Shown here: positions 1 to 33,167 of the stretch, piece by piece
How positions within the stretch are numbered: the first letter of the stretch is position 1
Layout: the number at the start of each line of letters is the position of its first letter
Source of the DNA: Actinomycetota bacterium
GTDB lineage: Bacteria > Actinomycetota > Acidimicrobiia > Acidimicrobiales > MedAcidi-G1
Assembly: GCA_014381945.1 (NCBI GenBank)
Contig: JACNKQ010000050.1
Span: 1-33,167, forward strand
DNA: 33,167 nucleotides
Direction: 5' to 3'
Position numbers and translations under genes: made by a program
Notes under the pieces: model-generated
What the model was told of the DNA's origin: nothing
Databases searched by the model: none
Seen by the model: only the letters and a program-made list of their open reading frames with translations

Positions 1-1203
1 CACATCCAGAAACGCGGTCCCAGTCGCTACAAGGCCCGCTACCGCTCTCCCGATGGGCGCGAACACTCAAAGACCTTCACCCGGAAGGGGGATGCCGAGC
101 GCTGGTTGGCAGCCATCGAGGTCGAGAAGTCCCGAGGGAACTGGGTCGACCCAGCACTCGCCAAGCAGACCTTCAGGGCCTTTGCTTCCGATTGGATGGC
201 CGCACAAGCACACCTGGCACCGACAACGAGGCAGAAGGTGCGCGGCCACATCGACAACCACCTGATTCCTGCATTCGGGTCAATGCGGCTCGCGTCGATT
301 CAGCCACAGCACGTGCGGAAATGGGTCACTGAGATTTCCAACACGGGAAGGTCGCCAACAACCATTGGGAACGTCGCGTCCACCCTCGGACGGATCATGA
401 ACACCGCAGTAAGGGACGGTGTGCTCGGCCGCTCCCCTTGCGCAGGTGTCGAACTCCCGAGAGCCGGGGCGGCCCAGGAGATGCGGGTGATAGCACCTGC
501 TGAGATTGTCGCCCTCGCCGAAACCATCCACCCTCGATATCGAGCAGTGATCTACCTGGCCGCCTACGGGGGGCTGCGGTGGGGTGAAGTTGCCGCTCTA
601 CGACCCGGACGTCTCAATCTGCAACGTGGGTCAATACAGGTCCGTGAATCCCTTGCGGATGTGTCTGGGGTGCTGATCACCCAGCCACCGAAGTCGGGAA
701 AGAATCGTTCAGTGAGCCTGCCGCCGTTTCTCTGCAGCATCCTGAACGACCATCTGACCCGGTTCTCTTCCAGTGACTACGTGTTCACGTCACCCATGGG
801 AGAGCCTCTACGGCGTTCGAACTGGTACCGACGACATTTCAAGCCTGCAGTCATCGAGGCAGGCATCGACCCGGGGTTCCGATTCCACGACCTCAGGCAC
901 ACCTGCGCTGCACTGGCAATCGCCCAGGGTGCACATCCAAAGGCCGTCCAAGAGCGCCTCGGACACGCATCAATCCGGCTCACGCTCGACACCTACGGAC
1001 ACCTGCTCCCAGGGTTGGATGAACGGCTCTGCGACGACCTCGAAGAGGCCCATTTCGAAGCGCTCGCGGCCTCACCGCGGCCTGAGTCGGGAATCGTCGT
1101 CCCGTTCGAGAGGAGAAAAACCACAGAACCCCCTGCTGTGCAGGGGGTTCACGTGGAGCGGACGACGAGATTCGAACCCGCGACCCTCACCTTGGCAAGG
1201 TGA
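1..1203 (+). CDS. Tyrosine recombinase (phage-type integrase), 5'-partial
   Basis: Site-specific tyrosine recombinase that would insert and excise a mobile element. The frame is open from base 1, and only a few N-terminal residues seem to be missing because the conserved start (IQKRG..RYKARYR, then GREHSKTF) is already visible. A SAM-like core-binding domain follows, then the catalytic domain with Arg in GGLRWGEVAAL, the HxxR box in HDLRHT, LGHASIRLT and the Tyr nucleophile in DTYGH. The gene points at tRNA-Gly and its last 16 or so codons are read from the antisense strand of the tRNA, with the TGA stop at the anticodon loop. This is the standard arrangement for an element inserted at a tRNA 3' end, so the element body should lie upstream of base 1. 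Codon use is less C-rich than in the neighbouring genes, which fits horizontal origin. Confidence 0.95.
   Translation, partial: HIQKRGPSRYKARYRSPDGREHSKTFTRKGDAERWLAAIEVEKSRGNWVDPALAKQTFRAFASDWMAAQAHLAPTTRQKVRGHIDNHLIPAFGSMRLASIQPQHVRKWVTEISNTGRSPTTIGNVASTLGRIMNTAVRDGVLGRSPCAGVELPRAGAAQEMRVIAPAEIVALAETIHPRYRAVIYLAAYGGLRWGEVAALRPGRLNLQRGSIQVRESLADVSGVLITQPPKSGKNRSVSLPPFLCSILNDHLTRFSSSDYVFTSPMGEPLRRSNWYRRHFKPAVIEAGIDPGFRFHDLRHTCAALAIAQGAHPKAVQERLGHASIRLTLDTYGHLLPGLDERLCDDLEEAHFEALAASPRPESGIVVPFERRKTTEPPAVQGVHVERTTRFEPATLTLAR
1116..1150 (-). terminator. Intrinsic terminator of tRNA-Gly, inside the integrase 3' end
   Basis: A perfect 11-bp stem (arms 1126-1136 and 1140-1150, CCCCCTGC core) with a 3-nt loop lies just beyond the tRNA 3' end. 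Read on the minus strand it is followed a few bases later by TTTTT (1120-1116). It therefore fits a rho-independent terminator for the tRNA. It lies within the integrase reading frame, on the element side of the CCA end. Confidence 0.75.
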
Positions 1204-1229
1204 TGCTCTACCAGCTGAGCTACGTCCGC
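1154..1229 (-). tRNA. tRNA-Gly (anticodon GCC), CCA encoded
   Basis: The minus strand gives a complete cloverleaf of 76 nt including an encoded CCA. The acceptor stem is GCGGACG with CGTCCGC and discriminator T, the D arm contains AGCTCAGCTGGTAGAGC, and the anticodon loop reads CTTGCCAAG with anticodon GCC at 1196-1194. The T arm contains GGTTCGAATC. It is intact although the integrase frame overlaps it to base 1203, as expected when an inserting element restores the tRNA 3' half. It is a likely attachment site; the other att copy is outside the window. Confidence 0.96.
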
Positions 1230-1240
1230 GTCGGGGCGTC

Positions 1241-1246
1241 ACTGTA
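1241..1246 (-). promoter_or_regulatory. Probable -10 box of tRNA-Gly
   Basis: TACAGT on the minus strand lies 11 nt before the first tRNA base, a spacing that would start transcription about 5 nt upstream of the mature 5' end. No clear -35 hexamer is visible. Confidence 0.5.
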
Positions 1247-1270
1247 TCGGCGGACCCGGAAGTTCAGTAC

Positions 1271-1300
1271 GCCGATCGGGCGACCGCAGACCCGATCGGC
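1271..1300. repeat. 10-bp perfect inverted repeat before the 1313 gene
   Basis: GCCGATCGGG and its exact complement CCCGATCGGC are separated by 10 bp, so the half-sites are 20 bp centre to centre. Each arm also contains the 8-bp palindrome CCGATCGG. The repeat ends 12 bp before the ATG at 1313 and lies upstream of the tRNA-Gly promoter. It could be an operator bound on one DNA face or a 5'-UTR hairpin. The sequence does not say which. Confidence 0.6.
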
Positions 1301-1312
1301 AAGACTCCCCGC

Positions 1313-2323
1313 ATGACCCAACTGGTGTACGAGCACGACGAGCTGCTCGCCGACCACGACTACGCCGCTCCCCACGAGGTGGCCGGCCGTCGGCTCCACG
1401 GCGGCTTCCTCACCGACGGCACCTACCAGCCACCCCGCACCCTCGTGCGCGAACCCGCCCTCGCCGCCTGGGAAGGAGCCCTACGCGACCGGGGAGGCGA
1501 ACCGTTCGCCGCCAGCGCCGACCTGCTCACCGGGCCCCGCTTCCCGACCGTCCCCCAACAGCTCGCCCTGCTCCGCCACGGCCTCGACCAGCCCTTCTGG
1601 GACACGCTCACCGTCGTCGGCAAGATCGAGGCCAGGGGGGCCTTCCTGTCCGTGCTCCCCGTACCCGACCTCTCGGCGGCCATCATCGAGGACATCTCCG
1701 AAATGGCGATCGGGCACCTGGACCGCGGCCTGCTGGACGCCCACGGCCTCGACGAGGGCGGCAACCCGGCACTCGGCATCGGCGGACACGACGAGATGTG
1801 GTTCGTCGCCCGCGACCTCGTATACGGCCCCGACGCCCACCCAGACATCGAGCCTCCCGACAACATCGCCCGCATCGACGGGGGGCGCCACCTGCCAGAG
1901 ATCGACAGCAAGATCGAAGAGCTGTTGTCCTTCCTCGCCAACCTGCTGGTCATCGAGTTCCGGGCGGAACTCGGGTTCGCCGAGACCCAGGCGGTCTTCA
2001 ACTCGCCGGAGGCCTTCACCGACCGACGGCCCGAAGCCGAAACCGCTGCCGAGATCATCGAGCGCATACGAACCGACGAGCGCATCCACGTACGCTCCCT
2101 GAACCTCTACCTCGGCGAGATCCGCAACGTGCACCTGCGCACCGGTGACGGTCGCCACCTGCCCGGTAGCGTCCTCATCGACCGGTTCTGGGACGGGCTC
2201 GTCCACTGGGCAACCGTCGAACAGCCCCGGCTGGCCGTAGAGGACTCGCAGCGTCGCATGTACGAACGGATCGCCCGGGAGCCCGACGGCGACCCCATAC
2301 GCGCCGCCTTCGACGCCGCCTGA
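1313..2323 (+). CDS. Uncharacterised helical protein, possibly ferritin-like
   Basis: A 336-residue protein of no family I recognise. It has no signal peptide or membrane segment and is rich in predicted helices. Possible metal-ligand patterns recur at helix-like segments: E130 with H135, H159 with E161, E215 with E219, and an ExxH motif at E256-H259. Together these resemble the spacing of ferritin-like di-iron four-helix proteins. That assignment is an inference; no catalytic activity can be named. The open frame extends far upstream, but those codons read through tRNA-Gly antisense, so the ATG at 1313 is the sensible start. It lies just after a perfect inverted repeat and has only a weak ribosome binding site. 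The gene after it is convergent. Confidence 0.85.
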   Translation: MTQLVYEHDELLADHDYAAPHEVAGRRLHGGFLTDGTYQPPRTLVREPALAAWEGALRDRGGEPFAASADLLTGPRFPTVPQQLALLRHGLDQPFWDTLTVVGKIEARGAFLSVLPVPDLSAAIIEDISEMAIGHLDRGLLDAHGLDEGGNPALGIGGHDEMWFVARDLVYGPDAHPDIEPPDNIARIDGGRHLPEIDSKIEELLSFLANLLVIEFRAELGFAETQAVFNSPEAFTDRRPEAETAAEIIERIRTDERIHVRSLNLYLGEIRNVHLRTGDGRHLPGSVLIDRFWDGLVHWATVEQPRLAVEDSQRRMYERIAREPDGDPIRAAFDAA

Positions 2324-2338
2324 CCGCAAGGCAGCCGG

Positions 2339-2569
2339 TCAGCCCTGCACCTCAGGTGGCCGCAGGTCGATGCTCAGCGTCAGGATCCCGTCGACGACGT
2401 CGGCCTCTGCGTCACCGATGATGGCGAAGTCCTGGAAGTCGAGTTGCGCCTGCTCGATGAACCGCAACCGCTCCTCGCCGCCGATCGGTGGAAGGGGCCG
2501 GTCCCGCACCGCCCGGGCACGCTCCTTGAAGCGCTGCAGCATCGCATCGAGGTCAAGGTCGTCGCCCAC
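2339..2569 (-). CDS. Small hypothetical protein (76 aa)
   Basis: A short acidic, soluble protein beginning at GTG, with no recognised domain. It has charged helix-like segments (LQRFKERARAVRDR, then EERLRFIEQAQLDFQDF) followed by a C-terminal stretch that may form strands. It starts 9 nt after the stop of the membrane-associated gene 2579-3082, so the two are probably one transcript. Third codon positions are GC-rich as in the neighbours, which supports a real gene. No function can be assigned. Confidence 0.7.
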   Translation of the reverse strand: MGDDLDLDAMLQRFKERARAVRDRPLPPIGGEERLRFIEQAQLDFQDFAIIGDAEADVVDGILTLSIDLRPPEVQG

Positions 2570-2578
2570 GCCGTCAAC

Positions 2579-3082
2579 CTAGGACCCGGGTCCACCCCTG
2601 CCGTTACCGGTCGCCACAGCAACCTCAGCGAGGACATCGGCAGAGTTCCTGACCCTGGTCGGTACAGCCTCCTCCGGAACAGGCCCCGACGGGACCTCAG
2701 GTTCGGGATCAGGACCGACCTCGGCCTCTGCAGACCCGCTGTCCCCGGCATCGAACGGCGCCGCAGCATCGGCCTCGACACGGGCGATGGCCCGCTCGAG
2801 TTCCCCGCGGGCCACGGCCGCACGAACCACCCTGTCAGGACGGGTCTGCCACCAGTAGACACCCGTTGCGACCAGCATCAGCGCTGCGATCACCCGAAGC
2901 GTCACGACGATCTGGTCGACGCGGTCGTCGGCGGTTCGGCCCTCTCCGTCGACCTCCGGGGGCACCGTCTCGACGGTGGTCACCTGCGCAGAGACCGGAG
3001 CCACCCAGGCCAGGGCACCCACGAGCAGGGACGGAGCGATCACAAGTGCCGCAACAACGCTCTTGACCCTCGGTGCCCGCAT
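2579..3082 (-). CDS. Hypothetical exported or membrane protein (167 aa)
   Basis: The start at 3082 is chosen because the preceding AAGGAGGGG is a strong ribosome binding site a few bases upstream; the frame is open further upstream but without such support. Residues 1-32 form a signal-like sequence (basic MRAPRVK, a hydrophobic stretch, then VSA before Q33). A second hydrophobic segment at about 55-79 (IVVTLRVIAALMLVATGVYWW) would anchor the protein. The remainder is a charged, Pro/Glu-rich tail that may lie in the cytoplasm. No family is recognised. It leads a two-gene unit with the 76-aa gene. Confidence 0.8.
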   Translation of the reverse strand: MRAPRVKSVVAALVIAPSLLVGALAWVAPVSAQVTTVETVPPEVDGEGRTADDRVDQIVVTLRVIAALMLVATGVYWWQTRPDRVVRAAVARGELERAIARVEADAAAPFDAGDSGSAEAEVGPDPEPEVPSGPVPEEAVPTRVRNSADVLAEVAVATGNGRGGPGS

Positions 3083-3143
3083 ACCCCTCCTTCTTTCCCT
3101 CGCCACCGATGCTAGCCAGTCGAAACGGGCCTGTCCGGAAAAC

Positions 3144-4328
3144 TCAGCCGGAGGCGGCGAGCAGGGCCTGCCCGATGTCGGCGACCACGTCGTCCGGGTG
3201 CTCGAGGCCACACGAAACCCGCATCGTGCCCGGTCCGATTCCGGTGGACGCCATCTCCTCGGGTGTCAGGCCAACATGCGTGGTGCTGGCAGGATGGGAG
3301 ATCAGCGTCTCGGGGCCTCCGAGAGAAGGCGCCTGCCGTGCCAGGCGGACGGCCTCGGTGAAGCGACCGCCCGTTTCGATGTCGCCCCCCAGGTCGAACG
3401 TCAGCAGCCCACCGAAACTGCGCATCTGACGCTCCGCCAACCCATGCTGCGGATGCGATTCGAGACCCGGGTAGCGCACCAGATCCACGCTGTCATGCCC
3501 TTCGAGGAACACGGCGAGGCGCTGAGCGGTGGCCGCCTGGTGGGCGAGCCTCACACCCAGCGTCCGGAGGCCCCGGTGGGCGTTGAATGCGTCATACGGT
3601 GAGGCGTTGGCGCCCTGGAGCACGGCGAAGCCCCACAGCCACGACAACAGTTCCTCCGAGCCCGCCACCACGCCGATGGTTGCGTCGTTGTGGCCGGCGA
3701 TCCCCTTGGTGGCCGAATGCAGCACGAGGTCCACACCGTGGGCGAGCGGGCTCTGGCCCAGCGGGGTGGCGAACGTGGAGTCGACGACCGTCGTGGCCTG
3801 TGTGATCGCCCCCAGTTCGTCGAGGTCGACCAGATCGAGCTTGGGGTTGGCCGGCGTCTCGGCACAGATCAGCATCGTCTTCCCGGGCCGGATGGCCGCC
3901 TCGAACGCACCGGACTCGGTGCCGTCCACGAATGTCACGTCAATGCCGAAGCGCGGGCAGGCGGACTGCAGGAACAGTTGCGTACCGGCATAGATCTGGC
4001 GCTGGGCGACGATGTGGTCGCCGGACGAGCACAGACCGAGAGCCACGGCGCTGACGGCCCCCATGCCCGACGCGAAGGCACGGGCCGCCTCCGCCCCCTC
4101 GAGTTCGGCGATGGCCGCCTCGAAGGCATTGATGGTCGGGTTGCCGTACCGGCTGTAGAAGCGCTCGGCGCCGACAGCAGTCGCCATCTGGCGTCCCTCG
4201 TCGATTGTCGCGAACTCGAACGCCGACGTGGGGTACAGAACCGGTGCCAGCGACGTCTCGCCCTCGCCGCGTCCGGCCAGGATCGCCGAAGTCTCCGGCT
4301 CGCACCCGGTGGTCTCTTCGTCAGCCAT
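3144..4328 (-). CDS. metZ: PLP-dependent O-acylhomoserine sulfhydrylase (Cys/Met metabolism family)
   Basis: 394 residues of the Cys/Met-metabolism PLP family. Visible marks are the YSRYGNPT motif at 58-65 (Tyr and Arg reach the neighbouring subunit's cofactor), the SGMGA phosphate loop at 88-92, D183 in VVDSTFATP, which binds the PLP ring nitrogen, and K208 in SATKG, the Schiff-base lysine. The family also contains cystathionine gamma-synthase and gamma-lyase, which cannot be separated from sequence alone. The partner metX makes an O-acylhomoserine, so direct sulfhydrylation to homocysteine is the most economical role. The start at 4328 overlaps the metX stop by 8 nt (ATGGCTGA), which suggests translational coupling. 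An upstream in-frame start at 4370 is less likely. Confidence 0.88.
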   Translation of the reverse strand: MADEETTGCEPETSAILAGRGEGETSLAPVLYPTSAFEFATIDEGRQMATAVGAERFYSRYGNPTINAFEAAIAELEGAEAARAFASGMGAVSAVALGLCSSGDHIVAQRQIYAGTQLFLQSACPRFGIDVTFVDGTESGAFEAAIRPGKTMLICAETPANPKLDLVDLDELGAITQATTVVDSTFATPLGQSPLAHGVDLVLHSATKGIAGHNDATIGVVAGSEELLSWLWGFAVLQGANASPYDAFNAHRGLRTLGVRLAHQAATAQRLAVFLEGHDSVDLVRYPGLESHPQHGLAERQMRSFGGLLTFDLGGDIETGGRFTEAVRLARQAPSLGGPETLISHPASTTHVGLTPEEMASTGIGPGTMRVSCGLEHPDDVVADIGQALLAASG

Positions 4329-5577
4329 TCGATTCGATCTTCTCGAGGAACGAACCCAGGTGCCGGCCAACCTCGTCGGTCGCCAACAGGAAACCGTCGT
4401 GGCCGTCAGGGCTCTGGATCACATGATGGTCGCATCGGCCGCCCGCTGCACGGATCGCGTCCCGCAGGTCCTCCTGCTGGGCCGTCGGGTACAGGATGTC
4501 GGACGTGATGCTCAGGGTCAGGAACGGCACCGGCGCCAGGCGCCCCAGTGCCTTTTCCAACGAACCGCGGTCGCGGGCCACGTCGTGGAGGTCCATCGCC
4601 CGGTTGAGCAGGAGGTAGCTGTTGGCGTCGAAGCGGCGCACGAGCTTCTCGCCCTGGTAGTCGAGATAGGACTCGACCTGGAAGCGGTCCCAGCGGTCGA
4701 ACACCCTGCGCGGGTCGACCATCTCACGACCGAAGCGGTCGCCGAACGCCGGGTCGCTCCGGTAGTGGATCTGGGCGATCGACCGGGCCACGGCCAGGCC
4801 CACATGCGGACCGTCACCGGGCGATGCGTCGTAGTAGTCGCCGTCCCGGAACCTGGGATCGATCGCCAGAGCCGTCCGTCCGGCGGCACTCCAGGCGATC
4901 TGCCAGGCACTGGCGGCCAGTGCCGTGGCGATCGGCACCACCGACCGCACCCGCTCCGGGTACATCACCGACCACTCCAGCGCCTGCATGCCGCCCATCG
5001 AGCCGCCCACGACGCCGAGCCACCTGCCGATGCCGAGGTGATCGGCGACCGAGGCCTGACAGCGCACCATGTCGCGCACGGTGACCACCGGAAATGCCGA
5101 GGCGTAGGGGCGCCCGGTCTCAGGATCGACCGACGCCGGCCCCGTCGATCCCTGACAGCCGCCGAGGACGTTGACGCACACCACGAAGTAGCGGTCGGTG
5201 TCGAGCCCGCAGCCCGGTCCGATGACGCCGTTCCACCACCCCGGGGTGGAATGTGCCTCGTCCACGCCGCCGTGGGCGTGGGAGTCGCCGGTCAGGGCGT
5301 GGCAGACGAGGACCGCGTTGTCGGCCGCAGGCGACAGTTCGCCCCATGTCTCGAAGGCCATCGTGATACCGGGGAGGATGCCGCCCCCCTCGAGTGCGAA
5401 GGGCCGACCGTGCCCGACGCTGTGGAATCGCCGGCCGCCGGCCGGGTCGCCCGGCTGCCAGGCGCCGGTGACGGGCAGGTCGGCCGAATAGCCGCGGGGG
5501 TGCAGCATGGCGTCGAGGGGAAGGTCGAGGTCGCGCCCCGCCGAGCCGTCGCCCGACTGCGTCTCGTCACCGCTCAT
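4321..5577 (-). CDS. metX: Homoserine O-acetyltransferase
   Basis: Alpha/beta-hydrolase-fold acyltransferase that acylates L-homoserine with acetyl-CoA, the committed step to methionine. In the 418-residue reading from 5577 the nucleophile is S193 in GGSMGG; the catalytic Asp lies in SDILYP and the catalytic His in DGHDGF near the C-terminus. WNGVIGPG and NVLGGCQGSTGP are typical family blocks. The acetyl rather than succinyl preference is assumed from the usual actinobacterial enzyme. A longer start (GTG 5649) would run through a 5'-UTR hairpin, so ATG 5577 is preferred although its ribosome binding site is weak. The gene is led by a SAM riboswitch and overlaps metZ. Confidence 0.93.
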   Translation of the reverse strand: MSGDETQSGDGSAGRDLDLPLDAMLHPRGYSADLPVTGAWQPGDPAGGRRFHSVGHGRPFALEGGGILPGITMAFETWGELSPAADNAVLVCHALTGDSHAHGGVDEAHSTPGWWNGVIGPGCGLDTDRYFVVCVNVLGGCQGSTGPASVDPETGRPYASAFPVVTVRDMVRCQASVADHLGIGRWLGVVGGSMGGMQALEWSVMYPERVRSVVPIATALAASAWQIAWSAAGRTALAIDPRFRDGDYYDASPGDGPHVGLAVARSIAQIHYRSDPAFGDRFGREMVDPRRVFDRWDRFQVESYLDYQGEKLVRRFDANSYLLLNRAMDLHDVARDRGSLEKALGRLAPVPFLTLSITSDILYPTAQQEDLRDAIRAAGGRCDHHVIQSPDGHDGFLLATDEVGRHLGSFLEKIESNG

Positions 5578-5622
5578 GGCTCGTCCGTTCCCGATCTGCG
5601 GGGGGACACCTCCGGCCCGTAG

Positions 5623-5652
5623 CCGGTGGTTGGGCGCTGGCGCCTCCACCGG
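5623..5652 (-). promoter_or_regulatory. Hairpin between riboswitch and metX start
   Basis: A 7-bp perfect stem (CCGGTGG with CCACCGG, arms 5646-5652 and 5623-5629) encloses a second stem GGCG/CGCC. It lies between the SAM aptamer and the metX start and is a candidate expression platform. No U-tract follows it, so control of translation or rho-dependent control is more likely than an intrinsic terminator. Confidence 0.5.
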
Positions 5653-5689
5653 ACACTTCGTTGCCCCGGCCGGTCACCCGACCCGGACC

Positions 5690-5782
5690 ACATCCCCACC
5701 CCGTTGCCGGGGTGAGCGGGCACCTTGGGTGTCCGTCCCAGGTTGCCGGACCCGGCTTTCGGCCGGGCCGCTCGTGATGTTT
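5690..5782 (-). promoter_or_regulatory. SAM riboswitch, SAM-I/SAM-IV superfamily
   Basis: The minus-strand leader of metX carries the S-box-like core. P1 is ACATC (5780-5776) with GATGT (5694-5690), followed by the CACGAG joining segment. P2 is GCCGGG/CCCGGC around a 5-nt loop (5751-5767). Then come the hallmark TCCGGCAACC, P3 TGGG/CCCA, AGGTGC, and a further stem ACCCCG/CGGGGT closed by GCAA. The order and the conserved CCGGCAACC and AGGTGC blocks match known SAM-I/IV aptamers. The short, simple P2 is more like the actinobacterial SAM-IV or SAM-I-IV-variant classes. The predicted transcription start (A5782) lies exactly at the aptamer's 5' edge. High SAM should lower metX-metZ expression. 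Confidence 0.85.
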
Positions 5783-5788
5783 CGGAAC

Positions 5789-5819
5789 AGTGTAGGGGGT
5801 GGCGGCAACCGCCGGTCAG
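5789..5819 (-). promoter_or_regulatory. metX promoter
   Basis: CTGACC (5819-5814) and TACACT (5794-5789) are separated by 19 bp, which puts the start site near 5782. The -35 element overlaps the stop codon of the methylase gene. A small GGCGG-TTG-CCGCC dyad lies in the spacer. The same CTGACC-N19-TACACT layout occurs upstream of the 12283 mini-ORF. Confidence 0.6.
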
Positions 5820-7441
5820 TTGATAACGGACCGGGATGCCGGATGGGCGCCCCACCACCAGTCGAGAAGCGGCGTCGAAGACACCCCGTAGGCCCCACAC
5901 ATCACCTTGCCGAACGCCCTCCACAGTTGCGGCGAGGCCATCCAACCCGCCTCGTGGATTGCCATCGCCGCCTCGGCACCCTCGTCCCAGGTCGTGCGAT
6001 CGCCGGGAAGCGGCAGGTCGGCCACCAGTCGGGCGGTCAGGCGGACACGACCAGTCGAACGACCAGCCCCGGCCGCCGAGACCGCTGCGAGGGCGGAAAC
6101 GGGTGGCGACGAAAGCGCTGCTGCGAGGTGCCAGAGGTCGGACGGGTCGGGCTCGACGGTGATGAGCGGCGTGAGCGGCACCGTGCCCCCCTCGGGGTCG
6201 ACCATCGCCTCGACGATGCGGGTCTGCGAGGCGACGAGCACCTTCGGGCGTCTCCGCTCGTCGATCCAGGCGGCGACCCCCTCGTCAACGACGGCGGCCG
6301 GGTCGACCATGGGAGCCGACCAGCGGCGGCCGGCGAACCTCGCCTGTGACGAGCCCCAGCGGCAGTTCAGCGGATCGACGAGGCCGGTCGTGACAAGCGG
6401 TCGACCAGTTGCGACGTCCGCATCCTCGCCCACGGCGCCCACCAGCCCGTAGTAGTGCTGGCGGAAGCCGGCGGTCACCCGCGCCATGTCGCCTACGCAA
6501 CCGTCGCTGCTCGGCGACACCATCGGAATGCCGAGCAGGCCTGCAACCAGCCCACCCCAGCCGACCGTTCCGATCGGCGCCGCAGCGACACCGGCCGGCT
6601 CGAGGTGGCGGTCGGCCAACAGCGTCACCTCCGAGGTTTCGGCCGGCGCACGTTCGAACACCGGTGCACACACGGGGGTGCGACCGTCGAACACACCCGA
6701 ACGGTCAAGCCAGAGCGCGTCGAGCCTTCCGCTTCCGAGCAGGTAGCCGCGGACGGCCGCTGCATCGCGTGCCGACAACAGGGACTGTGGCTGGATGAGA
6801 GACATCCGGCCCCCCGGGGCCAGAAGGTCCGTCCCCAGGGCCAGGAACAGCCAGGCGGCATCCGTGTAGGCGCCCACCAGGTCCGGGAACCTCCTGCGCA
6901 GCTCCCGCCGACGGTCGGCATCGAACGCCGTACCCGAGCGCAACTGACCGAGGAACGGTGGGTTGCCGACGACCGCCCCGAAGCCGGCCCCCGGCGCTGT
7001 CGGCCAACAGGACCGACCCGCCACCAGCGGATCCGCCTCGACGACCCCGGCCACCCCCGACGGTTCGACCCCGGCCCAGCCGGCCAGGGCGCACCTCGTC
7101 AGGTGGACCGCCACGGGGTCGGTGTCGGCACCGAAGAGCCGGGTGGTTGCCAATTCACGCGGGTCGGCGCCCCGTTCAGCCAACCTGATGCCGGCGGCCA
7201 GCAGGAACACTCCGGCCCCGCAGGCCGGATCGACGACCGGTCCCTGCTCGACGGTCACCGCCACCAGCGAGGTGGCAACGTCGGCCGGCGTGTAGAAGGC
7301 GCCGCTGTCATGCCGGTCCGGCATCGACTCCTCGTGGAGGCGGCCGACTTCGGCGAGCCGACTCAGGTCGCCGGCAGCACCTGCAGCCCGGGCCGCCTCA
7401 CCCAGGTGCCCGGACCCCGAGGAACCCCCCGGTCGGGCCAC
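5816..7441 (-). CDS. Orphan N6-adenine DNA methyltransferase-like protein
   Basis: A 541-residue SAM-dependent DNA methylase of the N6-adenine (Eco57I/type I M-like) superfamily. The N-terminal segment HDSGAFYTPADVA is the usual YTP lead-in. It is followed by motif I DPACGAGVFL, which binds SAM, and the NPPFLGQ motif IV that forms the catalytic NPPF. The remaining 300 or so residues could contain the target-recognition region. No restriction nuclease, HsdS or partner methylase is nearby, so it is either a solitary methylase or a conserved housekeeping relative. It starts at GTG 17 nt after the helicase gene and probably shares its transcript. The target sequence cannot be predicted. Confidence 0.85.
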   Translation of the reverse strand: MARPGGSSGSGHLGEAARAAGAAGDLSRLAEVGRLHEESMPDRHDSGAFYTPADVATSLVAVTVEQGPVVDPACGAGVFLLAAGIRLAERGADPRELATTRLFGADTDPVAVHLTRCALAGWAGVEPSGVAGVVEADPLVAGRSCWPTAPGAGFGAVVGNPPFLGQLRSGTAFDADRRRELRRRFPDLVGAYTDAAWLFLALGTDLLAPGGRMSLIQPQSLLSARDAAAVRGYLLGSGRLDALWLDRSGVFDGRTPVCAPVFERAPAETSEVTLLADRHLEPAGVAAAPIGTVGWGGLVAGLLGIPMVSPSSDGCVGDMARVTAGFRQHYYGLVGAVGEDADVATGRPLVTTGLVDPLNCRWGSSQARFAGRRWSAPMVDPAAVVDEGVAAWIDERRRPKVLVASQTRIVEAMVDPEGGTVPLTPLITVEPDPSDLWHLAAALSSPPVSALAAVSAAGAGRSTGRVRLTARLVADLPLPGDRTTWDEGAEAAMAIHEAGWMASPQLWRAFGKVMCGAYGVSSTPLLDWWWGAHPASRSVIN

Positions 7442-7457
7442 CGCAACAGGGGGTCGA

Positions 7458-8627
7458 TCAGGCGGCGTCAGCCGCCGGGTCCCAGGCGGTCAGATCGGCC
7501 AGGCGGGGGTCGTTGGAGAAGACCTCGACGATCGGATGCTTCATTCCGAGGCGCCGCATAAGCTTGCGCACCTCGAGCTCCTCATCCCAGAGCACGAGGC
7601 TCACCACCAGGCCGGACTCGCCGGCCCGTGCCGTGCGACCGGACCTGTGAACATAGGTCTTGGCATCGGAGGGCGGATCGTGGTGGATGACCACGTCGAC
7701 ATCGTCGACATGGATGCCCCTGGCGGCTACATCGGTCGCCACGAGGGCCTTGATCCTGCCGGAGGAGAAGTCGCGCAACGACTTCTCGCGCTTCTCCTGG
7801 CGCAGGTCTCCGTGGATGGGTGCTGCGTCGACCCCCTCGTCCTGGAGTGCCTGGGCCAACTTGTCGGCACCCCAACGCGTGCGGGTGAAGATGATCGTGC
7901 GGTTGGACGACTCGATGATGGCGGCGGCCACCCTCACGCGGTCCATCCGGTGGACGGCGAGGAACCGGTGCTCCATCTCTGCAACGGTGGGTTCTTCGCC
8001 GTCGATGGCGTACATCGCCGGATCGTTCTGGTAGCGGCTGATGAGTCCGGCGGTCATCCCGTCGAGCGTGGCCGAGAACAGCAACGTCTGGTGCTCGCCC
8101 TCGATGCCGCGCAGGATCCATTCGACCTGTGGCATGAAGCCCATGTCGGCCATGCGGTCCGCCTCGTCGATGACGATCCGCTCGATGCCCGCCACGGAGA
8201 GTTCCTTGCGCTCGATGAGGTCGATCATGCGGCCCGGGGTGGCGACCACGAACTCGACGCCCCGCTTCAGGGCAGCGATCTGCTTCTCGATGGGGGCGCC
8301 GCCGTAGATGGCGTGGATGCGGATGCCCCGGCGAGCAGCCAACGGCTCGAGTTCGCGGCAGACCTGGACCGCCAGTTCGCGTGTGGGCACCAGGGCAAGG
8401 CCCGTCGGGCGCCCCGGCTGGGCCTTCGACAACAACTGTATGAGCGGCAGGCCGAAGGCCAGCGTCTTGCCAGAGCCTGTCTTGGCCTTTCCGCAGACGT
8501 CGCGGCCGGCCAGGCCGTCGGAGATCGTGAGGGACTGGATTGCGAACGGTGTCTCGATGCCCCGTTCGGAGAGAGCGGACACCAGATCGGCGTCCACGCC
8601 CAGGTCGGCAAACCCGGTGGTGGTCAT
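7458..8627 (-). CDS. DEAD-box ATP-dependent RNA helicase (RhlE-like)
   Basis: A compact 389-residue DEAD-box helicase that remodels RNA duplexes, typically in ribosome assembly or mRNA decay. Motifs in order are the Q motif (F28..Q31), Walker A AKTGSGKT (48-55), PTREL (81-85), TPGR (130-133), DEAD (154-157), SAT (185-187), then in the second domain IIFTRT, ATDVAARGIHV and HRSGRTARAG. The C-terminal extension is short, without an RNA-binding domain or basic tail, so it is closest to minimal RhlE/CshA-type cores. It is preceded by a leader of about 130 nt able to form competing hairpins, a pattern often seen in cold-responsive helicase genes. The methylase follows 17 nt downstream. Confidence 0.93.
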   Translation of the reverse strand: MTTTGFADLGVDADLVSALSERGIETPFAIQSLTISDGLAGRDVCGKAKTGSGKTLAFGLPLIQLLSKAQPGRPTGLALVPTRELAVQVCRELEPLAARRGIRIHAIYGGAPIEKQIAALKRGVEFVVATPGRMIDLIERKELSVAGIERIVIDEADRMADMGFMPQVEWILRGIEGEHQTLLFSATLDGMTAGLISRYQNDPAMYAIDGEEPTVAEMEHRFLAVHRMDRVRVAAAIIESSNRTIIFTRTRWGADKLAQALQDEGVDAAPIHGDLRQEKREKSLRDFSSGRIKALVATDVAARGIHVDDVDVVIHHDPPSDAKTYVHRSGRTARAGESGLVVSLVLWDEELEVRKLMRRLGMKHPIVEVFSNDPRLADLTAWDPAADAA

Positions 8628-8660
8628 GTGTACCTGTTCCCGGCAGCCTGGCCGCCGTGT

Positions 8661-8710
8661 TCGTCACCCGCAACGAAGAGCGGGTCACGTCACCTTTCTC
8701 CGGGTGACGA
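8661..8710 (-). promoter_or_regulatory. Structured helicase leader with competing stems
   Basis: Arms 8661-8670 and 8701-8710 (TCGTCACCCG and CGGGTGACGA) are a perfect 10-bp inverted repeat with a 30-nt loop. The same bases can instead form two local stems: ACCCGC/GCGGGT (8666-8671 with 8680-8685) and CGTCACC/GGTGACG (8688-8694 with 8703-8709). The folds exclude one another, which would suit a temperature- or feedback-controlled leader. Regulation is inferred from structure only. Confidence 0.55.
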
Positions 8711-8762
8711 GGATGTCCGGGGCCGACACACCAGCGGTCGACTCTGCCCGAACGTTGCCCCC

Positions 8763-8785
8763 ACCCTATCGGAACGGCGCCGTTC
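8763..8785 (-). promoter_or_regulatory. Probable helicase promoter with 14-bp palindrome
   Basis: TAGGGT (8768-8763) is a plausible -10 box. Directly upstream is GAACGGCGCCGTTC (8772-8785), a perfect 14-bp palindrome that would sit across the spacer and -35 region and so could be an operator. It resembles a LexA box (GAAC..GTTC) but has 6 rather than 4 central bases, so LexA binding is not claimed. Confidence 0.45.
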
Positions 8786-9050
8786 AGCCCTCCATGACCC
8801 GTCCGTCCCTTACAACGACCCCTTCTGCAGCCAACCGGCGGGCCTGATCCGCCTCCAGTCCGGGAACCAGTCGGCCCGTGGTGGTCACGACCCGCCACCA
8901 CGGATGGCCCTCGTGGGTGCGCAGGAAGCGGCCGACCGCACGGTGCGCCCCGGGGAACCCCGCTTCGACCGCCACCTCCCCATAGGTGACGACCTCGCCG
9001 GGACCCAGTGCATCAAGCACCCGACCGATCGCCTCCTCGAAGGGGGTCAT
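8784..9050 (-). CDS. Alkyltransferase-like protein (ATL, MGMT-fold DNA-binding)
   Basis: An 88-residue protein consisting of the DNA-binding domain of O6-alkylguanine transferases. The winged-helix part (TYGEVAVEAGFPGAHRAVGRFLR) is clear. The reactive PCHRV box is replaced by PWWRVV (50-55), with Trp at the alkyl-acceptor Cys. Proteins of this kind (Atl1, eAtl) cannot remove the alkyl group; they bind O6-alkylguanine and hand the lesion to nucleotide excision repair. The length is typical of ATLs. It lies 13 nt after the cyclase gene, as the last member of an lgt-cyclase-atl unit. An unrelated DNA-binding role cannot be excluded. Confidence 0.9.
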   Translation of the reverse strand: MTPFEEAIGRVLDALGPGEVVTYGEVAVEAGFPGAHRAVGRFLRTHEGHPWWRVVTTTGRLVPGLEADQARRLAAEGVVVRDGRVMEG

Positions 9051-9063
9051 CGGTGTCCGGGGG

Positions 9064-9600
9064 TCAGGAATCGACGTGGCCGCCCTCGGGGAGCAGCCTC
9101 ACGACGGGCACCGGTTCGGCGAACCCGCTGATCTCGAGATCGCCGACCGGCTCTATCTCGGAGTTGACGAGGAGCGACGACACGAGCGAGGCCGGCGCCA
9201 GGACCTGATGTGACTCGGCGATGTCGCAAAGGCGCGAGGCCAGGTTGACGGCATCGCCGATGTGGTCCTCGCCCTCCACCAACAGCACCGGCCCCTTGGC
9301 GATGCCGGCCCGCAGTTTGAGCGGAGATCCGCTCATGTCGATCACGCCCTCGATCTCGATGATCACCTCGACCGTGCGCTCCGGCTCGGTCCCGACGAGC
9401 ATCGCTCCGTCGCCCAGCCACTTGGCGATACGGACGCCCTTCTTGGCTGCGATCTGACGAACCGAAGACTTGAAGGCATGCAGGACATCGAGCGCCGCAC
9501 CGTCGCCCTCCGAGTCGATGAACGATGTGAAGCCCGAGAGGTCGATGAACGCGAAGGTGCGGTCGACCCGCTGGTACTCGTCACCCGAAGCGTTCCTCAT
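9064..9600 (-). CDS. Class III adenylate/guanylate cyclase domain protein
   Basis: A 178-residue protein that is essentially one class III nucleotide cyclase domain, with no receptor, HAMP or membrane part. Metal-binding aspartates are D20 in FAFIDLSGFT and D64 in KWLGDGAML, preceded by the substrate-selecting lysine K60. N119 and R123 in GDAVNLASRL are the transition-state pair. The key residues are all present, so an active homodimer making cAMP is plausible, but some single-domain relatives are inactive or have other roles. It overlaps the lgt stop by 4 nt (ATGA) and precedes atl, so it is likely co-translated with lgt. The link with lipoprotein modification is unexplained. Confidence 0.88.
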   Translation of the reverse strand: MRNASGDEYQRVDRTFAFIDLSGFTSFIDSEGDGAALDVLHAFKSSVRQIAAKKGVRIAKWLGDGAMLVGTEPERTVEVIIEIEGVIDMSGSPLKLRAGIAKGPVLLVEGEDHIGDAVNLASRLCDIAESHQVLAPASLVSSLLVNSEIEPVGDLEISGFAEPVPVVRLLPEGGHVDS

Positions 9601-10388
9601 GCTGCGTCACGGTAGTTCCGACCGGTCGCAGCCACAGCACCGCCGACGACGATGGCGACGAGGCTCATCCATATGTTCACCCGCACGCCGGCGACCAGCG
9701 AGGCGTGGTCGATTCGCAGGCTCTCGACCCAGAGTCGGCCCAGGCCGTAGCCGCACACCCAAAGGCCGATGAGGCGACCAGGCTTCAGCACGCCACGGCG
9801 GTCCACACGAACCAGGACGGCCGCAAGGGCCAGGTTCCACAGACCCTCGTACAGGAACGTGGGGTGGAAGGTCTCGACAGCCAGGTGGGCTGCCGGACGG
9901 TGGTCGGTGTCGATGCTCAGGCCCCACGGCAGGTCGGTGGGCCGCCCGAAGAGCTCCTGGTTGAACCAGTTGCCCCAGCGGCCGATTGCCTGGGCAACCG
10001 GCAGGGTCGGGACCAGGGCGTCGAGCACCTTCGGCATCGAGATGCCCTGACGGCGGGCGATGAGCACGCCGACGATGACCCCGGCGGCCAGGCCTCCCGG
10101 GATGCCGAGCCCGCCCTGCCAGACGGCAGGCACGTCCTGCCAGCGGCCGCGGAACTTCTGCCAGTCGGTGGCCACGTGGTACAGGCGCGACCCGATGAGC
10201 CCGGCCGGCACGGCCCAGACGGCGATCGTCGCAATGTGGTCGGCGGTGCCGCCCTTGTCCACCCACCGTCGCTGGCCCCAGGAGACGGCCACCATCACGC
10301 CGAGGGCGATCATGATGCCGTAGCCGCGGATCTCGAGCGGCCCCAGGCCGAAGGAGCCCGCCGAAGGGCTGGGAATCGCCGCGATCAC
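9597..10388 (-). CDS. lgt: Prolipoprotein diacylglyceryl transferase
   Basis: Integral membrane enzyme that moves diacylglycerol from phosphatidylglycerol to the lipobox Cys of prelipoproteins. The 263-residue sequence has several hydrophobic segments and the Lgt signature GRWGNWFNQELFG at 136-148, preceded by the GGLGIPGG loop (92-99) and followed by HPTFLYEGLWNL. The length is standard. The start is GTG at 10388, overlapping the acyl-CoA dehydrogenase stop by 4 nt, and its own stop overlaps the cyclase start. In many actinobacteria lgt lies near trp genes; here it is between a flavin dehydrogenase and signalling/repair genes. Confidence 0.97.
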   Translation of the reverse strand: MIAAIPSPSAGSFGLGPLEIRGYGIMIALGVMVAVSWGQRRWVDKGGTADHIATIAVWAVPAGLIGSRLYHVATDWQKFRGRWQDVPAVWQGGLGIPGGLAAGVIVGVLIARRQGISMPKVLDALVPTLPVAQAIGRWGNWFNQELFGRPTDLPWGLSIDTDHRPAAHLAVETFHPTFLYEGLWNLALAAVLVRVDRRGVLKPGRLIGLWVCGYGLGRLWVESLRIDHASLVAGVRVNIWMSLVAIVVGGAVAATGRNYRDAA

Positions 10389-12193
10389 GTCAGGGGCTCA
10401 GCAAAGCGGTCGGCGCCGAGCGCCATCAGGTCGTCGAAGCCGGCGGTCACGGAGCCGAGGCGACCCCGGACCAGCGGCAGGTGCTGTTCGGCCCAGAACC
10501 GGGCGATCACGACCTTGTCCGCCAGGGCAGGATCGTCGTCGCCCGCGTCGGTACGGGCCCTGGCCGCCAGCGCCAGTCGGGCGAGCAGCCATCCGCCGAG
10601 GAGGTCTCCGAACATGCGCAGGTAGGGCGTGGCCCCGGCCAGCGCATGGCGGGGGTCGGCGAGGCCGTGCTCCATGAGCCAATCGGTGGCCTGGCGGAGG
10701 GCGTCGAGACCGTCGGCCAGGCCGCTGCGGATCGAGGCGAAGTCGTCACCCGCCGCCGTCAGAGCCACATCGAGGCTGCCGATCTCGTCGAGGAGGCCCT
10801 TCACGACCGCTCCACCGCCCATCGGGAGCTTCCGGCCGACCAGGTCCATGGCCTGGATGCCGTTGGTGCCCTCGTAGATGGGCGAGATGCGGGAATCGCG
10901 CAGGATCTGGGCCGCACCGGTCTCCTCGATGTAGCCGTAGCCGCCATGCACCTGGATTCCGATCGAGGCCATCTCGACGCCGAGGTCCGTGCTCCAGGCC
11001 TTGGAGATCGGGGTGAAGAGCTCGGCCCGGTCAGCGGCCGCCTGCCGGATGTCGGCGTCAGAATGGCGGGCGGCGACGTCGTTGGTCGCTGCGTTGAGGT
11101 ACAGCAGGCAGCGCATGGCGTCGACCGATGCGCGCATCGTGAGGAGCATGCGCCGAACATCGGGGTGTTCGACTATGGGCGATGACTCGCCCTTCGGGGC
11201 ACCGACTGCGCGTCCCTGTCTGCGCTCGCGGGCGAAGCCGGCCGCCAGTTGAAGGGCCCGCTCCGACACGGCGAGGCCCTCGATGCCGACGCCGAGGCGG
11301 GCGTTGTTCATCATCGTGAACATGATCCGCATGCCCTGGTGCTCCTCGCCGATGAGGTAGCCCACGGCGCCGTCCCCGGCTTCGCCGTAGGACATCACGC
11401 AGGTCGGGCTGGCGTGGAGGCCGAGCTTGTGCTCGACGGATACGCAGGTGAGGTCGTTGCGATCGCCGATGCCGCCGTCCTCGTCGACGAGGTACTTGGG
11501 CACCACGAAGCAGGAGATGCCCCGGGTGCCCGGCGGGCTGGCGGGCGTGCGGGCGAGCACGAGGTGGATGATGTTGTCGGTCAGCTCGTGCTCGCCGAAC
11601 GTGATGAAGATCTTGGTGCCGAAGATGCGGTGGGTGCCGTCGGCCTGCGGTTCCGCCCTCGTCGTGAGCGCACCGACGTCGGAACCCGCCTGGGGTTCCG
11701 TGAGGTTCATGGTGCCGGTCCACTCTCCGGAGACCATCCGCGGCAGGAAGGCCTCCTTGAGGTGCTCGTCCCCGAACGTCTGGATGGCGTCGATGGCGCC
11801 GACCGTCAGGAGCGGCCCCATGGTCCAGGACCGGCAGGCCGTGCCGAGCAACTCGGTCATCACGGTCTGGATCAGCGCCGGGAAGCCACCACCGCCGTAG
11901 TCGGGGTCCTGGGTCACGGCGCCCCATCCTGCGGCCAGGTACCGGTCGTAGGCGTCGTGGAAGGCCTGCGGGACCGTGACGACGCCATCGGTTACCGAGC
12001 AGCCCTCGGCGTCGCCGATGCGGTGGGTCGGAGCGACGACCTCCTCCACGAAGCGGCCGAACTCGTCGAGCACGCCATCGACGGTTTCGGGGTCCACGTG
12101 TTCGAAACCCGGCAGGCCACAGATGCCTTCCAGATCGGCGACCTCGCGCAGGACGAGGCGGATGTCGGCCAGCGGTGCCCGGTAGTCGCTCAC
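10385..12193 (-). CDS. Acyl-CoA dehydrogenase, DmdC-like long form
   Basis: A 602-residue FAD acyl-CoA dehydrogenase with the extra C-terminal domain of the FadE5/DmdC group. The N-terminal block YRAPLADIRLVL (4-15) is typical of 3-methylmercaptopropionyl-CoA dehydrogenase (DmdC). Other marks are TEPQAGSDVG (165-174) at the flavin site, VHGGYGY (415-421) and the catalytic base E441 in IYEGTNGIQAMDL. Family members oxidise either methylthiopropionyl-CoA from DMSP or ordinary acyl-CoAs, and the substrate cannot be fixed from sequence. No other dmd gene is nearby. The frame is open to 12439, but the GTG at 12193 matches the family N-terminus and follows a -10 box by 7 nt, so the transcript is probably leaderless. 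Confidence 0.9.
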   Translation of the reverse strand: MSDYRAPLADIRLVLREVADLEGICGLPGFEHVDPETVDGVLDEFGRFVEEVVAPTHRIGDAEGCSVTDGVVTVPQAFHDAYDRYLAAGWGAVTQDPDYGGGGFPALIQTVMTELLGTACRSWTMGPLLTVGAIDAIQTFGDEHLKEAFLPRMVSGEWTGTMNLTEPQAGSDVGALTTRAEPQADGTHRIFGTKIFITFGEHELTDNIIHLVLARTPASPPGTRGISCFVVPKYLVDEDGGIGDRNDLTCVSVEHKLGLHASPTCVMSYGEAGDGAVGYLIGEEHQGMRIMFTMMNNARLGVGIEGLAVSERALQLAAGFARERRQGRAVGAPKGESSPIVEHPDVRRMLLTMRASVDAMRCLLYLNAATNDVAARHSDADIRQAAADRAELFTPISKAWSTDLGVEMASIGIQVHGGYGYIEETGAAQILRDSRISPIYEGTNGIQAMDLVGRKLPMGGGAVVKGLLDEIGSLDVALTAAGDDFASIRSGLADGLDALRQATDWLMEHGLADPRHALAGATPYLRMFGDLLGGWLLARLALAARARTDAGDDDPALADKVVIARFWAEQHLPLVRGRLGSVTAGFDDLMALGADRFAEPLT

Positions 12194-12200
12194 GGCTTGC

Positions 12201-12206
12201 AGAATA
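12201..12206 (-). promoter_or_regulatory. -10 box of leaderless acyl-CoA dehydrogenase transcript
   Basis: TATTCT on the minus strand ends 7 nt before the GTG at 12193, so transcription would begin at or next to the start codon. No ribosome binding site is present. No convincing -35 hexamer is seen in the GC-rich stretch behind it. Confidence 0.5.
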
Positions 12207-12245
12207 CCGCCGTAGCCACCCGCTGCCCGTGGCGGGCCCCGACAC

Positions 12246-12276
12246 CTGACCCCCGGCGAGACCGCTCCCGTACACT
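12246..12276 (+). promoter_or_regulatory. Promoter of the 12.3-17.0 kb operon
   Basis: CTGACC (12246-12251) and TACACT (12271-12276) are separated by 19 bp, the same hexamers and spacing as in the metX promoter. The start site should fall on or next to A12283, the first base of an ATG. Confidence 0.6.
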
Positions 12277-12282
12277 CCCCGG

Positions 12283-12324
12283 ATGACCGCCATCGCCCCC
12301 ATCCGGTCCGGTATCCGACGATGA
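12283..12324 (+). CDS. Leaderless 13-codon mini-ORF (uORF)
   Basis: The ATG at 12283 lies 6 nt after the -10 box, so the mRNA should begin with this codon and need no ribosome binding site. It encodes MTAIAPIRSGIRR and stops at TGA 12322-12324, which overlaps the ATG of the 572-residue gene (ATGA at 12321). The overlap would hand terminating ribosomes to the main gene, which itself lacks a Shine-Dalgarno sequence. The last two sense codons are both CGA, an uncommon arginine codon here, so ribosome pausing could tune expression. Expression and regulation are inferred; the reading frame and the overlap are direct observations. Confidence 0.5.
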   Translation: MTAIAPIRSGIRR

Positions 12325-14039
12325 ACGGGACGGCAGTCCGACTCCGCGGCCTCGACGAGTTGCTGTCGGACCGACGCCGCGAACTCCGGTCCCCGGAGGT
12401 TGTCATGGCGCCCCGCCAACTGGGCGCCGCACGGCTCACCCGCTACAGCTTCAGCCGCACCCTGCTGCGGCGGGCGGCACGCGAGGGCTGGCGGTCCCGC
12501 CTGGTAGAGCTCGAGATGGACGCTGAGGGTCGCGGCCACGCCATCTACCGCACCGAAATCAACGGTCGGGAGTTCGACTTCGTGGCCTTCACCACCACGA
12601 TCGACGAGTCGCTCCACACCGACCGGGTAATCGCCGAGGCCTGGGAGGTGAGCGGCGCCCTCGTCGATGGAGCCGTCGACGCCGACTACCTCGAGGTGCT
12701 GCGCCGGGAGGTGCCACGCCAGGAGGACGCCCGCCTGGACCCGCGGGTCCTCGTCCTGACGCGCGGCAATCGCAGCGTCCGCTTCTTCGGCTACCTGGTC
12801 GACCGGTTGGCCGCCGGCCTCCAGCCTGAGGTCGACAAGGTGGCCGACGCGGGCTACATCCTGCGCAGCACCGCCTTCTACGGGAACGGCAAGTTCGGCA
12901 TGCGCTCCTACCTCGGCTACCCGGAGGGCCACCCCCTGCGTGCTCCCTACCGGGCGCAGTTCCTGTGCGCCTGGTTGTTCCGGGAACTCGGCTACGACCA
13001 GGTCGAGTACTGCGCCGGCGTGCGCGGCGGCGACACCGCAGCCCGCTTCGGGGGCGACTGGCGGCACTACTTCGGTCTCGGCAACGCCACCGGCCTCGGG
13101 CTGGTCCCCTACGCCTTCAAGCATCCCCGGATCCTCAACGCCTGGGCCGGGGTCCGCGAACTGGCGCTCGCCAACGTCCGGGCGCTCCCCGCCACCCCGG
13201 AGCGCCTCGACGCCCTGCGCCGCTGGACCGACCGGGCGTTCGTCCACTTCACGACCCTCGGTGGTGCCGACCGGCCGCCGTGGCTGGGGCCGGCCTCGAT
13301 CGCGGAACGGGCACGCCTCGTCCGTGCACGGATCGACGAGTTCGCCGACGGGCCCGCCCCGTTCGAGGCCCTGTACCGCTGGTCCGAGGACCAGGACGTC
13401 GAGACCGGCGAACTCGTCGTCTCGCTCCTCATCGAACTCGACGAAGGGCTCGACGACGACCTGGTCGACGACCTCCTGCGCGTCGACGAGGAGGTCGTGG
13501 TCGATCCGCTCACGACAACCGGCGACCTGCGGCGCCTGTTCGATGAGCGCTACCCCTGGCTCGATGACCTCGGACTCGACGGGACCGGCGAGGGGCACTA
13601 CTGGTGGGTTATCTCCGACAACAGCGACGAGCCGCGGCGGGCCGAGCGCTCCGTGCTCTCACCCGACAACCACGATGTGGCGATCGACGTGGCCCGCCGT
13701 CTCCATGCCCTGCGATGCAGCCTCGACGAGCTGCCGGGAGACACCGCCGTCGGCACCCTGCTCGCCGAGCGCCCCCGCCACGGCAACGCCGTCCTGCGGC
13801 TACTCGGCAACGACCAGCCCTATGGCGAACCACGCGACAACGCCTGCGCCGCCGACTTCCTTCCGCTCGAACTCCAGCGCTTCCAGTTGGCGATGTACGG
13901 CATGGACAACTTCTCGCCGAAGTCCACCGACTGGCTGCGGGTGACGCTGTTCCAGGGGGCGCCCCGCATCGACGACCTCGGCCCCGACACGACCGACGAC
14001 TGGGTGTGGCCGCCACGCCCCACGGAGGCTTCCCCATGA
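12321..14039 (+). CDS. Uncharacterised 572-residue protein, first gene of the cluster
   Basis: A large soluble protein of no family I recognise. There is no signal peptide, membrane segment or nucleotide-binding loop. Distinct blocks that may mark an active site are STAFYGNGKFGMRSY (183-197), YCAGVRGGDTAARFGGDWRHYFGLGNATG (230-258, where the acidic and aromatic residues stand out) and MDNFSPKSTDWLRVT near the C-terminus. A very acidic segment covers about 372-396. Its stop overlaps the dipeptidase start by 4 nt and its own start overlaps the mini-ORF stop, so the three are coupled. Strong GC-rich third positions argue for a real gene. Together with the following oxidoreductase it may serve an unknown catabolic route. 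Confidence 0.85.
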   Translation: MNGTAVRLRGLDELLSDRRRELRSPEVVMAPRQLGAARLTRYSFSRTLLRRAAREGWRSRLVELEMDAEGRGHAIYRTEINGREFDFVAFTTTIDESLHTDRVIAEAWEVSGALVDGAVDADYLEVLRREVPRQEDARLDPRVLVLTRGNRSVRFFGYLVDRLAAGLQPEVDKVADAGYILRSTAFYGNGKFGMRSYLGYPEGHPLRAPYRAQFLCAWLFRELGYDQVEYCAGVRGGDTAARFGGDWRHYFGLGNATGLGLVPYAFKHPRILNAWAGVRELALANVRALPATPERLDALRRWTDRAFVHFTTLGGADRPPWLGPASIAERARLVRARIDEFADGPAPFEALYRWSEDQDVETGELVVSLLIELDEGLDDDLVDDLLRVDEEVVVDPLTTTGDLRRLFDERYPWLDDLGLDGTGEGHYWWVISDNSDEPRRAERSVLSPDNHDVAIDVARRLHALRCSLDELPGDTAVGTLLAERPRHGNAVLRLLGNDQPYGEPRDNACAADFLPLELQRFQLAMYGMDNFSPKSTDWLRVTLFQGAPRIDDLGPDTTDDWVWPPRPTEASP

Positions 14040-14989
14040 TCATCGACGGCCTCCAGATCAACGACTGGAGCCGGCCGGTCGTCGAGCAGGTGCGCTCCGG
14101 CGGCATCGACGTCGTCCACGCGACCTGTGGAGTCTGGGAGGACATGGCCGGCACCTTGACCCGCATCGGTTCGTGGCGGCACTTCGCCCGCCAGAACGCC
14201 GACTTGGTCCGCATCGTCACGAGCGTCGCCGATATCGAGCAGGCCGCCTCGGACGACGTGCTCGGCATCGTGCTGGGCTTCCAGAACAGCTCGATGCTGG
14301 GCGACGACCCCGAGATGGCCGGCATCTTCGCCGACGTCGGCGTCCGCGTCATCCAGCTCACCTACAACATCGCCAACCACCTGGGGTCGAGCTGCTGGGA
14401 ACCCCACGACGGGGGCCTGACGCGGGCCGGCCACCGCATGGTCGCCGCCCTCGACGACGCCGGCGTCCTCATCGACATCTCCCACGTGGGCAACGCGACC
14501 GGCCGTGACGCCATCGACGCCTCGGCCAACCCGATCGCCGTCACCCACGGCAACCCGGCCTCGTTCTGCGACTCGCCCCGCAACAAGCCCGACGACCTAA
14601 TCCGGGCCCTCGCCGACCGCGACGGCATCATCGGCTGCACGCTGTACCCACTTTTCATGGGCGGCGCCGACGTACCCCGCTCCACCTACTGCCGGATGCT
14701 CGCCGACCTGGCCGACATGGTCGGCGTCGAACACGTCGCCATCGGAACCGACGCCGTCGTCGGCTGGAGCCCCGACGCCCTCGGCTGGATGCGCAACGGA
14801 CGGTGGAACCGCCCCAAGAACCCCGACGAGGTCCCGCCGTTCCCGCCCTGGCCGGCGTGGTTCCAGGGCCCCCAGGACTTCCCCTCCCTCGCCGAGGGGC
14901 TCGACGAGGTCGGCTTCCTCCCCGAGGAGCGCGACGCCGTCCTCGGCGACAACTGGATGCGCCTGTTCGGACAGGTCTTCGGAGGCTGA
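14036..14989 (+). CDS. Peptidase M19 (membrane dipeptidase) family protein with incomplete metal site
   Basis: A 317-residue TIM-barrel protein of the renal-dipeptidase (M19) family, without signal peptide. Canonical enzymes hold two zinc ions through HxD near the N-terminus, a bridging Glu, two His and an Asp. Here the N-terminus reads IIDGLQINDW (2-11) with no HxD, and the bridging position reads GFQN (81-84). H150 (DISH), H171 (VTHGN) and D239 (IGTDA) are kept. The same replacements occur, as I recall, in the M19 proteins encoded beside dimethylglycine and choline breakdown genes of Pseudomonas (PA5396-type), whose reaction is unclear. A role as an amidohydrolase for a small molecule is more likely than as a general dipeptidase. 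It overlaps the preceding stop (ATGA). Confidence 0.88.
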   Translation: MIIDGLQINDWSRPVVEQVRSGGIDVVHATCGVWEDMAGTLTRIGSWRHFARQNADLVRIVTSVADIEQAASDDVLGIVLGFQNSSMLGDDPEMAGIFADVGVRVIQLTYNIANHLGSSCWEPHDGGLTRAGHRMVAALDDAGVLIDISHVGNATGRDAIDASANPIAVTHGNPASFCDSPRNKPDDLIRALADRDGIIGCTLYPLFMGGADVPRSTYCRMLADLADMVGVEHVAIGTDAVVGWSPDALGWMRNGRWNRPKNPDEVPPFPPWPAWFQGPQDFPSLAEGLDEVGFLPEERDAVLGDNWMRLFGQVFGG

Positions 14990-14995
14990 CGGGCC

Positions 14996-15562
14996 GTGGC
15001 CGTGACCGTCTCCCCGCGTGAGGTCGTCGACGAGGTGCACCGCGCCAGCCGGGCCCTGGGCTGCGATGCCGACCTCGCCGACCGGCTCGCCGTCGAGGTC
15101 GCATTCTGCGAGGTCCACCACGGAGGTGGAGTTGCCGCCTGGGCCGAGCTGGTCGCCACCGGCGACGGCCGGCTGGCCGAGGCCGCCCTTGCGCCGTTCC
15201 GGCTGGCGGACGCCGAGGTCGCGCTCCGAACCGACGGATCCACTCGACTCGACCTCGATCCGCCCGTCCCGCTGGCCGTGCTGGCCCGTTCGCTGTGGGA
15301 CCTCGAGCGGCGTGGCGTCCGCTGCACGCCCGACCCCGAAGGGTGCCCGGGCACCGAGTTGCTCTCGACCCTGGAACTCGTCGCCCGGGATCCGGACCCC
15401 GTGGCCGGCGAACGGGTCGCCGAACGCTCGCAGGAGGCCCTGAACCACGGGGTCGACGTCGATGACGACCTCTGGCGGCTCCTGCACGACCGGGCGAGGG
15501 CGTTCCTAGTCGCCGAGTCGGTCCTAGATGCAGTGCACGCCGTCGGGGAGGGTGGGATCTGA
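14996..15562 (+). CDS. DUF3726-like hypothetical protein
   Basis: A 188-residue helical protein starting at GTG 6 nt after the M19 gene. The N-terminal pattern (SPREVVDEVHRASRALGCDADLADRLAVEVAF) resembles the opening of DUF3726 proteins (SLNEIE..ARKAARGAG..WGLAEEAG), a family often encoded beside Ldh-type oxidoreductases. The assignment is tentative. The middle section has alternating small and hydrophobic residues and no visible catalytic motif. The stop overlaps the next start by one base (TGATG), so the two products are probably made in step, perhaps as partners in a complex. Confidence 0.75.
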   Translation: MAVTVSPREVVDEVHRASRALGCDADLADRLAVEVAFCEVHHGGGVAAWAELVATGDGRLAEAALAPFRLADAEVALRTDGSTRLDLDPPVPLAVLARSLWDLERRGVRCTPDPEGCPGTELLSTLELVARDPDPVAGERVAERSQEALNHGVDVDDDLWRLLHDRARAFLVAESVLDAVHAVGEGGI

Positions 15563-16548
15563 TGCCGACGGTCACCCTCGACGCCGTCGAATCGGCCTCC
15601 CGCCGGGCACTGGAGCGCCACGGCTGTCGGCCCGACATCGCCGCACACGTCGCCGACGCCGTCCGGGTGGCCGAGGGAAACGGGAACCGCATCTGCGGCC
15701 TCTACTACCTCGAGAGCTACTGCCGGCAGCTCGAGACCGGCCGGATCGCCGGGGACGTCGATCCGGTGGTCACCGTGGACCGACCCGGGGCGGTGCGCGT
15801 CGACGGACGGCTCGGCTTCGCCCAGTCGGCGTTCGCCGCCGCCCTCCCCCACGCCGTCGCCGCCGCTCGCGCCAACGGGATCTGCGGCCTCTCCGTCGAG
15901 CACACGCACACCTGCACCTCGCTCGGCTACTTCACCGAGCAGTTCGCGCGTGAGGGACTCCTGGCCATCGGCGCCACGAACGCCACTCCACGTGTGGCGC
16001 CACCCGGCGGCTCGACGGCGGTGCTCGGCACCAACCCGTTCGCCATGGCGGTCCCCGACGGCGACGGCGGCATCGCCTTCCAGTTCGACTTCAGCACCAG
16101 CGCCGTGGCGCTGGGCAAGATCACGATGGCTGCGGCGGCCGGCGAGGAGATCCCCCTCGGCTGGGCCGTGGACGCCGACGGCAACCCCACCACCGACCCC
16201 GATGCGGCACTCGCCGGCTCACTGGTCTCCGCCGGTGGCTACAAGGGCTACGGGCTCGGCCTCATGGTCGAGGTGCTGGCCGCCTGCCTGACCGGGTCGC
16301 GCCTCAGCGTCGACGTCCCGCCGCTCAAGGCGCCCGAGGGTCCACCTCATGACCTCGGACAGTTCTATGTGGTGATCGACCCGGCGGGCTACAGCGGCGA
16401 CGGCTTCGCCGAGCGCCTGACCGCACTGGCCGCCTCCATCGCCGAGCAACCGGGCGCCCGCCTGCCGGGTGCCAACCGGGCCGTGCCCGATACTGTCGAT
16501 CTCGAACCAGACCTCTGGGAAGCCACACAGGCACTCGCCACAGACTGA
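15562..16548 (+). CDS. Ldh-family (malate/L-sulfolactate/ureidoglycolate dehydrogenase-like) oxidoreductase
   Basis: A 328-residue NAD(P)-dependent oxidoreductase of the type-2 malate/L-lactate dehydrogenase family, unrelated to Rossmann-fold LDHs. Family blocks are the histidine-rich catalytic loop VEHTHTCTSLGYF (where relatives have a HxGxAGYY-like motif), GTNPFAMAVP, FDFSTSAVALGKI, WAVDADGNPTTDP and GGYKGYGLGLMVEVL, which binds cofactor. Members reduce 2-oxo acids or cyclic imines such as piperideine-2-carboxylate, or act on sulfolactate or ureidoglycolate. The substrate cannot be told here. The catalytic loop differs from the common form (THTCTS instead of NHFGAA), which hints at an unusual substrate. 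It overlaps the DUF3726-like gene by one base. Confidence 0.9.
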   Translation: MPTVTLDAVESASRRALERHGCRPDIAAHVADAVRVAEGNGNRICGLYYLESYCRQLETGRIAGDVDPVVTVDRPGAVRVDGRLGFAQSAFAAALPHAVAAARANGICGLSVEHTHTCTSLGYFTEQFAREGLLAIGATNATPRVAPPGGSTAVLGTNPFAMAVPDGDGGIAFQFDFSTSAVALGKITMAAAAGEEIPLGWAVDADGNPTTDPDAALAGSLVSAGGYKGYGLGLMVEVLAACLTGSRLSVDVPPLKAPEGPPHDLGQFYVVIDPAGYSGDGFAERLTALAASIAEQPGARLPGANRAVPDTVDLEPDLWEATQALATD

Positions 16549-16557
16549 GAAGCCGCC

Positions 16558-17004
16558 ATGGACAGCGCAACCGCGATCACGAACCTGTTGTACCGGTACG
16601 CCGAACTGTTCGACGCCGGCGAGCACGAGGCCTGCGCAGACCTGTTCGCCCATGCACGGATCATCCTCGACCCGGAAGCCCCCCTGGTGGTCGACCGCGA
16701 CGGGATCCTCGAGGTCTGGCGGGCACTGGTGGTCATCCACGATGACGGAACGCCGCGCACGAAGCACGTCGTGACCAACCCGATCCTCGACATCGACGAG
16801 GCCGCCGGCACCGCCACCTGCCGCAGCTACTACACCGTGCTCCAGCAGGTCGACGACGGGCCGCTGCAACCCGTGGCGGCCGGTCGCTACCACGACCGCT
16901 TCGAACGCGTCGACGGCGAGTGGCGGTTCGCGGAACGCGACTACTCGCGCCTCGACCTCACCGGCGAACTCGGCGCGCACCTGCACACCGACCCGCGGGC
17001 CTGA
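16558..17004 (+). CDS. NTF2-like (SnoaL-like) protein
   Basis: A 148-residue protein with the cone-shaped NTF2-like fold expected from its helix-rich N-terminus (ITNLLYRYAELFDAGEHEACADLFA) and later strands (KHVVTNPILDID, TCRSYYTVLQQ, GRYHDRFERVDGEWRFAERDYSRLDL). Similar proteins act as small hydratases, isomerases or ring-hydroxylating-enzyme subunits. D19 and the KHVVTNP His are placed where relatives carry catalytic residues. It starts 9 nt after the oxidoreductase gene and is the last member of the operon. The next gene, tdk, is convergent after a 17-bp gap that holds only a short CCCC/GGGG dyad, so no strong terminator is seen. Confidence 0.85.
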   Translation: MDSATAITNLLYRYAELFDAGEHEACADLFAHARIILDPEAPLVVDRDGILEVWRALVVIHDDGTPRTKHVVTNPILDIDEAAGTATCRSYYTVLQQVDDGPLQPVAAGRYHDRFERVDGEWRFAERDYSRLDLTGELGAHLHTDPRA

Positions 17005-17021
17005 GCGCCCCGACCGGGGGA

Positions 17022-17651
17022 TCAGCCCTCGACGACAGCGGCGTGCGCCGTGACCCGCTTTGCTCCCCCGCTGTCGCCGGCCAGCCAGTGGCGACGGCAC
17101 CTCAGTTCGTAGGTGACCTGGTGGTCGTCGGGGTCGTCGACGAGAAACAACTCGCCGTCGTAGACCTGGTCGCCGTCGACCAGGCGGGCGTTGTGGGTGG
17201 CCCGCCCCCCGCACCAGCAGCGGGCCTCAACCTGGATCTCGGCGGACTCGTCGGCCATCTCGAGGAGGCGCTTGGTGCCCTCGAACAACTCGCCCTGGAA
17301 CGACGTGAGCAGGCCGAAGGCGAAGACGTCGGCGCCCAACTCGTCGACTATCCGTGCCAACTGGCCCACCTGGGCGGCGGTGTAGAACTGCGCTTCGTCA
17401 CACACGACGTAGTCGAGGCTCCCATGACGTTCGGCCATGGCAAGCGCCAACTCGTAGAGGTCGAGGCGCGGGCCCACCTCGACGGCATCGGCCGAGACAC
17501 CGAGGGCACTGGACACCTTGCCGTCGGCCCGGTCGAGTTGGCTGCACAGCAGGCCATTGAGGTTGCGCGACGACAGGTTGTGGTGGATCTGGAGGGCGAG
17601 CGTGCTCTTGCCCGACCCCATGGTCCCGTAGGAGAACCGCAGGCGGGCCAT
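17022..17651 (-). CDS. tdk: Thymidine kinase (type II)
   Basis: A 209-residue salvage enzyme that phosphorylates thymidine with ATP. It has a Walker A loop YGTMGSGKST at 8-17, a Walker B-like VVCDEAQFY, and the C-terminal structural zinc site with cysteines in CWCGG and a Cys/His in CRRHW. The lasso loop lies between these zinc ligands. The start is the ATG whose A is the last base of the nrdJ stop (TGATG), so nrdJ and tdk are coupled and together supply deoxynucleotides. The reading frame is open upstream, but that part is inside nrdJ. Confidence 0.95.
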   Translation of the reverse strand: MARLRFSYGTMGSGKSTLALQIHHNLSSRNLNGLLCSQLDRADGKVSSALGVSADAVEVGPRLDLYELALAMAERHGSLDYVVCDEAQFYTAAQVGQLARIVDELGADVFAFGLLTSFQGELFEGTKRLLEMADESAEIQVEARCWCGGRATHNARLVDGDQVYDGELFLVDDPDDHQVTYELRCRRHWLAGDSGGAKRVTAHAAVVEG

Positions 17652-20419
17652 CACGAGCAACCGCTGGTGGCGCCGCAGTCGGTGCACACGTAGCAGGACC
17701 CGGCCCGCTGCATGGCGATTCCACAAAGCATGCAGAGCGGGGCATCGGCCGAGGAACCGGCCGACAGGTGGGCGGCGAACTGGGCGGCTGACGGAACCGA
17801 CGGCGGATCGGGTGGCACATCGAGGCCCTGTGTCGTCTCGGTGGCGGACTCCTCGACACCGGGGAGCGTTGGCTGGGTGCGCTCGCCGGTGGTGAGGATG
17901 TTGAGTTCGGCCCGCTCCTCCGGGGTGAGGTACTCGACAGCCAGGCGCCGGAACAGGTAGTCGATGATGCTCGTGGAGATCCGCAGGTCGGGATCGTCGG
18001 TCATGCCGGCCGGCTCGAAGCGCATGCCGGTGAACGCCTCGACGAACGCCCGCAGTGGCACCCCGTACTGGAGGCCGTGGCTGAGCGAGATGGCGAAGGC
18101 GTCCATGATCCCGGCCAGGGTGGAGCCCTGCTTGGATACCCGCATGAAGATCTCGCCCGGACGGCCGTCCTCATACTCGCCTACGGTGACGAAGCCCTTG
18201 CAGTCGGCGACCCGGAACTCGAAGGTGAGCGACCGGCGGGACCGCGGTAGGCGCCGGCGCACCGGCTCGGCCGTGGAGACAGCTGCGACGGCCCCGGCGA
18301 CGGCGGCAGCCGGTGACTCGTTGCCGGAGGCCAGGGGCTGGCCGACCTTGCAGTTGTCGCGGTAGATGGCGACCGCCTTGAGGCCGAGCCGCCACGACTC
18401 GAAGTAGAGCTCCTCGACGTCGTCGACCGTGACGTCCTCGGGCATGTTGCAGGTCTTGGAGATGGCACCGGACAGGAACGGCTGGACGGCTCCCATCATG
18501 CGGATGTGGCCCATGTGGTGGATGAAGTGATCGCCCATCGAGGTGGCGAACACGTCGGCGTGTTCGGGCAGGAGGTCGGTGCATCCGGCCACCGAGTGCT
18601 TCTGGTCGATGTGGTCGATGATCGACGCCGTTGCCTCGTCGTCGTAGCCGAGGCGTTCGAGTGCACGGGGCACCGTTCGGTTGACGATCGACATGGTGCC
18701 GCCTCCGACAAGGCGCTTGGTCTTGACCAGGCTCAGGTCGGGCTCGATGCCGGTGGTGTCGCAGTCCATGAGGAGGCCGATGGTGCCGGTGGGTGCCAAC
18801 ACCGTGGCCTGGCTGTTGCGGACCCCGACACGTTGGGCAAGGGCGCATGCCTCGAACCACGCCTCGCGACCGGCCTCGACCAGGACCGGCGCAGCCGAAT
18901 CGTCGAGAAGCTCAGCCGCCTCGCGGTGCTGGTCGAGCACCCGCAGCATGGGCTCGCGGTTGGTCTCGTAGCCGGCGAACGGACCCATGCGGTCGGCCAG
19001 GCGGGCCGAGGTGCGGTAGGCGTGGCCGGTCATGAGCGACGTGATCGCCGCCGCCACAGAGCGCCCCTCTTCGCTGTCGTAGGGCAGTCCGAGAGCCATG
19101 AGGAGGGCCCCGAGGTTGGCGTAGCCGAGGCCCAACTGCCGAAACGCCCGGGTGTTCTCAGCAATCGGTTCGGTCGGGTAGTCGGCGTTGCCGACAAGGA
19201 TCTCCTGTGCGGTGAACACGACCTCGACGGCGTGCAGAAAGCCCTCGAGGTCGAACCCGCCGATGGCGTCGGTGTCGGCATCGTGGTCGCCCAGGAACGA
19301 CAGCAGGTTGAGGCTGGCGAGATTGCAGGCCGAGTTGTCGAGATGGACGTACTCCGAGCACGGGTTGCTGGCGGTGATCCGGCCGGTGTTGGCGGCCGTG
19401 TGCCAGCGGTTGATGGTGGTGTCGAACTGAAGCCCGGGATCGGCGCACTCCCATGCGGCTTCGGCGACCTGGTGGAACAGGCGGCGGGCCCTCAGGGTGT
19501 CGATAACCGAACCGTCTGTGCGGGCGGTGAGGTCCCAGTCGGTGTCGTCGGCGACCGCCTGCATGAACTCGTCGGTGACCCGGACAGAGTTGTTGGCGTT
19601 CTGGTACTGGATGGAGTGGGAGTCGGAACCGTCGAGTCCGACCTCGAAGCCGGCGGCCTCGAGTGCACGCAGCTTGTGCTCTTCGCGGGCCTTGCACCAG
19701 ATGAACTCCTCGACGTCGGGGTGGTCGGCGTCGAGGACGACCATCTTGGCGGCCCGCCGGGTCTTGCCGCCGCTCTTGATGGTGCCCGCCGAGGCATCGG
19801 CTCCCCGCATGAAGCTGACCGGGCCACTGGCGGTGCCGCCGCCCCTGAGGGCCTCGCGTGATGACCTGATCCGGCTGAGGTTGACGCCGGCTCCCGAGCC
19901 GCCCTTGAAGATGACGCCTTCTTCGACGTACCAGTTGAGGATCGAGGTCATCTTGTCGTCGACGGAAAGGATGAAGCAGGCCGATGCCTGCTGGGGGGTG
20001 TCGGGTACGCCGATGTTGAACCAGACCGGCGAGTTGAAGGCGGCCTTCTGCGTGACGATCAGGTGCTTGAGTTCGTCGGCGAAGGCGTCGGCCTCGTCGT
20101 CGGCGGTGAAGTAGCCGTCGTTGCGGCCCCAGGTTGCAATGGTGTCGACGACCCGGTCGGCGACCTGGCGCAGCGAGGACTCGCGCTCGGGCGTGCCGAG
20201 CTTCCCCCGGAAGTACTTCTGGGCGAGGATGTTGGTGGCGTTCACGGACCATGAGGCGGGCACCTCGACCCCGAACTGCTCGAAGGCGACGGATCCGTCC
20301 CGGTGGTCGACCAGGCGGCAGTCGCGGTGCTCCCAGGCGGCGGCGTCGTAGGGATGGGTTCCCGCCTCGGTGAACAACCGCCGGATGCCGAGGACGCCAC
20401 GTTCTGGCATCAGGGTCAT
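17651..20419 (-). CDS. nrdJ: Class II (adenosylcobalamin-dependent) ribonucleoside-diphosphate reductase
   Basis: A 922-residue oxygen-independent ribonucleotide reductase that uses adenosylcobalamin to generate the thiyl radical. Recognisable parts are FNSPVWFNIG, the GGSGAGVNLSRIR loop, the active-site block NPCSEYVHLDNSACNLASLNL, and PTGTIGLLMDCDTTGIEP. The C-terminal domain ends in a Cys-rich zinc ribbon (CMLCG..CYVCTDCG..C), as in long NrdJ proteins. No ATP-cone is visible at the N-terminus. The neighbouring LysM-lexA genes match the actinobacterial lexA-LysM-nrdR-nrdJ region, but nrdR is not present. No cobalamin riboswitch is visible upstream. The next gene, tdk, overlaps by one base. 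Confidence 0.97.
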   Translation of the reverse strand: MTLMPERGVLGIRRLFTEAGTHPYDAAAWEHRDCRLVDHRDGSVAFEQFGVEVPASWSVNATNILAQKYFRGKLGTPERESSLRQVADRVVDTIATWGRNDGYFTADDEADAFADELKHLIVTQKAAFNSPVWFNIGVPDTPQQASACFILSVDDKMTSILNWYVEEGVIFKGGSGAGVNLSRIRSSREALRGGGTASGPVSFMRGADASAGTIKSGGKTRRAAKMVVLDADHPDVEEFIWCKAREEHKLRALEAAGFEVGLDGSDSHSIQYQNANNSVRVTDEFMQAVADDTDWDLTARTDGSVIDTLRARRLFHQVAEAAWECADPGLQFDTTINRWHTAANTGRITASNPCSEYVHLDNSACNLASLNLLSFLGDHDADTDAIGGFDLEGFLHAVEVVFTAQEILVGNADYPTEPIAENTRAFRQLGLGYANLGALLMALGLPYDSEEGRSVAAAITSLMTGHAYRTSARLADRMGPFAGYETNREPMLRVLDQHREAAELLDDSAAPVLVEAGREAWFEACALAQRVGVRNSQATVLAPTGTIGLLMDCDTTGIEPDLSLVKTKRLVGGGTMSIVNRTVPRALERLGYDDEATASIIDHIDQKHSVAGCTDLLPEHADVFATSMGDHFIHHMGHIRMMGAVQPFLSGAISKTCNMPEDVTVDDVEELYFESWRLGLKAVAIYRDNCKVGQPLASGNESPAAAVAGAVAAVSTAEPVRRRLPRSRRSLTFEFRVADCKGFVTVGEYEDGRPGEIFMRVSKQGSTLAGIMDAFAISLSHGLQYGVPLRAFVEAFTGMRFEPAGMTDDPDLRISTSIIDYLFRRLAVEYLTPEERAELNILTTGERTQPTLPGVEESATETTQGLDVPPDPPSVPSAAQFAAHLSAGSSADAPLCMLCGIAMQRAGSCYVCTDCGATSGCS

Positions 20420-20559
20420 GTCGTTGAAACCATCTTCCGCTCGATCACCTGTCCGGGTTGTTCCAACACTACGACCTTGGCATGCCCCGAATCGGGGACC
20501 AATGCCCCCGTTCGTCGCACCACCCTATGAAGGCCACCCTGTTGAGGGGAAGGGCATGA

Positions 20560-20610
20560 GCTGTGGAAATGGAGGTGGATGACCCCTGATTTTTCCACAG
20601 CCGTCCACAG
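20560..20610. promoter_or_regulatory. Three TCCACAG motifs (DnaA-box-like) between nrdJ and the RibD-like gene
   Basis: GCTGTGGAAA (20560-20569) and TTTCCACAGC (20592-20601) form a perfect 10-bp inverted repeat with a 22-bp spacer. A further TCCACAG lies at 20604-20610, exactly 10 bp after the copy at 20594. TTTTCCACA (20591-20599) is one mismatch from the DnaA box TTATCCACA; the other two are poorer. The cluster could bind DnaA, which controls RNR genes in some bacteria, or another regulator. Function is not proven. Confidence 0.45.
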
Positions 20611-20643
20611 GCCCCCACCAACCCCGACCGACCGGGTGACGGC

Positions 20644-20649
20644 TACCGT
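20644..20649 (+). promoter_or_regulatory. -10 box of leaderless RibD-like transcript
   Basis: TACCGT followed by 6 nt and the GTG at 20656, with no ribosome binding site. The same TACCGT-N6-start layout precedes msrB. No clear -35 element is visible. Confidence 0.45.
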
Positions 20650-20655
20650 CGCAAT

Positions 20656-21405
20656 GTGCAACAGGTGTTCCCACCCGGCGACGGAGGCGAGGCCGATCCG
20701 GTCGCCGTCTACCACGATGCCGAACGCCCCGCCCCTGCAGGCCGACCGTGGGTCCTGGTGAACATGGTTGCCTCGGTGGACAGGGCCACCGCCGTCGACG
20801 GACTCTCGGGTCCGCTGGGTGGCGACGCCGACCGTCGTCTCCTTGGGGTGGTGCGAGGCCTGGCCGACGTGGTGCTGGTGGGCGCAGGAACCGTGAGGGC
20901 CGAGGGCTACCGGCCGCCGCTGACGCCGGCCGCCGCCGTGGGCGGACGCAGGGCCACCCGGGGCCAGGCGGTGCGACCCCGGTTGGCCGTTGTGTCGGGC
21001 AGCGCCAACCTGGACCCGTCGGCGGCGCTGTTCGCCGACCGGGACCCGGATGACCCGCGACCACTCGTGTACACGTCTACCGACGCGGTGCCGGACCGGC
21101 TCAACGGGCTGTCCGGGGAGGCCGAGGTCGTGGTGACAGAAGGCGTTCTGGATGTCGTCGAGGTGGTGGCCGACCTGCACGACCGGGGCGTGGGCACCGT
21201 GCTCTGCGAGGGCGGACCGGGGCTGGTCGCCCAACTCGCCTCGGCCGGACTGGTGGACGAACTGTGCCTGAGCGTGTCGCCCCTGCTGGTGGGCGGCGGG
21301 TCGGGCCTCCTGTCGGGGGCACCCTTGGCGACCCCGATGTCGTTGCGGCTGGCACATGTCCTGACCGCCGAAGGCTTCCTCTTCTGCCGTTATCTGGCCT
21401 GCTGA
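20656..21405 (+). CDS. RibD C-terminal-like reductase (pyrimidine reductase/DHFR-fold family)
   Basis: A 249-residue protein with only the reductase half of RibD and no deaminase domain. The substrate and NADPH-binding blocks NMVASVDRATAVDG (residues 36-49), VVLVGAGTVRAEGY (72-85) and the glycine-rich CEGGPGLVAQL are clear, as is the C-terminal LSVSPLLVGGG. RibD-C homologues reduce the ribosylamino pyrimidine of riboflavin synthesis, but stand-alone actinobacterial members often have unknown substrates and may not act in that pathway. No other rib gene is nearby. The GTG start lies 6 nt after TACCGT, which fits a leaderless mRNA. Confidence 0.88.
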   Translation: MQQVFPPGDGGEADPVAVYHDAERPAPAGRPWVLVNMVASVDRATAVDGLSGPLGGDADRRLLGVVRGLADVVLVGAGTVRAEGYRPPLTPAAAVGGRRATRGQAVRPRLAVVSGSANLDPSAALFADRDPDDPRPLVYTSTDAVPDRLNGLSGEAEVVVTEGVLDVVEVVADLHDRGVGTVLCEGGPGLVAQLASAGLVDELCLSVSPLLVGGGSGLLSGAPLATPMSLRLAHVLTAEGFLFCRYLAC

Positions 21406-21416
21406 CGCTGCCCGAG

Positions 21417-21953
21417 TCAGCCGCCGACCGGCAGTTCGATGCGCTGGCCGGGCTGGAGCAGCGCCCCACCCGCAGCGGCGGTGAGGCGGTCGACGGTGTG
21501 GCGCACGTCGATTCCGGCCGGGGTGAGCCGCTCGGCGATGGCCCAGAGTGTGTCGCCGGGCTGAACCACGTAGACGACCGGCTCGCCGGCCGCAAAGGCC
21601 GATGCCCCACCGGGGACGCCGTTGACACGGCCCGCCAACTCGCCGGCGACCAGGGTGGTGCAAAAGACCGTGGTGGTCAGGACGAGTGCGGCGACCATCC
21701 GGCGCCGGCGGTAGACGCGGGTCGGCGTGACCCGGGACGGGACGGCGCGGAATGCGCCGAGGCGCTGGAGGCCCGCGGGGTGCGGTACGAAGGTCGTGGG
21801 CACCGTGGTCGTGGGTGCGAAGGTCGTGGGCACCGTGGTCGCGGGCACCGTGGTCGTGGGCACCGTGGCCGTGGGTGCGAAGGTCGTGGGCACGAAGGTC
21901 GTGGGCACCGTGGCCGTGGGCACCGTGGCCGTGGGTGCGAAGGTCGTGGTCAT
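21417..21953 (-). CDS. LysM membrane protein with Thr/Pro pentapeptide repeats; probable SOS-linked gene
   Basis: A 178-residue protein. Residues 3-57 are eleven pentapeptides of the form T-(T/A)-(F/T)-(A/V)-P. A basic stretch RRRR (82-85) precedes one transmembrane segment (about 86-108), and a LysM domain (YVVQPGDTLWAIAERL..LQPGQRIELP) ends the protein outside the cell. The positive-inside rule puts the repeats in the cytoplasm. Position and polarity, divergent from lexA, match Mycobacterium Rv2719c and Corynebacterium DivS, SOS-induced proteins that slow division, so the same role is likely. The start at 21953 is chosen because GGGAGAGG lies at the right distance; ATG 21962 is the alternative. 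It shares the LexA-box region with lexA. Confidence 0.85.
   Translation of the reverse strand: MTTTFAPTATVPTATVPTTFVPTTFAPTATVPTTTVPATTVPTTFAPTTTVPTTFVPHPAGLQRLGAFRAVPSRVTPTRVYRRRRMVAALVLTTTVFCTTLVAGELAGRVNGVPGGASAFAAGEPVVYVVQPGDTLWAIAERLTPAGIDVRHTVDRLTAAAGGALLQPGQRIELPVGG
21783..21947 (-). repeat. 15-bp minisatellite, 11 units, in frame
   Basis: Eleven tandem 15-bp units of two main kinds (plus-strand GTCGTGGGCACCGTG and GTCGTGGGTGCGAAG) encode the pentapeptides TTFAP/TATVP/TTTVP and close variants. All lengths are multiples of 15, so unit gain or loss keeps the frame. Near-identical neighbouring units suggest recent duplication or gene conversion, and copy number may vary between strains. 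Confidence 0.9.
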
Positions 21954-22014
21954 GGTTCTCATCCTCTCCCTGGGGTGTGACAGTGGCTGGATTTCCGGTG
22001 TATTGCGAGGGTGC

Positions 22015-22043
22015 TTGACATGGAACGCCTGTTCGGGGAACAT
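22015..22043 (+). promoter_or_regulatory. Possible upstream lexA promoter
   Basis: A perfect -35 TTGACA (22015-22020), a 17-bp spacer and a weak -10 GAACAT (22038-22043). The first LexA box lies inside the spacer, so LexA would block it. Confidence 0.4.
22023..22034. promoter_or_regulatory. LexA box 1
   Basis: GAACGCCTGTTC matches the actinobacterial SOS consensus GAAC-N4-GTTC. It lies between the -35 and -10 of the possible upstream lexA promoter and nearest to the LysM gene. Confidence 0.85.
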
Positions 22044-22052
22044 GTGTGCGAC

Positions 22053-22064
22053 GAACGTCCGTTC
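22053..22064. promoter_or_regulatory. LexA box 2
   Basis: CGAACGTCCGTTCGA contains GAAC-N4-GTTC, exactly 30 bp after box 1. It lies just upstream of the TACACT -10 box of lexA, so bound LexA should block polymerase. Confidence 0.88.
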
Positions 22065-22071
22065 GATACCG

Positions 22072-22077
22072 TACACT
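22072..22077 (+). promoter_or_regulatory. lexA -10 box
   Basis: TACACT, giving a start near 22084 and a leader of about 66 nt. It is enclosed by LexA boxes 2 and 3. The same hexamer is the -10 of metX, recA and the 12283 operon. Confidence 0.6.
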
Positions 22078-22082
22078 CTATC

Positions 22083-22094
22083 GAACACCTGTTC
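22083..22094. promoter_or_regulatory. LexA box 3
   Basis: TCGAACACCTGTTCGA (22081-22096) is the strongest of the three boxes, with flanking TCGA on both sides, and is exactly 30 bp after box 2. It covers the predicted lexA start site. Confidence 0.92.
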
Positions 22095-22149
22095 GATGTC
22101 AACCCCCGACAACAGATGCACTGGGAACCTCCGAGAAAAGAGCCCAACC

Positions 22150-22782
22150 ATGACCGGAACCACGCTCACCGCCCGCCAGCAGCAGATACTCGAGCTCATC
22201 GATCGCCATACCCGAGAACGGGGGTACCCCCCGTCAGTACGCGAGATAGGCGACGAGGTCGGCCTCACGTCGCCTTCCACCGTCCACTCCCACCTGGGCA
22301 CCCTCCAGGACAAGGGCTACCTAAAGCGCGACCCCAGCAAGCCCCGGGCCATAGAGGTCTGCTTCGACGCGACCTCCGGCGCACCCGTACACCGTGGCAC
22401 CGTGTGCCACGTCCCGCTGGTCGGCGATGTCGCGGCCGGCACCGACGTGCTCGCCCACGAAAACATCGAGGAATCGGTCCCCCTGCCCGCCGAGTTCACC
22501 GGCGAAGGCGAGCTGTTCATGCTCCGGGTCCGCGGCGACTCCATGATCGACGCCGGCATCTTCGCCGGCGACTTCGTCGTCGTGCGGTCCCAGCCCACGG
22601 CCGACGATGGCGACCTGGTGGTGGCCGGCATCAACGGGGAGGAGGCCACCGTCAAACACTTACGGCGCGACGGCAGCCACATCGTGCTCCGGGCAGCCAA
22701 CCCCGACTTCCAGGACCTGCGCTACCCGGCCGACGAGGTATCGGTCTTCGGCCGCGTGGTCACCGTCCTGCGACGGCTCTGA
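22150..22782 (+). CDS. lexA: LexA repressor, SOS regulator
   Basis: A 210-residue repressor that cleaves itself when RecA filaments form. The N-terminal winged helix (LTARQQQILELIDRHTRERGYPPSVREIGDEVGLTSPSTVHSHL) binds DNA. The self-cleavage site is A96-G97 in VAAG, the nucleophile S131 in RGDSM, and the general base K169 in ATVKHL, all in the expected order. The start ATG 22150 agrees with the family N-terminus; the frame is open upstream, through the LexA boxes and the repeat region. Three LexA boxes upstream indicate autoregulation together with the LysM gene. It converges with dapE at a shared terminator. Confidence 0.98.
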   Translation: MTGTTLTARQQQILELIDRHTRERGYPPSVREIGDEVGLTSPSTVHSHLGTLQDKGYLKRDPSKPRAIEVCFDATSGAPVHRGTVCHVPLVGDVAAGTDVLAHENIEESVPLPAEFTGEGELFMLRVRGDSMIDAGIFAGDFVVVRSQPTADDGDLVVAGINGEEATVKHLRRDGSHIVLRAANPDFQDLRYPADEVSVFGRVVTVLRRL

Positions 22783-22821
22783 GCGCCGGTTCCCCCTCCC
22801 CCTCCGGGGGGTCGGCGCTCA
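22780..22821. terminator. Bidirectional terminator sharing the stop codons of lexA and dapE
   Basis: TGAGCGCCG (22780-22788) and CGGCGCTCA (22813-22821) form a perfect 9-bp stem, with an inner CCCCC/GGGGG stem. The first three bases of each arm, read on their own strands, are the TGA stop codons of lexA and of dapE. No T-tract follows on either side, so termination efficiency is uncertain. Confidence 0.65.
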
Positions 22822-23892
22822 GACGCCCCTCTCCAACAGCGCCCGCAGCGCCGCATGGACCGCCTCGAGCGAAGACCTGTCCAGGTGCTCGTCGGCCATG
22901 TGGGCAACCGTAGGGTCGCCCGGCCCCAGGTTCACCGCCGGCACCCCGTGCTCGCTGAAAAACGCCACATCGGTCCAGCCCAGCTTGGCCCGAACCTCCA
23001 GCCCCGACTGCTCCACGAGCCCCGCCATGAGCGGATGGCCGAGTCCGGGGGCGGCCGCCGGCCCGTGGTCCACAAGCTCGACCGAGTCACCGTCGTCGAG
23101 GAACGGTGCCAGGACCGCCCGAACATGGGCCTCGGCCTCGGTGCCGCTGCGGTCCGGTGCATAGCGGTGGTTGACCTGCAGCACCACCTCGTCGGGGACC
23201 ACGTTGCCAGAGATTCCGCCATCGACTGAGACGGCCTGCAGCGCCTCTCTGTAGCGGCAGCCATCGACCTCGGGCTCCCGGTGCCCGTAGGCCTCGAGCG
23301 CCACCAGGATGTCTCCGAGCCGGTGGATGGCGTTGCGACCCATCCACGGCCGCGCCGTGTGCGCCCGTATGCCCCCCAGCCGGACCTCGAAGCGCATCGT
23401 GCCCTGGCATCCCGCCTCGATCGCCCCGCCCGTCGGCTCGCCCAGGATCGCGACATCTCCTTCCAGCAGTTCGGGTGCCTCGGCGAACAACTCGGACAGC
23501 CCGCTGTGTTCGCGGGCGACCTCCTCACGGGCGTAGAACACGAACGTCACGTCCACCGCCGGCTCCGGAACGCTTCGGGCCAGCTCCAGCATCACGGCCA
23601 GCCCGCCCTTCATGTCGGCCGAACCCAAGCCCCACACAGTGTCGCCGTCGATGCGCGCACGCGTGCCGTCGGATCCGGCAGCCTCGGGAACCGTGTCGGT
23701 GTGCCCCGCCAGGATCAGCCGGTGTGAGCGACCGAGCCCGGTCCGGGCGACGAGGTTGTCACCGACCCGGTCGACGGTCAGTCCCGGAACGGCACGCAAC
23801 CCGGCCTCCAGGTGCGCCACGATGGCCGCCTCGTCGAAGCTCGCCGACGGGATGTCGACGAGTTCGGCAGCAAGGGCCAGGAGATCAGTCAT
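22819..23892 (-). CDS. dapE: Succinyl-diaminopimelate desuccinylase
   Basis: A 357-residue M20-family zinc amidohydrolase that removes succinate from N-succinyl-LL-diaminopimelate. Metal-site marks are GHTDTVP, where His is a ligand and Asp follows, the bridging Asp in GSADMKGG, and the catalytic Glu pair in YAREEV. EPTGG follows. The dimerisation lid domain sits in the middle (GCQGTMRFEVRLGGIRAHTARP). It is the last gene of the dap run, 21 nt after dapD. Other M20 peptidases look similar, but the dap context settles the role. Confidence 0.95.
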   Translation of the reverse strand: MTDLLALAAELVDIPSASFDEAAIVAHLEAGLRAVPGLTVDRVGDNLVARTGLGRSHRLILAGHTDTVPEAAGSDGTRARIDGDTVWGLGSADMKGGLAVMLELARSVPEPAVDVTFVFYAREEVAREHSGLSELFAEAPELLEGDVAILGEPTGGAIEAGCQGTMRFEVRLGGIRAHTARPWMGRNAIHRLGDILVALEAYGHREPEVDGCRYREALQAVSVDGGISGNVVPDEVVLQVNHRYAPDRSGTEAEAHVRAVLAPFLDDGDSVELVDHGPAAAPGLGHPLMAGLVEQSGLEVRAKLGWTDVAFFSEHGVPAVNLGPGDPTVAHMADEHLDRSSLEAVHAALRALLERGV

Positions 23893-23913
23893 GGTGGTGC
23901 CTCGGGCTGCGGC

Positions 23914-24735
23914 TCAGGTGGTGACGCCGTGGGTACGCAGGATCTCGGTCAGTGCCGACTTGTCGTGGCGCTCCCCCTCCTCGAGGCGACGCAGCACCAG
24001 GACGCAGGGCAACCCGAACTCGCCACCCGGGAACGACCTCGGGCGGGCAGCCTGCACGGCCACGCACCAGGGCGGAACCTCACCGCGACCCAGCTCCTCG
24101 CCGGTCTGGGCGTCGATGACCGGGATCGAGCCGGTGAGGACGGCGCCGGCGCCGAGCACCACGCCGTCGCCCACCCTGGCTCCCTCTGCCACGATGCAGC
24201 GACTTCCGATCAGGCACTCGTCGCCCACGACCACCGGGGTCGCATTGGCCGGTTCGAGCACTCCGCCGATGCCAACACCTCCCGAGAGGTGCACGTTGCG
24301 GCCGATCTGGGCGCACGAACCCACGGTGGCCCAGGTGTCGACCATGGTGCCGTCGCCCACGTAGGCGCCGATGTTGACAAAGCTCGGCATCAGCACCACA
24401 CCAGAGCCCTGATAGCTGCCCCAGCGGGCCATGGCCCCCGGCAGCACCCGCACGCCACGGGAGGCGAAGTCGCGTTTGAGCGGGATCTTGTCGACAAACT
24501 CGAAGGGGCCGACCTCGGTTGTCTCCATCCTGGCCTGCTTGAACAGCAGCAGGATTGCGAGTTTGAGCCACTCGTTGACGACCACGCTGCCGGGACCGGG
24601 TTCGGCCACGCGTGCCTCACCGCTGTCGAGTAGTTCGATCGCCTCGTGGATGGCGGCGTTGGCGTCGGCATCGTCGGAATCGAGGGATTCCCGGTTCGCC
24701 CAGAGCTGTTCTATGCGGTACTGCAGGTCGGACAT
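23914..24735 (-). CDS. dapD: 2,3,4,5-tetrahydropyridine-2,6-dicarboxylate N-succinyltransferase
   Basis: A 273-residue trimeric acyltransferase that succinylates tetrahydrodipicolinate from succinyl-CoA. The left-handed beta-helix is visible as hexapeptide-repeat turns from GAYVGDGTMVDTWATVGSCAQIGRNVHLSGGVGIGGVLEP onward, and VVVGDECLIGSRCIVAEGARVGDGVVLGAG continues it. The ORF reaches 24882, but the ATG at 24735 (MSDLQYRIEQL) matches the usual helical N-terminus. A 64-nt gap after dapC holds a short GGGAC/GTCCC hairpin, perhaps a minor attenuation site. It is followed by dapE. Confidence 0.95.
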   Translation of the reverse strand: MSDLQYRIEQLWANRESLDSDDADANAAIHEAIELLDSGEARVAEPGPGSVVVNEWLKLAILLLFKQARMETTEVGPFEFVDKIPLKRDFASRGVRVLPGAMARWGSYQGSGVVLMPSFVNIGAYVGDGTMVDTWATVGSCAQIGRNVHLSGGVGIGGVLEPANATPVVVGDECLIGSRCIVAEGARVGDGVVLGAGAVLTGSIPVIDAQTGEELGRGEVPPWCVAVQAARPRSFPGGEFGLPCVLVLRRLEEGERHDKSALTEILRTHGVTT

Positions 24736-24799
24736 GGTCGACAGGCTACCGACCGGCCCCCCTTCGATCGGGACGCTTTGTCCCCCGGGGAAGCCGGCG

Positions 24800-25927
24800 T
24801 CAGTAGCGGCGGACGCGTTCGGCGACGAGGTCCAGGCGGTCGTCGGTCGCCACGGCGGCGACGCGGACATGGCCGGTGCCACCCGGGCCGTAGAACTCGC
24901 CCGGGCTCACCACGATGCCCAGCGTCCCGGCCAGCCGGTTGATGAGGCCCCAGGCGTCACCATCCGGTGCCGCCACCCAGAGGTAGAAGCCGCCTGCCGG
25001 CAGGGTCGCCTCGATTCCCAGGTCGCCCAGGATTCCGGCGAGCAGTTCCAGGCGCCGGTGATAGCGGCCCGCCTGGGTCTCGACGTGGGCCTGATCGGAG
25101 AGCGCCGCAGTGCCGGCCGCCTGTGCAGGCCCGGGGATCATGAAGCCCTGGTGCTTGCGGACCTCGCGTAGGTAGTGGACCAGTTCGGTGTCGCCGGCGT
25201 AGTACCCGACCCGCAGGCCGGCCAGGTTCGAGCGCTTCGAGAGCGAGTGCACGGCAATCACCCCTTCGGAGCCGTGCTCGAGCACCGACCGGGCCGGGCC
25301 GTCCCAGGTGAACTCGACATAGCACTCGTCGCTCAGGACCGGAACGCCCCGATCCCTGCCCCACCCCGCTGCTGCTCCCAGGTCTTCGAGGGCACCGGCC
25401 GGGTTGCCCGGGGAGTTGACCCAGAGGCAGAGGGCACGACCGGCATCGGCCTCGTCTATGGCCGACAGGTCCAGGCGCCAGTCGGCGTCGAGCGGCACGG
25501 CAAGGGCACGGCATCCGGCCAGCTCGGCGCCCATGGCGTAGGGCGGGTAGGAGATCGCCGGGTAGAGGACCGTGTCCCGGGAAGGATCGCGGAGCCGCAG
25601 CACCTGGGGCAGGCCCGTGACGAGTTCCTTTGATCCGATGCAGGCGCCCACCTGTGCCGGCTCGAGCTTCACGTCGAGGCGACGGTCGAACCAGCCGCAG
25701 ACAGCATCCAGGAGGTCGGCGCTGCCGACCGAAGGCGGGTAGGAACGTGCAGTGTCGGTTGCGGCAGCCAGCGCATCGGCCACGACATCGGGCACCGGGT
25801 CGCACGGCGTGCCCACCGACAGGTCGACTGCGCCTCCGGGGAGGGCGCCTGCGACGGCGCGGGCCTCGTCGAGCAGGTCGTACGGGTAGGGCGGTGGCAC
25901 GAACCCGCCGGACCGTCCGGTGCTCAC
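24800..25927 (-). CDS. dapC: Succinyldiaminopimelate aminotransferase
   Basis: A 375-residue class I/II PLP aminotransferase that makes succinyl-diaminopimelate with glutamate as donor. The Schiff-base lysine is K231 in HSLSKRSNLAGLRVGY; NSPGNPAG (171-178) and DECYVEF (200-206) hold the cofactor. Length is typical of actinobacterial DapC. The start overlaps the hflX stop by 4 nt. It stands before dapD and dapE and downstream of dapF, so four steps of the succinylase branch are in this window. dapA and dapB are elsewhere. Confidence 0.92.
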   Translation of the reverse strand: MSTGRSGGFVPPPYPYDLLDEARAVAGALPGGAVDLSVGTPCDPVPDVVADALAAATDTARSYPPSVGSADLLDAVCGWFDRRLDVKLEPAQVGACIGSKELVTGLPQVLRLRDPSRDTVLYPAISYPPYAMGAELAGCRALAVPLDADWRLDLSAIDEADAGRALCLWVNSPGNPAGALEDLGAAAGWGRDRGVPVLSDECYVEFTWDGPARSVLEHGSEGVIAVHSLSKRSNLAGLRVGYYAGDTELVHYLREVRKHQGFMIPGPAQAAGTAALSDQAHVETQAGRYHRRLELLAGILGDLGIEATLPAGGFYLWVAAPDGDAWGLINRLAGTLGIVVSPGEFYGPGGTGHVRVAAVATDDRLDLVAERVRRY

Positions 25928-27315
25928 TTGGAATCCAGCACGATCGACCCGTCGCCTTCCTCGGCGAACTCGGCAAGGCGCCCCACCGAACCCTCGTCCA
26001 GGCGCACCCTCAGCCGCCAGCCGCGCTCGTCCGACGACTCGTCCAGGACCTCGCCCTCACGGTGGGCCATGGCGAGCGCATCGCCCCGGTCGAACGGCAC
26101 CACAAGGGACACGACCCGGGTGGAGGCCCGCAGCCGTCGGCCGATGGCGACCAGCAGGTCTTCGATCCCCTCGCCGGTCATCGCCGAGACCGCCACGGCG
26201 TCCTCCTCCCTGGCCGCCAGGCGGGTGGCTGCCACCGGATCGGCGTCGGCCTTATTGAAGGCGTAGAGCTCCGGAACCTCTTCGGCGCCAATCTCGCGCA
26301 GGACTCCACGGACAGCGTCGATGTCGCCGAACGGGTCGGGGGCGGAGGAATCCACGACATGGACCAGCAGGTCGGCGTCGACAACCACGTCCAGGGTCGT
26401 ACGGAACGCCTCGACCAGTTGGTGGGGCAACTTCCGGACGAAGCCGACCGTGTCTGTCATGAAGACCGCCTCACCGCCGGGCAGCTCGAGGCGCCGTGTC
26501 GTGGCATCGAGCGTGGCGAAGAGCCGGTCCTCGACGAGCACGCCGGCGTCGGTCATTCGGTTCAGGAGCGTCGACTTGCCGGCGTTGGTGTATCCGACGA
26601 TTGCCACCGACCGGTTGCTGGTGCGGCGGCGCCTCTTGGACTGGGTGGCCCGGTTCTGCCGCACGCCCACCAGGTCCCTTTCGAGCTTGCGGATCCGCCG
26701 CATGATGCGGCGCCGATCGACCTCGAGCTGGGTCTCGCCGGGGCCCCGGGTTCCGATGCCACCGGCCTGCTGGCTGAACGTGCGGCCCGAGCGGCGCAGG
26801 CGGGGCAGGCGGTAGCGGAGCTGTGCCAACTCGACCTGTGTGCGGCCCGCCAGGCTGCTGGCGTTCTGGGCGAAGATGTCGAGGATCACAGCGGTGCGAT
26901 CCAGCGCCGACCTCTTCAGGATCGTCTCGAGGTTGCCCTGCTGGGCCGGGGTGAGCTCGTTGTCGAACACGACGGTGTCGGCGTCGTGGTGCTCGGAGAG
27001 GTCGCGTATTTCGGTGGCCTTGCCGCTGCCGACGTACGTGGCGATGTCTGGGGCATCGCGGTGCTGGAGCACCCTGGCCACGGGGTCGGCTCCGGCCGTG
27101 TCGACCAGGCGGGCCAGTTCGTCCATCGAGGCGTCGACCTCGTCGGGGTCTTCTCGGCCCAGTGCCACACCCGCCAGCACGATGCGCTCACGGAACGCAC
27201 GGTCGATGAGGCCGCTGCCGGCACCACCGAACTCGCCGAAGGCGCCCCGGTGCGACGCCTCGCCTGGAGCTTCTGGATCGCCTTCGACGGGTTCCTTCGG
27301 AAAGTCGTCACCCAC
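25924..27315 (-). CDS. hflX: GTPase HflX
   Basis: A 463-residue ribosome-associated GTPase that splits stalled ribosomes. The N-terminal HflX domain carries YVGSGKATEI and the NELTPAQQGNLE block; the linker includes the GRTQVELAQLRYRLPRL helix and QQAGGIGTRGPGETQLE. The G domain has G1 GYTNAGKST, G3 DTVGFVRKLPHQLVEAF, and the G4-like FNKAD. The start GTG overlaps the dapF stop by 8 nt (GTGGGTGA), the end overlaps dapC. Its place between dapF and dapC is typical of the actinobacterial recA-lexA neighbourhood, where it often follows dapF. Confidence 0.96.
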   Translation of the reverse strand: MGDDFPKEPVEGDPEAPGEASHRGAFGEFGGAGSGLIDRAFRERIVLAGVALGREDPDEVDASMDELARLVDTAGADPVARVLQHRDAPDIATYVGSGKATEIRDLSEHHDADTVVFDNELTPAQQGNLETILKRSALDRTAVILDIFAQNASSLAGRTQVELAQLRYRLPRLRRSGRTFSQQAGGIGTRGPGETQLEVDRRRIMRRIRKLERDLVGVRQNRATQSKRRRRTSNRSVAIVGYTNAGKSTLLNRMTDAGVLVEDRLFATLDATTRRLELPGGEAVFMTDTVGFVRKLPHQLVEAFRTTLDVVVDADLLVHVVDSSAPDPFGDIDAVRGVLREIGAEEVPELYAFNKADADPVAATRLAAREEDAVAVSAMTGEGIEDLLVAIGRRLRASTRVVSLVVPFDRGDALAMAHREGEVLDESSDERGWRLRVRLDEGSVGRLAEFAEEGDGSIVLDSK

Positions 27316-28111
27316 GTCCGACCTCGTGCTCCCCGATGTGGACCGACGGACCGGTCAGCCGGATCGTTTCGGCCAGTTCGACGACGGCGCTGCCGCCCGG
27401 CATGCGCACCTCGACCCGGTCGCCTACGAACCCCCACGAATGCGCCATGTGGGCGGCAGCACAGGCACCGCTGCCGCAGGCCTTCGTGAGACCGGCGCCC
27501 CGTTCCCACGGCCGCAGTCGGATCGTGGCCCGGTCGAGGACCTGCACCAGGTGGACGTTGCACCCCTCAGGTTCGAAGAACGCCTCGACGGCCGGACCCA
27601 CGGCCCCCAGGTCCACGGCATCGACATCGTCGACCTCGATGACCAGATGCGGGTTCCCCATGTCGACGGAACCACTGCGGCCCGACGTCGGACCGCCGAG
27701 GTCGATAACCAGACGGTCGATGCCGGGACCCTGCCCGGCGGAACCCATGTCGACGGTTGCCGTGACCTCGGTGTCGTCGGGACCGCCCACGACGACGACC
27801 CGGCGCCTTCCGGCTGCCGTGTCGACGGTCAGGTCGAGATCCGTGGCACCGGTGGCCCGTGCGACGGCCTGCCCGAAGCAGATCAGGCCGTTTCCGCTCA
27901 CCTCGGCATGGCTGCCGTCGCTGTTGACCAGCGTGAAGTTGAGGCCCTCTGCGGAGCCGACCCACGGCGTGCCGAAGACGAGGCCGTCTGCGCCGATGCC
28001 GCTGACGCGGTCGCACAGGCTCCGCGCCAGGTCGGAGGCGTCGGACGGCACCCCGTGGACGAGCGCCACGAGGAAGTCGTTGCCGAGGCCGTGGTGGTGG
28101 GTCAGGTGCAC
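27308..28111 (-). CDS. dapF: Diaminopimelate epimerase, first catalytic Cys replaced by Ser
   Basis: A 267-residue PLP-independent epimerase that turns LL- into meso-diaminopimelate. The opening HHHGLGNDFL, the block NSDGSHAEVSGNGLICFG (63-80) and ERGAGLTKACGSGACAAA (203-220) define the family. In known DapF proteins two cysteines (in CGNG and ACGxG) take and give the proton. Here the first is S72, while the second, C212, is kept; a Cys at 78 is six residues on but not at the catalytic place. Ser/Cys pairs occur in related proline-racemase-fold enzymes, so activity is possible. The start is GTG 28111, chosen by the family N-terminus. It lies between miaA and hflX. Confidence 0.93.
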   Translation of the reverse strand: MHLTHHHGLGNDFLVALVHGVPSDASDLARSLCDRVSGIGADGLVFGTPWVGSAEGLNFTLVNSDGSHAEVSGNGLICFGQAVARATGATDLDLTVDTAAGRRRVVVVGGPDDTEVTATVDMGSAGQGPGIDRLVIDLGGPTSGRSGSVDMGNPHLVIEVDDVDAVDLGAVGPAVEAFFEPEGCNVHLVQVLDRATIRLRPWERGAGLTKACGSGACAAAHMAHSWGFVGDRVEVRMPGGSAVVELAETIRLTGPSVHIGEHEVGRG

Positions 28112-28163
28112 GGCGCCATTCTCGCCCACAGGCGATCCGCCACCGCGCCCGGTTCCGCTCCGT

Positions 28164-29090
28164 TCATGCTGCGCACCCATCGAAGGCCGCGAGCAGGTCG
28201 TCAAGTACGTCCATCGGCTCGTCGTCCACGTCGAGCCACGTGATTCGGGGATCCCGCCGGAACCACCTCTCCTGTCGGCGGGCGAACCGCCGCGTGGCGG
28301 CCACCGCCTCCTCCACAGCCTCGTCGAGCGTGCACTCGCCACGCAGGTGCCCCGCCAGTTCCCGATAGCCGAGCGCCTGGGCGGCGGTCTGCGACAGTCC
28401 ATCGGATTCGACCAGAAGGCCGGAAACCTCGTCGAGGAACCCATCTTCCATCATCCGGTTGAACCGTTCGGCTATGCGCCGGTCCAGCAACGCACGCTGT
28501 ACCCGGAGACCGACCTGCGTGAACGGGGTCTCGGGGTACTCCTCGAGGCCCGGCCCGAACGACGAGAAAGGCCGCCCGGCTCCCAGCGTGACCTCCAGCG
28601 CCCGGATCACCCGCCTGCGGTTCGTCGGCTCCATGCGGCCCGCCGCCACCGGATCCGAATCCATGAGGCGTCGATGCAGGTCCAGCGTGTCGGGCTCTGC
28701 CTCGAGTTCGGACCGCACCTCCCCGTAGCGGCCCGGGATCTCGAGATCGTCGACGACGGACCGGATGTGGAGCCCGGTGCCACCGACCAGGACCGCCCGG
28801 CTGCCCCGACCCGTGATCTCGCCCAAGGCAGCCAGCGCCGCCGCCTGGAACATCGTGACCGTGAACTCGTCGGAGGGGTCCGCCAGGTCCAGGAGGTGGT
28901 GTGGAACCTCGGCACGCAACTCCGTAACCGGCGTGGCCGTGCCGATGTCCATGCCCCGGTAGACGGCCATGGAGTCCATCGACACCAGCTCTACCCCCGG
29001 GCGCCTGCGGGCGACCTCGAGCGCCAGCGTCGACTTGCCCGATGCGGTGGCCCCGATCAGGACCAGGTGGCCGTTGGCGTGGTCTGGCAC
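28164..29090 (-). CDS. miaA: tRNA dimethylallyltransferase
   Basis: A 308-residue enzyme that adds the dimethylallyl group to A37 of tRNAs that read UNN codons. The P-loop GATASGKST (13-21), DSMAVYRGMDIGTA, HHLLDLADPSDEFTVTMF and VGGTGLHIRSV are family signatures, and TNRRRVIRALEV and ALGYRELAGHLRG lie in the second half. The start is taken as GTG 29090, 16 nt after the miaB stop; the preceding open codons belong to miaB in another frame. It works before MiaB, which adds the methylthio group, and the two are adjacent. Confidence 0.95.
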   Translation of the reverse strand: MPDHANGHLVLIGATASGKSTLALEVARRRPGVELVSMDSMAVYRGMDIGTATPVTELRAEVPHHLLDLADPSDEFTVTMFQAAALAALGEITGRGSRAVLVGGTGLHIRSVVDDLEIPGRYGEVRSELEAEPDTLDLHRRLMDSDPVAAGRMEPTNRRRVIRALEVTLGAGRPFSSFGPGLEEYPETPFTQVGLRVQRALLDRRIAERFNRMMEDGFLDEVSGLLVESDGLSQTAAQALGYRELAGHLRGECTLDEAVEEAVAATRRFARRQERWFRRDPRITWLDVDDEPMDVLDDLLAAFDGCAA

Positions 29091-29106
29091 CGCTGTCGGT
29101 CCGGAC

Positions 29107-30609
29107 TCAGGCCGAGGCGACCGGTATACGGCGGCGATGTCGCGGCGCCGTCGTGATCTCGAGCAGTTCGCCGTACAGGTAGTGGGTGCCGGCACCCGTG
29201 ATCCGCACCTCGGCGTAGGCGCCTGTACGCAGGCCGTCGGAACGGGGCACGTGAACCAGCTTGTTCTGGCGGGTGCGTCCGGTGACCTTGTCGGGCTCGC
29301 GCTTGGAGGGCCCCTCGACCAGGATCTCCTCGATGCGTCCAATCCTTCCCTTGTGACGACGAGCAGACGAACGGCGCAGGACCCGATGTAACCGCTCGAA
29401 CCGTTCGACGCATACGGCGTGGTCCACGAACTCGTGCGCACGGTCGGCTGCCTCGGTGCCGGGCCTGGGCGAGAACACGAAGGCGAATGCCGAGTCGTAT
29501 TCGGCTTCGGCGACAACCTCCAGGGTCGCCTCGAAGTCGTCCTCGGTCTCGCCCGGGAATCCGACGATCACATCGGTCGAGACGGCCAGGTCGTCGATGC
29601 CGGCCCGGGCGGCGGCCAGACGGTCGAGGTAGCGCTGGGCGGTGTAGCCACGGTGCATGGCGGCCAGCACCCGGTCGCTGCCCGACTGCAGCGGCAGGTG
29701 CAGGTGTTCGCACACCGACGGGGTCTCGGCCATGGCGCAGATGGTCTCCGGGCGGAGGTCCTTGGGATGAGGGCTCGTGTAGCGGACACGTCCGATGCCA
29801 TCGACGGCACCTACCTCGCGCAGGAGGTCGGCGAACAGCGGGCGGGGGCGACGGCGACCCTCCCGAACCCATCGTTCGCCGGCCTCGAAGGCATCGGCAG
29901 GCCCGGCGTCGATCGACCGCAACCTGCTGGTGAGGTCGCGGCCGTAGGAGTTGACGTTTTGACCCAGCAACGTGACCTCGGTGACCCCGTCTGCAGCGAG
30001 GTCCTCGACCTCGGCCACCAGTTCGCCGAAGGGTCGGCTGATCTCTGGGCCCCGCACTGCCGGGACGATGCAGAAGGCACACGAATTGTCACAACCGACC
30101 TGGATGGTGACCCAGGCGGTGTGGTCGGCGTCTCGCCTGGTCGGCAGCGCCGACGGGAACGCGTCGGCATCATCGCGCACGGTCTCTTCGAGGATCTCCA
30201 TTACGGGGCCGTGCCTACGGGCGTGGGCCAGCAACTCGGTGGCACGGTTGACGTTGTGGGTGCCGAACACGACATCGACATGGGCTGCCCGTTCCTGTAT
30301 GAGTTCACGGTCCTTCTGGGCGAGACAGCCGGCCACGGCGACCTGCAGGCCCGGTCGCTCTTCCTTGAGGGCCTTGAGGTTGCCCAGGGCGCCGTAGAGC
30401 CTGTTGTCGGCGTTCTCCCGGATGCAGCAGGTGTTGAGCACGATGACGTCGGCGTCGGCCTCTGAGGCGGCTTCGACCATCCCGTCGGCCTCGAGGAGGC
30501 CGGCGATCCGCTCGCTGTCGTGCACGTTCATCTGGCACCCGTAGGTCCGCACCGCATAGGTGCGGGCGGGGGAGACGGATTCGGGTGCGTCCGTTTGCGT
30601 GGGATCCAC
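29107..30609 (-). CDS. miaB: tRNA-i6A37 methylthiotransferase
   Basis: A 500-residue radical-SAM enzyme that makes ms2i6A from i6A at tRNA position 37. The N-terminal UPF0004 domain has the three cluster cysteines in YGCQMN, NTCCIR and AGCLAQ. The radical SAM motif CDNSCAFC binds the second cluster. The C-terminal TRAM domain includes KVTGRTRQNKLVHV. The start ATG 30609 agrees with the family. A 100-nt gap separates it from recA. In many actinobacteria recX sits in this gap and here it does not. Confidence 0.97.
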   Translation of the reverse strand: MDPTQTDAPESVSPARTYAVRTYGCQMNVHDSERIAGLLEADGMVEAASEADADVIVLNTCCIRENADNRLYGALGNLKALKEERPGLQVAVAGCLAQKDRELIQERAAHVDVVFGTHNVNRATELLAHARRHGPVMEILEETVRDDADAFPSALPTRRDADHTAWVTIQVGCDNSCAFCIVPAVRGPEISRPFGELVAEVEDLAADGVTEVTLLGQNVNSYGRDLTSRLRSIDAGPADAFEAGERWVREGRRRPRPLFADLLREVGAVDGIGRVRYTSPHPKDLRPETICAMAETPSVCEHLHLPLQSGSDRVLAAMHRGYTAQRYLDRLAAARAGIDDLAVSTDVIVGFPGETEDDFEATLEVVAEAEYDSAFAFVFSPRPGTEAADRAHEFVDHAVCVERFERLHRVLRRSSARRHKGRIGRIEEILVEGPSKREPDKVTGRTRQNKLVHVPRSDGLRTGAYAEVRITGAGTHYLYGELLEITTAPRHRRRIPVASA

Positions 30610-30709
30610 ACCGAACAGGCTACGGGCCGGCTGCTACGCCGGGTGTCGGACGCCGGGTGCAGGCAGGCCGCCCTTCGGGGCCGGGCGCCGGCCTACCCGG
30701 TGATCTGCG

Positions 30710-31876
<1,167 letters not shown>

Positions 31877-31895
31877 CGTGTGCTCCGTTCCTTCG

Positions 31896-31910
31896 CCGGG
31901 ATATTCCCGG
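31896..31910 (-). other. Small hairpin in the recA leader
   Basis: CCGGGA-TAT-TCCCGG is a perfect 6-bp stem with a 3-nt loop, just before the recA ribosome binding site (GGAACGGAG). It might limit ribosome access or stabilise the mRNA. The recA leader is about 130 nt long and no other clear structure was seen. Confidence 0.4.
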
Positions 31911-32011
31911 TTCTGTTGGCGTGGTGGATCTGTCTGATCGATTGGGGGTGACCCTACGAAGGGGGTGTGACAGTGGGTTCGGGTGGACCCTCCGGTGGCC
32001 CGAATGACAAC

Positions 32012-32041
32012 AGTGTAAGTGCGAACAGACGTTCGATGCAA
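32012..32041 (-). promoter_or_regulatory. recA promoter
   Basis: TTGCAT (32041-32036) and TACACT (32017-32012) are 18 bp apart; the start site would be near 32005. The LexA box occupies the spacer. Confidence 0.65.
32023..32034. promoter_or_regulatory. LexA box of recA
   Basis: CGAACAGACGTTCGA (32022-32036) fits the same GAAC-N4-GTTC consensus as the three lexA boxes. It lies between the -35 and -10 of recA and about 26 bp from the msrB -10, so msrB might also feel it. Confidence 0.9.
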
Positions 32042-32059
32042 GCATTTCCGACAATCCGG

Positions 32060-32065
32060 TACCGT
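32060..32065 (+). promoter_or_regulatory. -10 box of leaderless msrB transcript
   Basis: TACCGT ends 6 nt before the msrB ATG and there is no ribosome binding site between. A -35 is not obvious. Confidence 0.45.
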
Positions 32066-32071
32066 CCGGGC

Positions 32072-32491
32072 ATGAACCGCCCCGATGCCGAACCCGAAAC
32101 CACGCCTGAGACCGACGAACAACTGCGAGAACGCCTCTCCCCGATGCAGTTCCACTGCACCCAGGAGGCCGGCACCGAGCAGGCCTTCACGGGCGAGTAC
32201 TGGGACGAAAAGACCGCCGGCACCTACCGCTGCGTGGTGTGCGGCGAAGCGCTGTTCGACAGCGACACCAAGTTCGACTCGGGCTCCGGTTGGCCCAGCT
32301 TCTGGGAGCCGGTCGCCGACGGGCTCGTCGACAACCACCGGGACACGAGCCGGGGCATGGTCCGCACCGAGGTCACCTGCGCTTCGTGCGGTGCCCACCT
32401 GGGCCACGTGTTCCCGGACGGCCCCCAGCCGACCGGCGATCGCTTCTGCATGAACTCGGCGTGCCTCACCCTCGACCCGCGCGACTCCTGA
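32072..32491 (+). CDS. msrB: Peptide-methionine (R)-S-oxide reductase
   Basis: A 139-residue SelR-fold enzyme that repairs methionine-R-sulfoxide in proteins. Two CxxC pairs bind zinc (CVVCGEALF and [12 protein letters not shown]), GWPSFWEP is the substrate pocket block, and the catalytic Cys is in RFCMNSACL. The start at 32072 is used because it matches the -10 spacing and the family's length; the frame is open upstream across the recA promoter. It converges with thpR, and the stop codons abut as TGATCA with no bases between. Confidence 0.95.
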
Positions 32492-32785
32492 TCACCCGAG
32501 CCTGAACCTCTCCAACGTCTCGTAGACGGCGCCCTCCGGCAGGGTGCGGCTGCGCACCAGGCACACCTCGCCCACCTCGAAGCTCCCGGCGACCGGCGTG
32601 CCGGCAGTCCCCGGCGGCACCGGCCCCTTCGACCTCGCCAGCGTGAGATGCCCGGTGAACGCCCGGTCCCCGGGGGGCTCCCCCACCTCGTCCGTCGCAT
32701 CGACCACCGTCGCCGCCAGTCTGTCCAGCCCGGCCACCGGCACCATCACGATCCGGTTCCCCAGCAGCCGGGTCGCCGGTCCCGC
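32492..32785 (-). pseudogene. thpR: 5'-truncated RNA 2',3'-cyclic phosphodiesterase (2'-5' RNA ligase family, ThpR)
   Basis: The last 97 or so residues are the C-terminal half of a ThpR-like 2H phosphoesterase: GPATRLLGNRIVMVPVAGLD, then the second HxTx motif in GHLTLARSKG, and the end VCLVRSRTLPEGAVYETLERF. The N-terminal half with the first HxTx motif is absent. Upstream of base 32785 the same frame gives sequence unlike the family (KSSVLGRKAE and onward) and the other strand encodes an LLM oxidoreductase. Without the first motif it cannot be active. It is either a real truncation or an assembly artefact; the break is at a hairpin. Confidence 0.75.
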
Positions 32786-32804
32786 CTCGGCCTTGCGGCC
32801 GAGG
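32785..32804. repeat. Perfect 8-bp hairpin at the thpR/LLM junction
   Basis: CCTCGGCC-TTGC-GGCCGAGG lies exactly between the last recognisable thpR codon and the first recognisable LLM codon. Such fold-back sequences are typical points of template switching, in cells or during amplification. Confidence 0.7.
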
Positions 32805-33167
32805 ACCGAGGATTTGAGTCGCTCTTCTTCCCGGAGCACACCCACATCCCGACGAGTCGGGAGTCGCCCTACCCCGGCGGTGGCGATCTGCCGATGGAAT
32901 ATTCGCACACGCTGGACCCGTTCGTCGCGTTTGGCGCGATTGCCGCGACCACCGAGAAGATCAAGCTGGCGACGGGCATCGCGCTGATTGTGGAGCGTGA
33001 CCCGATCATGCTGGCGAAAGAGGTGGCGACGTTGGACCAGCTCTCGAATGGCCGGGTAATGCTGGGCATCGGTGGCGGGGGGAACCGCGAGGAGATGCGG
33101 AACCACGGCACGGAGCCGTCGAGTCGCTGGCTTCTGGGGCTCGAACGCGTCGAGGCGAAGCAGGCGG
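32795..33167 (+). CDS. LLM-class F420-dependent oxidoreductase, partial at both ends
   Basis: The open frame (phase of base 32795) runs to the window end and so lacks its stop. It reads AAEDRGFESLFFPEHTHIP, then GGGDLPMEYSHTLDPFVAFGAIAA, KIKLATGIALIVERDP and LGIGGGGNREEMRNHG. This matches the N-terminal third of luciferase-like monooxygenases of the F420-dependent actinobacterial type (TIGR03619-like). About 20 residues expected before AAEDRGF are missing and are replaced by antisense thpR. Alanine is mostly GCG here, while the rest of the window prefers GCC, so this piece may come from another genome or region. The first in-frame ATG (MEYSHT) is inside the domain. Confidence 0.8.

Follow-up and report, generated by a model that had tools for sequence, protein, structure and literature searches.

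A five-gene operon of an acidimicrobial bacterium with a putative role in the breakdown of an N-methylated betaine

The stretch of DNA analysed here (hereafter the window) comprises 33,167 nucleotides of contig JACNKQ010000050.1. ORF calls revealed five intact genes on one strand between positions 12321 and 17004: genes A (12321..14039, + strand), B (14036..14989, +), C (14996..15562, +), D (15562..16548, +) and E (16558..17004, +). A and B overlap by 4 nt, 6 nt separate B from C, C and D overlap by 1 nt and 9 nt separate D from E, a same-strand arrangement described in an earlier note on this DNA and borne out by the intact ORFs. That note placed the start of the operon at 12246, which is too far upstream: the ATG at 12321 is favoured, as the proteins of sister species align from residue 1. 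Upstream of A, a 127-bp gap (12194..12320) stands where three sister species (L013, L014 and L015) carry an aldehyde dehydrogenase (ALDH) gene of ∼485 codons; this gene is absent from the window, and the best ALDH encoded elsewhere in the same genome is 38% identical to the operon ALDH of the sister species. Beyond the gap lies a divergent gene (10385..12193, − strand) for an acyl-CoA dehydrogenase (ACAD) with a PF12806 C-terminus (Pfam). The earlier note had suggested that the operon perhaps feeds this enzyme; however, the ACAD gene adjoins the operon only in a group of loci that also share other flanking chromosomal genes, and is absent elsewhere. As this neighbourhood looks like lineage synteny, the ACAD was rejected as a pathway step and is not counted in the system.

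Gene A encodes a 572-residue protein that matched no Pfam or NCBIfam profile at E up to 1. It is thus of no kind represented in these two libraries, as had been proposed from the sequence, and no well-known unrelated family to which it might belong was found in them. An identity as a flavin monooxygenase or flavin reductase of the TgnAB type was rejected on the same result. Comparison of a profile of A with PDB sequences gave a best E of 0.076, which is not credible, and no cofactor motif was recognised in the sequence. The check by AlphaFold and Foldseek that had been advised yielded a confident predicted fold (AF2 pLDDT 86.7, pTM 0.90) with no credible PDB counterpart (Foldseek best E 0.14; VIA best Z 4.8), these searches having used the entire predicted chain, so that a known fold in a single domain could escape them. 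Identity to the window copy ranges from 36 to 85% across a 35-row alignment and reaches 81–85% for the sister-species copies. Homologues in Proteobacteria and in one haloarchaeon are 31–39% identical, and 38 positions are invariant across 48 sequences. In the tree of A, the stem between the acidimicrobial and proteobacterial clades measures 1.36 changes per site.

Gene B belongs to the M19 family of amidohydrolases (Peptidase_M19, PF01244; 212.8 bits against a curated cut-off of 26, 9e-63). Its metal site had been described as broken, and this was confirmed: the ligand set of two-zinc M19 dipeptidases (HxD, Glu, His, His) is incomplete, as the HxD motif is gone and Gln83 stands in place of the Glu; the 8/8 sequences compared all retain His150, His171 and Asp239. 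The nearest solved structure by sequence is 2i5g, which we take to be PA5396, the product of a gene adjoining dgcAB in Pseudomonas. The printed alignment of this type of M19 protein likewise lacks HxD and has Gln in place of Glu, but its gene context (dgcAB) differs from that of B.

Gene D encodes an Ldh_2-family oxidoreductase (PF02615; 289.1 bits against a curated cut-off of 38.8, 5.5e-86). Its catalytic loop, S-H-G-x-x-R in the family, is altered, as the earlier note had seen, with Cys45 and Tyr49 at the positions of His and Arg. The change of His to Cys is confined to Acidimicrobiia; the proteobacterial operon copies retain the His but not the Arg. The best solved match is the delta1-piperideine-2-carboxylate reductase DpkA (1wtj/2cwf), an enzyme whose substrates include N-methyl imines of 2-oxo acids (PMC6110843). 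D resembles DpkA in its putative reduction of a C=N bond beside a carboxylate, but differs from it in having replaced the catalytic His and Arg. Gene E encodes a SnoaL/NTF2-like protein (SnoaL_4, PF13577; 81 bits against a cut-off of 24, 9.3e-23), in agreement with its first description, and is probably an accessory.

Gene C (188 residues) had been called DUF3726-like. This holds for its position in the operon, on which the relation rests, and not for its sequence: the DUF3726 model (PF12525) matches proteobacterial proteins at the same operon position but does not match C. Pfam and NCBIfam gave nothing above threshold for C, with a sub-threshold Ldh-type match at E 0.033. In structural comparisons computed here, the AF2 model of C (pLDDT 91.8) matched 15 Ldh_2 entries among the matches listed with Z of 8.5–12.7 (rmsd 3.0–4.0 Å over 138–170 residues), the next unrelated structure having Z 3.7. 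When the profiles of C and D are compared directly, the match is weak alone (E 0.0034, probability 9.5%), and weak at both the N- and C-terminal parts (E 7e-4 for the N-terminal 60 residues); kinship by profile becomes convincing only once the fold match is added. According to the predicted model, the product of gene C has the Ldh_2 fold but lacks the central domain that binds NADPH in these enzymes, and it may be a partner of A (or of D). A search of the C model against viral structures found nothing, and tblastn against plasmids gave no match, C being too divergent for that search. In one Mesorhizobium (locus L101), A and the DUF3726 protein form a single fused protein, a finding that favours the joint action of A and C proposed below.

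We computed gene content and linkage at related loci. Gene A occurs in 9/296 genomes of the class and at 35 loci of the genome collection, with B and C adjoining it in most, a recurrence that is beyond chance. A, B and C are the core of most of these 35 related loci. The five-gene unit that had been supposed is not supported: D is present, linked or elsewhere, in most genomes but is often unlinked and is missing in one group, and E adjoins the operon only in L011 and L013–L015, that is, only in the genus of the window. The gene set is common to marine actinobacteria, roseobacters and rhizobia. The proteobacterial homologues of A–D lie in operons of the order ALDH-M19-A-DUF3726-Ldh, with an adjoining LysR-type regulator gene and with betaine ABC or BCCT transporters; the immediate neighbours of the window operon are other genes. 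Betaine-type ABC genes also adjoin the acidimicrobial operon at nine loci, with an ATP component 52–57% identical. In the genome of the window itself, searches run without a positive control gave weak partial matches for a betaine-binding protein and no match for a BCCT transporter.

Two further observations bear on the chemistry. First, the proteobacterial loci carry Ldh only (7 loci) or RidA only (8 loci), never both; by our count the two are mutually exclusive, which implies a 2-imino acid intermediate. RidA was not found in acidimicrobial loci. Second, genes annotated as sarcosine oxidase (beta-delta-alpha-gamma) and linked to some of the loci group (100/100) in our tree with copies near gmaS- and mgs-like genes, away from the reference sarcosine oxidases. 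This link to N-methylglutamate dehydrogenase (Mgd) was seen at L051, L052, L077 and L080. No close mgd was found in the window genome, whose SoxA-like protein shares just 36% identity with MgdC. The operon ALDH is nearest to 2-oxoglutarate semialdehyde dehydrogenases, which implies a C5 semialdehyde. Finally, divergent loci, here termed type II, have the order IclR-A-C-M19 with a polyamine-type ABC transporter and mostly RidA, so that more than one pathway draws on the A-C-M19 core; the tree of A places the Acidimicrobiia with the Ldh loci, apart from type II.

The earlier note had suggested that the operon catabolises some small compound containing nitrogen or sulfur, with an imine-reducing Ldh. 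For the nitrogen compound this is well supported by the mgd grouping, the Ldh/RidA exclusivity and the betaine-type transporters, and the candidates narrow to N-methylated compounds of betaine type that yield an N-methyl amino acid. No sign of a sulfur compound was found. Such N-methylated betaines are abundant in seawater, among them the algal metabolite homarine (N-methylpicolinate). Ferrer-Gonzalez and colleagues have reportedly described a homarine operon of environmental bacteria, named homABCDER, and the five enzymes and the regulator of our proteobacterial loci may be these hom genes, with the same N-methylglutamate dehydrogenase route and a betaine-like substrate. The window pathway resembles the homarine pathway by analogy of its gene set, as A, the M19 protein, the protein at the DUF3726 position and Ldh occur together; it differs by its order A-M19-C-D-E, by its altered Ldh active site and by the missing adjacent ALDH, on account of which the operon is filed as hom-like and not as a proven member. 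PMC13390433 cites Ferrer-Gonzalez et al. 2026 (Nat Microbiol 11:1531) for the participation of Mgd in homarine catabolism.

Our preferred reading, to which we give a probability of about 0.55, is that the operon represents the acidimicrobial branch of a widespread catabolic module for the stepwise degradation of an N-methylated ring betaine, homarine or a close analogue being the likeliest substrate. We infer the substrate, the order of the steps and the role of A as ring-opening catalyst as follows. A and C would open the ring at the carbon adjoining the N-methyl nitrogen to give an N-formyl-N-methylamino semialdehyde; the ALDH, operon-borne in the sister species and in Proteobacteria, would oxidise it to the acid; the M19 protein would hydrolyse the N-formyl amide and free formate; Ldh, with NADPH, would reduce the 2-(methylimino) acid so formed, giving N-methylglutamate or an analogue; and MgdABCD would convert N-methylglutamate to glutamate and a one-carbon unit. 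With RidA in place of Ldh, hydrolysis of the imine would yield a 2-oxo acid and methylamine instead. Arithmetically the mass balance closes: (i) C7H7NO2 + O2 + 2H = C7H9NO4 for ring opening, (ii) C7H9NO5 after the ALDH, (iii) C6H9NO4 once water enters and HCOOH leaves and (iv) C6H11NO4, N-methylglutamate, after addition of 2H. The trigonelline pathway (TgnABCD) shares this step logic, with oxidative opening of a pyridinium ring followed by an aldehyde dehydrogenase and an N-formyl amidohydrolase; TgnA/TgnB are, however, recognisably flavin-dependent, whereas A has no known family or PDB fold match.

Several observations weigh against this reading: the adjacent ALDH is missing from the window, neither a betaine transporter nor a close mgd was found, both the catalytic His and the Arg are gone from D, and A has no recognised cofactor motif. 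The long stem and the 31–39% identity that separate the two A clades imply that the acidimicrobial substrate may differ. Less probable than our reading, yet the strongest of its competitors, is the same module and chemistry acting in Acidimicrobiia on another N-methylated or N-heterocyclic betaine (e.g., an N-methyl lactam, a pyrrolidine betaine or trigonelline), in which case only the proteobacterial branch would be specific for homarine. The versatility of the core seen at type II loci and the confinement of the His to Cys change to Acidimicrobiia fit this alternative as well; however, many acidimicrobial loci retain the betaine-type ABC, ALDH and Ldh genes, and their A proteins stand apart from type II.

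Decay of the window copy, as a remnant of a pathway complete in the genus ancestor and now being lost, is rather improbable. The window alone lacks the ALDH among the four compared species with an intact operon, and in G244, another genome of this genus, residues 1–208 of A are joined directly to residues 133–326 of D; but none of the five window ORFs is broken, A is still 81–85% identical to the sister copies, the genome holds other ALDH genes, and the join in G244 could stem from misassembly. Breakdown of glycine betaine, choline or dimethylglycine, in line with the Pseudomonas comparison made in the earlier note and with the operon aiding stepwise demethylation to glycine, is very unlikely: the proximity of B to 2i5g (presumably PA5396, encoded beside dgcAB), the betaine transporters and the nearby genes annotated as sarcosine oxidase would suit it, but the mgd tree disfavours this pathway by placing the linked oxidase in the N-methylglutamate dehydrogenase group, the core lacks dgcAB and gbcAB, and the glycine betaine route has no step for Ldh, ALDH or RidA.

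A bolder proposal, which we regard as tentative, is that A represents a new fold and a new enzyme class that opens N-methylpyridinium-like rings with C as a dedicated, Ldh_2-derived partner bereft of its NADPH domain. Actinobacteria and Proteobacteria would then employ the A-C-M19 core on several N-heterocyclic compounds, with Ldh or RidA setting the fate of the imine. If so, Ldh would keep the imine as an N-methyl amino acid while RidA would hydrolyse it, and the rule we offer is that Ldh goes with Mgd and RidA occurs without it. A stripped-down Ldh_2 protein is the origin suggested for the protein at the DUF3726 position, and A, with C, is a place to seek a ring-opening reaction of a new kind. 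For marine Acidimicrobiia, possession of the same core would extend homarine-type betaine breakdown to another group of bacterioplankton.

The five intact genes lie on the + strand of the window with the spacings described in the earlier note, but the operon does not start at 12246 as proposed there: the first gene, A, opens at an ATG at 12321. A encodes a 572-residue protein that, like the 188-residue protein C, has no Pfam match. The M19, Ldh_2 and SnoaL-like proteins are encoded by B, D and E, respectively. In the window's genome (2.49 Mb, 97.5% complete) B retains His150, His171 and Asp239, and the HxD motif and the bridging Glu (now Gln83) are lost, as in all eight sequences compared. Because of this loss, B is more likely to be a one-metal amidohydrolase than a dipeptidase. 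In D, the catalytic Arg is replaced by Tyr in 10/10 sequences, and among these ten the His is replaced by Cys only in Acidimicrobiia; given both substitutions, the chemistry of D may be altered in the window's group.

We asked how widely the operon is conserved. Within the class, A occurs in 9 of 296 genomes, and it is rare across Actinomycetota as a whole (5 of 396 sampled); its closest copies, 79–84% identical, belong to 'Candidatus Microthrix sp. UBA2983' and two further Acidimicrobiales/Acidimicrobiaceae MAGs. The genome collection yielded 35 loci with A, most of which carry B and C downstream. Eleven genomes without a linked D were searched whole: a close D homologue is encoded at an unlinked position in six (loci L032, L033, L041, L044, L045 and L046), and only a distant Ldh_2 protein or nothing was found in five (L021, L030, L031, L037 and L043). 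In six MedAcidi-G2B-type genomes B is not beside A, and an M19 homologue is kept elsewhere. E was observed next to the operon in the window's genus only, and the acyl-CoA dehydrogenase gene only in a group of loci sharing further flanking genes (clusters placed by sequence as Lgt, thymidine kinase and NrdJ).

Relatives of A with 31–39% identity are carried by plasmids or megaplasmids of Alpha-, Beta- and Gammaproteobacteria and by one haloarchaeon, in two layouts. Type I loci have the order LysR / aldehyde dehydrogenase (ALDH) - M19 - (BCCT) - A - DUF3726 - Ldh, with BCCT or glycine-betaine-type ABC transporters, or a branched-chain-type ABC transporter in Mesorhizobium. Type II loci (L053, L102, L103, L104 and L105, S. 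meliloti pSymB included) have the order IclR - A - C - M19 - ABC, with RidA in most, and form a separate clade on the A tree; some lie near gabT or acetolactate-synthase-like genes. They probably apply the same A-C-M19 core to another substrate. The Acidimicrobiia are placed on the type I side of the tree (midpoint-rooted for drawing only) by a branch with good support (99/96), and they sit on a long stem of 1.36 changes per site. A betaine-type ABC transporter lies immediately upstream in nine acidimicrobial loci, its ATP component being 52–57% identical to the proteobacterial counterpart. One genome from a different family of this order has a type I A (L012, G252:C2) that groups with Aminobacter and Shinella, which suggests transfer between phyla. 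A very divergent, long-branched A from Mesorhizobium ciceri (L106:9019-11420) adjoins an ABC transporter and an ALDH, with neither M19 nor Ldh beside it.

Four type I loci (L051, L052, L077 and L080) have, next to the operon, a set of genes whose annotation reads 'sarcosine oxidase' beta, delta, alpha and gamma. The copies that Paracoccus, Aminobacter and Rhizobium carry adjoin a gmaS-like type III glutamine synthetase and three genes resembling mgs, the layout of the N-methylglutamate pathway. Operon-linked and gmaS-linked alpha subunits form a single group (100/100), within which they pair at two separate places and to which reference sarcosine oxidases, encoded next to glyA in one case and next to a BCCT transporter in another, do not belong. 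Tree and gene layout together indicate that the operon-linked oxidase is most probably N-methylglutamate dehydrogenase (Mgd). This identity agrees with the participation of Mgd in homarine catabolism reported in 2026, as cited in PMC13390433. A soxBDA-like cluster is encoded in the window's genome (L081:10119-14511, G000:C58). Its alpha subunit is only 35–38% identical to MgdC and SoxA references alike, which marks it as a divergent representative of the heterotetrameric oxidases.

Fifteen proteobacterial loci carry Ldh or RidA, and none carries both: Ldh occurs without RidA in seven (L048, L051, L052, L077, L080, L101 and L108) and RidA without Ldh in eight (L049, L053, L078, L079, L102, L103, L105 and L107). 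With these totals, so perfect a split would be expected by chance once in 6435 cases among independent loci; the present loci are only partly independent, and the type I RidA loci L049 and L107 occupy two separate positions on the A tree. Mgd adjoins Ldh loci only. DpkA, of the Ldh family, reduces C=N bonds, including those of N-methyl imines of 2-oxo acids (PMC6110843), and RidA prevents imine/enamine intermediates from doing damage (PMC4433059). Taken together, this chemistry and the mutual exclusion indicate that the intermediate common to both kinds of loci is probably a 2-imino (enamine) acid, whose fate would be either reduction, giving an N-methyl amino acid, or hydrolysis.

In the route that we propose, C5-C6 cleavage of homarine (C7H7NO2) with O2 and two reducing equivalents would give an N-formyl-N-methylamino semialdehyde (C7H9NO4), which ALDH would convert to C7H9NO5. 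The M19 protein and water would then release formate and 2-methyliminoglutarate (C6H9NO4), from which Ldh would form N-methylglutamate (C6H11NO4), and Mgd would yield glutamate and a one-carbon unit. The trigonelline pathway is a precedent, and the lost carbon, the C5 aldehyde and the formyl amide are each matched by a gene. The operon ALDH is closest to 2-oxoglutarate semialdehyde dehydrogenases, in agreement with a C5 semialdehyde substrate. As the remaining operon genes have assigned chemistry, A is by exclusion the best candidate for ring opening. Its predicted model is good (pLDDT 86.7, pTM 0.90) and has no credible match among solved structures; 38 residues are invariant across 48 sequences from Acidimicrobiia, Proteobacteria and a haloarchaeon, and no cofactor motif was recognised.

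The model of C is confident (pLDDT 91.8), and fold comparison matched it to the fifteen Ldh_2 entries listed with Z 8.5–12.7, the next unrelated entry scoring 3.7. Residues 1-168 of C cover the full length of the ~340-residue Ldh_2 targets, and in profile comparison its two ends match D weakly, the N-terminus at D 1-62 and the C-terminus at D 273-327; the piece missing from C is thus the central part, which in the Ldh_2 family contains the NADPH-binding (SESAS) domain. Mesorhizobium sp. 131-2-1 (L101:8938-11382) encodes A and DUF3726 as a single 814-residue polypeptide, and a complex between A and its C-type neighbour is therefore probable. In the haloarchaeon Natrinema versiforme (L050:10082-12612) A is followed by a 317-residue protein that matches Ldh_2 over residues 6-138 (4.8e-9) and may be intermediate between Ldh_2 and DUF3726-type proteins.

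Three sister species have an ALDH gene where the window has a 127-bp gap upstream of A, and the rest of the window's genome holds no close copy of it (best 38% identity); a search of that genome, run without a positive control, gave no good match to a betaine-binding protein or BCCT. It is possible that the pathway is decaying in the window, as the missing ALDH would suggest, together with a congener (L011, G244:C56, 1501-2697) in which A residues 1-208 are joined directly to D residues 133-326, as would result from a large internal deletion taking B, C and part of both A and D, or from misassembly. However, the window's operon genes are intact, and other ALDHs may therefore serve the pathway. 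None of the papers searched was found to describe the acidimicrobial branch, the origin of C, the Ldh/RidA rule or the fold of A. The gene cluster is genuine and conserved, and it shares ancestry and mode of action with the homarine-type operon, reportedly named homABCDER in a 2026 study (five enzymes and a regulator); however, the full operon includes the ALDH that is missing beside the window's genes, and we consequently regard the window cluster as a homarine-type relative and not as a proven hom member, of a pathway that has probably already been reported in Proteobacteria.
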